Positions 1 to 64,000 of a stretch of 64,000 nt of DNA are shown piece after piece; the stretch's first letter is position 1, and every line of letters starts with the position of its first letter. Origin of the DNA: Pseudoalteromonas piscicida (GTDB lineage: Bacteria > Pseudomonadota > Gammaproteobacteria > Enterobacterales > Alteromonadaceae); NCBI RefSeq assembly GCF_000238315.3, contig NZ_CP011924.1, forward strand, positions 579,501-643,500, written 5' to 3'. Below the pieces are notes generated by a model. That model made no database searches. It saw nothing but the letters and a program-made list of their open reading frames with translations, and had not been told where the DNA came from. The position numbers were made by a program, and so were the translations under genes.

Positions 1-1
1 C

Positions 2-2239
2 GCACTTAATGAAAAGCGTTTACACCATGCCTATTTATTCACCGGAACACGTGGTGTGGGCAAAACAACCATTGCTAGGATCTTTGCTAAAAGCCTTAAC
101 TGCGAACAAGGCGTTACTTCAACGCCTTGTGGTCAGTGTAGTGCCTGTACTGAGATTGAAACTGGTAAGTTTATCGATTTAATCGAAATTGATGCGGCTT
201 CTCGTACAAAAGTTGAAGACACGCGAGAAATCTTAGACAACGTACAATATGCACCAACTCGTGGTCGCTACAAGGTTTATCTCATCGATGAAGTGCACAT
301 GCTGTCGAAGCACAGTTTTAATGCGCTCCTTAAAACCTTAGAAGAGCCGCCAGAGCATGTAAAATTTTTGCTCGCCACAACCGATCCACAAAAGTTGCCT
401 GTGACTATTCTGTCTCGTTGTTTACAGTTCAACCTGAACGCAATGACGCAAGGGCAAATAGTTGAACAGCTAGAAAAAATCCTCCCGCTAGAGCAAGTTG
501 CCTTTGATCCAGTAGCGCTACAAACGTTAGCGAAAGCCGCTGATGGCAGTATGCGTGACGCTCTAAGTTTGACTGATCAGGCTATTGCACAAACAAATGG
601 CAATTTAACTGTGCCTGCAGTGCAATCTATGCTGGGATTGATGGATAGTGCGCATGCGATCATTTTGCTGTCTGCAATTTTATGCCACGACGGTGAAGCC
701 TTACTCAATGCGATTGAAAAAATAGCACTACAAAATGGTAATTTTGTTAGTGTGCTGGACGATTTAATTGCGTTATTGCATGTTATTCAGCTCACTCAAC
801 TCGTGCCTAGTGCTGCGCGATTATCAAATTTTGATAACAACGACATCAAGCTATTTGCCGAGCAATTAGCACCGCAACAGGGCCAGTTGTTGTATCAACT
901 GCTGTTAAATGGCAAAAAAGACCTAAAGTGGGCACCTGAGCCTAAACTTGGGTTTGAGATGGTCATGCTGCGCTTAATGGCGTTCGAAAAAGAAAGTCAT
1001 AGCGTAGTGCCTTCCGCTCCTGTGAGCCAAGAGACTTCTGAAAAGCAAAGCAAAGTAGGGGATTTACGAGCGCTGTTAAAAAAGCCAACGGAAGATAACG
1101 CTACGGTAGCGCCATCACCTCAGGTACAGCCGACAGCAACACCTACATATGCACCAGAAGCAACGACATCAACCGCGCAACAAACAACACAGTATGAGCC
1201 GGTGTCGCCAATGCCTGCTGCGCAAAGCCAAGCACCAGTCGCCTCTGTGTCATCTGAGGCGGAGATGGCCAATCAATACGACAACATCATGTCACAGGCG
1301 GTAGAGCAGGGGTTCCAAGAACAAGTTCCTGCACATCATCATGAAAGTGCGCCAGTTGATGATGCTGCATACGCGCAAACGGCATCGCAAAACCAAGAGG
1401 ATTGGTCTCAACCTGAGGTGCAAAACCAAAACGCTTCGGAACCTGCTGCTACAGCAAGTGTTACCGAGCAGCAAAACCAAGCCCAGTCAGCAATCGCACG
1501 AATTTTAAAAAATCGTAATATCTCTGGAGCGGGTCGATTGGTGGGAGCCAATGGTGAGGTAAAAAAGTCTGAGGCGCCTAGTGCGCCAATGCCAATAGAG
1601 CAAGCGCCAGCCACGACGGTAACCACACCTGAGTATCAGCCTGAGCCGCAACGCGCACAGCCCGCTGCACCTCGCTTAGCACCAAAAAAGCAAAAGAAAG
1701 CAGCGTTTCAAGAGCGCCATAAACCTATTACGGAAAATTTAGCACCAGAATTGCTAGAGCAGTTATCACCGGTAAAACAAGATGATAACGAACAAAGTAT
1801 TCAAGTGGAGATCCCTGCACCGGAAAACTTTGTTAGTCCAATCAGTGACATTAAGTTTGCTCACCAAAGCGACGATTGGGCAAACATGATTGAAAAGATG
1901 CAATTAGGTGGTCGAATTCGCCAGTATGCATTACACAGCGTGATAACACAGCAAGGCGCGCAGGTACAATTGCAAGTAGATGCGAGTCAACAACACTTAG
2001 ACTCCGCAGTGCTGAGAGAGAAACTAACAGAAAGCCTAAGCGCATTATTCGAGCAGCCAATCGAGCTTGAGATTAACTATATCGACACGGTAAATAACAC
2101 GCCGTTTTTGGTACAGCAACAATTAGATGAGCATAGGCTTGTCCAAGCTAAAGCGGCGATGCGAGACGATCCACTCGTCAGCGCATTTGTCCAAGAATTT
2201 GACGCAATGCTTGACGAAAATAGCGTTCAGGCATTGTAA
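2..2239 (+). CDS. dnaX: DNA polymerase III subunits tau/gamma, 5'-truncated by window edge
   Basis: This is the clamp-loader ATPase of the replicative polymerase. The reading frame is open from base 2. By comparison with E. coli DnaX from memory, about 30 N-terminal residues lie outside the window, so the GTG at 56 inside the Walker A motif is not the start. Seen: Walker A GTRGVGKTT, a four-Cys zinc module (CEQG...CGQCSAC), Walker B/DExH region LIDEVHMLS and sensor 1 LLATTDPQKLP. A long Gln/Pro/Ala-rich linker and a C-terminal tau domain follow. A slippery A AAA AAG heptamer at 1078-1084 would give a shorter gamma product. ybaB follows 63 bp downstream, the usual dnaX-ybaB arrangement. Confidence 0.97.
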   Translation, partial: ALNEKRLHHAYLFTGTRGVGKTTIARIFAKSLNCEQGVTSTPCGQCSACTEIETGKFIDLIEIDAASRTKVEDTREILDNVQYAPTRGRYKVYLIDEVHMLSKHSFNALLKTLEEPPEHVKFLLATTDPQKLPVTILSRCLQFNLNAMTQGQIVEQLEKILPLEQVAFDPVALQTLAKAADGSMRDALSLTDQAIAQTNGNLTVPAVQSMLGLMDSAHAIILLSAILCHDGEALLNAIEKIALQNGNFVSVLDDLIALLHVIQLTQLVPSAARLSNFDNNDIKLFAEQLAPQQGQLLYQLLLNGKKDLKWAPEPKLGFEMVMLRLMAFEKESHSVVPSAPVSQETSEKQSKVGDLRALLKKPTEDNATVAPSPQVQPTATPTYAPEATTSTAQQTTQYEPVSPMPAAQSQAPVASVSSEAEMANQYDNIMSQAVEQGFQEQVPAHHHESAPVDDAAYAQTASQNQEDWSQPEVQNQNASEPAATASVTEQQNQAQSAIARILKNRNISGAGRLVGANGEVKKSEAPSAPMPIEQAPATTVTTPEYQPEPQRAQPAAPRLAPKKQKKAAFQERHKPITENLAPELLEQLSPVKQDDNEQSIQVEIPAPENFVSPISDIKFAHQSDDWANMIEKMQLGGRIRQYALHSVITQQGAQVQLQVDASQQHLDSAVLREKLTESLSALFEQPIELEINYIDTVNNTPFLVQQQLDEHRLVQAKAAMRDDPLVSAFVQEFDAMLDENSVQAL
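1057..1111 (+). promoter_or_regulatory. Programmed -1 frameshift site in dnaX (gamma production)
   Basis: The heptamer A AAA AAG (1078-1084) lies in frame as TTA AAA AAG, the same heptamer known for E. coli dnaX. A -1 slip reads GCC AAC GGA AGA and stops at TAA 1096-1098, giving gamma a short tail (Ala-Asn-Gly-Arg). A Shine-Dalgarno-like AGGGGA sits upstream at 1057-1062. A small hairpin (CGCTA/TAGCG, loop CGG) lies downstream at 1099-1111. Both stimulators are further from the slip site than in E. coli, so efficiency is uncertain. Confidence 0.75.
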
Positions 2240-2241
2240 TT

Positions 2242-2262
2242 AAGGGCGTTAGCCCTTATCTT
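2242..2262 (+). terminator. Weak hairpin between dnaX and ybaB
   Basis: Stem AAGGGC/GCCCTT with a GTTA loop at 2242-2257, followed by ATCTTTT. The U-tract is imperfect, so it may attenuate transcription into ybaB rather than stop it. Confidence 0.4.
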
Positions 2263-2302
2263 TTATCACAGTAAACCAAATTGAAGTATAAGAGAGCAGA
2301 AT

Positions 2303-2629
2303 ATGTTTAAAGGCGGAATGGGCAACATCATGAAGCAGGCGCAGCAAATGCAAGAGCGCATGGAAAAAGCCCAAGAAGAGATCAAGAGCCTAGAAGTAAC
2401 AGGTGAAGCAGGCGCAGGTTTAGTTAAAGTAACTATGCTTGGTAGTCACAACGTACGTCGCGTAGAAATCGACGAAAGCCTAATGGAAGACGATAAAGAC
2501 ATGATCGAAGACCTGCTAGCCGCTGCGGTAAACGATGCAGTTCGTCGCGTAGGTGAAGAAACGCAAAAGCGCATGTCAGAAGTCACCGGCGGCATGCAAA
2601 TGCCTCCAGGCTTTAAAATGCCGTTTTAA
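2303..2629 (+). CDS. ybaB: YbaB/EbfC nucleoid-associated protein
   Basis: A small DNA-binding protein of 108 residues, the usual length for the family. It has the charged helical N-terminus with the [11 protein letters not shown] pattern, the central GLVKVTMLG strand and the C-terminal PPGFKMPF tail. The family forms dimers that bind DNA and help organise the nucleoid. The gene normally sits between dnaX and recR. Here dnaX is directly upstream but recR is at 11113, more than 8 kb away. The start has AGAGAG upstream (about 2291) at good spacing. Confidence 0.96.
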
Positions 2630-2644
2630 TTTAGAATCCCACGA

Positions 2645-2672
2645 AAATAGCGCCTGAAGGCGCTATTTTTTT
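2645..2672 (+). terminator. Rho-independent terminator after ybaB
   Basis: Perfect stem AAATAGCGCC/GGCGCTATTT with a TGAA loop, followed by a T-run. It closes the dnaX-ybaB unit. Confidence 0.9.
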
Positions 2673-2700
2673 GTTTGAAATTTACAGATATCAATCTTTG

Positions 2701-2727
2701 AATAGGGTCAGTGAGGCCGACCCTATT
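2701..2727. terminator. Hairpin between convergent ybaB and amidohydrolase genes
   Basis: Perfect 9-bp stem AATAGGGTC/GACCCTATT with a 9-nt loop. There is no clear T-run on either side. It may help end the minus-strand amidohydrolase transcript. Confidence 0.35.
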
Positions 2728-2755
2728 GATTACTGAATTGCAGCGTAAAGCCCTT

Positions 2756-5278
2756 TTAATTCAATGTGCTGCTATTGCGACATTTAGAAGCTAAGGTTTT
2801 AGGCGTGTAGTCTGTAAGGTTTTTAGCTTTGCCTAAATCTTCGAGATCGACCCATGTCACCTCGTCACCATTTATAAATGCACATTCCACATTGATGGAG
2901 TGGATGCTCTCAGGCGTGGTTTGAAAATCCATTAAGTTTTTATCTAAAACTATCAAGTCAGCTATTTTGCCAACTTCAATTGAACCTAACTTATAGGAGA
3001 GGTTATGTTGCATTGCAGGAACAATAGTGACGGCCTTTATGGCGTCTTGTATTGATAAGTTACTTTTTCCATCTGTATTTGTACCTAAATACTTTCCTCT
3101 GGATGCTAAGAATGGATATTCCCAAGTGTGGCGAGTCATGGCTTGTTCAATAAACCATAGTGGGAATAACGGGCTGATACTCAAATCGCTATGTAACGAG
3201 AAGGGGATCCCTGCGGCGAGCTCTTCTTCCATAGGGTCGATCCTATTGCCTCGTAGATCTCCTAATTCATTTCTCATTGATGCTCCCCAGTAGGCCACAT
3301 GGGCGATTAAATGACTGGGTGTCAAATTCGGAAACGTTTCGCGAGCTTTGAGGTATTTATAAATTGTTTTATTTTCTTTTGTACTTTCATCTATATCATT
3401 CACTGTGGAATGAATAATTGTGTGAGCTAGATCAGTAAACGTCTGAGCGACCTGTTTCTCTTTACATGTTGAGGTGTGACGTTTTGCATCACCTGCCATT
3501 TGAGTTAGCGCATTAAGTGAATCTGATATAGCTTGATCACCATTTGCGTGAAGATTAAAGTACCAAGGCTGATGTACGCTGCTGTCACAGGTGGGTAAAA
3601 ATCTAGAGAGATTTTGGACAATTTCGTTTTTGGTATAATCAACATGACCCTTGCCAAACGTGTCACAAAGTCCTGCTTCAGAGTAATCAGTACTTAAATT
3701 TGCGCTACAGCCTTGGGTAGAGCCATCTGAGAGTAGCTTAATGCCTTGCGCTGAGTACATACCGTTAAAAGCTTTACTTTCAAAAGGAATATAATCACAT
3801 TCACTGGGGTTTTTAGGATCATACACACATTGAGCGCGAGCGGCTGTTGCCTCGTCTTGATAGTTGCGCCAATCGTACACAGAGCGAACTCTTGCGGCCG
3901 GTTGCAGTTGCTCCATGAGAACTAGATTGATGAAATCGTCTTTCATTTCTGTTGTTGAACCACCGTCTACTAACATGGTTACCCCCTGTTGCGATGAAGT
4001 ATTGAGCAAGTACTTCATTTTCATCAAAACCTCTTCATTTTCATCTTTATCATATTTAGCTAGCTCCGGTTGCGCTGTATCTAGCGGGCAGCTGGTTGCA
4101 GGGGGCGTATTTGGTGCATGGTGTACGAGTGCTGAAATGTCTTTGCTACTAGTGCCTTTTGCTCTTAAAATGGAATTAATAAACAGCATATACGCACTTG
4201 GTTCTTTGATGAGGCCAGAGTACTGCCACTTTTTCGAGTCAATCTCTTTGTACTTAGCATTATTCACTATATCTAAGTCGCCATCGCTGAAGCATAAGGT
4301 TTTCACGATAAACTGACTGGTTTTTACGTCTTGTTCTGTACCTTCACAAGTCAATGTGTAATCCTCGACGGGGAGTTTAAAGTCAGGGTTCTCTTTTTCA
4401 AACTCATCGACTTTTGCTTGAGAAATCATGTCTATCTGTGCTTTTTTGACCACTGTATTGCACAAGCCCACTTGCTCAAATGCAGACATATTGGCGTACG
4501 CTAAATGCCCTGATTGGTCAGTCATAAATATAGCTTTGTTACTTTGTGCCGTTTTTAATTTTTGGTTGTCAATTTCGTCAATAGCTTTCATTGGGTATGC
4601 AAAAAATTCTCGATTTTCGTTTATACGCTGATCGAAAGGCCTCTTGGCATACTCTTCTTGGACCATTCGTGACGGATCAAGCCCATTTCCAATGTACCAT
4701 CCAACTTTATTGACGTGGTCGATTACAAATGGCGGACTTGTTGTTACTTTTGCTATTGCTTCATCTAGGTATATAAAGCAGTGCCCCTGTCCATCTTTCG
4801 CACTTGAAGCCTGCATATTCGGATAGTAAATCCAGCCGTAATCTTTAGAGAGCTTTTCTTGATATTTGTCTGGCAGACAAGGCATTAAATTTTTTACTCC
4901 ACTCATTTGCGCCGTTGATTGTAAATGGGCATGAGGTTCTATGAATCCTGGCATTAAGGTTCTGCCATTTAAATTGAAGTAAGATATCTTGGTTTTTGGA
5001 GCATGGTTTCTAATTGTTGCTAGCTTCTCCTTTGCGTCGTCGACTGAACCGACGAATGTAATCACACCATTTTCGACCAACACCGCAGGATTATCATCTG
5101 CTCCTAAAGAGAAGGGTTTTTTGCTAGCAACAGTGATAATATTGCCACCGAAAAAAAGACTGACTTTAGCGCTAACATCATCGTCTTGTGGTTTATCATC
5201 GCTGTTATTTGTTGAACTCGAGCACGCCGAAATCAATAGGGCAGCTGCGAAACATGGGATTATATTACGCTTTTTCAT
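2756..5278 (-). CDS. Lipoprotein amidohydrolase (YtcJ-like metal-dependent hydrolase)
   Basis: 840 residues. A lipoprotein signal peptide (MKKRNIIPCFAAALLISAC, lipobox LISAC) predicts membrane anchoring after export. The mature protein shows the amidohydrolase-3 layout: an N-terminal small domain (FFGGNIITV, LNGRTLMPGFIEPHAHL) with the metal-binding HxH, and a C-terminal return to that domain (GSIEVGKIADLIVLD). The region near HSDLSISPLFPLW probably adds active-site residues. The substrate cannot be inferred. It is longer than typical cytoplasmic YtcJ proteins because of internal inserts. AAGGAAA precedes the ATG. It lies opposite to ybaB and belongs to the block separating ybaB from recR. 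Confidence 0.85.
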   Translation of the reverse strand: MKKRNIIPCFAAALLISACSSSTNNSDDKPQDDDVSAKVSLFFGGNIITVASKKPFSLGADDNPAVLVENGVITFVGSVDDAKEKLATIRNHAPKTKISYFNLNGRTLMPGFIEPHAHLQSTAQMSGVKNLMPCLPDKYQEKLSKDYGWIYYPNMQASSAKDGQGHCFIYLDEAIAKVTTSPPFVIDHVNKVGWYIGNGLDPSRMVQEEYAKRPFDQRINENREFFAYPMKAIDEIDNQKLKTAQSNKAIFMTDQSGHLAYANMSAFEQVGLCNTVVKKAQIDMISQAKVDEFEKENPDFKLPVEDYTLTCEGTEQDVKTSQFIVKTLCFSDGDLDIVNNAKYKEIDSKKWQYSGLIKEPSAYMLFINSILRAKGTSSKDISALVHHAPNTPPATSCPLDTAQPELAKYDKDENEEVLMKMKYLLNTSSQQGVTMLVDGGSTTEMKDDFINLVLMEQLQPAARVRSVYDWRNYQDEATAARAQCVYDPKNPSECDYIPFESKAFNGMYSAQGIKLLSDGSTQGCSANLSTDYSEAGLCDTFGKGHVDYTKNEIVQNLSRFLPTCDSSVHQPWYFNLHANGDQAISDSLNALTQMAGDAKRHTSTCKEKQVAQTFTDLAHTIIHSTVNDIDESTKENKTIYKYLKARETFPNLTPSHLIAHVAYWGASMRNELGDLRGNRIDPMEEELAAGIPFSLHSDLSISPLFPLWFIEQAMTRHTWEYPFLASRGKYLGTNTDGKSNLSIQDAIKAVTIVPAMQHNLSYKLGSIEVGKIADLIVLDKNLMDFQTTPESIHSINVECAFINGDEVTWVDLEDLGKAKNLTDYTPKTLASKCRNSSTLN

Positions 5279-5866
5279 AAAGTTTCCTTTGAAAATTATC
5301 TAGATAACGCTATTAAGTAGCTACAAGTTCTGGCTAGCACTCTCATACAGTCAGAAATTAAATGTAATTTTATAGTTGATTTTGCAAGGTGGTAATTACA
5401 CTAAGTTACGCGCTATTACAGCAATGTTGAGTAGCTACATTTAGACCGCAAAAGTAAGCCCTGAACAAGTGACAGGTGTTAAGCAGGCTCCCTTTAACCT
5501 AAATATTTTGGGTTATCTTGAGACCGCATAATTTTACTAGCGAGCTGCATAACATGGCGGGATCAGTTACAGATATCGAAGTGAAGTTCACGAGTATGAT
5601 TGAACTGAGCATCAAGAAAGTTGAAATAGATGATGAAAAACGGTCTAATAGGCTATAAAGGATACGATGTTAGGTCAGGGAATGAGCGCCGCTGTAACGA
5701 TATAGCTTGTAAATCAACGCAAGTGAAGTCGCTCGCCTTAATTTTCTCTCGCCGCTTAAATAACGTCTACATTCTAGGTCGAACTAGTTTAGTCTGATCT
5801 AACAACGCGTTATGCATACTACGCATATATAATTTATAAAATCATTCCAGCAAAAAGGAGTTGCTC
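5279..5866. other. Gene-poor interval upstream of the DUF3592 gene
   Basis: No convincing gene. One 34-codon ATG frame (5554-5658, plus strand) has no clear ribosome-binding site and matches no family I know. The last 60 bases are AT-rich and probably hold the promoter of the DUF3592 gene. The region may contain remnants of lost accessory genes. Confidence 0.4.
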
Positions 5867-6286
5867 GTGATAGTTAAATACATTTTCACTCTGATTGGGT
5901 CCGCACTGTTAATTGGGTCTCTTTTTATGTACAACAGTACCCAAGACTTCCTAAACCGTGCAATCATTACCGAAGGCACAGTGGTAGACCTTATTTATTC
6001 CCAGTCTGAAGACTCGGATACCTATACTCCTTTCGTTAAATTCCACACCAAAAATGGCGAAATAGCGGAGTTTGTGTCCTCTACCGGGGGCGGTCCTAAC
6101 AGATATTCAATAGGAGAGGTTGTAAGCGTCGTTTATCTAGAAGATTCAATCGAAAAAGCTGAAATTAACGATACTTTCTCGCTTTGGGGCGGGGTTATGA
6201 TCTTAGCTGGAATAGGCTCCGTATTTTTTCTAATTGGACTTTCAATTATCTTATTTGGCGCGTCAAAAAATAAGAAGGTGAAGTAT

Positions 6287-7696
<1,410 letters not shown>

Positions 7697-7772
7697 TTTT
7701 TCACCCAAATTTGTATGCAAATAGCATAACATTTCTTTCTTAATGGGTGGCCAAATTAACTATGCCACTACA

Positions 7773-8015
7773 GTGGCTAAGTTTCAGAGTGTTGAAGTTA
7801 ACCGTAGAATAGAGTTTAACGGCAAAAACCCTTACCAAATTTGTGCACAATGGAGAAACCCATCAACATCGCAATTGCATATTTTTAATAGTGATAATAT
7901 ATGGTTTGATCCAACCAATCACATAGACCGAGAAGAGATAACGGTGTTAATTGAAGAAGGAAACCCGAGCAAATACCATGTGGATATTTCATTTCTCCCA
8001 AAGGTCGCGTCTTAA
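7773..8015 (+). pseudogene. DUF3592-like protein, C-terminal fragment
   Basis: The frame runs out of the IS end. Host sequence begins at GTG 7773 and encodes about 80 residues with ICAQWRNPSTSQLHIF, IWFDPTNHI, ITVLIEEGNPSKYHVD and a final ISFLPKVAS. I read this as the C-terminal part of a DUF3592-type membrane protein. The N-terminal membrane segment is missing and is not on the left side of the IS. An ATG at 7743 inside the IS end could allow expression of the fragment. Confidence 0.6.
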
Positions 8016-8093
8016 TCTTATGAAAGCGGACGGATCGTAACTACAACACTAAGTATGTAAAGTTCACTTGGGTTGAGTTTGCAAATCTATTCG

Positions 8094-8121
8094 AAATAGC
8101 GCTTAATAAGGCGCTATTTTT
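8094..8121 (+). terminator. Rho-independent terminator before the rhomboid gene
   Basis: Stem AAATAGCGC/GCGCTATTT with an 8-nt loop and trailing T's. The stem resembles the one after ybaB (2645-2672). Confidence 0.8.
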
Positions 8122-8140
8122 GTCTGTATACGGAAGTAAG

Positions 8141-8716
8141 ATGAGTAAACGTGCACTGGTTTTTCCGCCCAATTTTAAGTTGGTTTTGTACGCTATGGCG
8201 GTGATGTGCCTCGTACAGGTGTTGGGGGGGATTTTTGGCTTATCCGTCTATCGTTTTGGGATTGTACCGCATAATGTGCATCATTTGAGTGGTGTGTTAA
8301 CCGCGCCTTTTGTGCATGGTAGTTGGGGGCATTTGCTGAGTAACTTGCTCGGCTTAAGTATTAGCGGCTATTTGGCTGCAAGATTACCAAGGTTTAAGCG
8401 AGCTACTTTTTTTATTGTGGTTGCTACAGGGCTGTTGGTTTGGCTGTTTGCTGGGCATGCTAATCACATTGGTGCATCAGGCATTGTAATGGGTTACTTT
8501 GGCTTACTGCTGGGAGCTGCGCTATTCAATCGCGATGTGCTTGGTATTGTTAGTTTTATAGCTCTGCTGGTATTGACTTATTATGCCAATATTAGTTTTT
8601 TAGCGACGTTATTTGATTTTTCGGCGCAGACGAGTAGTTCAAGCCATATTTTTGGGTTTTTAAGCGGATTATGCGGGGCATACTTAACCAAGCAAAAGCG
8701 TATTGCTCGGCGTTAA
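8141..8716 (+). CDS. Rhomboid-family intramembrane serine protease
   Basis: 191 residues with about six membrane segments. The catalytic dyad is visible: Ser113 in HIGASGIVMGYFG and His169 in SSSHIFGFLSG. The HGSWGHLLSNLLGL segment (residues 59-72) is the conserved rhomboid HxxxN-type region. It cleaves membrane-spanning substrates in the inner membrane; the substrate is unknown. The start is ATG 8141 with GGAAG 6 nt upstream; an earlier frame start at 8120 lies inside a terminator. The Ser motif is the ordinary GASG form rather than the SG..HG form I associate with rhombosortase, so I do not call it rhombosortase. Confidence 0.88.
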   Translation: MSKRALVFPPNFKLVLYAMAVMCLVQVLGGIFGLSVYRFGIVPHNVHHLSGVLTAPFVHGSWGHLLSNLLGLSISGYLAARLPRFKRATFFIVVATGLLVWLFAGHANHIGASGIVMGYFGLLLGAALFNRDVLGIVSFIALLVLTYYANISFLATLFDFSAQTSSSSHIFGFLSGLCGAYLTKQKRIARR

Positions 8717-8719
8717 AGC

Positions 8720-8751
8720 AGCATAACCTACCAGTGACGGCAGGTTATGCT
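8720..8751. terminator. Hairpin between convergent rhomboid and M13 peptidase genes
   Basis: Stem AGCATAACCT/AGGTTATGCT, 10 bp, between the stop codons of two convergent genes. It probably acts in both directions, though the T-runs are poor. Confidence 0.55.
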
Positions 8752-8766
8752 TTGGGATTTAATTTA

Positions 8767-10842
8767 TTACCAAATACGCACGCGCTCTTCAGGTGCTAGG
8801 TACAGTTTGTCACCCGGTTTAACGTCAAACGCTTTATACCATGCATCATGGTTGCGAGGTGCAAGCGCTCTAAATTGACCCGGTGCGTGTGTACCTGCGC
8901 GTAGCTGGTTTAGCATGCTTTGCTCTGTACGCTTTTCTTTCCATACTTGTGCCCAAGCAAGGAAGAAACGTTGATCGCCAGTCAAGCCATCAATCACCGG
9001 TGCTTCTTTGCCGTTTAGGCTCAGTTTATATGCATGATAAGCCATTGCAAGGCCGCCTACGTCACCGATGTTTTCGCCAAGGCTGTTACGACCATTCACA
9101 AAGTTACCCTCAATAGGCTCATATTGGTTGTACTGTGCCGCGAGCTTGTCTGCTTTTTCTTCGAAAGCAGCGCGATCTGAATCGGTCCACCAGTTACGTT
9201 GAATACCGTTGGCATCTGATTTAGAACCTTGGTCGTCAAAGCCGTGGCCCATTTCGTGCCCTATCACCGCGCCAATACCGCCGTAGTTTACTGCAGGATC
9301 TGCATTTGGGTCGAAGAATGGCGGTTGTAGAATTGCCGCTGGGAAAACGATTTCATTAAACGAGCTGTTGTAATAGGCGTTAACGCGTTGTGGAGTCATT
9401 CCCCAGCGGTTACGATCGGTTTTTTCAAGCTCTTTGGCGATGCTGTCATTGCGGAAAAACTCACGTAGGTTTTTCACATTTGTCATTAAGTTATCACGGG
9501 TTAGGGTTAACCCATCAAATGATTGCCATTTGTCAGGGTAGCCAATCTTAGGAGTAAATGCGGCAAGTTTTGCTTGAGCATTTACTTTTGTTTCTTCACC
9601 CATCCAGTCTAGGCCTTCAATCCTTTCACCGAGCGCGGTGCGTAGGTTTTCAACCAATTCTGACATTTGTTTTTTAGAAGACTCTGGGAAGTAACGGGCA
9701 ACGTAAACTTTACCAATTGCAAAGCCAAGCGAAGTAGTACCAGACATTTCGCTGATAGCGCGTTTCCAACGAGCACGTGGTTCTTGTTGACCACTTAAAT
9801 GTTTGCCATAAAATTCAAAGTTAGTATTGAAGGTATCTTCAGACAGCAGCGACGCATTGCCGCTAACTGCATGATAAGTTAGATAGTCTTTCCAAACGGC
9901 CAAGTCTTCAGAGTTGATAAGCGCAATCATTGCTTTGATCGGCTCTGGCTGAGACATATTTAGCTGAGGCACTTTGTAGCCTGTTTCAGCAAAATATAAA
10001 TCCCAATTAAAGCTTGGGTATAGTGTTGCTAGCTCGTCACGTTTAACTTGATTTAATGTCAGGTCACGGTTTCTGCGTTTTTCACGTGGCCAGTGGCCCT
10101 CAGCAATTTTAGTTTCAAGTGCAAGAATGGCTTCTGCGCGCTCAGTCGGTTTGTCTTTACCCGCAAATTTAAGCATATCTGCAATATGCGTAACGTATGC
10201 TTCGCGAGTTTTAACAAAACGCTCTGCTTCTTCTAAATAGTAAGAGCGGTCTGGTAGTCCAAGTCCGCCAGCACCCATCGACATCTCATATTTATTTGGG
10301 TCTAGACGGTTAAACCACATACCACCGCCTATCGGCGCATTGACGCCAGTTAGCCAAGATTGTCCAAATGCTTTGGTGAGGCCGTCAGTGTTACTAATGG
10401 CGTCAATGTCAGCAAGTAGTGGTTGAATAGGTTTAATGCCAAGCTTATTTAGGGTTTCCACATCCATATAAGCATTGTAAAAATCGGCAATCAGCTGCTC
10501 TTCGGCATTAAGGTTTTTACCGTTAGCAATTTCTTCGATAATGGTTTTTACTTGTTCTTCACTGCGTTCAGCAAGTGCTGAGAATGCACCAAAACGCGTT
10601 TTGTCTGCTGGCATTTCGTAGTTTTTGTACCAAGTGCCGCTGGCGTACATAAAGAAATCATCACCTGGTTTTACACTTTCATCGCGTGCACTAAGGTCAA
10701 CACCAAAGCTGCCAAGTTCAGCCTTACCAGTTGCTACAGCTGCGTTTTCTGTTTTTTGGGCTTCACTTGTTGTGACTTGTGGCTCAGAGCAAGCCGTCAG
10801 CATGATGGCTGTAAGCGCACTCGCTATTATCGTTTTTTTCAT
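8767..10842 (-). CDS. M13-family zinc metallopeptidase, lipoprotein (PepO/neprilysin-like)
   Basis: 691 residues from ATG 10842, which begins a lipoprotein signal (MKKTIIASALTAIMLTAC, lipobox LTAC). A longer frame to 11028 adds residues without family resemblance. The gluzincin site is complete: HEMGH at residues 529-533 and the third zinc ligand Glu590 in GENIGDVGG. Other M13 marks are NAYYNSSFNEIVFPAAILQ, AVNYGGIGAVIGHE and a C-terminal end in RVRIW. Expected to be anchored outside the inner membrane and to degrade short peptides. It lies between the rhomboid gene and recR. Confidence 0.95.
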   Translation of the reverse strand: MKKTIIASALTAIMLTACSEPQVTTSEAQKTENAAVATGKAELGSFGVDLSARDESVKPGDDFFMYASGTWYKNYEMPADKTRFGAFSALAERSEEQVKTIIEEIANGKNLNAEEQLIADFYNAYMDVETLNKLGIKPIQPLLADIDAISNTDGLTKAFGQSWLTGVNAPIGGGMWFNRLDPNKYEMSMGAGGLGLPDRSYYLEEAERFVKTREAYVTHIADMLKFAGKDKPTERAEAILALETKIAEGHWPREKRRNRDLTLNQVKRDELATLYPSFNWDLYFAETGYKVPQLNMSQPEPIKAMIALINSEDLAVWKDYLTYHAVSGNASLLSEDTFNTNFEFYGKHLSGQQEPRARWKRAISEMSGTTSLGFAIGKVYVARYFPESSKKQMSELVENLRTALGERIEGLDWMGEETKVNAQAKLAAFTPKIGYPDKWQSFDGLTLTRDNLMTNVKNLREFFRNDSIAKELEKTDRNRWGMTPQRVNAYYNSSFNEIVFPAAILQPPFFDPNADPAVNYGGIGAVIGHEMGHGFDDQGSKSDANGIQRNWWTDSDRAAFEEKADKLAAQYNQYEPIEGNFVNGRNSLGENIGDVGGLAMAYHAYKLSLNGKEAPVIDGLTGDQRFFLAWAQVWKEKRTEQSMLNQLRAGTHAPGQFRALAPRNHDAWYKAFDVKPGDKLYLAPEERVRIW

Positions 10843-11112
10843 TATGTAGTCTCTATTTGGTTCGAGAAGTAGGCCCGACAGCTGTGTTATTGTACTTACT
10901 ATCGGGAATGTAGCCATTGTCGAGCGAATACGCTTTTGCTGCAAGCATTTGAGTCGAATTGTTGGGAAACTCGCGATGAATGTTTTTTTAAACTGTAAAA
11001 GGAGTGGAAGGGAATGAAATAGGATCAAGCTTTAAATCAACAACAATATCCCTTATCATTTCGGCATTGTTATCAGTGTTTTTGCACTGCATGGGCCACA
11101 AGAAACGAATTT

Positions 11113-11718
11113 ATGCAATTATCACCAAGTTTAACGGCGCTTATTGAAGCGCTGCGTTGTTTACCTGGCATTGGGCCTAAGTCCGCGCAGCGTATTGCCT
11201 TTCATTTGTTAGAGCGAGACAGAGAGGGCGGCAACCAGCTGGGGCAAAGCCTGACGCATGCGATGCAAGCCATTGGTCATTGCTCAAGCTGCCGAACATT
11301 TAGTGAGGTTGAGGTGTGTGATATCTGCCAAAGTATCAAGCGCCAAGACACAGGGCTGCTTTGTGTGGTTGAATCACCAACGGATGTATTGGCGATAGAA
11401 CAAACGGGCCAATTTAATGGCGTGTATTTTGTACTGATGGGGCATTTATCGCCTCTGGATGGAATTGGCCCCAATGAAATCGGCCTTGATGTTCTTGAGC
11501 GTAAGCTAAGTGCTGGCAATATTAACGAAGTTATCTTAGCGACAAACCCAACGGTAGAAGGCGAGGCAACGGCACACTATATTTCTGAGTTATGTCATAA
11601 ATATCAAGTTGAAGCGTCGCGTATTGCTCACGGTATGCCTGTTGGCGGTGAGCTTGACCTGGTAGACGGTATGACGTTAATGCATGCGTTTAGCGGGCGC
11701 AAGAAGCTCCAATCTTAA
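11113..11718 (+). CDS. recR: Recombination mediator RecR
   Basis: 201 residues, full length. N-terminal helix-hairpin-helix ([18 protein letters not shown]), four-Cys zinc finger (Cys57, 60, 69, 72), then a Toprim domain ([15 protein letters not shown] ... [15 protein letters not shown]) and a C-terminal Walker-like GMPVGGELD. Works with RecF and RecO to load RecA on gaps. It is normally the third gene of dnaX-ybaB-recR. Here it stands behind a divergent M13 peptidase and needs its own promoter in 11029-11112. htpG follows. Confidence 0.97.
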
Positions 11719-11733
11719 CGCTTCTTACTTAAA

Positions 11734-11772
11734 GCCCTGTTTTTGGAGTAATTGAATCTAAAAAATAGGGCG
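11734..11772 (+). terminator. Possible hairpin after recR
   Basis: GCCCTGTTTTT can pair with AAAAATAGGGC (one G-T pair) across about 15 nt. There is no T-run directly after, so it is only a candidate for ending recR transcription before the htpG promoter. Confidence 0.4.
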
Positions 11773-11797
11773 ATTTGTTAAAAATTTTGTTCAGTCT

Positions 11798-11825
11798 CTT
11801 GAAAGTTTTCTCTCTTCCCCCATAT
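11798..11825 (+). promoter_or_regulatory. Sigma-32 heat-shock promoter of htpG
   Basis: CTTGAAA (11798-11804), a 13-bp spacer, then CCCCATAT (11818-11825). This matches the RpoH consensus CTTGAAA-N11-16-CCCCATNT. It is 54 bp before the htpG ATG. Confidence 0.88.
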
Positions 11826-11878
11826 ACCTAGCATATTGATAAAGAACACTGCATTAATTGCTTATATTGGAGAGAACA

Positions 11879-13792
11879 ATGTCCGCAGCTCAAAAAGAAA
11901 CATTAGGCTTTCAAACAGAAGTCAAACAATTATTAAACCTAATGATCCACTCTTTGTACTCAAACAAAGAGATCTTTTTACGCGAATTAGTATCTAACGC
12001 TTCAGACGCGGCTGACAAACTACGTTATTTAGCTTTGCAAAATGGTGACCTTTACGAAGGTGACGCAGAGCTACGTGTTCGCTTAAGCGTAAACAAAGAT
12101 GCAAAAACCATTACCATTTCTGACAATGGTATTGGTATGACGCGTGACGAAGTGATCAGCTCATTAGGTACCATCGCAAAATCTGGTACAGCTGATTTCT
12201 TTAAAAACCTAACAGGCGACCAAGCAAAAGACTCGCAGCTGATTGGTCAATTCGGTGTTGGTTTCTATTCTGCATTCATTGTTGCTGATAAAGTAACGGT
12301 TCGTACGCGTAAAGCCGGAGAGTCAGAAGCGGTTGAATGGGAATCGCAAGGTGAAGGCGACTTCACGATTGCTGAAATCGAAAAAGCTGAGCGTGGTACA
12401 GAGATCACACTACATCTTCGTGAAGAAGAAATTGAGTTCCTTGAAACTTATCGCCTTCGCGGTATTGTGACTAAATATTCAGATCACATTTCAATTCCTG
12501 TTGAACTTTACAAAGACCCAGTTCCTGAGTCTGAAAGCCCAGATGGCGAGAAAATTGAAGCGCAACCTGGCGAGTGGGAAGCGATCAACAAAGCTACAGC
12601 GCTTTGGACTCGCGATAAATCAGAGATCAGCGACGAAGAATATAAAGAATTCTACAAGCATGTTGGTCATGATTGGGAAGAGCCACTCACTTGGGCACAC
12701 AATAAAGTAGAGGGTAAAACTGAATACACCAGCCTACTTTATATCCCTAAAAAGGCACCTTTCGATTTATACAATCGTGAGCGTCAAGCTGGCCTTAAGC
12801 TTTATGTACAACGCGTGTTCATCATGGATGACGCCGAGCAGTTTATGCCAAGCTACCTGCGCTTTGTTAAAGGCTTACTAGATTCTAACGATTTACCGCT
12901 TAACGTATCTCGTGAGATCCTACAAGACAACAAGATCACTCAAGCTATTCGTAAAGGCTGTACATCTCGTGTACTTAAAATGCTTGAGCGCATGGGCAAA
13001 AACAAACCAGAAGATTACCAAGCATTCTGGAATGAGTTTGGTAATGTGATCAAAGAAGGTCCTGCTGAAGATTTTGCAAACAAGGATGCTATTGCAAAAC
13101 TATTGCGCTTTAGCTCTACACATACTGATGAGAAAACGCAAAATGTTTCTCTTGAGCAGTACATTGAGCGCATGAAAGAAGGCCAAGATAAGATTTACTA
13201 TGTTGTGGCTGATAGCTTCGAAGCTGCGAAAAGCTCACCGCATCTTGAAATCTTCCGTAAGAAAGGTATTGAAGTTCTGTTACTGTCAGATCGCGTTGAT
13301 GAGTGGATGATGAGCCACCTCACTGAATTCAACGAGAAGCCACTTCAGTCAATCACGCGTGGTGACCTTGACTTAGGTGATATGGATGATGAAGAAACGA
13401 AGAAAGCACACGAAGAAAGTGAGAAGGAAGTTGAAGGGCTAGTTGAGCGAGTGAAAACAGCACTTGGCGATAAAGTGAAAGAAGTACGCTTTACTCACCG
13501 CTTAACAGATTCTCCAGCGTGTGTGGTTGCAGACGATCATGACATGAGCTCACAAATGCAAAAGCTAATGGAGCAGGTGGGTCAAGCCGTGCCTGAGTCT
13601 AAGCCGGTATTTGAACTTAACCCAGAGCACCAATTGGTTAAGCATTTGAATAACGAACAAGACGAAGACAAGTTTGGACAATGGGCAGAAGTACTACTAG
13701 ACCAAGCAATGCTTGCAGAGCGTGGTAGCCTGAAAGATCCAGCGGGCTTTGTAAGCCGTCTTAATAAGCTAATGCTAGATCTACAAAAGTAA
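11879..13792 (+). CDS. htpG: Molecular chaperone HtpG (Hsp90)
   Basis: 637 residues from ATG 11879, preceded by GGAGAG at 11869-11874; an open frame seven codons longer lacks a site. The GHKL ATP-binding motifs are intact: [22 protein letters not shown] and [11 protein letters not shown]. The middle domain includes the SREILQ catalytic-loop Arg, and there is a C-terminal dimerisation region. A cytoplasmic ATP-dependent chaperone working with DnaK. The sigma-32 promoter and strong terminator make it a single heat-shock unit, directly after recR as in E. coli. Confidence 0.98.
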
Positions 13793-13826
13793 AATTAATT
13801 AAGTAATAAATTAGTATAACGAATTG

Positions 13827-13862
13827 AAAAAGCCGGTCATTGTTAAGTGACCGGCTTTTTTG
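13827..13862. terminator. Bidirectional terminator between htpG and tpx
   Basis: AAAAAGCCGGTCA, an 8-nt loop, then TGACCGGCTTTTTT. A's on one side and T's on the other fit termination of both convergent genes. Confidence 0.9.
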
Positions 13863-13890
13863 TGTTTGTTGATGAGAGTATATAGTGAGG

Positions 13891-14472
13891 CTATAGACTC
13901 TTCAGTGCGCCAACGACTTCTTCGTAGTTTGGCTCTTTTGCTAAATTTTCTACCAGCTGCTTGTAAACAATTTTGTGTTCCTTATCTAGCACAAAAATCG
14001 CGCGACTGAGCAGGCCCATATCTTTAATCAACAAACCATAGTTTTCACCAAAAGAATGCCATACGGCGTCTGATAATGTTTTAACCTTGTCGATATTTTC
14101 TGCTTTGCAAAAGCGCTTTTGCGCAAACGGCAAGTCCGCACTAATCGTCAACATGGCAACATCAGGAAATTGGCTTGCTACTTTCTCATTAAAATGTTTT
14201 GTTTGTAGGCTACAAGTGCCTGTATCTAGGCTTGGTACAACGCTAATTAAAATAGCACGACTTTCAAAATCTTTCAGAGTAACTGGGCTGAAGTCAGCAT
14301 CGGCAACCTTAAAATCCGGTGCAGCCTGACCTTGCTTTACACCATTACCAAGCAATACCACCGCTTTACCTTGCGCTTTTACCTTGCCCATATCTACCGA
14401 GTTTTCAGGTAAATCATAAGCCGATGAAATCGCACTAAACAGACCACTCGCTAAAACTAACGCTTTCAGCAT
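13891..14472 (-). CDS. tpx: Thiol peroxidase Tpx with an N-terminal signal sequence
   Basis: 193 residues against about 168 for E. coli Tpx. The extra N-terminus (MLKALVLASGLFSAISSA, cleavage near A-YD) looks like a signal peptide. The atypical 2-Cys peroxiredoxin motifs are present: peroxidatic Cys87 in SLDTGTCSLQT and resolving Cys122 in KRFCKAEN, the usual separation. GNGVKQGQAAPDF is the family N-terminal pattern. Reduces peroxides, here probably in the periplasm; the reductant there is not evident. Monocistronic, sharing the htpG terminator. Confidence 0.93.
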   Translation of the reverse strand: MLKALVLASGLFSAISSAYDLPENSVDMGKVKAQGKAVVLLGNGVKQGQAAPDFKVADADFSPVTLKDFESRAILISVVPSLDTGTCSLQTKHFNEKVASQFPDVAMLTISADLPFAQKRFCKAENIDKVKTLSDAVWHSFGENYGLLIKDMGLLSRAIFVLDKEHKIVYKQLVENLAKEPNYEEVVGALKSL

Positions 14473-14673
14473 AAAGTATTCCTTTTGAAGTTAACTTAAT
14501 TGATTTGAGTGTATTATACTGACAGTAACTAACCAAGCTTAAGTGACATTTAGATTGTCAAGATGGCGTCATTTTATTAACATATGTCGCAATTTTAAGC
14601 TTTAATCTCATAATTATAACTAAAACTTCCCGACATCGTGCCGATACGCATGGGAAACAGAAAGAGAGCTTGT

Positions 14674-15678
14674 ATGTCAACACTAGTCCTAATTTGTGAC
14701 GATTCAAAACTTGCCCGTCGGCAGCTGGCGCGTTCATTGCCAGACGACTGGGATATTAAAGTAGAATTTGCAGAGAATGGACTCGACTGTATTAAACAAA
14801 TAAAAGCACTTTCTCCAGAGATTCTATTCCTTGATCTAAATATGCCGCAGATGGATGGATATGAAGTGCTACAGGCTATTAGCGAGCAAGATTTATCCGT
14901 GCTTACTGTCGTTGTTTCTGGCGATATTCAACCTAATGCGCACCAACGTGTGATAGAACTCGGCGCTATTGATTTTATCCGTAAGCCCTGCGATGCAGCT
15001 AAGCTTGCTGAAATTATTGAGCATCATGGAATAAAAGACAAAGCAATCAGAGAAAGCTTGGTTCATAAACTTGGTGAGCAGCTAGACCCTGAGATCCGTG
15101 ATATCTATCAAGAGCTTACAAACGTTGCTATGGGGCAGGCGGGTGATTTGTTGGCGCGATTGCTAAACGTATTCGTCGAACTACCTATTCCCAACGTTAA
15201 CGTACTCGAAGTCAACGAGCTGCATATGGCACTGCAAGCGATTGATGCGAGCGCGACTACGTCGGGCGTTTGCCAAGGTTTTATTGGCGGTGGAGTGTCC
15301 GGAGAAGCGCTGCTACTGCTCAATGATTCTAGTTTCAAAGAGATCGCGTCTTTGATGAATTATCATGGCGATCTTAATACCAAAGTTGAGCTTGAGCTTT
15401 TAATGGATATTAGCAATATCTTGATTGGCGCAATTTTAACGGGACTATCTAAGCAGCTCGATATGTCTTTCAGTCAAGGACACCCAGTGGTGCTTGGTCA
15501 ACATTGTGATGTTGCTGAACTTGTGAAAGCCAACAAAGCGAGATGGCAAAGAACGCTCGCTATAGAGATTAGCTATGGCATTGAGCATCACAACATTAAC
15601 TGTGACCTTATGCTGTTATTCACAGAAGACTCACTTAAAACATTAAAATACAAAGTAGCCTATTTATTGGATGATTAA
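14674..15678 (+). CDS. Response regulator with C-terminal CheC/CheX-like domain
   Basis: 334 residues from ATG 14674, with AGAGAG upstream; the longer frame from 14638 extends beyond the receiver fold. The receiver domain (1-120) has the acidic pair Asp9/Asp10, phospho-acceptor Asp54 in LFLDLNMPQMDGYE, and Lys104 in IRKP. The rest (about 135-330) resembles CheC/CheX phosphatase domains (ELTNVAMGQAGDLLARLL; LELLMDISNILIGAIL). It could dephosphorylate a receiver or respond to one. The next gene, a diguanylate cyclase, starts 2 bp after its stop, so the two are co-translated and probably work together. Confidence 0.85.
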   Translation: MSTLVLICDDSKLARRQLARSLPDDWDIKVEFAENGLDCIKQIKALSPEILFLDLNMPQMDGYEVLQAISEQDLSVLTVVVSGDIQPNAHQRVIELGAIDFIRKPCDAAKLAEIIEHHGIKDKAIRESLVHKLGEQLDPEIRDIYQELTNVAMGQAGDLLARLLNVFVELPIPNVNVLEVNELHMALQAIDASATTSGVCQGFIGGGVSGEALLLLNDSSFKEIASLMNYHGDLNTKVELELLMDISNILIGAILTGLSKQLDMSFSQGHPVVLGQHCDVAELVKANKARWQRTLAIEISYGIEHHNINCDLMLLFTEDSLKTLKYKVAYLLDD

Positions 15679-15680
15679 CT

Positions 15681-16655
15681 ATGCCTGCAGCCGATTTTGA
15701 TATGAATGAAATCCATTGGTTAATGGATATGTTTAACACCGTAGATGTTGGCTTGGTGGTGCTTGATCGCGACTACAAGGTATGTATATGGAATGGTTTT
15801 ATGGAAAATCATTCCGGTTTATTACCGAGTGCGGTTAAAGATAAAGACATTTTTGACTTGTTCCCAAGTATTGATGAGCAATGGTTTAGATCAAAAGCTG
15901 AACCGGTGTTCGTGCTAAAAAATCGGTCGTTTACCATTTGGGAGCAGCAGCCTTATATTTTTCGATTCAAAAATTATCGACCTATCACAGGCAAAGCGGA
16001 TTATATGTATCAGAATGCAACTTTCATCCCGTTGACCACAGTGACGGGGGATGTAGGGCATATTTGTGTGATCATATACGATGTAACCGACGAAGCAATC
16101 AATAAATTAGAGCTTGAGTCGTTGAATAAACAATTAGAAAAAATCAGCCGTACAGACAGTTTAACCCAGCTGCATAATCGCGGCTTTTGGGAAGAAAGCC
16201 TAAAGCAAGAGTTTAAACGCTTGAAACGTAATCAAGGACAAAGCGCATTGCTTATGTTCGATATAGACCACTTTAAGCGTATCAATGACGAATACGGTCA
16301 CAGTGGTGGAGATGAGGCAATCCGCCATATCTCTGACTTACTACGCAAAACACTACGCGAAACGGACACTGCAGGCCGCTACGGCGGTGAAGAGTTTGCA
16401 GTGACTTTGCTCGACACAGACGTAAAGGGTGCAATCACTTTCGCCGAAAGACTGCGCTCGTTAATAGAAAACTCATCTATTTACTACGATGAACAACAAA
16501 TAAAGATTACGGTTAGCCTTGGTGTTGCCGTGTACGAAGAGTCTTTTGAAAAACATGAGCAATGGATTGAAGCCGCGGACAGCGCTTTGTATGTTTCTAA
16601 AGAGGGCGGAAGAAATCGGGTAACTGTATACTCTGAAGACATGGCCAGCGAGTAA
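15681..16655 (+). CDS. PAS-GGDEF diguanylate cyclase
   Basis: 324 residues. N-terminal PAS domain (about 13-135; VGLVVLDRDYKVCIWNGFME) followed by a short coiled coil and a GGDEF domain with the signal DSLTQLHNRGFWEE. The catalytic motif is RYGGEEF (GGEEF 235-239), an active form. An inhibitory I-site RETD lies exactly five residues before it (226-229), so product inhibition by c-di-GMP is expected. No membrane segment. It makes c-di-GMP in the cytoplasm, probably under control of the preceding receiver/CheC protein, with which it forms a two-gene operon. Confidence 0.95.
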   Translation: MPAADFDMNEIHWLMDMFNTVDVGLVVLDRDYKVCIWNGFMENHSGLLPSAVKDKDIFDLFPSIDEQWFRSKAEPVFVLKNRSFTIWEQQPYIFRFKNYRPITGKADYMYQNATFIPLTTVTGDVGHICVIIYDVTDEAINKLELESLNKQLEKISRTDSLTQLHNRGFWEESLKQEFKRLKRNQGQSALLMFDIDHFKRINDEYGHSGGDEAIRHISDLLRKTLRETDTAGRYGGEEFAVTLLDTDVKGAITFAERLRSLIENSSIYYDEQQIKITVSLGVAVYEESFEKHEQWIEAADSALYVSKEGGRNRVTVYSEDMASE

Positions 16656-16803
16656 ATTTATCTTTATATGGTGACTTTAGCGCGATGCGGTTCTATTCAT
16701 ATTGCCACTTTATAATTCTTACCCCACTAACTTTTTAGTATCGGTGTGGAATGAACAGCGGTCTGTTAGACAAATCAACAGTATCGTTCGGTTATTCCGC
16801 GAA

Positions 16804-17289
16804 TTAAAGTGATAAAAGTGGCATCTTACTCACTGCTAAATACATCACGATAACGACTGAAACCGGTATGGTTAAGAGTGCAAGTTTAGTAAAAGGGCCG
16901 TGGTAGAGCGCTAACCAACGCCGTTGCTGAGCGCTTGCAATGCCCAAGTGGACACTTTTAGATGCCTTTGCTGCTAACCAATTTCCCAAGAAAATATCCA
17001 CAATCTCTAACGGGATAATCACGAGACCGACCACAAGTAGCTTTTGCTGGAGCCATGGAGATGTAAACCATCCAGCTAAAAAAGCCATAGAAAAGCCTGT
17101 TAATAAGAGGACAATAAATGCTACATGTTCCAGTGTGACCATGAGAAAGAACACATGATCCACCTTCGCGGTCACCGGTCCTATATTTTCATTTTCTATT
17201 GCTTTTAACACAAGCCAAGCACCAAGAGCTGGGCCGAGCCAAAAAATCAAGGCGCCTATGTGCACTAATTTTAAGATTGCGTATTCCAT
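16804..17289 (-). CDS. DUF2269-like integral membrane protein
   Basis: 161 residues, four hydrophobic segments, conserved His residues near the membrane (KLVHIGALIFWLGPALGAW; LEHVAFIVLLLTGFSMA). The pattern is that of DUF2269/CopD-like small membrane proteins; function unknown. It overlaps the end of the upstream gene by 19 bp (17271-17289), so the two are translationally coupled. Confidence 0.6.
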   Translation of the reverse strand: MEYAILKLVHIGALIFWLGPALGAWLVLKAIENENIGPVTAKVDHVFFLMVTLEHVAFIVLLLTGFSMAFLAGWFTSPWLQQKLLVVGLVIIPLEIVDIFLGNWLAAKASKSVHLGIASAQQRRWLALYHGPFTKLALLTIPVSVVIVMYLAVSKMPLLSL

Positions 17290-17930
17290 CTAGGCCTCAA
17301 AACTTGATGTGCAAAGATAATCATCCAAAGTGTACTAAGAGTCATGCTTGATGCAGTAAATATCTCAGCAGCTTTAAGTTGACTAGCTGCGATAGATACA
17401 GACAGCAATAAACCTAAAATCCAAGCGGTGATCCCCCACACTGATACCCATGTTTTAAATATATCTTGTTTAATGGCTAGACAGGTTAACGTAAGCCCTC
17501 CTAAATTATAAAGGCCATTACCTAAGTAACCGGTTAGATGGGTTGCAATATGCTCAAACAGTAAAAATACAGATTCTCCCATGGCTAAATGAACTACTTT
17601 TGGTAAAACAAAGGCATAAATTACTTCAGCAATTAGATCTGGGACCACACCCAATGCGACTAATAGCAGGCCAACATGCTTTCTAAAGTCTGCTTTGAGC
17701 TCACCTGCTAAAATAACACTAAATACTAAAAGACCTAGTGCAGAGAACATCCAAGCTATCCAAGACCACTGCCACAATACTAAGTTTTCGGCAATAAACT
17801 CCATACGCATTATTACCGTGTTATCAAGCGGCAAGCCTGGACGCATCGGTCCATTCATTAAAAGACATGCAGCAGTAATTATTGCGGCAATCAGATAAAC
17901 AACAACAAATTTGGTTTTGTATTGGTCCAT
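17271..17930 (-). CDS. Multi-pass inner membrane protein of unknown function (DUF4386-like)
   Basis: 219 residues with about six or seven membrane helices (first at residues ~8-26). It has no motif I can tie to a reaction; I read it as resembling DUF4386-type proteins but am not certain. First gene of a two-gene minus-strand operon with the DUF2269-like protein. A weak AATGG-type upstream sequence precedes the ATG. Confidence 0.6.
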   Translation of the reverse strand: MDQYKTKFVVVYLIAAIITAACLLMNGPMRPGLPLDNTVIMRMEFIAENLVLWQWSWIAWMFSALGLLVFSVILAGELKADFRKHVGLLLVALGVVPDLIAEVIYAFVLPKVVHLAMGESVFLLFEHIATHLTGYLGNGLYNLGGLTLTCLAIKQDIFKTWVSVWGITAWILGLLLSVSIAASQLKAAEIFTASSMTLSTLWMIIFAHQVLRPRWNTQS

Positions 17931-18311
17931 TGGTTTTATGTCTGGATTAGCGTCCTTTGGTTCATCTTAAATCTATACCCAAAATTGGTAAAGCCTTAGT
18001 CTAAATAGACATTATTTACTTGGTGAAAATTGAATAACCCTTGTCTTTAAACTATAGCGGTTAACCAGAGCTGTTATGCCTACGCTTATGCTCTCGATAT
18101 TAAAAGGCTTGTAAATCATGGCTTATCTAGCTTTAATGGAGGTGTGGGGAGTTGAGTTCTCATTAGAGGTCTTTAGCCTATGAGTACTGCCTAAAAATGA
18201 CTTTTATTCATTAACCTGAGATTTATTAGAAATACCCCTATAGACTTCAGTCAATATGAAACACCTGCTTGAAATGCGTAATCACTTGCAACAATAAAAG
18301 GGAATGAAAAA
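17931..18311. other. Intergenic region between divergent membrane protein genes
   Basis: 381 bp between divergent genes, so it must hold both promoters. I see no long repeat or RNA gene. The only ATG frame (about 21 codons from 18118) is too short and lacks support. Confidence 0.5.
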
Positions 18312-18671
18312 ATGAACGATAATGATGAATACTGGGGCATGCCGCTAAATACATACTGTATGTTATTACATTTGAGCCAACTGGCGAGCTTTGTTGCTCC
18401 GGGACTAGGGCTTGTACTACCAGTAGTTATGTGGGCAACCAATAAGGATAAAAGCGAAACGATCGATCAACACGGAAAAGCTACTATTAACTGGTTAATT
18501 AGCTTAATTATCTATTCCATAATTTGCGGTATTTTAGTTTTTGTTGCGGTTGGTATTTTAGGGTTCGTTGTTTTAGCTATTCTTAATGTTATATTTGCCA
18601 TCATAGCCGCGATAAAAGCCAATAATGGGGAAGTATGGGTTTATCCACTGAGCTTCAATTTTTTTAAGTAA
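18312..18671 (+). CDS. DUF4870 (Tic20-like) membrane protein
   Basis: 119 residues. Typical DUF4870 layout: an N-terminal LHLSQLASFVAPGLGLVLPVVMW helix, a short loop with IDQHGKATINWLIS, and two further helices, ending in a soluble tail (YPLSFNFFK). The invariant NW after the loop is present. Function of the family is unknown. GGGAATG precedes the ATG. It is a single gene. Confidence 0.85.
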   Translation: MNDNDEYWGMPLNTYCMLLHLSQLASFVAPGLGLVLPVVMWATNKDKSETIDQHGKATINWLISLIIYSIICGILVFVAVGILGFVVLAILNVIFAIIAAIKANNGEVWVYPLSFNFFK

Positions 18672-18852
18672 CCGGCACTTTGAATAGCGAAACTCTGCTG
18701 TTGGAAGTGTTCGCGTTAGCAGTATTGAATTAAACAAAGCACCTCAGAGCAGCACAATATAGAAGTTTGAGCTAATTTAAGGCGCCTGAATATGGGAAAG
18801 GAATCACGGCAAACACAACCTGTTTGCCGGCTCCTAAGTCAAACTAACAGAG

Positions 18853-20358
18853 TTACGATTCACTTTCTTCTTCAGGGCATTGAGCTATCTGCTCGAGATT
18901 GCCATTTTCATCTACTTGTTCAAGTTTCACTTTAAATCCCCATAAGCGATAGAGGTGCTTTATCACTTCTTGCTTTGAAGCGGCAAGTGGGATCCCGCCT
19001 TGTGGTACATACCTTAGCGTAAGTGAACGATCTCCCCGTACATCTACATCATAAACTTGAATATTAGGCTCATGGTTACTGAGGTTGTACTGCGCTGAAA
19101 GAGCGCTGCGAAGTTGTTGATAACCCATTTCATCGTGAATAGGGCCAACTTCCAAATGTGGAGATTTTTGTTTGTCGACAATCGTAAAAAGTTTAAAGTC
19201 GCGCATGAGCTTTGGAGATAAAAATTGGCTGATAAAGCTCTCGTCTTTAAAATTTTGCATTGCAAAATGCAGTGTGTCTAGCCAGTTGCTCCCCGCAAAT
19301 TCCGGGAACCACTGTTTGTCTTCTTCTGTTGGGTTTTCGCATGTACGGCGAATATCGACCATCATGTTAAAGCCGAGCGCATAGGGGTTTATCCCTGAAT
19401 AAAATTTACTATTGTATGGCGGTTGATATACAACATTGGTATGACTTTGCAAAAACTCCAACATAAAGGAGTCACTTAGTTTTCCCTCGTCATACAAGTG
19501 ATTCAAAATAGTGTAATGCCAAAATGTAGCCCAGCCCTCGTTCATGACTTGAGTTTGTCTTTGCGGGTAGAAATACTGTGATACTTTACGCACAATACGA
19601 ATAATCTCGCGTTGCCAAGACTCCAGCAATGGCGCATTTTTCTCGATGAAATATAGTATGTTTTCCTGAGGTTCTGATGGGAAACGGGCACGGCTGTCGG
19701 TTTCTTCATCTTCACCTTTAGGAATGGTTCGCCATAATTCATTAACTTGGGACTGCAAATAATCTTCCCGCTCTTTTTGGCGTTTTTGCTCCTCAAACAT
19801 AGAGATCCGTTGCGGCCTTTTATATCGATCAACCCCGTAATTCATTAACGCATGACAAGAGTCAATAAGGTTTTCTACCTCATCAATACCGTACTTTTCT
19901 TCACACTTGGCGACATAATTTTTAGCGAATACCAAGTAATCAATGATGGATGATGCATCTGTCCAGGTTTTAAATAGATAGTTACCTTTAAAGAAAGAAT
20001 TATGACCATAGCACGCATGCGCCATCACCAGCGCCTGCATAGGCATGGTATTTTCTTCCATTAAGTACGCAATACAAGGATTGGAGTTAATCACAATCTC
20101 GTAGGCAAGACCCATTTGACCACGTTTGTAGGTTTGCTCAGTCTGGATAAACTTTTTCCCGTACGACCAATGTGCATAACCAATTGGCATGCCTACACTG
20201 GAGTAGGCATCCATCATCTGCTCTGCTGTGATCACCTCAATTTGATTTGGGTAAGTGTCAAGTCTGTAATGCTCGGCTACACGAGCAATTTCCTGATGAT
20301 AAGTATCAAGTAAATCAAAGGTCCAATCTGGACCATCGTCAATTGGCTGATATGTCAT
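18853..20358 (-). CDS. ycgB: SpoVR/YcgB family protein
   Basis: 501 residues from ATG 20358, preceded by GGGAGG 6-7 nt upstream; the longer in-frame start at 20373 has no site. It shows the family signature YAHWSYGKKFIQTE, CIAYLMEENTMPMQALVMAHACYGHNSFFKGNYLF, and NEGWATFWHYTILN. The biochemical role is unsettled; the family is tied to sporulation cortex in Bacillus and to stationary-phase and stress states elsewhere. It is the last gene of prkA-yeaH-spoVR, 18 bp after yeaH, which supports a shared function with the YeaG kinase. Confidence 0.95.
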   Translation of the reverse strand: MTYQPIDDGPDWTFDLLDTYHQEIARVAEHYRLDTYPNQIEVITAEQMMDAYSSVGMPIGYAHWSYGKKFIQTEQTYKRGQMGLAYEIVINSNPCIAYLMEENTMPMQALVMAHACYGHNSFFKGNYLFKTWTDASSIIDYLVFAKNYVAKCEEKYGIDEVENLIDSCHALMNYGVDRYKRPQRISMFEEQKRQKEREDYLQSQVNELWRTIPKGEDEETDSRARFPSEPQENILYFIEKNAPLLESWQREIIRIVRKVSQYFYPQRQTQVMNEGWATFWHYTILNHLYDEGKLSDSFMLEFLQSHTNVVYQPPYNSKFYSGINPYALGFNMMVDIRRTCENPTEEDKQWFPEFAGSNWLDTLHFAMQNFKDESFISQFLSPKLMRDFKLFTIVDKQKSPHLEVGPIHDEMGYQQLRSALSAQYNLSNHEPNIQVYDVDVRGDRSLTLRYVPQGGIPLAASKQEVIKHLYRLWGFKVKLEQVDENGNLEQIAQCPEEESES

Positions 20359-20376
20359 CGCGCAACCTCCCAAAAA

Positions 20377-21660
20377 TTATGCCGCACTTTGCTTATTTTT
20401 GTTCTTCTTGAACAATTCTCTAAAGATAGGATAAATATCTTCTACGCCTCGAATGTGCTGCATAGCAAAGTTGTCAAATGAGTTGGCTACTCCTTGATAC
20501 TCCCGCCACAGACTTTGGTGTGCACGGGTCGTTATCTCTATATACGCATAGTAGCGGACAATTTTAAGTAGTTTGTTAGAAAGTATCTGGGTGCATTGTG
20601 GAGAATCATCTGCCCAGTTATCGCCGTCAGAGGCTTGTGCGGCGTAAATATTCCAATCGCCTTGGGCATAACGCTCTTGAATGATTTCATCCATTAATTT
20701 CAGTGCACTTGAGACAATTGTGCCACCCGTCTCTTGGGAGTAGAAAAACTCTTGCTCGTCTACTTCTTTTGCTTGGGTATGGTGGCGGATATAGACTACC
20801 TCAATATCTTTATAAGTACGGGTCAAGAACTGATAGAGCAAAATATAAAAACGTTTTGCCATGTCTTTTGTAGCTTGATCCATTGAGCCAGACACATCCA
20901 TCAAGCAAAACATAACAGCTTTGCTGGTGGGGTGCGGACGCCTGTCGTAATTACGAAAGCGTAAGTCGTAATTGTCGATGAAAGGCACTGCGGCTATTTG
21001 CTCTTTTAGCACTTGGATCCGCAGCTCTATATCATTGATTTTCTGTTGAGGAGGAACCGGTTCAGCAAGCATACTCGCCAGTTCTTCCTCTAATTCCCTT
21101 AACTCTCGGCGTTTACTTGAGGTCATCGCAATACGGCGTGCCATTGAGCCTTTTAAACTGCGTACAATATCTAAGTTGCTAGGCATACCATCATTACAAA
21201 AGCCAGCTCGATGCGTTTTCATTTGCATTAATTTATCTAACTGGCTTTGTTGTAAGTTGGGTAACTCCAAGTCTTCAAACAATAGGTCTAAGTATTCATC
21301 TTTAGAAATAGAGAATACAAAGTCGTCTTGTCCTTCCCCTTGGTTACTTGCCTCGCCATCACCTGATCCACCACCTTGCCCAGAAGGAGGGCGCTGGATC
21401 CGATCGCCCGTTGAAAATTGGTCGTTACCTGGGTGAATGAGCTCTCTGTCCCCCCCTTTTCCTTGATGGAAAGTGGGCTCGCTGATATCTCGTTGTGGGA
21501 TAGAAATGCTTTCGCCACTGGAGATATCAGTCACACTACGTTTGTTGATGGCCTCTGAAACCGCTTTCTTTATCTGCTTCTTGTAGCGGCGGATAAAGCG
21601 TTGGCGGTTCAGAGTGCTCTTATTTTTGCCGTTAAGACGGCGGTCAATAAAATGCGCCAT
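20377..21660 (-). CDS. yeaH: DUF444 protein YeaH (von Willebrand A-like)
   Basis: 427 residues. A basic N-terminus ([15 protein letters not shown]), a Gly-rich acidic linker (about 90-112), a coiled region, and a von Willebrand A domain with MIDAS motif DVSGSMD at 255-261 and later SDGDNW. MIDAS domains bind divalent metal and partners, so it probably bridges the YeaG kinase and SpoVR. It sits between prkA (25-bp gap) and spoVR (18-bp gap). Confidence 0.95.
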
Positions 21661-21685
21661 ATAACACCCTCTTCATACTAACAAG

Positions 21686-23608
21686 TTACTGTGACTTTCT
21701 AACTCTTAAATACCATTCTGAAAGTAGGCGAACTTGTTTTTGGGTATAGCCTTTATCAACCATACGATTGACAAAGTCCTCGTGCTTCTTCTGATCTTCG
21801 GCAGAGGTTTTTGCATTAAATGAAATTACAGGGAGTAAGTCTTCGGTATTAGAGAACATTTTCTTCTCGATAACAGTTCTTAGTTTTTCGTAGCTGGTCC
21901 ATACTGGATTGTCACCATTGTGATGGGCTCTTGCTCTTAAAACAAAGTTGACTATCTCGTTACGGAAATCTTTAGGATTGGAAATACCGGCTGGCTTTTC
22001 AATCTTTTCCAGCTCGCCGTTAAGCGCGGCTCTATCAAACAGTTGACCTGTATCTGGGTCACGATATTCCTGATCTTGGATCCAAAAGTCTGCATAGGTA
22101 ACATAGCGGTCAAAAATATTTTGGCCGTACTCAGAGTACGACTCAAGGTAAGCTGTTTGTAGTTCTTTACCGATAAATTCGACATATTGTGGGATTAGAT
22201 ACCCTTTTAGATGGCTTAGGTAGCGCTCTTGTATTTCAGCGTTAAATTGTTCGCGCTCAATTTGCTGCTCAAGTACATAGAACAAATGAACAGGGTTTGC
22301 TGCGACTTCACTATGGTCAAAGTTAAACACACGAGAGAGGATCTTAAAGGCAAAGCGAGTTGAAAGGCCGTTCATGCCTTCGTCAACGCCTGCATAATCT
22401 CTGTATTCTTGATAGGATTTAGCTTTTGGATCTGTGTCTTTTAAGCTTTCACCATCGTAAACCCGCATTTTTGAATAGATACTGGAGTTCTCTGGTTCTT
22501 TAATTCGAGACAGTGCTGAAAACTTCGCTAAAGTTTCTAAAGTGCCAGGCGCACAGGGGGCTTCCCTGAGTTCACTATTTTCAATAAGCTTCTCGTAAAT
22601 TTTGACCTCTTCAGACACGCGTAAACAATAAGGCACTTTGACGATGTAAACACGGTCTAAAAATGCCTCGTTGTTTTTATTGTTCTTAAAGGTTTGCCAT
22701 TCAGACTCGTTAGAGTGAGCGAGTATTAGGCCGCTAAATGGTAGGGCGGAAATACCCTCGGTACCATTGTAGTTGCCTTCTTGGGTTGCAGTTAGCAGCG
22801 GGTGTAGCACCTTAATGGGTGCTTTAAACATCTCGACAAATTCCATCAAACCTTGGTTCGCAAGACATAGCGCGCCAGAATACGCATAAGCATCAGGGTC
22901 ATTTTGAGCGAAATGCTCAAGTTTACGAATATCAACTTTACCCACCAGCGCTGAGATATCTTGGTTGTTCTCATCCCCTGGCTCTGTTTTCGCGATAGCA
23001 ATTTGATCAAGAATGGAAGGGTAACGTTTTACGACCTTAAATTGTGTAATATCTCCATTGTACTCATGTAAGCGTTTAGTTGCCCATGGAGACATTATTG
23101 TTTTAATATAGCGCCCAGGAATGCCGTACTCTTTTTCAAGTAGGTCGGCATCTTCTTGTGGGCTAAACAAGCAAAGCGGGTGGTCATTAACGGGTGAGCC
23201 TTTTAAAGAATAAACCGGCACCTTTTGCATCAAATACTTGAGCTTTTCTGCGATAGACGATTTACCACCACCAACCGGGCCGAGTAAATAGAGCACTTGT
23301 TTGCACTCTTCAAGCCCCTGTGCGGCATGTTTGAGATACGATACTATTTGTTCAATGGCATCCTCCATACCGTAAAACTCATTGAAGGCAGGGTATCGAG
23401 CTATTACTCTATTCGAAAACAGCCGACTAAGTCTGGCATCTTTCGACGTATCGATCATTTCTGGTTCGCCTATTGCCATCAGAAGTCGCTCAGGTGCGCT
23501 GGCATAGGCTGATTTGTCATTTTTACAAATTTCAAGAAATTCCGCGATGGTGTACTCTTCTTCTTGCGCGGCTTCATATCTGGCCTGATAATGTTCAAAT
23601 ATTGTCAT
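21686..23608 (-). CDS. yeaG: PrkA/YeaG serine protein kinase (AAA+)
   Basis: 640 residues from ATG 23608, behind a strong GGAGGT; the longer frame to 23620 overlaps that site. An AAA+ core with Walker A GPVGGGKS at 110-117, then a C-terminal kinase-like domain (PrkA C-terminal). Family members act in nitrogen and carbon starvation and stationary-phase adaptation in enterics. It is the first gene of the trio with yeaH and spoVR. In E. coli the promoter is known to use sigma-54 and sigma-S; I see no clear -24/-12 sigma-54 site in the 180 bp upstream here. Confidence 0.96.
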   Translation of the reverse strand: MTIFEHYQARYEAAQEEEYTIAEFLEICKNDKSAYASAPERLLMAIGEPEMIDTSKDARLSRLFSNRVIARYPAFNEFYGMEDAIEQIVSYLKHAAQGLEECKQVLYLLGPVGGGKSSIAEKLKYLMQKVPVYSLKGSPVNDHPLCLFSPQEDADLLEKEYGIPGRYIKTIMSPWATKRLHEYNGDITQFKVVKRYPSILDQIAIAKTEPGDENNQDISALVGKVDIRKLEHFAQNDPDAYAYSGALCLANQGLMEFVEMFKAPIKVLHPLLTATQEGNYNGTEGISALPFSGLILAHSNESEWQTFKNNKNNEAFLDRVYIVKVPYCLRVSEEVKIYEKLIENSELREAPCAPGTLETLAKFSALSRIKEPENSSIYSKMRVYDGESLKDTDPKAKSYQEYRDYAGVDEGMNGLSTRFAFKILSRVFNFDHSEVAANPVHLFYVLEQQIEREQFNAEIQERYLSHLKGYLIPQYVEFIGKELQTAYLESYSEYGQNIFDRYVTYADFWIQDQEYRDPDTGQLFDRAALNGELEKIEKPAGISNPKDFRNEIVNFVLRARAHHNGDNPVWTSYEKLRTVIEKKMFSNTEDLLPVISFNAKTSAEDQKKHEDFVNRMVDKGYTQKQVRLLSEWYLRVRKSQ

Positions 23609-23743
23609 AACGACCTCCAATAAGCTACTTGGTGTGGTTTGCGGATCACAGATTTGGAAAGGTTACTTAAAGCTTAGTCGTGATATGAAGAATACCCAAA
23701 AAAAACTAGATTTTTTATGTATTAATGTTGAGTTACAGGCATG

Positions 23744-23766
23744 AAAAAAGGGCGCTTGTGCGCCCC
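23744..23766 (-). terminator. Rho-independent terminator of sodB
   Basis: On the minus strand GGGGCGCACAAGCGCCC is followed by TTTTTT: stem GGGCGC/GCGCCC, ACAA loop. It ends the sodB transcript. Confidence 0.9.
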
Positions 23767-23794
23767 ATTGTTGCATCAATACTGATAGTTGATG

Positions 23795-24376
23795 TTAAGC
23801 TAGGTTGCTGTTAGCGAAATCCCAGTTAACAAGTGCCCAGAAACCTTTAAGGTAATCAGGACGAACATTACGGTAATCGATGTAGTAAGCGTGTTCCCAC
23901 AGGTCAACTGTGATGATAGGGGTAACACCTTCTTCAGTCAGCGGAGTCGCTGCATTTGAAGTGTTAACGATATCTAGAGAGCCGTCAGCTAGTTGTACTA
24001 ACCAAGTCCAGCTTGAACCAAAGTTGTTAACTGCTTTGTCGTTGAAAGCTTCTTGGAATGCTGCGAATGAGCCCCATTTTGCATTAATTAGTTCAGCAAC
24101 TTTACCTGTTGGTTCGCCACCTGCATTTGGCGCAAGGCTGTGCCAGTAGAAAGTGTGGTTCCAGATTTGAGCAGCATTGTTGAAAACACCACCTTCAGAG
24201 CTACATACGATCTCTTCTAGTGATTTACCTTCAAAGTCAGTACCTTCGATAAGACCGTTAAGCTTTACAACGTATGTGTTGTGGTGCTTACCGTGGTGGA
24301 ATTCTAGCGTCTCTTGAGAAACGTGCGGCTCAAGAGCATTTAGTGCATAAGGTAGTGACGGTAGTTCAAATGCCAT
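23795..24376 (-). CDS. sodB: Iron superoxide dismutase
   Basis: 193 residues from ATG 24376 (GGAGAT upstream). Metal ligands His27, His74, Asp158 (DLWEHAYY) and His162 are all present. Gln70 in [14 protein letters not shown] is the iron-type second-sphere residue, so Fe rather than Mn is likely. It removes superoxide in the cytoplasm, with no signal peptide. An open frame continues 19 codons upstream but lacks a site. Single gene with its own terminator. Confidence 0.97.
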
Positions 24377-24762
24377 ATTAATCTCCATTTTTTGGTTGAT
24401 TTGCCAATAACACGTACGAAAGGTAGCTAACATCAGCCCACTTTTCTATACCATTGGCCTATATAGTGATACTATAATTCCTGACTATTTTACTCAAGTT
24501 TTGGCAAACAGCAATGCGTGCCAGTGACTTAATGACTTATAATACACATTCTTTGTGAACATATGCCGAATAGCAGTCAAAGTGTAGAACATCATGACAG
24601 GCGGTCATGCTTATTTTAGCCATGTATCCCGAGATTCTATCGCTGCTTAAAGCTTGGCATTATGAATGCAACAGGTGTTGTTAAAGTGAGTAGCAAGCTA
24701 AAACGCCGATGCTAAACTAGATATTGATAAGCATTGGACGAAACGTCATTTTGAGGTAACTA
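24377..24762. other. Intergenic region between divergent sodB and grxD
   Basis: 386 bp holding both divergent promoters. An inverted repeat CATGAC-AGGCG-GTCATG (24593-24609) is the only clear symmetric element and could be an operator. No RNA gene or ORF is convincing. Confidence 0.45.
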
Positions 24763-25107
24763 ATGGAAACTATTGACAAGATTAAACAGCAGATCGAAGA
24801 AAATCCAATCATCTTATATATGAAAGGGTCGCCAAAACTCCCTAACTGTGGTTTCTCTTCGCAGGCATCTCAGGCTTTGATGGCGTGTGGTGAGCAGTTT
24901 GCTTATGTTGACATTTTATTAAATCCAGACATTCGTGCTGAACTACCGCATTATGCGAACTGGCCAACTTTCCCTCAGCTTTGGGTAGAAGGTGAGTTAA
25001 TCGGTGGTTGTGACATTATCATTGAGATGTTCCAAAAAGGTGAGCTTCAACCTCTTATTGCTGAAACAGCAGCTAAATATAAGAAAGACGAAGCAGCAGC
25101 GGAATAA
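24763..25107 (+). CDS. grxD: Monothiol glutaredoxin Grx4
   Basis: 114 residues. CGFS active site (Cys29 in KLPNCGFSSQA), WPTFPQLWVEGELIGGCDI with the cis-Pro and glutathione-binding elements. CGFS glutaredoxins bind a [2Fe-2S] cluster with glutathione and hand it to iron-sulphur proteins, usually together with BolA. GAGGTAACTA precedes the ATG at suitable spacing. A strong terminator follows, so it is a single gene; it lies next to sodB as in several gammaproteobacteria. Confidence 0.96.
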   Translation: METIDKIKQQIEENPIILYMKGSPKLPNCGFSSQASQALMACGEQFAYVDILLNPDIRAELPHYANWPTFPQLWVEGELIGGCDIIIEMFQKGELQPLIAETAAKYKKDEAAAE

Positions 25108-25118
25108 GCTAACCGCTT

Positions 25119-25150
25119 ATGGCAGAGTCGATACTCTGCCATGCTTTATT
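25119..25150 (+). terminator. Rho-independent terminator after grxD
   Basis: Perfect 10-bp stem ATGGCAGAGT/ACTCTGCCAT with CGAT loop (25119-25142), then GCTTTATTTTTT. Confidence 0.9.
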
Positions 25151-25719
25151 TTTTAAAAATCTTCTAATATCTTCCTACCTACTTTTCTTAGCAAGTCTTT
25201 TTGTCTGATGTTTGGTTGAAAACCAGAAGTTCATTGAATTTAAGGTATCGACACTTTCATTAACGCTATTCGCGTTTATCTAACTTAGAGCTACTCGCTT
25301 ATTTTTATCAACTCAAGTTGACGTTAGCGTCAAGCTAAAAACGCTCTCTGTTTTGCATACCTATATAAACAGTGTAATCGAACGTGCTTCGATATTGAGT
25401 TCTATAAAATCCAAAAAGTGAATAATTATTCATTTTTACCTTGGTTTACGTTTACGTAAACGTTTGTTTTTGGTTGTGTCTCGTTGCATTTTTATTGGTG
25501 TGATACCGGTGTCATTTTGCAAATTTATATTCACTATTTTCAAAGTGGCAAATTTATTACGATTTTGGCTAACTTGTCTTACCAATGAGAAATATTCAAG
25601 TTTATGAATATGTATTCATATTTGTGTTGACTCTACTTTCAATCAAGGCTAATTTTGAATATCTGCCAGCATTTCGTCGTACCGTCATGGGCTGGCCGTT
25701 GTAGCAAGGGGAGGAGTCT
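25151..25719 (+). promoter_or_regulatory. gltB upstream control region
   Basis: About 570 bp without a gene. Three palindromes stand out. (1) TGAATAATTATTCA at 25419-25432 matches the ArgR box core TGAAT-W4-ATTCA exactly. (2) ACGTTTACGTAAACGT at 25448-25463 is a perfect 16-bp palindrome of unknown owner. (3) TGAATATGTATTCA at 25605-25618 is an ArgR box with one G in the W4 centre, preceded at about one or two helical turns by a half site ATATTCA (25592-25598). TTGACT at 25627-25632 could be a -35 element. In E. coli gltBD is controlled by Lrp, IHF, Crp and ArgR. Confidence 0.6.
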
Positions 25720-28305
25720 ATGTTATACGACTCAAAATTAGAAAAAGATAACTGTGGATTTGGCTTGATTGCGCATGTAAGCGGTCAGCCGAGTCACAAA
25801 CTGATCCGTACAGCAATCACAGGTTTGGACCGCATGCAGCACCGAGGTGGTATTTCTGCAGATGGTAAAACCGGTGATGGTTGCGGTCTGTTATTACAAA
25901 AGCCGGATAGTTTTTTCCGCGCCGTCGCAGCTGAAAACGATTGGCATGTAGGCAAAAACTATGCGGTAGGTATGCTATTTTTAAATCAGGACTATGAGCT
26001 TGCAGCTGCGGCTGAAAAAGTGATCAGTGAAGAATTAGAAAAAGAAACACTGACGCTCATAGGTTGGCGTGAAGTACCCACCGATCCATCTATGCTTGGT
26101 CCTATTGCTAAAGCACAATTACCGCAGTTTAAACAGGTTTTTGTCGGTGCTCCAGAAGGGTGGCGTCCTAAAGATTTAGAGCGTCGTCTATATATAGCAA
26201 GACGACGCATAGAAAAGCGTTTAGAACAAGATGAGCAGTTTTATATTTGTAGTTTGTCCGGTTTAGTGACTATCTACAAAGGCTTAATGATGCCGGCGGA
26301 TCTACCGAATTTTTATACGGATCTTGCTGATATGCGGATGACCAGTGCGATTTGCGTATTCCATCAACGCTTTTCAACCAATACACAGCCTCGATGGCCG
26401 TTGGCGCAACCATTCCGCTATTTAGCTCACAATGGTGAGATCAATACCATTGAAGGTAACCGTCAGTGGGCGAGGGCACGTGCTTACAAGTTCGCGTCAC
26501 CTTTATTACCAGATTTGCAAAATGCGGCACCGTTTGTCAATGAAACGGGTTCTGATTCGTCTAGTTTAGATAACATGCTAGAGCTATTTTTAGCTGGTGG
26601 CATGGACTTATTCCGTGCTATGCGTATGTTAGTACCACCTGCATGGCAGAAAAATCGCGCTATGGATGAAGACTTACGCGCATTCTATGACTTTAACTCC
26701 ATGCATATGGAACCGTGGGATGGACCAGCTGGCATCGTAATGTCTGATGGGCGCTTTGCTGCCTGTAATTTGGACCGTAACGGTCTTCGTCCTGCCCGTT
26801 ATGTGATCACACAAGACGGCTTTATTACGCTTGCCTCGGAAGTGGGCATTTGGGATTACGCGCCAGATGAAGTTATTGAAAAAGGTCGCGTGGGTCCAGG
26901 TGAATTACTGGTGGTTGATACTTTACATGGCAAGATTTGGCAGTCCGATGAAATCGATCAAGATTTGAAATCCAGACATCCATACAAAACTTGGCTTGAG
27001 CAAAACGTTAAGCGTTTAACGCCATTTGAAGCACTAGATGAAAAAGCGGCTGGCAAGCGCGATCTTGACGATGAAACCTTGTTGACCTATCAGAAGCAGT
27101 TTGGTTATACCAACGAAGAGCTCGACCAAGTTATTCGCGTGATGGGTGAAAATGGCCAAGAAGCAACTGGTTCAATGGGTGACGATACGCCATTTGCAGT
27201 GCTATCTGAAGGACACCGCTCGATATTTGACTACTTCCGCCAGAAGTTTGCTCAGGTCACTAACCCGCCAATCGATCCGTTACGGGAAAATCATGTAATG
27301 TCACTGGCGACTTGTATTGGTCGCGAGCAAAACGTTTTTAACGAAACCACAGGTCATGCTAAACGTTTGCAGTTTGCCTCGCCGGTACTGACTTATTCTG
27401 ATATGCAGCAGCTATTAACCGCCGATGATGACCATTACTGTGCGTGTAAAATTTCATTGATTTACGAGATTGAAGAGTCTTTGCAAGATGCAATCAAGCG
27501 TATTTGTGATGAGGCTGTTGCAAAAGCAGGCTCCGGGTGCGTGATGTTAGTGCTCAGTGACCGAGAAATTGCTGCAGGCAAGCAAGTTATCCCAGCGGCG
27601 ATGGCCGTGGGGGCGGTACAAAGGCGACTGGTGGATGGCAACCTGCGTTGCGATACCAATATTTTGGTTGAAACAGGTAGCGTAAGAGATCCGCACCAGT
27701 TTGCTGTTATGTTAGGTTTTGGCGCAACAGCGATTTATCCTTATCTAGCCTACGAAACCCTTGTGGCAATGTGTGATAAGAAGATCATTAAAAAGTCTTA
27801 CCGCGAGGTGACTCTGTCTTATCGCGGCGCGATTAACAAAGGTTTATACAAGATCATGTCGAAGATGGGGATCAGCACCATTGCTTCCTATCGTTGTTCG
27901 ATGTTATTTGAAGCCGTCGGTTTATCCGATGAGGTGGTTGAATTGTGCTTCAAAGGAGTTGCAAACCGTATTAAAGGTGCGTGTTTTGACGACTTTGCCT
28001 TGGAGCAACAACAACTCAATAAATTGGCATTTAGCAAGCGTAAACTGCTATCACACGGTGGATTATTAAAGTATGTGCATGGTGGTGAATACCATGCCTA
28101 TAACCCAGATGTCGTGCAAACTTTGCAGACCGCAGTTCGTTCGGGTAACTATCAAGACTACGTTAAATATGCGGAGCTGGTAAATAACCGTCCAATTACC
28201 AATCTGCGAGACATGCTTAAGCTTAATACGGCGCAACAAGCAATCGACATCAACGATGTTGAGCCTGCGACTGAGCTATACAAACGTTTGACTCAGCCGC
28301 GATGA
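25720..28305 (+). CDS. gltB: Glutamate synthase large subunit, N-terminal part (gltB interrupted by frameshift)
   Basis: 861 residues covering the class II glutaminase domain and central domain. Cys12 in [12 protein letters not shown] is the glutaminase nucleophile after propeptide removal. [22 protein letters not shown] and [11 protein letters not shown] are conserved glutaminase motifs. The frame ends as KRLTQPR-stop; normal GltB would continue [19 protein letters not shown]. That continuation is present in the next frame if one T is added to the TTT at 28287-28289. Together with the next entry the length is about 1,486 residues, the usual GltB size. GGGGAGGAG precedes the ATG. Confidence 0.93.
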
Positions 28306-30176
28306 GTATCGGGGCTTTATCACCGGAGGCACATGAAGCGTTAGCAATTGCGATGAATCGCCTCGGCGGTTGCTCTAACTCTGGTGAGGGTGGTGAGGAT
28401 AAGCTACGTTTTGGTACAGAAAAGAATTCGCGTATTAAGCAAGTTGCTTCTGGCCGATTCGGTGTGACACCACATTATTTGCGTTCAGCTGACGTTATTC
28501 AAATCAAAGTTGCGCAAGGGGCAAAGCCGGGCGAGGGTGGTCAGCTGCCGGGTGAAAAAGTCACCCCTTATATCGCGAAGTTACGCTATTCGGTTCCTGG
28601 TGTTACTTTGATTTCGCCGCCGCCGCATCACGATATTTATTCGATTGAAGACTTAGCTCAGCTTATTTTTGACCTCAAACAGGTCAACCCTGAAGCGATG
28701 ATCTCGGTCAAGCTGGTTTCAGAACCCGGTGTCGGCACGATTGCGACTGGTGTTGCTAAAGCGTATGCCGATCTCATTACCATTGCCGGTTATGACGGTG
28801 GTACAGGGGCGAGTCCGCTGACATCGGTAAAATATGCAGGTAGTCCGTGGGAGCTTGGCCTTGCTGAAACGCAACAGGCGCTGGTTGAAAATGGTCTACG
28901 CCACCGCATTAGGTTGCAAACAGATGGCGGCTTAAAAACAGGATTAGATATTATTAAAGCTGCAATTTTGGGTGCTGAGAGCTTTGGCTTTGGCACAGGC
29001 CCTATGGTTGCGCTTGGCTGTAAATACCTGCGGATCTGTCACCTTAATAACTGTGCAACCGGTGTTGCGACACAAGACGATACGCTGCGTCAAAAGCATT
29101 ATCACGGACTGCCAGAAATGGCGATGAACTACTTTAAGTTTATTGCGCAAGAGGCTCGTGAACTGATGGCGGCTTTGGGAGTCACAAAACTCACCGATTT
29201 GATTGGGAGAACGGATTTACTTGAAGCCATTGAAGGTAATACTGCGAAGCAGAAAAAGCTCGACTTAAGTCCGCTTCTAGCGAAGCCGAACAATCCGTCA
29301 AATGAAGCGCTGTACTGCACGCATACTAATCCGTCACATTACAGTGGTGCGTTGAACGAAAGCTTACTAGCAAAAGCGAAGACAGCAATCGACGAAATGA
29401 CAGGTATCTCGTTGGTGAGTCGTATTTCCAATACGGATCGCTCTATCGGTGCAATGTTGTCTGGTTATATCGCCAGCAAGCATGGTAACCAAGGTATGGC
29501 AGCGGATCCAATCGCACTTGAGTTACATGGTACAGCAGGGCAATCGTTTGGGGTTTGGAACGCCGGTGGCCTTGAAATGACATTAGTCGGTGATGCTAAC
29601 GATTACGTTGGTAAAGGGATGGCTGGTGGAAAGCTAGTCGTGCGTCCTCCTGTCGGCTCAAGCTTTGCCTCTCATCAGGCGGCTATCATTGGTAACACCT
29701 GTTTATATGGCGCGACTGGCGGCAAATTGTTTGCTGCAGGCCGAGCAGGCGAGCGCTTTGCTGTGCGTAACTCGGGTGTACAAGCGGTTGTTGAAGGGCT
29801 TGGTGATAATGGTTGCGAATACATGATGGGAGGCGTGGTGTGTGTGCTTGGTCAAGTTGGCGTTAACTTTGGCGCAGGCATGACCGGTGGTTTTGCCTAT
29901 GTACTTGATGAAGAAAGTGATTTTGATAAGCGGATCAACCCTGAGTTGGTCGAGCTGGTAGACCTCAAAGCGCTGGCATCGCACCAAGAGCATCTACGCG
30001 GTTTGATTGCAGAGCATCTAGATTTAACGAGCTCAACTCGAGCTGAGCAGATCTTAGCTAACTTTGAGTTGTATTTGCCAATGTTTAAATTGGTAAAGCC
30101 AAAGTCGAGCGATTTAAACAGTTTACTTGGCCACCGAGCGCGTAGTAGCGCTGAGCTAAGAATTCAGGCGCAGTAG
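28302..30176 (+). CDS. gltB: Glutamate synthase large subunit, C-terminal part (FMN/3Fe-4S synthase and GXGXG domains)
   Basis: 624 residues starting exactly at the [14 protein letters not shown] of the synthase domain. It contains the FMN-binding barrel ([28 protein letters not shown]), the three Cys of the 3Fe-4S cluster (Cys240, 246, 251 in [16 protein letters not shown]), and the C-terminal GXGXG beta-helix ([13 protein letters not shown] region). The start overlaps the upstream stop as ATGA, so reinitiation could still produce it as a separate chain. The overlap is most simply a one-base deletion in gltB or a sequencing error. Confidence 0.93.
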
Positions 30177-31601
<1,425 letters not shown>

Positions 31602-31617
31602 CGCTTTTGTCGTTCAC

Positions 31618-31655
31618 AAACCCCAACTACATTCGTTGTAGCTGGGGTTTTTTAT
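31618..31655 (+). terminator. Terminator of the gltBD operon
   Basis: AACCCCAACTACA / TGTAGCTGGGGTT stem (one A-C mismatch), small TTCG-type loop, followed by a T-run. Confidence 0.9.
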
Positions 31656-31699
31656 TTGAATTTTGCGTAGGGACTGTTTATCTTTTAAGTTTGTTTTTG

Positions 31700-31799
31700 C
31701 AGCAGTTTGATTGGTGTTTATACAAGGCAGAGTCTGCGTAGCATAGTTGTTCTATGTGAGTCAGGCGAGAACACAGTAGAAATGCCAATCAAGCGCTGC
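31700..31799. repeat. Hairpin-forming intergenic element (MITE-like)
   Basis: GCAGCAGTTTGATTGG at the left end pairs imperfectly with CCAATCAAGCGCTGC at the right end, about 100 bp apart. An inner stem CATAG-TTGTT-CTATG lies at the middle. A 79-codon frame (31707-31946) runs through it but has no family resemblance and no ribosome-binding site. The rest of the 31656-31993 interval shows nothing else I can name. I suspect a dispersed repeat but cannot verify copies elsewhere. Confidence 0.45.
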
Positions 31800-31993
31800 C
31801 CTTTGGGTTCACCTGAGTGTGCTTTGTTCATTGTTGCTCAACTTTTACCTAGATTACTAGGCGGCAAGTCGAGCGTCGCGACCAAAACGCACTCAGAAGA
31901 ACAAGAATCAAACAGCAAAGGTCAACAGACCCTTGTTAGCCGCTAACTTAATTTCACTCAACATATATTTGTCAATAGTATTAAGGAAAGATC

Positions 31994-32389
31994 ATGAATG
32001 AAACAATAAACTCAGGCGCTGATACGGTAACCGCAAAAATAGCGAGTGTAAACGATTGGCGTGCAGTGGTATTGCAGCAGATCAGAAGTCTGATCCTAAG
32101 TGTTGATGAAGATGTAGAAGAAGATATCAAATGGCGTAAGCCAAGCAACCCAACAGGTGTGCCCGTCTGGTCAAAAGCTGGCATGATCTGCACGGGCGAA
32201 GTTTACAAAGATAAGGTCAAACTTACTTTTGCATATGGCGCAAAGTTTGAAGATGAACACGAGTTATTCAATAGTGGCTTTGCTGGTAACACTAGACGGG
32301 CGATTGATATAAAACAGCAGGACACCATCAATGAAGCCCATTTTTGTTCATTGATCCGCGCAGCAATTCGGTATAACGCTGCGCGTTAA
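31994..32389 (+). CDS. DUF1801 (YdhG-like) protein
   Basis: 131 residues. It has the DUF1801 pattern: a helical N-terminus with VLQQIRSLILSVDEDVEEDIKWRKPSN, then PVWSKAGMICTGEVYKDKVKLTFAYGA, FNSGFAGNTRRAIDI. The fold resembles frataxin-like iron-binding domains, but function is not established. AAGGAAAG precedes the ATG. Convergent with recN. Confidence 0.85.
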   Translation: MNETINSGADTVTAKIASVNDWRAVVLQQIRSLILSVDEDVEEDIKWRKPSNPTGVPVWSKAGMICTGEVYKDKVKLTFAYGAKFEDEHELFNSGFAGNTRRAIDIKQQDTINEAHFCSLIRAAIRYNAAR

Positions 32390-32417
32390 TCAACAGGTGC
32401 AATCCGCCTGATAACGG

Positions 32418-34094
32418 CTAAGCACTTTGTACTTGTAATAACTCCTTGGCACTCGCTCTTGTCGTGTCACTTATTTTATCTCCACCAATTAACCTTGCTA
32501 TTTCATCAATGCGTTGGCTTTCTGCCATTGGGGTCATTTTGGTAAAGGTTTCGCCATGTTCTACCCGTTTTGCGACAAAGAACTGGTTGTGACCACTGCA
32601 TGCCACTTGCGGTAAATGGGTAACACAAATAACTTGCGTGGACTGACCAAGCTGGCGTAGCAATTTACCTACGGTTGCAGCCGTTGGACCTGATATCCCA
32701 ACATCAACTTCATCGAAAATCAAAGTGGGTGTTGTGACGCGTGTTGCGATAATCACTTGAATGGCTAAGCTTATCCGAGATAGCTCACCACCCGAGGCAA
32801 CTTTGCCCATCGGTTGTAAAGGTTGTCCTGGGTTAGTAGAGACGTAAAATTCAATGTGATCATACCCAAGTGGACTCGGTTTAGCGCCAAGGTTAGGCGT
32901 TAACTGGATCTCAAATTGACCATCACCCATCGCAAGCTCTTTCATACTTGCAGAAATTCGTTCGTTAAGAGATGCACTGGCTTGCTGGCGGCTTTGACTT
33001 AATCCTAGTGCAGCTTGATTATAGGCGTTGATGGCTTCAGCAATTTCTTCCTCTAACGCATCCAGTCGTGCAGAATCTGAGCTAATAGACTCAAGCTCAT
33101 GTTGCAGTGCTTGATGGTGCTGATATAGCAATTCAGGCTGAACTTGATGTTTTCTAGCTAAATCTAGAGCTTGAGAGAGTCTATCTTCTAGCTCTTGTAA
33201 TCGCATCGGATCTTGTTCGACCGAATCGGAATAACTGCGGATCTCTCTACTGGCTTCTTCTACTTGTACTGCTGCCTCTTCTAGCACTTGCGCAATATTC
33301 TCGAGAGTTTTGTCAAAACTGGTGAGTTCAGAGAACACTTGCGCACTTTGTTGTAGTTGCGATAGCACAGTCTGCTCGTCATTTTCATAAAGGCGAGAGA
33401 GCTCACGGTGGCATTGTTCTAAAATGGTTTGACTATGGCTTAGGCGCGAATGTTCGGTCTCAATATCTTCATATTCGCCTTCCTGTAAGGCAAACTCGTC
33501 AAGCTCCGCTACTTGGTACTCAAGAAGTTGTTTTTTTGCGGCTTGTGCCTGTTGTGACTTTTGAAGTTCGGCATATTCTTTTTGCAGTTTATGGTAGTGA
33601 TTGTATTGTCCCTTAACTGCTTGTAACAAAGTCGTGTGGCTAGCGTAGGCATCAAGCAAGTGCAGTTGATACTCTGGCTTTAGCAGTAGCTGATGGGCAT
33701 GCTGCCCATGAATTGCAATAAGATGTTGCCCAAGCTCCTTTTGCTGGCCTGCAGTAACAGGGGAGCCATTGATGTAGCTTTTACTACGCCCACTTTTACT
33801 AATAACACGACGAAGAATACATTCATTCTCTTCGTTATCTAGCATATGCTCTGTTAGAAAGCGTTTGGCAGCAGGGAGATTTGAAACATCAAACTGAGCA
33901 GAGATATCCGCCTTATCGGTACCTGGACGAATAGCAGAGGGATCAGCACGCTCACCGAGACATAAAGAAAGCGCATCAATTGCAATGGACTTACCCGCGC
34001 CTGTTTCACCTGTAATTGCGGTCATGCCGCAATGCCAGTCAATATTTAGCGCACTAACAATAGCAAAATTTTGAACATTTAAAGCTAAAAGCAT
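32418..34094 (-). CDS. recN: DNA repair protein RecN
   Basis: 558 residues from ATG 34094, with GGGGTG upstream; a GTG at 34103 is also in frame. An SMC-like ATPase: N-terminal Walker A GETGAGKS, long coiled coils (about 150-370), and C-terminal signature GGELSRISLA with Walker B LIFDEVDVGISGPTA. Acts in double-strand break repair by tethering ends. Its promoter region carries a near-consensus LexA box and a second one over the start, so it should be SOS-induced as in E. coli. Confidence 0.97.
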   Translation of the reverse strand: MLLALNVQNFAIVSALNIDWHCGMTAITGETGAGKSIAIDALSLCLGERADPSAIRPGTDKADISAQFDVSNLPAAKRFLTEHMLDNEENECILRRVISKSGRSKSYINGSPVTAGQQKELGQHLIAIHGQHAHQLLLKPEYQLHLLDAYASHTTLLQAVKGQYNHYHKLQKEYAELQKSQQAQAAKKQLLEYQVAELDEFALQEGEYEDIETEHSRLSHSQTILEQCHRELSRLYENDEQTVLSQLQQSAQVFSELTSFDKTLENIAQVLEEAAVQVEEASREIRSYSDSVEQDPMRLQELEDRLSQALDLARKHQVQPELLYQHHQALQHELESISSDSARLDALEEEIAEAINAYNQAALGLSQSRQQASASLNERISASMKELAMGDGQFEIQLTPNLGAKPSPLGYDHIEFYVSTNPGQPLQPMGKVASGGELSRISLAIQVIIATRVTTPTLIFDEVDVGISGPTAATVGKLLRQLGQSTQVICVTHLPQVACSGHNQFFVAKRVEHGETFTKMTPMAESQRIDEIARLIGGDKISDTTRASAKELLQVQSA

Positions 34095-34113
34095 ACTGTA
34101 CACCCCAACAGAG
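34094..34113 (-). promoter_or_regulatory. Second LexA-type box overlapping the recN start
   Basis: TACTGTACACCCCAACAGAG read on the plus strand contains CTG-N10-CAG. It is a weaker match than the upstream box and reaches into the start codon, which would add repression. Confidence 0.55.
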
Positions 34114-34116
34114 AAT

Positions 34117-34136
34117 TACTGTTAATTTATACAGTA
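34117..34136 (-). promoter_or_regulatory. LexA (SOS) box of recN
   Basis: TACTGTTAATTTATACAGTA: near-perfect symmetric match to the LexA consensus TACTGTATATATATACAGTA, with CTG-N10-CAG. It lies 23 bp upstream of the recN ATG. Confidence 0.88.
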
Positions 34137-34189
34137 TTTTGTTGTTTAGCAACTCAAATCAAAAAATTTTACTAAAAATAATAGCAAGA

Positions 34190-34771
34190 TTAACCAACAG
34201 CATGCTCTTTTACTAAAGCTGCTGCTTGCATTTGTTGGTTGGATGGCTCTGAGCTACTTAGTTCTGGTGAGTCTAATGCATCTTCATCTTGTTGTATTGC
34301 TGGCGTATCAGGTGTTTGAGTGCGTGCAATGAGAGCTGGAAGCATCTCGCGATAGAAGTCACGATTATAGGCAATGCCTGCCGTAGGTAATTCGGCAACA
34401 AAATATTGTAATTGCTCAGCAAGCAAATCCATATTGCCATTTGAGCGGCACTTATTAAGCTCGTTTGTCACTGAATAGATAAATAACTCGGACACTTTTT
34501 CCAGTTGCGCCAAGTTCTCTTCCGAGTGGGTTTGAACGACAAAAAAGTTGCCAACAATTGCATTGATCTGCGGTGCGTATTTTGGCCTTAAAATCTTCGC
34601 TTCGACGAATTCAGCAACTTTAAGTTTAAAGTTGCTGCTAATCACTTTTAAACGATCATTAAAGGCTTTTTTTTCCGCTTCACGGGCTTTTCTTCTATTG
34701 TTTTCAATCACTAAATACACAGAAAGTATAGTGATAAGCAGCGCCAATGTGAAAAATACAACGTAAGCCAT
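34190..34771 (-). CDS. Membrane-anchored protein of unknown function
   Basis: 193 residues. One N-terminal membrane helix (residues ~3-22), then a basic segment (ENNRRKAREAEKKAFNDRLK) and a mainly helical domain. The last 45 residues are acidic and Ser/Gln-rich. The family is not recognised. It lies between recN and nadK on the same strand but with its own gaps, so an operon is uncertain. The translation start has no strong ribosome-binding site. Confidence 0.6.
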   Translation of the reverse strand: MAYVVFFTLALLITILSVYLVIENNRRKAREAEKKAFNDRLKVISSNFKLKVAEFVEAKILRPKYAPQINAIVGNFFVVQTHSEENLAQLEKVSELFIYSVTNELNKCRSNGNMDLLAEQLQYFVAELPTAGIAYNRDFYREMLPALIARTQTPDTPAIQQDEDALDSPELSSSEPSNQQMQAAALVKEHAVG

Positions 34772-34833
34772 TTTATTGTTATTTACCTAAATTAGAAAAT
34801 TTAACCAAGGTTATTTTGCGTAACTTTGTGGAC

Positions 34834-35718
34834 TTAGTAAAGCCTACTGCCCCAATTTAATTTCTGTCTAAGAACATTGTAGTAGGAGTAGCATTTGGGA
34901 TGTATCAATCTTAGTCTTTTCTCCGCTTTTTTGATGATAACTTCGTCACCGGGTAGCACTGCCAGTACAACATGACTGTCACAACTCACTTGTAAGCTGT
35001 CGGTGTTTTCTAGACTTAACTTAAGTTTTACTTCTTTTTCTGCATCCACCACTAAAGGTCTGCTAGATAAAGTATGCGGAAACATAGGCACCAGTGAAAT
35101 AGCGTCGAGTTCCGGGGTTAAAATAGGCCCGCCACCCGAAAGCGAGTAAGCGGTTGACCCCGTTGGTGTCGAGACAATTAAACCGTCTGAGCGCTGAGAA
35201 AATACAAAGTCGTCATCGATAAAAGCCTCAAATTCAATCATATGCGCAACTTTATCAGCGTGTAATACGGCTTCGTTCATTGCTAAATTTGCGCTTTTAA
35301 GTTGGTGATGTCGGTATACTGCCACCTCCAACAGAAATCTCGATTCTTCAATAAATTGGCCACTCAACACCGCTTCTAGCTGCGCTTCAAAGCCTTCGGG
35401 GTTCAAATCTGTCAAAAAGCCTAAGTTACCGCGGTTAACTCCAATCACGGCGACATCAAAACGAGCAAGTACTCTTGCTGCACCAAGCATGTTACCGTCA
35501 CCACCAACAACAATAGCAAGGTCGCAACGTTTACCTAGTTCAACTAACTCGATAACAGCGTCTTCGTCTAACGACTTTATTTGCTCCGCAACGCGATCTT
35601 CTACGAGTACTTCATATCCTAATGCTTGCAAAAATGTGTAGAGTCGTTGTAAGGTCGTCCCCGCGCCTTCGTGGTTGGGTTTGCCAATTAAGCCGATGGT
35701 GTTAAACGTGGTCGTCAT
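34834..35718 (-). CDS. nadK: NAD kinase
   Basis: 294 residues. GGDGN at 72-76 is the diphosphate-binding motif. NEAVLHAD, the [21 protein letters not shown] segment and [13 protein letters not shown] are the conserved substrate-binding regions. Makes NADP from NAD and ATP in the cytoplasm. It is divergent from hrcA, and the arrangement nadK beside recN and grpE is common in gammaproteobacteria. Confidence 0.97.
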
Positions 35719-35771
35719 TCAGTCATTTGTCCTTGGTATCTTTGTTGCAAGATTATATTAAAAGCGTAGTG

Positions 35772-35798
35772 CTTGAAACTGGCAATTGACACCCATAT
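35772..35798 (+). promoter_or_regulatory. Possible sigma-32 promoter of hrcA
   Basis: CTTGAAA (35772-35778), 12-bp spacer, ACCCATAT (35791-35798), one mismatch from CCCCATNT. The expected start of transcription is only a few bases before the ATG, so this would give an almost leaderless mRNA. It could be a chance match. Confidence 0.45.
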
Positions 35799-35808
35799 TA
35801 AAATAATT

Positions 35809-36744
35809 ATGAAACTAAATCCCAGAGATGAACAAATTCTGTGTGCGGTCATGCGCCATTATTGTAATGGTGAAGGGCAGCCTGTTGCATCCAGCAAAAT
35901 AGCAAAGCAGGACGGCCTTGCTATTTGTTCTGCAACCGTACGCAATGCAATGGCAAGACTTGAAAATCAAGGCTTATTGTATTCGCCGCACACGTCAGCT
36001 GGCCGCGTGCCCACCGACCAAGGTGTAAAATTCTGGCTACAGGAGTTTTTTCCTCTGGCTGATGTTGCCGTTCATTGGCAACCAGATCAATCCGCAATAG
36101 TCTCTTTTGCCCATTTATTGAGCCAAAACTTTCAGGTCTGTTGCTGCGTGGGATTACCACAAGTTAGCAGCAAACAAATGTTCCGTGTGGAAGTACTCGA
36201 TTTTGATCGTAAAAATTGGCTGGTCCTACTGTTAGACAGAGCGGGGCAATCACACAATATTTGTATTGATAAACCCGTAGATGACTCCGACGCGTTGCGT
36301 TACCAGTTCGCGGCTTGGATGAATACTGTATTCAGTCAACAAACTTTAGTTGAAGGGTTGCACCGAATGCGCGCCATGGCACACAGTGCACCGCCGAGTT
36401 GTCATCATATTTTGGCCCAGTGGACTAAGCAGTTAAGTCAGCAATTAGGCTCAGATAATGCAATTGTGGTCGGTGAGCGCTACTTATATAACCGCTTAGA
36501 GTTGGATAGAGAGATTAATCTTGGCGTCGGATTTTTAGACCAAGTTGAAGACCGCTTAGCGTTTAAAGACGGCGTATCCGTGTTACTTGGCGAAGAGCTA
36601 AGTATGCTCGGTTTACATCGCGTAGTGGTGCTCAGTGTGCCGTATTTCTCCAAAGGAGAATATCAAAGTCGCTTTTGCGTCATTTGTCCTGCGGATTCAA
36701 AGATCGAAGCCATCTTGTCAGAATTCAAAAAATTGCCGCAATAA
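35809..36744 (+). CDS. hrcA: Heat-inducible transcription repressor HrcA
   Basis: 311 residues from ATG 35809; the frame also reads from a TTG at 35773 that overlaps a promoter-like site. The N-terminal winged helix is clear: ATVRNAMARLENQGLLYSPH followed by TSAGRVPTDQGVKFWL. A GAF-like middle and C-terminal region complete it but look divergent (for example GERYLYN, GVSVLLGEELSMLGLHRVVV). HrcA normally represses chaperone genes through CIRCE. grpE follows 65 bp downstream. No CIRCE sequence (TTAGCACTC-N9-GAGTGCTAA) is visible near either gene. Confidence 0.88.
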   Translation: MKLNPRDEQILCAVMRHYCNGEGQPVASSKIAKQDGLAICSATVRNAMARLENQGLLYSPHTSAGRVPTDQGVKFWLQEFFPLADVAVHWQPDQSAIVSFAHLLSQNFQVCCCVGLPQVSSKQMFRVEVLDFDRKNWLVLLLDRAGQSHNICIDKPVDDSDALRYQFAAWMNTVFSQQTLVEGLHRMRAMAHSAPPSCHHILAQWTKQLSQQLGSDNAIVVGERYLYNRLELDREINLGVGFLDQVEDRLAFKDGVSVLLGEELSMLGLHRVVVLSVPYFSKGEYQSRFCVICPADSKIEAILSEFKKLPQ

Positions 36745-36745
36745 A

Positions 36746-36775
36746 GGGTTGAAACTCTCATTTCAATCCCCATAA
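36746..36775 (+). promoter_or_regulatory. Sigma-32 promoter of grpE with overlapping inverted repeat
   Basis: GTTGAAA (36748-36754), 13-bp spacer, CCCCATAA (36768-36775): a good RpoH promoter, 35 bp before the grpE ATG. The same bases form an inverted repeat GGGTTGAAA-CTCTCA-TTTCAATCCC, a possible operator. Confidence 0.8.
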
Positions 36776-36809
36776 TTACCGCAGTTGTAAAGAATCGGAG
36801 AATCATCAC

Positions 36810-37421
36810 ATGTCTGAGCAGACAAAAGCCCCAGAGCAAGAGCTTGAACAAACACAAGCGGAAGCAGAAGTTGTAGAAGCGCAAGCAGAACAACAAACGC
36901 AGGAAGAGCAGGCAGAAAATGCGGGTGAGTTGAGCCCAGAAGAAGAAATCGCTGGTCTGTATGCTGAGCTTGAAACCGCTAAGCAAACTATCGACTCACA
37001 AAAAGATAGCGTTGTTCGCGCCGCTGCTGAGCTTGAAAATGTTCGTCGCCGTGCCGCGCAGGACGTTGAAAAAGCACACAAATTCGCACTAGAAAAGTTC
37101 TCAAACGAATTACTACCTGTAATTGATAACCTAGAGCGTGCGATTGAGTTTTCTGACAAAGAAAACGAAACGCTAAAGCCTGTGCTTGAAGGTATCGATA
37201 TGACTATCAAGACATTTGCCGATGCCTTAGCTAAATTCGGTGTTGAAGCGGTAAATCCACAGGGTGAAACATTTAACCCAGAGCTACACCAAGCAATGTC
37301 AATTCAGCCGAGCAATGATGTATCACCAAATACAGTGCTTGCTGTGATGCAAAAAGGTTATACCTTAAACGGCCGTCTATTGCGCCCTGCAATGGTGATG
37401 GTGTCTAAGGCCGCTGAATAA
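36810..37421 (+). CDS. grpE: Nucleotide exchange factor GrpE
   Basis: 203 residues. Acidic Glu/Gln-rich N-terminal tail (about 1-45), long helix with [20 protein letters not shown], then [16 protein letters not shown] and the C-terminal beta domain NPELHQAMS ... [18 protein letters not shown]. Stimulates ADP release from DnaK. dnaK is not adjacent; a TPR gene follows on the other strand. Start preceded by GGAGAATC. Regulated by the sigma-32 promoter just upstream. Confidence 0.97.
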
Positions 37422-37435
37422 GCAAATCCAATTTG

Positions 37436-37462
37436 AAAAAGCCGCTCATTGAGCGGCTTTTT
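37436..37462. terminator. Bidirectional terminator after grpE
   Basis: AAAAAGCCGCTC-ATT-GAGCGGCTTTTT: strong stem with A's and T's on both sides, serving grpE and the convergent TPR gene. Confidence 0.92.
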
Positions 37463-37486
37463 GCGTTTAGTAACGAGTGTATGCGC

Positions 37487-38527
37487 TTACCAACTACACT
37501 GTTTCACTTTATCAAACCAAGGACTGGAAAAAGACTTGGCTGTGATGGGGAGGGGGGCAGTGACTTCGACGCCTAATTCTTTTGCTAAATATCTATGTAC
37601 TAGCAGTTTTACTTTATCGCTTTCTAACTGGGTATATGCCAGTTGTAACGCTTGCTTAGTGTTTTGGTTGGGCATTTCTCCTTCGAGTTGTTTATAACGC
37701 GCCTCAAGCCATTGTAGCCAAGCTTGTTTTGATTCGTTTGGAAAGGCTGTAGTTAGGGTAGATGTGGGCCCTTGTAAACGTTCGTAGTTGACGATTTGCT
37801 TTTGAATAAGAAAGACAAACATCAAGTTAATGCCCGCTGAGATTTGACCCGAGCGTTTATCAACAGCTTGATAACCCAACAGGGCATGACGAAAATACTG
37901 CTCGGCTTCAAATATTCGGCCTTGATCAAGCGCGAGGCTACCTAAGTTGCTTTCGATCATCGCAAGTACTGGGGTTTGTTTTAACTCCTCAGCCAGTTTG
38001 CGTGCTTTGGCATACAATGTTCTCGCTTTTTGATAGTCATCTTGGTTGCGGGCAACTAATGCCATACTGTTAGTCAGCGTAAGCCGCTGGCGGTCATTTT
38101 CTGCATATTTGTAGGCACACTTGAGGCTAGTATCTGCATCATCAAGGTACTCCTGTCGGCGTAACCAAATCCCAAGTGCGCTCAAAATGGTAGGGAGGTT
38201 TGCTTTAAAAAACATGTCATCTGGATACAAAAAGGCCGCGTTTATTGAGGTATAGAGCCTATCTACTTTATTTGTTGGTACAGAGGCTCGAGCGCTCAGC
38301 AAATGCCACTGAATAAATAAAGGTACAGGTACATCTTGCAATTGATCTAAACCGTCGAGAATAATCAGTGATTGTGCAGGGTTAACTGTTAAATAGTCGC
38401 TGGCCTCGTCTAGCTTACTTTCAAAATATGAAAAGTCTTTCGCCAACGCGTGTTGGCAAAAATAAAATGTACAAGTTACAAAGAGTAAAAACCGAACCAA
38501 GCAAACCCCAACCACATTTTGGCGCAT
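37487..38527 (-). CDS. Exported TPR-repeat protein of unknown function
   Basis: 346 residues. Signal peptide (LLFVTCTFYFCQHALA, cleavage near A-KD), then tetratricopeptide-like repeats; the clearest lie around residues 150-215 (DDYQKARTLYAKARKLAEEL; GRIFEAEQYFRHALLGYQAV). There is no catalytic motif. It resembles the sensor half of TPR-kinases or cyclases without an output domain. It follows a periplasmic binding protein and a CHASE kinase on the same strand, which hints at signalling but does not prove it. Confidence 0.7.
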   Translation of the reverse strand: MRQNVVGVCLVRFLLFVTCTFYFCQHALAKDFSYFESKLDEASDYLTVNPAQSLIILDGLDQLQDVPVPLFIQWHLLSARASVPTNKVDRLYTSINAAFLYPDDMFFKANLPTILSALGIWLRRQEYLDDADTSLKCAYKYAENDRQRLTLTNSMALVARNQDDYQKARTLYAKARKLAEELKQTPVLAMIESNLGSLALDQGRIFEAEQYFRHALLGYQAVDKRSGQISAGINLMFVFLIQKQIVNYERLQGPTSTLTTAFPNESKQAWLQWLEARYKQLEGEMPNQNTKQALQLAYTQLESDKVKLLVHRYLAKELGVEVTAPLPITAKSFSSPWFDKVKQCSW

Positions 38528-38624
38528 CTATTGACTGTAGTCGGCAGTAACAAATAGTTCCAAATCAATTACGATAAACAGCATTATACAAAGATAAGCA
38601 ACAATGTAGAGGTCGCCTCTTTAG

Positions 38625-39398
38625 TTATGAATAGGGAGCGGGAACTTGATGAAAAGAAAACAAATTGCTGAGTTCGCTTTGGTGCAAGTCAATTAGCCGA
38701 TTGATGTTTTCAAGATCTTCAGTAGTTAAACTGACTTTGCTAAGCATATAGCTAACAGGTGTTTTATTCGCGTCGATACCTGAATAGATAACATCGGTAT
38801 ACTCTTTGGTTTGAATAAAGTGTTCGCCCGCGAGCTTATCTTCAACAACATAGTCAACTCGCTGTTTACTCAACATTTTAAAGCGACGAGCGGCATTGGG
38901 CAGGTGAACCAGCTGATCGTTATAAAGGTCTTGGATCAGTTTTTCAAAGGCCATACCGTAGTAGCTGCCAGCATTCAGTGCAAATGTGTTTCCTGCAAGG
39001 ATCAACGACTCGACTTCGCCGCCAATTTTTGGTTTGTCTTTATGTTGGAATAATGCCATGACTTCTTGGCGGTAAGGTGTAGTAAAGTACGCAAACTTAG
39101 CTCTCGTTGCGGTTTTGGTCGCGGCCACCACTAAATCTACTTTGCCTGTTTTTAGCTCCGTTAGCATTCTTGATGAGGTGGGATAAAATACATATTTCAA
39201 GCAATAAGATGAATCGTTAAACAAGGTATTTAGCGCATTAATTTCTATACCAGAGACATTACCTCCGCTGCGAGAAATATAGGGAGGCCACTGCGTTTCG
39301 TTCATTCCTACACGCAAAGTTTTATCGCATTTGGCCGACGCTTCGAACGCTAAAAACGCGATGAATAAACAGAGTAAAAACGATCTAGCGTATTTCAT
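38625..39398 (-). CDS. Periplasmic solute-binding protein, amino-acid type (SBP_bac_3)
   Basis: 257 residues. Signal peptide (LLCLFIAFLAFEASA, cleavage A-KC). Family-3 features: LRVGMNETQWPPYIS at the mature N-terminus, GIEINALNTLF, ELKTGKVDLVVAATKTATR, FAYFTTPYRQEVMALF. No permease or ATPase gene is near, so it is an orphan that may present a ligand to a sensor. The hybrid kinase with a periplasmic CHASE domain lies directly upstream on the same strand. Seven copies of a heptamer lie 89-137 bp before its start. Confidence 0.8.
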   Translation of the reverse strand: MKYARSFLLCLFIAFLAFEASAKCDKTLRVGMNETQWPPYISRSGGNVSGIEINALNTLFNDSSYCLKYVFYPTSSRMLTELKTGKVDLVVAATKTATRAKFAYFTTPYRQEVMALFQHKDKPKIGGEVESLILAGNTFALNAGSYYGMAFEKLIQDLYNDQLVHLPNAARRFKMLSKQRVDYVVEDKLAGEHFIQTKEYTDVIYSGIDANKTPVSYMLSKVSLTTEDLENINRLIDLHQSELSNLFSFHQVPAPYS

Positions 39399-39486
39399 GG
39401 TGATCGATCCTTGCAGATGAGTAGAGGTGATTATTTTATCAGTAAATCAAAAAAGGTACACGAGCTTTGTTAAACGATTAAGTTTG

Positions 39487-39535
39487 TAACCGCTAACCGC
39501 TAACCGCTAACCGCTAACCGCTAACCGCTAACCGC
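39487..39535. repeat. Seven perfect tandem copies of TAACCGC
   Basis: A 49-bp array of the heptamer TAACCGC repeated seven times without error. It lies between the end of the CHASE kinase gene (stop at 39560) and the start of the solute-binding protein gene (39398). Confidence 0.97.
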
Positions 39536-39559
39536 AGAGTGTTCTCATATCTGTAAAAA

Positions 39560-42319
39560 TTACTGCATATTTCGGCTATGTGCGAGTACGGTCGCGATGG
39601 TATTGATAAGCTCAAGCTGCTCTATGGGTTTGGCAACATAACCATCAAATCCGACGCGCTCATACAAGGCTTTGTCTTCCGGAAAAGCATTTGCAGTTAA
39701 TGCGATGATGGGGATATTAGGATCTTTACTCTTAAGACGTTTGCAAGCCTCAACGCCATCCATCTCTGGCATTTGGATGTCCATAAGTATTAAGTCGGGT
39801 TTGTTTAGCTCAAATTGTTCAATAGACTCTTTGCCATTATTCGCAATCGCAATATCACCATTGGCTTTACTGATCATAGAGCGCACTACTAGCTGATTTA
39901 CTGGGTTATCCTCAGCCAGCAATATGGATGTGCCGCTCAAGTCAGCTGCGGTCAGCTGGTCGGTTGTTGGTTGCTCTGAGGTTATCTCAGACTTTTGCAT
40001 AGGCAACTCGATGCTAAATAGACTGCCTTTTCCAACGGTACTCTCTACTTTAATCGTACCGCCCATCAGGTCAATTAGCGAGCGAGTGATAGAAAGACCA
40101 AGTCCCGTACCACCAAATTTTCTAGTGGTGGACTTATCTGCCTGCTCAAATCGTGAAAAGAGTTTGTTGATTGTGGCTTCTGTCATCCCAATGCCAGTGT
40201 CGGCTACGGTAATAAGCATACCTGAATCATTTTGAAGCGGTTTTATATGGGTAATAATACTGCCAGTTTCAGTAAACTTAATGGAGTTTGACAAGAGGTT
40301 AAGCAACACTTGCCTGACTCTGACCTCATCTCCAAGCCAAAACTTATGCTCAAGTTCAACGTGGATCTTAAGCTTTAACCCTTTATTTTTTGCCAACACT
40401 AAGAAGTCTGAGCGTAGATGTTCAACCAACACCTCAATATTAAATGGCCGTTCTTCAAGCTCAATTCTGCCGGCTTCGATTTTAGAGAAATCCAAAATAT
40501 CGTTGATGATGGTGTTAAGTGCCTTAACTGAGTAGGTGGCTTTCTCAAGCAGGTTAGTGGCGGTGCTGTTGAGTGGTTCCGACTTTAAGAGTTGTAATGT
40601 ACCGTATAAGCCGTTCATGGGGGTTCGTATTTCATGACTCATATTCGCCAAAAAGACGGCTTTTGCCTTAGCTGCTTGCTCAGCTGCTTCTTTGGCGTGC
40701 GAGAGTTCTCGCTCGTGCTTGAGCTGCTCTGTGAGATCTAATGCAATACCCAAAAATCCATCAATGTTGCCGCGTTCGTCGGTCAATGTCGTTACGTTCA
40801 GCTTAATTTGCACGTATTGATTTTGCTTAGTAACGTAAGTCCATCGGCTAGTATCTACCACACCTTGTTTGGCTTTGGCGACAAAGACTTCAAATCCAGG
40901 TTCAATGACTCTGCCAAGCTCTTCCGTTAACGTTTTTGCTCTTGCTACGACCTCTTCCTCAAGATGGAAAATGGCAGGGGATGATTTACCAATGAGTTCA
41001 TCTTTTTTGTACCCCAATAGACGTTCAGCTGCAGGGTTAAACTGGGTAATGATACCGTCTGGATCGGTGGCAACAATGGCATAACCCGAACCTTCAACAA
41101 TACTGGTATGAAGTTGGCTGTATTTTACGATTTCTTTAGTTCGTGCTTTGACTTCCTGTTCTAATGAAGAGTTTAGTTTAGCAAGGGACTGTGCTCTTTC
41201 TTCTTCGGCTGCTAACTTTTCCTTTTCAGCTAAACGCTGACGGGTAAAACTTAAAAGCAAAATATAAGTGATGATTGCCAATAGCGCAGAGACCAGCAAC
41301 GCGACCTGTAAAATGGTATTAGGAGAGACGAGATTGAGTGAACGGATAAACTGCGGAGTTGGCCAAATTTTTACTTCCCAAGTACGACCGAACAAGTTGA
41401 CCTGTTTAGCCACTGAGTTATCCAACTCCTTAACATCTTCTTTTAGCGCCTGATAAAATGGTGTGTTTTCATCGTTATTGGTTACATCGGAAATTTGAAT
41501 CGAAACATCTTGTCGAAAAGACAGCAAGGTCGATAGGATCTCATCGATAAGTAACGGGGAATAAGTCCAACCAACTAAGTTTTCTAAGCGACTTTCTTCA
41601 TTTGCTGCCATACCAATAGAGGTATAAATTGGGGCGAGGATCAAAAAGCCATATTTAATTTTATTGTCGGCTTGCACTAAGGTAATTGGAGCGGTAAGCC
41701 TCGGCTCATTGGCAGTAGCTGCTTCTATTGCTGCTGTTCTGCGACTAGCTTCGGAGCCTATATCCAAGCCCACCGCTTTATCATTGTTTACTTCGGGCTC
41801 GATATACTGAATAACAAATTTGCTGGTGTTATGTGGGTTTAGCGTTTTTATGGAGAACGTTCTGTCAGTACGCTCAGCTTGTGCTTGTCGCACAAAGTTA
41901 CTCACGTTATCGATGGGGACATACTTAATAATTCCAACGCCTCGTGCGCCTGGATACTCTGCTTGGAAATCAAACGAGTCGATGTATCGCTGCATTGCCT
42001 GATAGTCAAAGCTATGTTGTTGGTTCGCATAAATTGCAGTGCGAAGCCCCAAAATGCCGTACCAGTACAATGTAACACGTTCGTTCACTCCCTCAGTCAC
42101 ATGATCAAGGCGCAAAGCAAGTGCCGAGGCGACTTTTTCAGTGTGATGCTCCTTTTCTTGCTCATATAACACCAGTCCGTAAAGCATACTACCAACTAAC
42201 ACAAGTAGTGCAGCAACAAGTGGCAAAAATCGGCTTTGGCGAACTGTGTGAGCATTCGCTAACGACACGCTATATTCCTTACGCTTTAAATCTAACCAAT
42301 ATGTTAGTCCAGATAGCAT
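39560..42319 (-). CDS. CHASE-PAS hybrid sensor histidine kinase
   Basis: 919 residues. Membrane helix 31-52, periplasmic CHASE domain (about 75-330; [18 protein letters not shown]), helix 335-358, coiled coil, PAS 405-530, HisKA with His562 in [12 protein letters not shown], HATPase with [16 protein letters not shown] and GTGLGLSI, and a receiver with Asp847 in [13 protein letters not shown]. It senses a small periplasmic ligand and phosphorylates its own receiver; the downstream partner is not in the window. The ATG at 42319 lacks a good ribosome-binding site; GTG 42268 has AAGGA 7 nt upstream and may be the real start. Confidence 0.95.
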
Positions 42320-42530
42320 TGAATTGATAGTGATTACGGTGAAGTGACAATGCTGAATTTATATCTAAATTAGCTCATTAAAGACATATTATGAATTGCT
42401 ATTTGGATAAATTGTAGATTAAGGCTGGCTAATTCCCGTAACCTTAAAAGCTAAAATAAATATGCGGAGTTTGGGCTTTATATAAATGTGGTCACGATGT
42501 GGACACTTTTTAGGATATTTGCCCCGGAAA

Positions 42531-42568
42531 CAAAAAAGCCAGTCAAAGCATGCTGCTCTAACTGGCTG
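42531..42568 (-). terminator. Terminator of the tmRNA gene
   Basis: On the minus strand AGCCAGT and ACTGGCT form a stem around a 17-nt loop, followed by TTTTTG, about 20 bases past the CCA end. Confidence 0.75.
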
Positions 42569-42586
42569 TTTTAAAACGCTAAAATT

Positions 42587-42943
42587 TGGTGGAGCTGGGG
42601 GGATTTGAACCCCCGTCCGGAAAGCGTCGACCTTCGGTCCTACATGTTTAGTATCGTCTTTTGGTTAACCTTTAAATCTCGGACGAACACGATAAGTAAA
42701 GGCGAGGCCGCTTAGTTTTAGCCCTTCAACCCCGGCCAGGGTTTCCGTAGCGATCTTGTGTAGGGTGACACTCCAGAACCAGATCCACAAGAATATCATG
42801 GAGGAGTGCTAGCGGGCTATTATGCCGCTAGAGCGTAGTTATCGTCGTTTGCGATTACTTTAAATACGGCTTTTTTACGAGGCCAGCCGCACCTCGACAT
42901 GCACCTTAGGCTTCTTGAATCCCGTCGAATCCTAATCAGCCCC
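42587..42943 (-). ncRNA. ssrA: Transfer-messenger RNA (tmRNA)
   Basis: About 357 nt. The 5' end starts GGGGCUGAUUAGGAUUCGAC and the 3' end has GGGGGUUCAAAUCCCCCC and GCUCCACCA, the tRNA-Ala-like part. The tag frame (42852-42820) reads ANDDNYALAA then UAA, one residue different from the E. coli tag ANDENYALAA. With SmpB it rescues stalled ribosomes and marks the product for proteolysis. The 3' end is a common island integration site, but no integrase is next to it here. Confidence 0.98.
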
Positions 42944-43121
42944 TGAATAAATTCAGTACTGTTAGTGTCTATACATCTAACTATGTCTCGCATTATACAT
43001 AGGATTAATGTCATTACAATGGCTTATCATGCCATTTGCTGATGATTTAACGAAGCAGAGGCGTGTTTGACTAATTACTCACCGATTGTTGAACAAGACC
43101 GTCAGTGTTGAATATATGCGA

Positions 43122-43589
43122 CTAAGCACTTGCAAAGAATCGTCCTTTGCCACCATATTGATAGTTCTCTAAAGTATTGAGCAGCTTTTCAGAAAATTGA
43201 ATTTCTGTTTCTGAACGGCCACTCCGGCGGGCCTCTCTTAAGCTGGCTTTTTGCATGGCGATAACGTCGATTTTTTCATTCTCGGCTTGTGAAATGTCGG
43301 CAGGAGAGGGGAGTCCACTCCTCTGACTTAGACCTTGCTCAACAGCAAAATAATGTAAAGAAAGCGAAGCATGCTGCCCTAAATCCAATATTCCTTCGTC
43401 ATACAGCGCTTTGGATGCTTGAGAAAGCTCTTTCTTGGTGATGTGGGTAAAGTCGAATTGCGCTTCTTTGGTACGGCTATCTGTTGCCTCTGATGCTGGC
43501 AAAACGCTTCCCTTCGCTTCATTTTCGATTGATTGCGCGCGTCGCACCTGAGCCTGATTATATAGCATTGCTTGGTGTTGAACTTTCAT
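43122..43589 (-). CDS. Cytoplasmic protein of unknown function
   Basis: 155 residues, hydrophilic, no membrane segment or signal. Mostly helical by composition, with Gln/Glu/Ser-rich stretches (residues 10-45) and an RSGRSETEIQFSEKLLNTLENY region near the C-terminus. The family is not recognised. AAGGA lies 8 nt before the ATG, so it is probably translated. Confidence 0.6.
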   Translation of the reverse strand: MKVQHQAMLYNQAQVRRAQSIENEAKGSVLPASEATDSRTKEAQFDFTHITKKELSQASKALYDEGILDLGQHASLSLHYFAVEQGLSQRSGLPSPADISQAENEKIDVIAMQKASLREARRSGRSETEIQFSEKLLNTLENYQYGGKGRFFASA

Positions 43590-43729
43590 TTAGCAAATCC
43601 TTCTGAAATATGTATAACAACTTCAGCAAGGTTTATGTCCAAAAGAGGCTGAACAAACCTAAGATATTGGTTTGGTTTAATATTATGAGTTTAAATCTAT
43701 GTACGTAGAGGAAGCTGTTGGGCACATAG

Positions 43730-43828
43730 CCCGTAGCAGCGACTTTACGTCGCGATTTATTTTATAATTTAATGCCACAATGTTGCTGATGATGCTCTTA
43801 TCGCGGGATAAACCCGCTGCTACGGGGC
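43730..43828. repeat. Inverted pair of REP-like hairpins (BIME-like)
   Basis: Left arm CCCGTAGCAGCGACTTTACG continues to TCGCGAT and folds as GCGAC/GTCGC. The right arm, in the opposite orientation, folds as GCGGG/CCCGC and ends CTGCTACGGGG. The arms share GTAGCAGCG and CGCGAT. The rest of the 43590-44080 gap shows nothing I can assign; a 72-codon plus-strand frame from 43980 is antisense to the next gene's end. Confidence 0.7.
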
Positions 43829-44080
43829 TGGCGTGGTTATGACTTTACCTTGCGACTCTCTTAAATCAGATATCTGCTACGAATTGGACGGCCGAAGCGG
43901 TTAGCGCTTCATGGACGAATCAAGGTGCACGGCATAAAATTGGAGAGCGGTTACTCGATTACAAAAACAACTTAAAAAATTGCTCAATCATACAGACAAG
44001 GCACATTTCTTTGTATTTTATGTGTTTGTAGGGGCGATAAACGCAGCGCCAACAAACGCTGGATATGTTGCCTTTTGTGT

Positions 44081-45232
44081 TTACGCTCCGCGCAACCAGT
44101 TGCGTAGTCTATCTTTGAGTTGGCCAAGGTCGTCTTCGCAGATCAGGCCAATTTCTAGCGCTTTGGCGCGTAGTCTTTCTGAAGTTCTAATACCTTGATA
44201 GCTCACTAGTAGACCCCTTGCTTGTACGCCGCCAAATAGCTCGCTGAGTGAGTCGAGTTTATAAATCACTTGATTACCTTCCCCTTTACTGAACTTTTTG
44301 GTTTTGCATTCAATGAGGTGAAGCTTATTGTTGGCGAGCGCTACAATATCTAGCTCGTTATTGACATAGCCTTGTCCCACGCGACGTTTAATCGCAACGC
44401 CTTGAGCGACATCTTGTAAAATGGTGAGTTCTTTTTTTAGGCTGAGGAGGGTGGCGTACACATATTCTTCTAGCCAGCCACCGTTGGCAAAAAAGCGAGC
44501 GCCTTCATTAGCAAACTTTAATTTGTCGTCTTGCCTTATAGCGATGTTAGCATCTTCTAAATCGTCAATGAGTGTTTGCAAACTTGGGCTATTCATTTGG
44601 CTGCGACTCAAAGGCTCACTAATAAGTGCATTATCTTCGCTGCTGGCAGCGAGGTAATTGAGCTGGGCGAGGGCATGGCTATAATCCGTTTGACTGGTTG
44701 CCCATTTGGCGCCGAGCTGGCGATAGCGAATATCAACCACCCCCTCATTGGCAATTTCGGTGATATCGCCGTCGATGAGGTTAAAAAAGTCGCTTATCTT
44801 TAATTTATCGGCAAGAATGGTGTTGGCTCGCTCTGTTGGTACAAGCCAGTGAAGTTCGTCGCGTTCGGGTTCAATGATAAAACATTCTATTGGATAAGCG
44901 CGGATCACCTCATACATCGCAAGTAAGTGTTGGCGGTCGCCGCAACTGGCATTAAACACAAATTGAGTATCTGGTTGTTCACTAATTAGGGTATCAATGA
45001 GCTGGTGGAAGCTGTCGATTAAGGTGTCACTATCTCGGCTGGTGGGAATAAAGGCGTGATGTACTTTTACCCCTCTTGGCCCCAACACTCTTTTAATATC
45101 TTCAAGGTTTTGTTGTTGTTGAGATTCTATTAAATAGAGTATTTCATCCGAGTCGATATTGTGGTCGAGTACAGGCGTAAGCGTGTTAATAAAGTTAGTG
45201 TCGATAAAACTAAGGTGTACGTGCTTTGTCAT
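44081..45232 (-). CDS. DUF1887 (VC1899/Card1-like) CARF-domain nuclease, orphan
   Basis: 383 residues. N-terminal CARF-type Rossmann domain (about 1-135), a linking winged-helix region (about 140-245), and a C-terminal PD-(D/E)xK nuclease with Glu255/256 (GGWLEEYVYATLL), Asp295 (NNELDIVA) and Glu308-x-Lys310 (LHLIECKTKK). The usual CARF ligand loop, TGGTK-like in relatives, reads FNASCGDRQHLLAMY (residues 93-107). Relatives from type III CRISPR loci cut nucleic acid when bound to cyclic tetra-adenylate; VC1899 of Vibrio is a stand-alone member. No CRISPR array or cas gene is in this window. AGGGACAG precedes the ATG. Confidence 0.88.
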   Translation of the reverse strand: MTKHVHLSFIDTNFINTLTPVLDHNIDSDEILYLIESQQQQNLEDIKRVLGPRGVKVHHAFIPTSRDSDTLIDSFHQLIDTLISEQPDTQFVFNASCGDRQHLLAMYEVIRAYPIECFIIEPERDELHWLVPTERANTILADKLKISDFFNLIDGDITEIANEGVVDIRYRQLGAKWATSQTDYSHALAQLNYLAASSEDNALISEPLSRSQMNSPSLQTLIDDLEDANIAIRQDDKLKFANEGARFFANGGWLEEYVYATLLSLKKELTILQDVAQGVAIKRRVGQGYVNNELDIVALANNKLHLIECKTKKFSKGEGNQVIYKLDSLSELFGGVQARGLLVSYQGIRTSERLRAKALEIGLICEDDLGQLKDRLRNWLRGA

Positions 45233-45563
45233 GACTGTCCCTAAAAGTTATGTCCTTCATGAAAGATGAAATTACCCTATAAAGCGGCAAGTGTAAAACA
45301 GAGTAATACTTAGTTATGAATTTGCCGCCATTTGGCGTGAAATCCCAAAGTTTATCTAAAGTTTTGCACTGTAAAGCCGATAAATCCAAGGAAAATAATA
45401 AGTTGTCTTTTAAATGCACAGATTGATTTACATTCATTTATAATTTATAGCAGTTCAGGTGATGTTAAGCTTAACAATTTGGCGAAGTTATGCTCAAATG
45501 AGTTCGCTGCATTAAAAATAACAACATAACAATAAGATCGTGCATACTTTTCAGGGTTGATGA
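45233..45563. other. Intergenic region between divergent DUF1887 nuclease and FapA-type genes
   Basis: 331 bp, AT-rich in the half next to the FapA gene. It must hold both divergent promoters. I see no RNA gene, repeat or convincing ORF. Confidence 0.5.
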
Positions 45564-47216
45564 ATGTCATTATTTCGTTTTGATGAGGATGAGGGCTATG
45601 TCTACTTACTCTCTCATCCTGTGGAATCCGGATTTCCGGCGAGCTCGTCTCAGCTAGTTGAGATGATAGAGGGGTCGCCATATGCGGATTTTGAAATCAT
45701 TCATGCCAATATCGGCCAATTATTTACCGCAAGTGAGGCGCCCGAGCAGGACTCGCTGATTGTGGCTCGTGCCATCGATGCGTCTATTTCTGTGCGTATT
45801 GAAGAAGGCAACATGCTTGCTGAAGCGAGAGTGATCACAGCCCGTGGTGGTAAGCTGGTTTGTATGAACAAGGCCAAACAAGCGTTAAAACAAGCGGGTA
45901 TTAAAAAAGGCGTCAGTGGCAAAGCCCTCGATAACCTTCTCGGTCAGCAGTTAGAACTCCCTCCTGGACACACTTACAATGGTATTGTTGCGCATGGTCA
46001 ACGAGCCAAAGATGGCAACGACGCACGGTTTGTGCGCCTGTGTATGACAGCGCAGGACAGAGTACTCAGCCCGCAAGAATCGAGCGGCGGTAAGGTCGAT
46101 ATGCGCAATTTAGGTGCTATCATCACCGTAAAGCCGGGCAGTCCATTAATGAAAAAAGTTCCGCCAACTGAAGGCGAGCCGGGTTATACCGTGTTTGGTG
46201 ATGTGATTGATCCAAAACCAGGCAAAGATGCACCACTTGAGGTGTCAGAAGGCACCAAGCTCGACCCCAACGATAAAAACCTGCTTATTGCCGATTCAAA
46301 GGGGGTGCCTGTAGCCATTCCTCGAGGCATGCGCGTTGACGATGTGCTGTGCTATGAAAACATTGATGTGACGACAGGGCATGTCGAGTTTGATGGCAGC
46401 GTGATTGTGAGCGGTGATATTAAAGATGGAATGCGTGTTAAGGCTTCGGGCGATATTACTGTTATTGGTTTTGTGGAGTCGGCTATTCTTGAAAGTGGTA
46501 GCGCTGTTACGATAATGCTTGGCACAATTGGCCGTAAGCGCACTGAAGGTGAACCTTTTTCATGTTCAATTAAAGCAAAGCGCAGTGTTTCGTTAGGTTA
46601 TGCGCAGTACTGTCGAATTGAAAGTGAACAAGATATTCTCATTGAACGTCAAGCTTTGCATTGTGACTTGGCTTCCAAGCGTTTAATCAAAGTAGGTAAA
46701 GGTGAAACCCCCAGAGGCAAACTGATTGGCGGAAATGTATTGGATGCCATGCGTATAGAAACGGGTGAACTTGGGGCACCTTCAGGCACAAGAACACGTA
46801 TTTCACTAGCCCAAGACTGGGATAGTTTGCACGATAAGCACCGAGAATTAGTGGAGCTGGAAAAGGTGCTGGCGTCCAAAGTCATCGATATTAAACAAGC
46901 TATGAATAAAGCACAGGCGTCGCCGCAATCGCAAAAACGAGATGCATATCTTGCCAAGTTGCGGCACAGCGAAGCGCAGATAAACAAGCATTATCGCCGT
47001 AATCAGCGTAACATCGGTTTAATACAGCAAAAAATACATCGATTAGCACGCTTGAGTCGAATCACAGTCAATGAGCTAATGCACCCCGGAACTGAAGTAA
47101 AAATAGCGAAAGACACTAAGCTGTTTTCGCGAATTTACCCGCCTAATTTCGTTAAATTGCATGAAGGTAAGATCATGCAACAGTTTACGACTGCCAAAAC
47201 CGCAGAAATAGCGTAA
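45564..47216 (+). CDS. FapA/DUF342 family protein
   Basis: 550 residues. N-terminal region followed by the DUF342 beta-helix: IVVSG-like repeats GHVEFDGSVIVSGDIKDGMRV and VKASGDITVIGFVESAILESG, with GDVIDPKPGKDAPLE before it, then a coiled coil (about 425-515). The family includes FapA, described in Vibrio as a polar localisation factor for the glucose transporter, and polymer-forming-like proteins. The precise role here is not known. It forms a convergent pair with rnt. Confidence 0.82.
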   Translation: MSLFRFDEDEGYVYLLSHPVESGFPASSSQLVEMIEGSPYADFEIIHANIGQLFTASEAPEQDSLIVARAIDASISVRIEEGNMLAEARVITARGGKLVCMNKAKQALKQAGIKKGVSGKALDNLLGQQLELPPGHTYNGIVAHGQRAKDGNDARFVRLCMTAQDRVLSPQESSGGKVDMRNLGAIITVKPGSPLMKKVPPTEGEPGYTVFGDVIDPKPGKDAPLEVSEGTKLDPNDKNLLIADSKGVPVAIPRGMRVDDVLCYENIDVTTGHVEFDGSVIVSGDIKDGMRVKASGDITVIGFVESAILESGSAVTIMLGTIGRKRTEGEPFSCSIKAKRSVSLGYAQYCRIESEQDILIERQALHCDLASKRLIKVGKGETPRGKLIGGNVLDAMRIETGELGAPSGTRTRISLAQDWDSLHDKHRELVELEKVLASKVIDIKQAMNKAQASPQSQKRDAYLAKLRHSEAQINKHYRRNQRNIGLIQQKIHRLARLSRITVNELMHPGTEVKIAKDTKLFSRIYPPNFVKLHEGKIMQQFTTAKTAEIA

Positions 47217-47230
47217 AAACGAGCACTTAT

Positions 47231-47262
47231 AAAAATGCCAGCTGGATTTGCTGGCATTTTTA
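47231..47262. terminator. Bidirectional terminator between fapA-type gene and rnt
   Basis: AAAAATGCCAGC, a 7-nt loop, GCTGGCATTTTTATT. It lies between two convergent stop codons. Confidence 0.92.
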
Positions 47263-47937
47263 TTATTCGGTGTCGGTTGTTGACTCAGGTTCTGACTCGG
47301 CTTCAGGCTCTGGTAATGGCCAGCCACCTAATGCTTGCCACTTGTTGACTATGTAGCAAAAGAGCTCTGCGGTGCGTTCTGTATCGTAAAGTGCGCTGTG
47401 TGCTTGACTGTTATCGAACTCGATACCCGCTGCACGACATGCCTTTGCAAGCACCGTTTGGCCTAGAGCAAGCCCGGCAAGTGATGTGGTATCAAAACTG
47501 ACAAACGGGTGAAAAGGCGTGCGCTTTATCTTGTTACGCTCAATCGCTGCATTTAAAAAGCCGTGATCAAAAGCGGCATTATGGGCGACGACAACGGAGC
47601 GCTGACAGCCTGCGGCTTTTTGGGCTTTACGCACGGCTTTGCAAATTTCTTTCAGCACTTCATCTTCTGCAACCGCGCCTCTGAGTGGTGAAAATGGATC
47701 AATGCCATTAAAGTCAATCGCAGCTTGCTCAATATTTGCGCCTTCAAAAGGCGCAACATGAAAGTGTACTGTCTGATCTAAGCTTAATACCCCGTCATCG
47801 TCCATTTTTAACATACTGACGGCAATTTCTAGTAGGGCGTCAGTATCTTTATTAAAGCCAGCGGTTTCCACGTCGATAACTACAGGAAAGAAGCCGCGAA
47901 AGCGTTTTGAAAATAGCGTTTGCTCGGTATCAGACAT
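47263..47937 (-). CDS. rnt: Ribonuclease T
   Basis: 224 residues. DEDDh exonuclease motifs: Asp22 and Glu24 in [11 protein letters not shown], the [16 protein letters not shown] motif II, and [16 protein letters not shown] motif III with His and Asp. Trims tRNA and other RNA 3' ends as a dimer. The final 15 residues are acidic ([10 protein letters not shown]). motY lies divergently next to it, an arrangement I recall from Vibrio. Confidence 0.97.
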
Positions 47938-48125
47938 AATCTTCTTGGTTTGTGAAATTTAGCGGCCTATTATACTGATACCTCGACAAGAAGCGAGCAG
48001 CTTGAGAGCGCTTAGTATGGTACATTTATTGCTTAACTCTAAATAGCGCGAATTGGTAGAGACAATCTCTAGTTTTTGGCGTGCTGAGCGAGTGTAGATT
48101 AATGGTTGATGTTGTGAGGTGTGGG

Positions 48126-49007
48126 GTGATCAAGTTATATAAATCAGTAGGTTGGGTTGGTATATCGTTATGCGCCATCACCTTTAATAGCGAGGCTGCA
48201 ATGCGGCAATACGCTGCCGAAGCTGATTCATCACATTGGAATGTTGACCAAAACAATCGTTTGAGTTGTGCGCTTAATCATGAAGTCCCGTATTACGGTG
48301 AAGCTATATTTTCAAGTAATGCCAGTAAAAATAAAGACTTAACCTTTAACCTAGATATGATGGTACGTCCTGAAAGTTACGATTTTGCAGGACTTGAATC
48401 GGTGCCACCGCTTTGGCGAGCCGGCAAACCGGCAAGAAGTATCGGGCAAATGAAATTACTGAAAAAATTTGACGGTGAACTTGAAAATGACGTCGCGTGG
48501 CAGTTGCTGACTGAGCTTGAAAAGGGCTACTTTCCTACTTTTTATTATAAAGATTGGCACAACGACGTAGATAAAATCTCGGTTTCTTTGTCGTCAGTGA
48601 ACTTTAAACAGGCATATTGGGCGTTCTTACAATGTCGCGATAACTTGTTGCCATATAGCTTTGAAGACATTGCTTTTACGGTGATGAATTACAAGAAAAA
48701 CTCCAGCGAACTGACAAAATCGTCACGTAAACGCTTGGATATGATCGGCGAATATCTTAAAAATGACCCGAAAATTGAGCAAATTTATATTTCGGCCTAT
48801 AGCGATAGTTATGGCGGCCGTGATACCAACCTGAGGTTGTCAAAGAAACGTGCCGAGGCGATTAAATCATATATGGCGAGCTTAGGGGTTGAAGAGAATA
48901 AGATTATGACCGATGGCTTTGGCGAAAAGCGCCATATTGATACCAACGACAATGCTATTGGTCGCGGTAAGAACCGTCGAGTCGTGATCCAAATTTCAAG
49001 ACCTTGA
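48126..49007 (+). CDS. motY: Sodium-type flagellar motor protein MotY
   Basis: 293 residues from GTG 48126, behind GAGGT with 5-nt spacing. This start gives a signal peptide (MIKLYKSVGWVGISLCAITF, cleavage near A-A) and the same length as Vibrio MotY. An ATG at 48102 is a less supported alternative. N-terminal MotY domain (CALNHEVPYYGEAIFSSNAS; PPLWRAGKPARSI) and C-terminal OmpA peptidoglycan-binding domain (ISAYSDSYGGRDTNLRLSKK; GFGEKRHIDTN). In Vibrio it forms the T-ring with MotX around a sodium-driven motor. Confidence 0.94.
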   Translation: MIKLYKSVGWVGISLCAITFNSEAAMRQYAAEADSSHWNVDQNNRLSCALNHEVPYYGEAIFSSNASKNKDLTFNLDMMVRPESYDFAGLESVPPLWRAGKPARSIGQMKLLKKFDGELENDVAWQLLTELEKGYFPTFYYKDWHNDVDKISVSLSSVNFKQAYWAFLQCRDNLLPYSFEDIAFTVMNYKKNSSELTKSSRKRLDMIGEYLKNDPKIEQIYISAYSDSYGGRDTNLRLSKKRAEAIKSYMASLGVEENKIMTDGFGEKRHIDTNDNAIGRGKNRRVVIQISRP

Positions 49008-49028
49008 TGTTGGGGTTTTGGTTTTGTA

Positions 49029-49084
49029 GTTGGTTGTTGGTTGTTGGTTGTGGGGTTAAATTGTCGGCTTAAAAGCCGACCTAC
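49029..49084. repeat. TTGGTTG direct repeats and a REP-like palindrome
   Basis: At 49029-49050 the 7-mer TTGGTTG occurs three times in a row. At 49063-49080 GTCGGCTTAAAAGCCGAC is a perfect 18-bp palindrome; with the flanking CTAC it reads on the minus strand GTAGGTCGGCTTTTAAGCCG, a typical REP form. It lies between motY and the convergent lipoprotein gene and may act as a terminator. Confidence 0.75.
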
Positions 49085-49112
49085 GAGCTGAGACACGGTG
49101 CTGATATCGGTT

Positions 49113-49586
49113 CTATTCTAATACCGTACTACATGACGCTTTTAATGCATTGGCATGACTGAGCTGATTGTGATAGGTGATGGTAATGGGCTGTGTGGTG
49201 TTTATCTCATAAGCCAGTGCTAAATCTAATTCTACGCTTTTACTTTGCCCTGCATTTAGGGTCATAAATTCATTGGCTGTCGGCGCGAGTCGTTTCGCCA
49301 TGGGTCCTTGATAATTAAGTGGCTTGCCATTTTGTGTTACCTCTAAAAATTGGCTCCACCAGCCTTCAAAAGGGGTATGCCAAATTAGAAACTTTTCATC
49401 ATTATGGCCTGCGTTGGTAAAAGTGAAATTAACGGGGTAGGTCATACCTGAGTCGGAACCCTTACTCACACTGCATTGAATGTTACTTTGTGCATTCATC
49501 GTTGCCTCTGATTTGGTGGTTGGGGCGGTGTCGTTGCAAGCTTGAAGCAGCATCGCAGCGGTGATCATCATTAGGGGTTTCAACAT
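49113..49586 (-). CDS. Small lipoprotein with beta-sandwich-like domain
   Basis: 157 residues. Lipoprotein signal MLKPLMMITAAMLLQAC (lipobox LLQAC). The mature part is beta-rich (YPVNFTFTNAGHNDEKFLIW; FMTLNAGQSKSVELDLALAY) with an Ig-like alternation. It resembles the propeptide-like regions of some secreted proteases, but no catalytic motif is present. Function unknown. Single gene, convergent with motY. Confidence 0.7.
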   Translation of the reverse strand: MLKPLMMITAAMLLQACNDTAPTTKSEATMNAQSNIQCSVSKGSDSGMTYPVNFTFTNAGHNDEKFLIWHTPFEGWWSQFLEVTQNGKPLNYQGPMAKRLAPTANEFMTLNAGQSKSVELDLALAYEINTTQPITITYHNQLSHANALKASCSTVLE

Positions 49587-49689
49587 ACTGTTTCTGAGCC
49601 TGTTGCCACGCTCATTCCTTTTTTATTTTCAACGTAAATACTTTGCACTATGCTGAGTATTACAGTCGAATAACGAATCGCATACTCTC

Positions 49690-50007
49690 ATGACCAAAAA
49701 TAATAACAAAGAGTTCAATTCTTTTGCATCGTTTTACCCCTATTACCTCGCGGAGCATAAAAACAAAACCTGCCGTCGCTTGCATTTTATCGGCTCAACC
49801 TTAGTGCTCTTGATTTTGCTCTTTGCGCTTGTCACGACACATTGGTCTTTACTGTGGTTGTTGCCAATCGCGGGTTATGGTTTTGCTTGGGTGGGGCATT
49901 TCTTTTTTGAAAAAAATAAGCCTGCGACATTTCAATATCCGCTGTATAGCTTGATGGGTGACTGGGTCATGTACAAGGATATTATCCGTGGTAAAGTACC
50001 TTGGTAA
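49690..50007 (+). CDS. DUF962 (Mpo1-like) membrane protein
   Basis: 105 residues with two membrane helices. FASFYPYYLAEHKNKTCRRLHFIGS and GYGFAWVGHFFFEKNKPATF carry the conserved His residues of DUF962/Mpo1, a family with an iron-dependent alpha-oxidation dioxygenase in yeast; activity here is not shown. Its last four codons (GTACCTTGGTAA) form the left end of the tandem duplication that follows. Confidence 0.88.
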   Translation: MTKNNNKEFNSFASFYPYYLAEHKNKTCRRLHFIGSTLVLLILLFALVTTHWSLLWLLPIAGYGFAWVGHFFFEKNKPATFQYPLYSLMGDWVMYKDIIRGKVPW

Positions 50008-50030
50008 AGGAGACTCAGTAGATAATAAAA

Positions 50031-51146
50031 ATGAATGTAAAACAAAGTGTTATAGCCATGAGTTGTGCCGTTTTATTGGCTGGTTGCCAAAGTGTCTCGG
50101 CCACTAGCACACGCACGCTGGCAACTTTTAGTGTAGATAATACCCAATGTTACGACCGCAAGACGCAGCCTAGTTATTTTGCCGTTGATTCTCATCACCA
50201 TTTTCAGCCATTTAGGGGAGATGCGGTCCCGTTTGATAAGCTCGTTACTTGGGCAGAACGTGCGGGAGTGGTGTTTATCAATGTTTATGGCATTGGTCAA
50301 ACTTACGAGCGAAGGCCTGACTGCTTTGGTGAGCGTGGTTGCTACAGCCAGTTGATTTCACCCAGCATTCAAAATGACTTTAAAAATGCAAGCAATTATC
50401 TTAAATATGGCGCAGATAACGTGCATATTACTTTGTCTATGACCTTTGCTGACTTGCATAAACCAGAGACTATTTTGCCAAAAATGGCACTTCTCGAAGA
50501 CGAGTTTGGTGACTTATTTCGTTGGATGGGAGAAGTGAATTTAGTCAAAGCGGCGCACTTTGGTAATGGCCATCAAGCGGTAGATAAAGAGACTATCGCA
50601 AAATGGCAGCCATTTATGGCTGTGCTAAAAGAAAAGCGTATTCCGCTTGCTCTGCACGCTGACTTAGGCGATAACGCCGCGCCACTCAAATACTTGCCTT
50701 TGCTTGAGGAAGTGCTAAAGCGCTACCCAGAAAACGATATCATTTGGATGCACATGGGAGTCTCAAAAGAGTTAAACCAAATTGATCCAGAGCTGCACAT
50801 AAACACCATGGAGCGGTTATTCTCCCAATATAAAAACCTAAAGGCCGATCTGTCATGGCGGATTTTGTACGACTATTACTTTAGCGACCCGAAAATTCAG
50901 GCGCAGTATGTTGAATTTATTAATGCCCATGCTGAGCGCTTTTTGCCAGGCAGTGATTTCGTCGCCAGTAAAAATAAACGCTTTTTCGATTACTTAGAAG
51001 AAGTCGATATCAATAGTCGAATTCTCGCCGAACTTGACGACAATGCCTTTCGTCGGATCGCCTTAGGTCAAAACTATTTTTCGCTTTTAGATTTACCTTA
51101 TCGCGCGCCAGAGATCTGTATTATACCAATTGTATTAAGTAAATGA
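50031..51146 (+). CDS. Lipoprotein amidohydrolase, copy 1 of tandem duplication
   Basis: 371 residues. Lipoprotein signal MNVKQSVIAMSCAVLLAGC (lipobox LAGC). Amidohydrolase-2-like features: DSHHHFQPF with the HxH pair, ALHADLGD and IIWMHMGVSK as possible metal ligands, and FLPGSDFVAS with a C-terminal Asp. The substrate is unknown. The last residues and the stop codon (IPIVLSK) come from the MITE left end, so the natural C-terminus was probably longer. The only strong AAGGAG is 18 nt before the ATG, a poor spacing. Confidence 0.85.
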   Translation: MNVKQSVIAMSCAVLLAGCQSVSATSTRTLATFSVDNTQCYDRKTQPSYFAVDSHHHFQPFRGDAVPFDKLVTWAERAGVVFINVYGIGQTYERRPDCFGERGCYSQLISPSIQNDFKNASNYLKYGADNVHITLSMTFADLHKPETILPKMALLEDEFGDLFRWMGEVNLVKAAHFGNGHQAVDKETIAKWQPFMAVLKEKRIPLALHADLGDNAAPLKYLPLLEEVLKRYPENDIIWMHMGVSKELNQIDPELHINTMERLFSQYKNLKADLSWRILYDYYFSDPKIQAQYVEFINAHAERFLPGSDFVASKNKRFFDYLEEVDINSRILAELDDNAFRRIALGQNYFSLLDLPYRAPEICIIPIVLSK

Positions 51147-51196
51147 GCTATTTTGAAGCGGGTACCTTGGTAAAGGAGACTCAGTAGATAATAAAA

Positions 51197-52312
51197 ATGA
51201 ATGTAAAACAAAGTGTTATAGCCATGAGTTGTGCCGTTTTATTGGCTGGTTGCCAAAGTGTCTCGGCCACTAGCACACGCACGCTGGCAACTTTTAGTGT
51301 AGATAATACCCAATGTTACGACCGCAAGACGCAGCCTAGTTATTTTGCCGTTGATTCTCATCACCATTTTCAGCCATTTAGGGGAGATGCGGTCCCGTTT
51401 GATAAGCTCGTTACTTGGGCAGAACGTGCGGGAGTGGTGTTTATCAATGTTTATGGCATTGGTCAAACTTACGAGCGAAGGCCTGACTGCTTTGGTGAGC
51501 GTGGTTGCTACAGCCAGTTGATTTCACCCAGCATTCAAAATGACTTTAAAAATGCAAGCAATTATCTTAAATATGGCGCAGATAACGTGCATATTACTTT
51601 GTCTATGACCTTTGCTGACTTGCATAAACCAGAGACTATTTTGCCAAAAATGGCACTTCTCGAAGACGAGTTTGGTGACTTATTTCGTTGGATGGGAGAA
51701 GTGAATTTAGTCAAAGCGGCGCACTTTGGTAATGGCCATCAAGCGGTAGATAAAGAGACTATCGCAAAATGGCAGCCATTTATGGCTGTGCTAAAAGAAA
51801 AGCGTATTCCGCTTGCTCTGCACGCTGACTTAGGCGATAACGCCGCGCCACTCAAATACTTGCCTTTGCTTGAGGAAGTGCTAAAGCGCTACCCAGAAAA
51901 CGATATCATTTGGATGCACATGGGAGTCTCAAAAGAGTTAAACCAAATTGATCCAGAGCTGCACATAAACACCATGGAGCGGTTATTCTCCCAATATAAA
52001 AACCTAAAGGCCGATCTGTCATGGCGGATTTTGTACGACTATTACTTTAGCGACCCGAAAATTCAGGCGCAGTATGTTGAATTTATTAATGCCCATGCTG
52101 AGCGCTTTTTGCCAGGCAGTGATTTCGTCGCCAGTAAAAATAAACGCTTTTTCGATTACTTAGAAGAAGTCGATATCAATAGTCGAATTCTCGCCGAACT
52201 TGACGACAATGCCTTTCGTCGGATCGCCTTAGGTCAAAACTATTTTTCGCTTTTAGATTTACCTTATCGCGCGCCAGAGATCTGTATTATACCAATTGTA
52301 TTAAGTAAATGA
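51197..52312 (+). CDS. Lipoprotein amidohydrolase, copy 2 of tandem duplication
   Basis: Identical in sequence to the copy at 50031-51146, including the upstream 35 bp, the lipobox and the MITE-derived C-terminus. It carries the complete MITE behind it, which marks it as the copy in the original right-hand context. Identity without any difference points to a very recent duplication, or to an assembly artefact. Confidence 0.85.
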   Translation: MNVKQSVIAMSCAVLLAGCQSVSATSTRTLATFSVDNTQCYDRKTQPSYFAVDSHHHFQPFRGDAVPFDKLVTWAERAGVVFINVYGIGQTYERRPDCFGERGCYSQLISPSIQNDFKNASNYLKYGADNVHITLSMTFADLHKPETILPKMALLEDEFGDLFRWMGEVNLVKAAHFGNGHQAVDKETIAKWQPFMAVLKEKRIPLALHADLGDNAAPLKYLPLLEEVLKRYPENDIIWMHMGVSKELNQIDPELHINTMERLFSQYKNLKADLSWRILYDYYFSDPKIQAQYVEFINAHAERFLPGSDFVASKNKRFFDYLEEVDINSRILAELDDNAFRRIALGQNYFSLLDLPYRAPEICIIPIVLSK

Positions 52313-52450
52313 GCTATTTTGAAGCGGGGAAATAGCTTTAGTAGCTAGGCAAAAATTTTGCTATTTAGTTGTTCTAAATGAGAAATTTTTAACGAAGCTA
52401 ATATGCTATTTCACCCTTCAAATTGATTGGAGAATTAATTCAATTGGTAT
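52289..52450. mobile_element. MITE-like element, about 162 bp, no coding capacity
   Basis: Terminal inverted repeats ATACCAATTGTATTAA (52289-52304) and TTAATTCAATTGGTAT (52435-52450), 15 of 16 matching. Further in, AGCTATTTTGAAGCGGGGAA and its mirror CTATTTCACCCTTCAAATTG extend the symmetry. It sits exactly between two convergent genes. I recall similar repeats in marine gammaproteobacteria but cannot check. Confidence 0.8.
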
Positions 52451-55400
52451 TAAAGCGTCTCCTTGAGCATGGATAGTACATCGTTTACGTCTAGTTTCAT
52501 CACCTTATCGGTGTTCGCGAGCAATTGATCCGCGAGGTCTTTTTTATGATGATGGAGCTCGACAATTTGTTCTTCAATCGTGCCTTTGGCAATTAAGCGA
52601 TAAATAGTAACGGGGCGTGTTTGTCCCATTCTATGTGCGCGGTCTGACGCTTGCTCTTCAACCGCAGGATTCCACCAAGGATCCATGTGAATAACATAAT
52701 CTGCCGCGGTAAGGTTTAAACCAGAGCCGCCGGCTTTGAGGCTAATTAAAAATACCTCGCCTTCACCTTTTTGAAACGCATTCACAGCCTGCTGACGTGC
52801 TTTGCTTGGGGTGCTGCCATCTAAATATTGAAACCTGATCCCACGTTTTTCCAAGCGAGCTTTAATGAGTTGCAAGTGGCCTACAAACTGACTGAATATA
52901 AGCGCCTTGTGATTGTTCTCTTGCAGCTCGGTCAGAAGCTCATCCAATGCCGCTAATTTCGAGCTGGTTATCTGACTTTCTGCCATTAACAGTTTTGGAT
53001 GACAACAGGCTTGGCGCAAGCGGGTTAGTGCTGCCAGCATTTTAAAGCGTTGTTCGTTGGCACTGTCTTGCTGTGTTGACTGTGAAATTTCGTCAATGGC
53101 ATTTTGGCGCAGCGCTTCGTAAAAGGTTTGTTCTTCTTGGCTCAATTGAATTGGTACATTGATCTCAGTGCGTGGTGGCAATTCGGTTAATACCTGATGC
53201 TTCATACGGCGCAGAATAAAAGGCTGGATCAGGTGTTTGAGGCCTTTACGGGCACGGTGTGCTGCTAGTTTATCTTCATTGGCGTTTTCAATGGGAGCGG
53301 AAAACTTCTCGCTAAAGCGCTTGAGGTTACCGAGCAATCCTGGGTTTACAAAACGAAAGAGTGACCAAAGCTCTGTGAGGTTGTTTTCTATTGGTGTCCC
53401 TGTGGTGATCAGCTTAAACTTGCCTTTGAGCGCGCAGGCGGCCTGAGTACGCTTTGCTAAAGGATTTTTTAGCGCTTGGGCTTCATCGGCGACAATGGTT
53501 TCAAAAGCGATAGGCTTTAAGATATCAACTTCGCGCTGTAGCAGACCATAGCTTAAAATTACACAATCCAGTGGTTGCAAGTTGCTCAGCATCTCAGCTC
53601 TGGCATCAGAATGTGGATAGTCAGAAAAGAGCTTCACCGACAAAGTTGGAGCGAATTTTTGGATTTCTTGTTGCCAGTTGAAGCAGACCGATGTTGGCGC
53701 GATGACAAGCGTCGGGCCGACATTGGCACGGGCCAATATCATCGCCAGCGCTTGGATGGTTTTACCCAATCCCATATCATCGGCAAGGCACGCACCTGCC
53801 CCCCAATGGGCAAGTCGCATAGCCCAGTCAAATCCCGCCTGCTGGTAGTCGCGAAGCTCGGCTTGTAATGTTGAAGGAAGCGTTGGAGTCAATCCGACGG
53901 CTTGCTGCATTTTTTCGTTTTGCTCTTCCCAGGCTGGCAAGGTTTTCATCCGCATTCCAGTGGTGGCTTCCGCAATTAACGGCGCGGCTAGCGGGTGAAA
54001 CTTTCCGCCCTCGGTCGCGTTATTGAGCTGGTCAAGTTGCGCTTTTAAGTCACTTGAAAGGGCGAGTACTTGCTCACCGTCCAGCGCAATAAAGCGGCCA
54101 TTGCTGGTGGCAACCATTTTGAGAAGCTGTTTCAGTTCGATAACTTGGTCATTACTTACTTGTAGCTCGCCGGTCATGTCGAACCATTCATTTTTCTTGC
54201 TCATGGCAAGTTGCAAATGTTGGCTTTCGAGCTTGCTACTGAGCTTAACCTTTTTACCTTTAGGCCATCTGAGCTTGAGTGCTATAGGGCAAGGCTCTTG
54301 ATTAATCACCAGCTCAAGTTCTTGCAGCACCTCTAGCGCTGCGTCCACTTCGGCTAAACTTAAGCGATTATCCGTCATCTCCAAAAATAGCGGACAGTGC
54401 GTATCTAACTCATCCAATCTTTGCTGCTCAAGTAACAAGTTTCGGGTGGTGGATAAGCGTTTACCATCGATTTCGGCGCTGACAGTAGCAATACCGTGCC
54501 CGGGATGAAAAATCGGCCCTTTTTCGCCAAAGGGCATGACCACACAGTGAAAATCGAGGCCTTGATGATAAGGTTGAATATTAATAACAAGCGCTGATTG
54601 CGCCTCGATGCTATCCAGCCCAGTATCTATATCAGCTAAATCAGACTGTACATTAAGATAAGGTGCGATGGCTTTAATACTCGACAGCACTTTTTGTTTT
54701 GCACTGGCAGGCACGGTTAATCCAGATTCACCAATAATCTCAGCGACCTGTATATGTGATTGGTTAAACACAATAAACTCGTAGTGATGCTCAGCTTGCT
54801 GAATAAATGAGTAGGTTTGCGGTTGACCAAAATAGCTGGGTAAATTAGGAATAGAGAGCAGCAGATCGTCGCCATGTTGACGGATGTGTAACTCGGGAGA
54901 TTTCTCGGCAATGGTAATGGCTTGTTTTAAGTCTTCTTCATGGTATAGGTTGGTGGCGCCGACTGCGGCTTTTAACGCGGGAATTCCAGCAAGGGCGTAG
55001 TCCGCACGACCATTGTAGCCATAACCTGACTGTGGTGCGATGGCATCGATCAGCTTTTTATCAGACTGGCTAATATAACTAAATTGCTCGGGGTGCTGTT
55101 TCAGTTGTTTGCAGGAAATTGGCTTACCTTTTCCCCAGCCTGTTTTACCTCGCTTTTGCTCGCGTGCTAAAAACTCAATATCAAAGCGACCTTGCCTAAT
55201 TTGCCAAATCAGGCGAAATTGTTCGTCAACTTCTTGGTTGGTATTTGCGTTCGGGTTGAGCGCAATAAGCTTGTCCAGTGCCAGATCCCACGCCGTCTTT
55301 TTGGCAACGAGATGACTAACATTAAGCTTGGGATTAAACGCGAGCGGATATTGCTCACCGTGCATTGCCAGCATCAACTGCTTTGCAAGCCCAGCAAAAA

Positions 55401-56655
55401 GAGGTAAAGAGAGGCGCTCAAACGTTGCGATGCAGTCGTCGAGACTGGCAAGCGTTTTGGCATCTAAACTTTGATTACACCAGAAGTGTGCAAAGCAGTC
55501 GAGCAAGCGACCTAAGTAATAGTCAAAAACATGAGATTTCTTCAGGCTTGAATAATTTAAATGGGCGCTGCTGTAGCTACTGTTTTGCGACAAGCTCTCT
55601 GCGCAGTATAACAGCACGTTATTGGCAAAGAAGTTATTATAAGGTGCTTTGCTGTCTTGGCTTTCAAACTCAAGCTGTTGAGAGAGGGTGTCAAATAATG
55701 CGGCATCATGGCTATTGGCTTGCTGCAATAACGCCAACTTATGAAACAAACCCAGTGTTCTACCTAGGTACTGCTTTTTACGTTTGGTGATTTTGTCTTT
55801 GGCTTTTAGTGCTTGTTCAAAACAAACGATAAGGTCGTCGTGTTGTTGTAAAAAAGCAATGCTTGCCATAATTTGTGCACTATAAGCGGTTTGGATATTG
55901 GCCACCAACGCCTGAGCCTTATCCAATTGCAAGGTATAGATTTGATATTCTGCTAATAAACAGGTCAGTAGCGGGCTTTGTGTCTTGGCTTGAACCTGTG
56001 TGAGTATTTCAAGTGCATAGCTAATGCTGTGACCACCTTGTAGTAAGGTATATAGCAAGGTTGCAAAAGCTTGATATTGTAAGTCATCAGCAAGCGCCGA
56101 AAATCCTTCAACTGTAAAAGGATAAAAATACAGTGGTAATAGCACTTGATTGGTCTTATGGCACACCGCCTGTGGGTCTTTCGCCAGTCCTAAATGATTG
56201 CGGGCTTGTGGTAGTTGATTGATAAATAAAAAGTCTCGAATGAGTCGCTGTTCATCGGCAAATTGGCGTTCCCATTCATAAGCATTCAGTACAGGGATAA
56301 ACTCTTCTGCGATGTTAAGGATTGCTAAAAACTGGCCATCAGCCATGACTCGATGGCTTAAACTGGTCGCGAGTTTTAGATTTATTTGCACTCCATCTTC
56401 GTTAAAAGTCACTAACCCGTCTGAGCGCCACTTCATAATTTGGCTATGACTCACACCTTGTTCAAAGTCATTTTCGGGGATGATCTCTTTTGCCACGAGC
56501 GCTTGAACTAGGCGTTTGAGTTTGATTGCTGAAACTGGTTTATAGACGACCGCCAGCACACTCAACAGCGTTTGCTCATGCACAGGTAGGTTATGCACTT
56601 GATTGATTAGGGCTGTGATTTCTTCGTTCATTGCTGGTGGAAAGTCAAAATTCAT
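52450..56655 (-). CDS. SNF2-family ATP-dependent helicase/translocase
   Basis: 1,401 residues. The C-terminal 460 carry the SNF2 motor: DDMGLGKT with Lys965 (motif I), LVIAPTSVCFNW (Ia), DEAQALKNP (II), TTGTPIENNLTELW (III), and QASDRAHRMGQTRPV (VI) with GTIEEQIVELH. The first 930 residues are helical and of no family I recognise; they hold a likely SNF2-N-type region at about 520-900 (ELVINQEPCPIALKLRW). These enzymes move on double-stranded DNA or displace bound proteins. The stop codon overlaps the MITE by one base. A pair of direct repeats lies just upstream of the start. Confidence 0.92.
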   Translation of the reverse strand: MNFDFPPAMNEEITALINQVHNLPVHEQTLLSVLAVVYKPVSAIKLKRLVQALVAKEIIPENDFEQGVSHSQIMKWRSDGLVTFNEDGVQINLKLATSLSHRVMADGQFLAILNIAEEFIPVLNAYEWERQFADEQRLIRDFLFINQLPQARNHLGLAKDPQAVCHKTNQVLLPLYFYPFTVEGFSALADDLQYQAFATLLYTLLQGGHSISYALEILTQVQAKTQSPLLTCLLAEYQIYTLQLDKAQALVANIQTAYSAQIMASIAFLQQHDDLIVCFEQALKAKDKITKRKKQYLGRTLGLFHKLALLQQANSHDAALFDTLSQQLEFESQDSKAPYNNFFANNVLLYCAESLSQNSSYSSAHLNYSSLKKSHVFDYYLGRLLDCFAHFWCNQSLDAKTLASLDDCIATFERLSLPLFAGLAKQLMLAMHGEQYPLAFNPKLNVSHLVAKKTAWDLALDKLIALNPNANTNQEVDEQFRLIWQIRQGRFDIEFLAREQKRGKTGWGKGKPISCKQLKQHPEQFSYISQSDKKLIDAIAPQSGYGYNGRADYALAGIPALKAAVGATNLYHEEDLKQAITIAEKSPELHIRQHGDDLLLSIPNLPSYFGQPQTYSFIQQAEHHYEFIVFNQSHIQVAEIIGESGLTVPASAKQKVLSSIKAIAPYLNVQSDLADIDTGLDSIEAQSALVINIQPYHQGLDFHCVVMPFGEKGPIFHPGHGIATVSAEIDGKRLSTTRNLLLEQQRLDELDTHCPLFLEMTDNRLSLAEVDAALEVLQELELVINQEPCPIALKLRWPKGKKVKLSSKLESQHLQLAMSKKNEWFDMTGELQVSNDQVIELKQLLKMVATSNGRFIALDGEQVLALSSDLKAQLDQLNNATEGGKFHPLAAPLIAEATTGMRMKTLPAWEEQNEKMQQAVGLTPTLPSTLQAELRDYQQAGFDWAMRLAHWGAGACLADDMGLGKTIQALAMILARANVGPTLVIAPTSVCFNWQQEIQKFAPTLSVKLFSDYPHSDARAEMLSNLQPLDCVILSYGLLQREVDILKPIAFETIVADEAQALKNPLAKRTQAACALKGKFKLITTGTPIENNLTELWSLFRFVNPGLLGNLKRFSEKFSAPIENANEDKLAAHRARKGLKHLIQPFILRRMKHQVLTELPPRTEINVPIQLSQEEQTFYEALRQNAIDEISQSTQQDSANEQRFKMLAALTRLRQACCHPKLLMAESQITSSKLAALDELLTELQENNHKALIFSQFVGHLQLIKARLEKRGIRFQYLDGSTPSKARQQAVNAFQKGEGEVFLISLKAGGSGLNLTAADYVIHMDPWWNPAVEEQASDRAHRMGQTRPVTIYRLIAKGTIEEQIVELHHHKKDLADQLLANTDKVMKLDVNDVLSMLKETL

Positions 56656-56681
56656 CGTTTGGTTGTAGTATTCAATTTAAG

Positions 56682-56819
56682 ACACTGAAAACTACCATAA
56701 TTTAGTCTGAACTGCCATGAAGATAAACAAAGTCAAAGTTCATTCTTCGGTTATGGTGGTTCATTCAATACACTGAAAACTAGTACTATTTAGTCTGAAC
56801 TGCCATGAAGATAAGCAAC
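56682..56819. repeat. Imperfect direct repeat, about 49 bp, upstream of the helicase gene
   Basis: The 49-bp stretch at 56682-56730 recurs at 56771-56819 with a few mismatches, sharing ACACTGAAAACTA and TTTAGTCTGAACTGCCATGA. It lies between sdaC and the helicase gene, both on the minus strand, so it may duplicate a promoter or binding site. Confidence 0.85.
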
Positions 56820-56837
56820 AAGAAAAAAGAGAGGTGA

Positions 56838-56854
56838 GGGAGGCGATGCCTCCC
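56838..56854 (-). terminator. Hairpin downstream of sdaC
   Basis: GGGAGGC-GAT-GCCTCCC stem on the minus-strand exit of sdaC. The T-run begins about 10 bases later, so termination is plausible but not textbook. Confidence 0.5.
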
Positions 56855-56860
56855 TTTTGG

Positions 56861-58117
56861 TTAGCCTAGCATGTTATACAGTAATGCAGAAACCGCCAGC
56901 AAGCCGACGAATAGCACAAAATAAGTGCCAATGTGGCTTTTGTATTTTTGTAGTGCCGGTACTTTAAACACGGCAATGGTTGGCATGATAAACAAGATCA
57001 TCGCAATGATCGGGCCTGAGATAGCTCCCATCATGTCCAAAATACTTGGGTTTAATACGGCGCATACCCAAATGGCAACAAACATAAATACCACGCCTAG
57101 CTTGTCAGCAAGCTTGTAGCTCATGCTCGTTTGCTTGGTTGCAAGGCCGTTAAAGCTTTCACGTGCACCAAGGAAGTGACCTAGGAAAGACGAAGTAATC
57201 GCGATAAATGCCACAAGAGGGCCAAGCATTTCAATAAATGGATTGTTATACACGTTAGCTAAATAGGATAAAACAGACACGTTTGCTGATTTTGCTTCTT
57301 CCATTTGTTCTGGTGTTAAAGAGAATACGCAGGAGAATACGAATAGCAAAACAAACACTATCAACATAATGGAGGTCGTACGAAGGATCGCTTCTGATTT
57401 TTGAACTGCCTCACTTTTGTAGTGACGACGCTGCACGTTAGCAAAGCTAGAAATGGCGGCTGCATGGCTAAATGAAAATACTACGATAGGAACGGATAGC
57501 CAAAGCAATTCGGTTAAGCTCGCAACATCAGGCGTGCTTACCACTGGCATTTGCCAGTTAGGTACTAAATAGAGTGACAAAAACAGTAATACCCCAACCA
57601 GTGGGTAAACCAAAATAGCAAAAGCTCGCAGTAGCAGCTTTTCGCCGCCAAGCATGATGGCAATCATGCCAGCAACGAGCAAACCAGAGAGCAAAATACG
57701 AGATGGCGACTCAAAGCCAAGCTGATTGACGATAAAGCTGTCGACGGTATTGGTTAGGCCAACACCATAAATAAGTAAAATAGGAAAAATAGAGAAAAAG
57801 TAAAGTAAGGAAATTAAACGGCCAGCACCTGCGCCGAAGTGCTCTTCTACTACATCCGTAAAGTCGGCATCTTTTTGCTTTGATGAAAGGACGAACCGGG
57901 CCAATCCTCGGTGTGCTAAAAAGGTCATAGGGAAGGCAAGCACGGTCATGATTAGTAGTGGCCAAAAACCACCAATACCAATGTTAATTGGCAAGAATAA
58001 AATACCTGCGCCGACCGCAGTGCCAAATAAACTTAACACCCAATGGGTGTCGTGTTGGGTCCAGCGCCCATCGCTGATGGTATTTATCTCCATCGTCGCT
58101 TCAGAGGAATTACTCAT
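56861..58117 (-). CDS. sdaC: Serine/threonine transporter of the HAAAP family (SdaC-like)
   Basis: 418 residues, about 11 membrane helices. Strong resemblance to E. coli SdaC: GTAVGAGILFLPINIGIGGF, LAFPMTFLAHRGLARFVLS, VVEEHFGAGAGRLISLLYFF, VVFSFSHAAAISSFA, SFLGHFLGARESFNGL and NPSILDMM. SdaC carries serine with protons into the cell. No serine deaminase gene is next to it here. It is the last gene before the helicase region, on the same strand. Confidence 0.92.
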   Translation of the reverse strand: MSNSSEATMEINTISDGRWTQHDTHWVLSLFGTAVGAGILFLPINIGIGGFWPLLIMTVLAFPMTFLAHRGLARFVLSSKQKDADFTDVVEEHFGAGAGRLISLLYFFSIFPILLIYGVGLTNTVDSFIVNQLGFESPSRILLSGLLVAGMIAIMLGGEKLLLRAFAILVYPLVGVLLFLSLYLVPNWQMPVVSTPDVASLTELLWLSVPIVVFSFSHAAAISSFANVQRRHYKSEAVQKSEAILRTTSIMLIVFVLLFVFSCVFSLTPEQMEEAKSANVSVLSYLANVYNNPFIEMLGPLVAFIAITSSFLGHFLGARESFNGLATKQTSMSYKLADKLGVVFMFVAIWVCAVLNPSILDMMGAISGPIIAMILFIMPTIAVFKVPALQKYKSHIGTYFVLFVGLLAVSALLYNMLG

Positions 58118-58395
58118 ATACTTGTTGTCCTGGATTTAGAATTATAATCGGGCGCATCATATAAAAAATGACGAAGTGTTGCATGTATAAACCGTCTACT
58201 CCGAGGAGTTATGCGGTGAAATTCGTTTTTTTGACTAAAACTTGCTCAAGGTGTGGTGGGTTCCTAACCAGCTTTTGTAAATCTAAGTCTGCAAATGTTC
58301 TTAATTGTTACCACTGGCAATGAATTGCTAGCCGACTTATAAATAAATTTTTATTCTAGTTTGCAAAGAGAATTAAAATAACCAAGTGGAAAAGT

Positions 58396-59157
58396 ATGTT
58401 CAAGCTAAACTCTCTATTGCTCGCTTCAACTTTGTTGGGAAGCTTCGCTGCTAATGCAACGATTGTCGAATTTCAAACTTCTCATGGTAGCTTTCAGGTC
58501 AATCTATTTGATGAAAGCACGCCTAAAACCGTGGAAAACTTTTTGAAATACGTAGATAACGGGCGTTATTCTGATACGGTTATTCACCGCGTTATTCCAG
58601 ATTTTGTTGTGCAAGGCGGCGGCTTCAAATATGAAGGAGACGTGCCTCTTGACGCCATTGCTACTTACGATGCTGTAAAAAATGAACCAAAGTGGTCTAA
58701 CGTAAAAGGCACCATTGCAATGGCAAAGGTAGCAAATAGACCTGACAGTGCGACAAGTCAATGGTTCTTTAATTTGGTAGATAACAGTAAAAATTTGGAC
58801 GTTGACAACGGTGGCTTCACAGTTTTTGGTCAAGTGACTGGTGATGGCATGGAAATATTAGCAGCGATAGCAAAAATTCCTCGTTGTGGTAATGTGCCAT
58901 TAGTTAACTTCACTGATGAACAGTGTAAAGATAGCAATAGTGAGCCGGGGGCAGCTAACTTTGTAACCATAAACGCAATTACTGTGCTGGATGATGACCC
59001 CAAATCAGCTCAAGGCTTAAGTCCAAAAGCAAATACCTTGATTGATCAAGTGCCTGATAAGCCTTCAACTGACTCTGATTCATCTGGCGGTTCAATGTTT
59101 GCCGGCCTTATGTTGTTGGCTGGTATTGTCGGATTTAGACGTAGATTTCATAGGTAA
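58396..59157 (+). CDS. Exported cyclophilin-type peptidyl-prolyl isomerase with GlyGly-CTERM tail
   Basis: 253 residues. Signal peptide (LLLASTLLGSFAANA, cleavage A-TI). Cyclophilin fold: TPKTVENFLKYVDNGRYSDT, VIHRVIPDFVVQGGG, RPDSATSQWFFNL and FTVFGQVTGDG. After an acidic Ser/Asp spacer the C-terminus reads GGSMFAGLMLLAGIVGFRRR, a GlyGly-CTERM signal: Gly-rich motif, membrane helix and basic end. Such tails are removed by rhombosortase and the protein goes out through type II secretion to the cell surface. GGAAA precedes the ATG. Confidence 0.93.
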   Translation: MFKLNSLLLASTLLGSFAANATIVEFQTSHGSFQVNLFDESTPKTVENFLKYVDNGRYSDTVIHRVIPDFVVQGGGFKYEGDVPLDAIATYDAVKNEPKWSNVKGTIAMAKVANRPDSATSQWFFNLVDNSKNLDVDNGGFTVFGQVTGDGMEILAAIAKIPRCGNVPLVNFTDEQCKDSNSEPGAANFVTINAITVLDDDPKSAQGLSPKANTLIDQVPDKPSTDSDSSGGSMFAGLMLLAGIVGFRRRFHR

Positions 59158-59231
59158 CCAAGTCACTTTGGTTACAGATGCTAACGATAGCATCACAGTC
59201 CCTAGTTAACCTGATCTCGGGTTAATAACTT

Positions 59232-59260
59232 GGAAGCGCACTTCGGTGCGCTTATTTCTT
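59232..59260 (+). terminator. Terminator after the cyclophilin gene
   Basis: AAGCGCAC-TTCG-GTGCGCTT stem followed by ATTTCTTTG, a tetraloop hairpin with a short T-rich tail. Confidence 0.7.
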
Positions 59261-59282
59261 TGTTATTAAGTTATTTTTTTCG

Positions 59283-59513
59283 TTATTTGTCTTCGCCAAA
59301 CAGTGCAATTGCTTTTGTCGTCAAACTATACTGATCACGGCCATCCGCTTGGATAAGCCCTTCATTGAGGTGAGTAGTCACAACATCTTCAAGTAGTTGT
59401 TGATCTGCGTGTGGGAGTGAAAAAGTGTGGTGATTGATATCGCACGATTCTGGAAAGCTTGCTTTCAGCTTAGACAGCAACATTATTGAATACATATTCT
59501 GTAAACGTTCCAT
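59283..59513 (-). CDS. Small protein of unknown function, winged-helix-like
   Basis: 76 residues. The pattern HADQQLLEDVVTTHLNEGLIQADGRDQYSLTTKAIALF resembles the recognition helix and wing of small winged-helix proteins, but I cannot assign a family. It follows ybiT on the same strand after about 150 bp. Translation starts at ATG 59513. Confidence 0.55.
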   Translation of the reverse strand: MERLQNMYSIMLLSKLKASFPESCDINHHTFSLPHADQQLLEDVVTTHLNEGLIQADGRDQYSLTTKAIALFGEDK

Positions 59514-59634
59514 AGCCGACCCTTTTATTATTCCAATTTTTGCGAGAACAATCCTAACAGCAAAATTGCAGGTTTGTCTATTTTTTGTGCTGGTGAGTGA
59601 GGGGGGAATGATCTGCTGTTTTTAAGAAAATAAA

Positions 59635-59655
59635 AAGGGCCAATCATTGGCCCTT
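59635..59655 (-). terminator. Terminator of ybiT
   Basis: AAGGGCCAAT-C-ATTGGCCCTT, a near-perfect palindrome, followed on the minus strand by TTTATTTTC. Confidence 0.85.
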
Positions 59656-59667
59656 AACAGTCTAATC

Positions 59668-61263
59668 CTATACGGCTTCAGCGGCTTTCTTCGCGAGGTA
59701 CTCGTCGTACGTACCATGGAAGTCGGTGATCTTACCGTCTTTAATTTCCCAAATGCGCGTTGCAAGTGATGAGACAAACTGACGGTCGTGCGATACGAAG
59801 AATAACGTGCCTTCGTATTGTTCAAGTGCCAAGTTGAGAGACTCAATTGATTCCATATCCATGTGGTTCGTTGGTTCGTCCATTAGTAGGATATTTGGCT
59901 TATGCATCATGATTTTACCAAATAGCATACGGCCTTGTTCACCACCTGAGATCACCTTAACTGACTTTTTGATGTCGTTTTGAGAGAACAGCATACGGCC
60001 AAGGAAGCCGCGTACGACTTGCTCATCATCGCCTGGCTGTTGCCACTGTTCCATCCATTGGAAAAGATCCAGATCTTTTTCAAATTCGTCAGCATGGTCT
60101 TGCGCATAGTAACCAATATTGGCGTTTTCTGACCATTTATACTCACCTGCTTGCGGCGCTTTACGGCCTGCTAAGGTGTTGAGTAGTGTCGTTTTACCGG
60201 CACCATTTTCACCGATGATGGCAACTTTCTCGCCAACTTCAACAAGGCCATTTAGGTCCGAGAATAGGGTGTCGTCATAACCTTGTGATAGCGAGATAAG
60301 CTCAAGTGCGTTACGGAATAGCGGCTTTTCCTGCTCAAAGCGAATAAATGGATTTTGACGACTTGATGCTTTAACTTCTTCCAGTTGGATCTTGTCAATT
60401 TGCTTAGCACGAGATGTCGCTTGCTTCGCTTTTGAGGCGTTTGCAGAGAAGCGCGAAACGAACTGCTGTAGCTCAGCGATTTGCGCCTTTTTCTTGGCAT
60501 TGTCTGACAACAGGCGCTCGCGAGCTTGCGTCGCAGCAAACATGTATTCATCGTAATTACCTGAGTAAATACGCAGATCGCCATAGTCGATATCCGCCAT
60601 GTGTGTACACACTGAGTTTAAGAAGTGGCGGTCGTGCGAGATGATGATCATAGTACAATCACGCTGATTCAATACGTCTTCCAACCACTTGATAGTATAG
60701 ATATCCAAGTTGTTGGTTGGTTCGTCTAAGAGCATGATATCTGGCTCTGCAAATAATACCTGTGCAAGTAGTACACGCAGTTTCCAGCCCGGAGCAACTT
60801 CTGACATCAAGCCATAATGTTGCTCGGTTGGAATACCCACACCGAGGAGTAATTCACCCGCTTTTGCTTCTGCGGAATAGCCATCCATTTCAGCAAATTG
60901 CGTTTCAAGGTCGGCAACACGCATGCCGTCTTCTTCGCTCATTTCAGGTAATGAGTAAATGCGATCGCGCTCCTGCTTGATTTCCCACAGCTCTTTATGA
61001 CCCATGATCACTGTGTCTACAACCGTATATTGCTCGTAGGCAAATTGATCCTGATTTAGCTTAGCGATACGCTCGTTTGGATCGTAGTTTACGTTACCTG
61101 CACTTGGCTCTAGCTCTTTGCTTAGGATTTTCATAAAGGTGGATTTACCGCAGCCGTTAGCGCCTATTAGGCCGTAGCGGTTGCCGTCACCAAACTTAAC
61201 GGAAATATTCTCAAACAGTGGTTTTGCACCAAACTGCATAGTGATGTTGTTACACGAAAGCAT
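59668..61263 (-). CDS. ybiT: ABC-F family ATPase YbiT
   Basis: 531 residues, two ABC domains without membrane part. First Walker [10 protein letters not shown], signature region [16 protein letters not shown] and Walker [12 protein letters not shown]; linker with [13 protein letters not shown]; second Walker [21 protein letters not shown] and [11 protein letters not shown]. The unusual APGWK in place of LSGG in the first site is also in E. coli YbiT as I recall. ABC-F proteins bind ribosomes and ease stalling. Confidence 0.95.
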
Positions 61264-61510
61264 AAATTTGACTCATTACTGACAATTGCGGCGATCCTAT
61301 CATTTATGGGTGACAAATGATGTAAAAAGTTTGGCTAACTCACACATTACTTTTGCGGCTGATATAGCAAAGACCTAGGTGTTGAAAACTTACCGCCATA
61401 AGACGTTTTATTTACGATTTTATTAAATTTTATTTACCAATTAGGTGGTTAAATGTTAGTCTTTTTTAATACGAAAGGATGGTATAAAAAACTAACTCTG
61501 GTGAACAAGG

Positions 61511-63574
61511 ATGAAAATAGTTGAAGAAAAACATAATTGGTTGATTGACCAACAAATCGATGAGCTGGAAGTCTTACCACCCCATACCGCAACCGCTCAT
61601 TTACCGTCAGAAATTAGAACGCAACTTAAGCCTCATGCCAGTGATTGGATAGTATTGCAACAAAGACATAATTGGCGCCATGTTAAGCGTGACGAATTTA
61701 CTCGTGTTTTTATAAAGACCAAAAAGGGCTTACAAAGTGTAAGGTCTGGCAGTGCTGCCGGTTCTAAAGAGCAGCTAATCATCGTTAAACGCAAGTCTTA
61801 TTTCAAAGCAGAGATTAGAAACAATGCCTTTACAAGCAGTGGTGGGGTTGATCCTAATCAGCCCATTGGCGCAAGCCAATTAGACCCGTTAACACCGGTT
61901 GAACAGGTATTGGCCTCGATTAACGTCGATAAATCACCTGAAGTGGCTGAAAAGCGCATATTGGTGTCGCTGGAAGGGGAGTTGGCGGTGAGTTTTGTGA
62001 TCCAAGGTGCTAATACTCCCACATTGTCCAGAGCCTCTGAAGGGGCAACACAAACGTCTCTGATATTCGGCAAGTTGAATGAAGATGGTCGCTATAGCCT
62101 AAAAGCAAAAATCTTAGGTGTGCCGGAGCAGGTGCTTTTTAACAATGTGCCATATGCAGACCTACTTGATATAGAAAAAGTAAAAGCACTTAAGATTGGC
62201 GCTGATGGTGGAGTGCAGCTGATTAAACACAGAGTGTCAGGTGAGGGTAATATACACCTATATTTTATTAGCGAGCCACCGAGTATCGGGATCTTCTTTG
62301 ATGGTACAGGCAACAACAAGTACAACGATATTTTGGACCCCTTTGATGATAAAGAGCCGACGAATATCGCTAAGCTTCATGAGTTGTATGAAATGGATGA
62401 TAAATTTCATTTTAAACACTATGTCGAAGGCGTAGGCACTAAGGCAGGAGAAGGTAATAGTACAATTGATTTAGCCGTTGCCTACTCTTTTGATGAGAGA
62501 TTGGTAAACACTCTTGTTAAATTTAGCTTTTTCTTAAAAGGTAAATATATTGAGTTATGTAGCACTGTGTTACTCGACTGTTTTGGTTTTAGCCGTGGCG
62601 CAGCGGCAGCAAGAGCATTTGTTAATCTGATCAATGAAATGAGAGAAAAGCAAGATACTAAATTAGCGAATAAAGAGGTGGTATTTCGCTTTGTTGGAAT
62701 TTTCGATACTGTCGCTTCGATAGGGGGGGATGGAGATAATGATCATAGTGAGCTGTATGCTAGAGATGAGTTAGAGAAGGCAGCTAGACTCGATCTCAAT
62801 CAGGCCAGCGCAGGGGCTGTGTATCACTTAACGGCTTGGGATGAGCGGCGTGATAAGTTCCCACTAAGCTCGTTAAAAAATAAAGATGGTAGCTTGTTTG
62901 TTAACCATAAAGAAGATTATCTGCCAGGCGTTCATTCTGATATTGGGGGCGGGTATGCCCCTATCAGTATTGATATTGAATATCCTTTAAAGCGCATTCG
63001 TGGTATTCCCGGAAATCCAGAGCATGAAGCAAAAGTACAACAGGCAAAGTTAGCAATTGAACATAAATATCAGTGGCCAGGTATTAACGTAGATATGGCC
63101 TATCGCTTTAAAAGACTAGGATACGGTGCTAGTCGCTCGGGAAGAGACAGGGATTTTTACACCACATACCGACCTGTTTGGAGACGTAAAATAGATAATA
63201 CCCTTGCCCATTTTGGACTGCACCAAATGTATAACGAGGCGGTGCAACATGGCGTTCCACTAAACGAAATGGCGCGTCTTCAAAGTATCTATCCCTATGA
63301 ACTTAGCAACGAGGTCGCAACTTTGGTGCCAAAAGCGCTTAAAGCTGGGCCAACAAGCCAAGCTTGGCAGAAGTTATATGAGCATTATATTCATATTAGT
63401 TCTCGGTTTACGGGAACTATGGATAAACTGGCTCACGGTGAGGAAACAAAAGCAAAGGACGTGACTGAAAATGGACAAAGGGAAATGTTTTACAATAATG
63501 CAAAAGCGCTACCGCAGGTGCGAGTGTGGAAAGCGTATAAAAATGGAAATAAATCAATTTGGAGAAAAGGATGA
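61511..63574 (+). CDS. Tle1-like (DUF2235) lipase-type T6SS effector candidate
   Basis: 687 residues. The C-terminal 430 carry the DUF2235 alpha/beta-hydrolase: IGIFFDGTGNNKYND (from residue 259), GFSRG with nucleophile Ser361, a likely acid Asp399 in GIFDTVASIGG, and His474 in LPGVHSDIGGGY. This triad is the Tle1 phospholipase type. The first 255 residues match no domain I know and hold no PAAR or signal peptide; they may mediate loading. The next gene begins inside its stop (ATGA). No other secretion gene is in the window, so export by T6SS is inferred from the family only. Confidence 0.85.
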   Translation: MKIVEEKHNWLIDQQIDELEVLPPHTATAHLPSEIRTQLKPHASDWIVLQQRHNWRHVKRDEFTRVFIKTKKGLQSVRSGSAAGSKEQLIIVKRKSYFKAEIRNNAFTSSGGVDPNQPIGASQLDPLTPVEQVLASINVDKSPEVAEKRILVSLEGELAVSFVIQGANTPTLSRASEGATQTSLIFGKLNEDGRYSLKAKILGVPEQVLFNNVPYADLLDIEKVKALKIGADGGVQLIKHRVSGEGNIHLYFISEPPSIGIFFDGTGNNKYNDILDPFDDKEPTNIAKLHELYEMDDKFHFKHYVEGVGTKAGEGNSTIDLAVAYSFDERLVNTLVKFSFFLKGKYIELCSTVLLDCFGFSRGAAAARAFVNLINEMREKQDTKLANKEVVFRFVGIFDTVASIGGDGDNDHSELYARDELEKAARLDLNQASAGAVYHLTAWDERRDKFPLSSLKNKDGSLFVNHKEDYLPGVHSDIGGGYAPISIDIEYPLKRIRGIPGNPEHEAKVQQAKLAIEHKYQWPGINVDMAYRFKRLGYGASRSGRDRDFYTTYRPVWRRKIDNTLAHFGLHQMYNEAVQHGVPLNEMARLQSIYPYELSNEVATLVPKALKAGPTSQAWQKLYEHYIHISSRFTGTMDKLAHGEETKAKDVTENGQREMFYNNAKALPQVRVWKAYKNGNKSIWRKG

Positions 63575-64000
63575 TTAATAGGCTCTATACCGTTTTAGTG
63601 GCAGTAATACTGCTGTGCAGTTGCTCTTCACATACCGAGCTAGAAAAATTAAATATAGCTATATCTGCGTATGAAAAAAGCGATTTGATGGTGAAACTGA
63701 TATTTGATGATAGGTTTTCACCCCCAGCTGGCTCAATAGGTTGTTGTTGGGGAAATGCTAATGCAAATAGTACGTTTTGGGGAGCTGAGATTCCACATAA
63801 AGTAGAAGCGCAGTGGTGGGACTACAAGCAGGGAAAACACTATCGTGCAACGCTATCTGTGCAGCGTGACAAGGCATACAAAATCGCGGGTAATTTACCT
63901 AGCATTACCCATTACACAGGTGAAACAGAAGCCGATCTTGAGCCCTATATTATCTTTGGTTTTGGTGAAAAGGGTGAAGTAAAAATGTGGATTTCTAATG
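63571..64000 (+). CDS. DUF2931-like lipoprotein, 3'-truncated by window edge; likely immunity protein
   Basis: Open for 143 codons to the window edge. It starts at ATG 63571, which overlaps the upstream stop as ATGA. A lipoprotein signal (MINRLYTVLVAVILLCSC, lipobox ending at Cys18) is followed by SPPAGSIGCCWGNANANSTFWG and AQWWDYKQGKHYRATL, the pattern of DUF2931 proteins often found beside Tle1-type effectors. It would sit in the periplasm and bind the effector. The end is outside the window. Confidence 0.75.
   Translation, partial: MINRLYTVLVAVILLCSCSSHTELEKLNIAISAYEKSDLMVKLIFDDRFSPPAGSIGCCWGNANANSTFWGAEIPHKVEAQWWDYKQGKHYRATLSVQRDKAYKIAGNLPSITHYTGETEADLEPYIIFGFGEKGEVKMWISN

Follow-up and report, generated by a model that had tools for sequence, protein, structure and literature searches.

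A CARF nuclease of the VC1899 branch in Pseudoalteromonas piscicida: conserved, mostly without CRISPR, and with a changed ligand pocket

The gene at 44081..45232 (minus strand) of the window, by which we mean the whole 64,000-nucleotide stretch of Pseudoalteromonas piscicida DNA that was analysed, encodes an orphan CARF-PD-(D/E)xK nuclease of the VC1899 type (DUF1887/Card1-like, 383 aa). We consider it probable (about 0.6) that this gene on its own makes up a sensor-nuclease system independent of CRISPR, and that the pocket of its product, a member of the VC1899 branch of the Can2/Card1 (DUF1887) family, has been re-tooled from cyclic tetra-adenylate (cA4) to another ligand. The stronger result concerns the branch as a whole, which is maintained, mostly without CRISPR; this speaks against the published suggestion that VC1899 is a degenerate leftover, the sole functional reading found in the open-licence literature searched. 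The main known role of CARF domains is to receive alarm signals from type III CRISPR. A CARF nuclease in nearly every sampled Vibrionaceae genome, mostly without type III genes, would therefore imply a second signal, perhaps that of a general stress pathway. The family and the insensitivity of the orphan VC1899 to cA4 were already known. Among the open-licence papers searched, no report of a core status or function of the branch was seen, and a term search for it in the available part of the 2025 CRISPR classification (PMC12669027) gave no match.

The first-pass annotation had read the protein as a CARF N-terminus followed by a PD-(D/E)xK C-terminus with intact nuclease residues, and this was confirmed by Pfam, by a fold match spanning the full length and by residue alignment. 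The Pfam nuclease model PF09002 matched with 123.9 bits against a cut-off of 26.4. The CARF domain of the same chain covers about residues 1-150 (44783..45232, minus strand), judging from the secondary structure of the model and from matches to other CARF chains over approximately residues 1-135, and its ligand loop, residues 94-104 (NASCGDRQHLL), lies at 44921..44953 (minus strand). The predicted nuclease residues E255, E293, D295, E308 and K310 are all present and, with C309, define the catalytic stretch at 44303..44470 (minus strand). Card1 (6WXW, 6XL1) was matched by phmmer solely over the nuclease half (residues 246-345), and cas genes were not found in the window's genome. The closest named relatives were those of Pseudoalteromonas flavipulchra (99% identity) and two further Pseudoalteromonas species (98% and 97%), followed by P. 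piscicida 36Y (87%) and P. phenolica (61%). The label of an undescribed system was too strong, the protein being a real and intact member of a known family.

The loop had also been taken to set the protein apart from known members, which it does not: VC1899 of Vibrio cholerae (PDB 1XMX), the founding member of DUF1887 and already named in that annotation, has SCGLRH at the equivalent place. A loop unique to the window protein was further ruled out by the tree rows, 78 of 173 family members that remained after clustering at 72% identity, the loop being xGxR or xGxH in 51 of them, GG-x-K in 23 and of another form in 4 (the alignment A1 comprised 56 of 121 proteins, and the stretches L139, L140 and L141, with weak or fused matches, were left out). 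In the 78-row tree, built without the loop columns, the three loop groups needed 6 changes, and the branch (SH-aLRT 97) took in 50 rows with the xGxR/H loop, P0038 with a GG-K-like one, and L120 and P0049 with other loops. After 10 long-branched or odd rows had been dropped, the 68-row tree gave a clean split of 50 versus 18 with support of 100/100; L077, with the loop ASGGTR, fell among the 18 and grouped with the GG-x-K rows. Since the loop columns were excluded, this split indicates that the loop marks one branch, and the expectation that the SCGDRQ-type loop belongs to a clade was borne out. The window protein has both the xGxR/H loop and a position within the branch when the loop columns are omitted. 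The branch also takes in the Vibrionaceae proteins and those named by their sources as Thalassotalea ponticola (P0023), Shewanella gelidii (P0059), Paraglaciecola (P0044) and Salinimonas (P0030); VC1899 was absent from the tree rows and was placed by sequence match and loop. Other loop forms were seen in the family. Two gammaproteobacterial MAGs (L015:3061-4182 and L016:2983-4140) have a third form, SYHK, without glycine, beside carAB and, in L016, also near a CusABC-like efflux cluster; their neighbours that were tested included no cas gene. At L127:7796-8956, a relative encoded next to an EF-G-like gene has ASGGTR, an intermediate loop, with no cas gene recognised nearby, and Thaumasiovibrio occultus has a further branch paralogue, of 473 aa with the loop SCGPRH, on its second chromosome (L014:7713-9134/L113).

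According to the available part of PMC7969007, Can2 contacts cA4 through Ser19, Thr42, Lys99 and Tyr118, which it shares with Can1, and Ser19, Lys99 and Tyr118 contact the phosphates. The corresponding columns 11, 100 and 119 were Ser, Lys and Tyr in all 21 members of our GG-x-K set. In the branch set (n = 52), column 11 was Asp (34), Gly (12), Glu (3) or Asn (3), column 100 was Arg (46), His (4) or Lys (2), and column 119 was mostly Val or Ile (V26, I14, C4, M3, L2, T2); L050, L015, L016, L120 and L077 were excluded from both sets. Column 121 was His in 16 of the GG-x-K set versus Glu (43) or Asp (9) in the branch set. Column 36, equivalent to Thr42 of Can2, was mixed in the branch (T17, E12, D5 and others) and thus did not clearly separate the two sets. 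The window protein has D11, E36, R100, I119 and E121, so that Asp, Arg and Ile stand where Can2 has its Ser, Lys and Tyr contacts, as the annotation's doubt about the pocket had implied. The same difference holds for Cdn1: Can2 (Sulfobacillus 7BDV, Thermoanaerobacter 8Q3Z) and Cdn1 (9U49) bind cA4 according to their PDB titles and are linked with type III systems in the available parts of PMC7969007 and PMC12825302, whereas no type III gene was found in the window's genome. Because the pocket is conserved but changed, a conserved ligand other than cA4 is suggested, and it fits that most of the carriers tested lacked a type III source; the doubt about cA4 was therefore well founded, and a non-cA4 ligand is the better reading. 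Considering that D11, E36 and E121 are acidic, a highly anionic ligand seems less likely unless metal ions help.

For VC1899 itself, an earlier paper had predicted that its site could likely take cA4 (PMC6981274, available part). As reported in the available part of PMC7969007, the purified protein was a weak RNase that did not respond to cA4 and did not nick plasmid, a result that concerns cA4 and not other ring sizes. The window pocket differs from that of VC1899 (T12, N13, N16, E36 and D99 versus Q, D, R, D and L), so the published cA4 result extends to the window protein only by inference.

The same authors suggested that VC1899 is a degenerate enzyme "cast adrift" (PMC7969007, available part), that is, a former type III effector separated from CRISPR, and its weak activity in vitro and the loss of the cA4-contacting residues fit such a relic. 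Our sequence comparisons make this quite improbable. All 52 branch members examined and all 46 Vibrionaceae sequences (45 genomes, G055 being represented twice) shared the same six catalytic-site residues. Among these 46 sequences, D11, D13, R16 and R100 were invariant, the loop at 94-102 was NASCGLRHR in 43, and residues 94-104 formed the most conserved 11-residue block of the CARF domain (1 of 134). The nine CARF pocket positions of PMC7969007 were also more conserved in the 46 sequences than nine CARF columns drawn at random (sampling, p = 0.008), with columns 12 and 36 as exceptions (conservation ranks 81 and 106 of 144); the motif blocks 9-16 and 119-129 did not stand out, since 13 of 137 and 38 of 134 blocks, respectively, were as conserved. 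The dN/dS of the window gene against three close relatives was 0.046, 0.056 and 0.073. Comparison genes gave 0.045, 0.034 and 0.034 (FapA), 0.062, 0.068 and 0.031 (RNase T), 0.011-0.017 (MotY) and 0.087-0.109 (a 157-aa lipoprotein-like gene). Vibrionaceae pairs of the CARF gene gave 0.021-0.036, values that are rough because dS was above 2; the window gene against L124, L122 and L123, and one Vibrionaceae pair, were saturated over the whole gene and yielded no dN/dS. Purifying selection as shown by the low dN/dS, intact catalytic residues, a conserved loop block and near-universality in Vibrionaceae thus all speak against decay.

The absence of type III CRISPR genes, noted earlier for the window, held genome-wide by profile: in the window's genome (5.49 Mb, 2 contigs) there was no match to cas1, to RAMPs or to SMODS (PF18144, the one CD-NTase profile tried), and no Cas10 match above the cut-off. 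No short-spaced repeat array was present in the 64-kb window. Two weak Cas10-palm matches were rejected as Cas10, being below the cut-off in frames that carry GGEEF/GGDEF motifs. Across the order, PF22335 was over its cut-off in 197 of 394; many of these are likely GGDEF proteins, so it was set aside as a Cas10 count and the RAMP profile PF03787 was used instead. Among the 16 GG-x-K loci for which both loop and flanks were examined, 15 had cas genes in the stretch. Cas10 or RAMP genes were found at 13 (L007/G051, L050, L051, L061, L062, L128, L129, L131, L133, L134, L136, L137 and L138), Cas1/Cas2 only at L132, Cas6 only at L135 and none recognised at L130; many of these calls rest on clustering with a Pfam-tested representative and not on a gene-by-gene test.

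The RAMP search covered 80 of the 186 listed carrier genomes, of which 74 carry the branch gene: 57 Vibrionaceae, 12 Pseudoalteromonas, and G182, G366, G384, G065 and G133. The loop was read in all 12 Pseudoalteromonas, in the five others and in 42 of the 57 Vibrionaceae (39 NASCGLRHRL, and GG-x-K with Lys in none), the other 15 being placed by profile score. RAMPs adjoined the branch gene in G133 alone. They occurred elsewhere in the genome in 5 of the 57 Vibrionaceae, each time on a different contig from the branch gene (mostly draft assemblies), and in none of the 12 Pseudoalteromonas. G133 is Neiella litorisoli (L049:6269-18069; same genome as L013), whose branch member, 38% identical and with the loop STGSHH, stands beside Cas6, RAMP and Cas10 genes, so that some dependence on oligoadenylate may persist in the branch. 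This locus and the five Vibrionaceae are what favour a protein that still answers cyclic oligoadenylate, the source being a type III system that mobile elements carry in or that this strain has lost. Against it stand the changed pocket residues, the RAMP-free Pseudoalteromonas carriers and the separate contigs of the Vibrionaceae RAMPs; moreover, in G578 (L120, Vibrionaceae), which has the common branch gene, the type III locus has a second CARF nuclease of its own with a different loop, VTQGNIGLQ. We regard such a dependence as very improbable. Least probable of all is that the protein serves as effector to a CBASS- or Panoptes-like cyclic nucleotide system whose genes lie at another place in the genome: a CARF pocket is expected to bind some nucleotide and GGDEF-type proteins do occur in the genome (motifs read by eye), but the SMODS cyclase profile had no match there, and among the annotated neighbours of branch genes no synthase was recognised, Neiella's Cas10 excepted.

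The distribution of the gene differed between two groups: in Pseudoalteromonas it is accessory and its spot is variable, whereas almost all Vibrionaceae have it. In the latter, a group label that is inferred for the 150 genomes, it was found by profile in 147; the three without a match were a 2.1-Mb genome, a 2.6-Mb genome and a genome 94% complete, and the best match had an internal stop in G543 and G511 and was truncated in G562. Of the 20 primary-copy Vibrionaceae loci fetched, 14 had a convergent udp-family gene (identity as uridine phosphorylase tested for one representative) next to the CARF gene or, in L110, separated from it by a single gene. The udp-family gene and, beyond it, a metal-ATPase-like gene were the only widely recurring neighbours, and no conserved operon partner was found in the fetched loci. 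Unlike VC1899, the window gene is patchy in its genus and has different neighbours. A full-length gene was present in 12 of 108 Pseudoalteromonas genomes (a thirteenth match, of 37 bits, was partial). It adjoined fapA in 9 of the 12 carriers, lay between phytase-like and ybaK-like genes in G452 and G453, and occupied a different region in G022, where the protein belongs to another sub-branch with the loop SNGSRY. At least three different sites and patchy presence make it more like an accessory gene in this genus. Close to their CARF genes, G182 and G022 (P. translucida) both encode a 120-aa protein of one family that has no Pfam match (L052:5325-5687 and L055:7289-7651).

In the window, the site is bounded by the divergent FapA-like gene (45564..47216, plus strand; Pfam FapA) and ssrA, the tmRNA gene (42587..42943, minus strand; ARAGORN, Rfam RF00023 with 229.7 bits). 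A fapA match was present in 106 of 107 Pseudoalteromonas genomes, in some of them just as a paralogue of about 36% identity. The ssrA-fapA space (42587-45564) is variable in the genus, being near-empty or holding the CARF gene, a four-gene block or both. Thus, G460, G497 and G491 have fapA within about 600 bp of ssrA and lack the CARF gene, G451 has the block alone, and both are present in strain 36Y. The CARF gene did not appear to ride in an ssrA-integrated island: integrases usually use the 3' end of ssrA, and the gene lies on the 5' side. A 155-aa ORF between ssrA and the CARF gene (43122..43589, minus strand; no Pfam, PADLOC or NCBIfam match) is unlikely to be its partner, given its higher dN/dS of 0.24-0.39 and the lack of a PADLOC match.

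This variable site, the patchy presence in Pseudoalteromonas and the kinship with type III effectors would suit a stand-alone anti-phage gene, in which the CARF pocket would take up a nucleotide or RNA fragment made or induced by a phage, after which the nuclease would destroy RNA or DNA. Such a role is unlikely, considering that presence in 147 of 150 Vibrionaceae and the nearby udp are unlike typical defence genes. Signs of mobile carriage were scarce, with no match in the phage collection or in viral contigs and one weak plasmid match (21.6% identity). Moreover, the four-gene block of 36Y gave no PADLOC match, and two of its four genes resemble Mur ligase and ATP-grasp enzymes.

A sensor-nuclease with a non-cA4 ligand remains our preferred reading, one point against it being that neither a partner gene nor a synthase turned up; its mechanism can be outlined by homology. 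From family knowledge and the Can2 structures, the protein would be a dimer in which two CARF domains form one interface pocket; a ligand bound there would bring both PD-(D/E)xK domains onto nucleic acid, probably RNA as the main substrate. The ligand would be other than cA4, produced by the cell itself or generated under stress, e.g., a nucleotide or an RNA end, and the role would be one in stress response or housekeeping, not in dedicated phage defence. As the relatives are near-universal in Vibrionaceae and seemingly maintained, they probably sense another cell signal. RtcR offers an analogy for the possible ligand, not evidence: its CARF domain, outside CRISPR, reads RNA ends, namely tRNA halves with 2',3'-cyclic phosphate (PMC7790460, available part), and thus a ligand other than cyclic oligoadenylate, although RtcR differs in being a transcription regulator with AAA+ and HTH domains. 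We judge it an even chance that the VC1899 branch represents a CARF signalling enzyme that is core to Vibrionaceae, scattered among other marine Gammaproteobacteria and independent of CRISPR, with a widespread, undescribed native ligand that is not a cyclic oligoadenylate.

Elsewhere in the window, two adjacent 88-bp direct repeats, 81% alike, were observed at 56641-56816.
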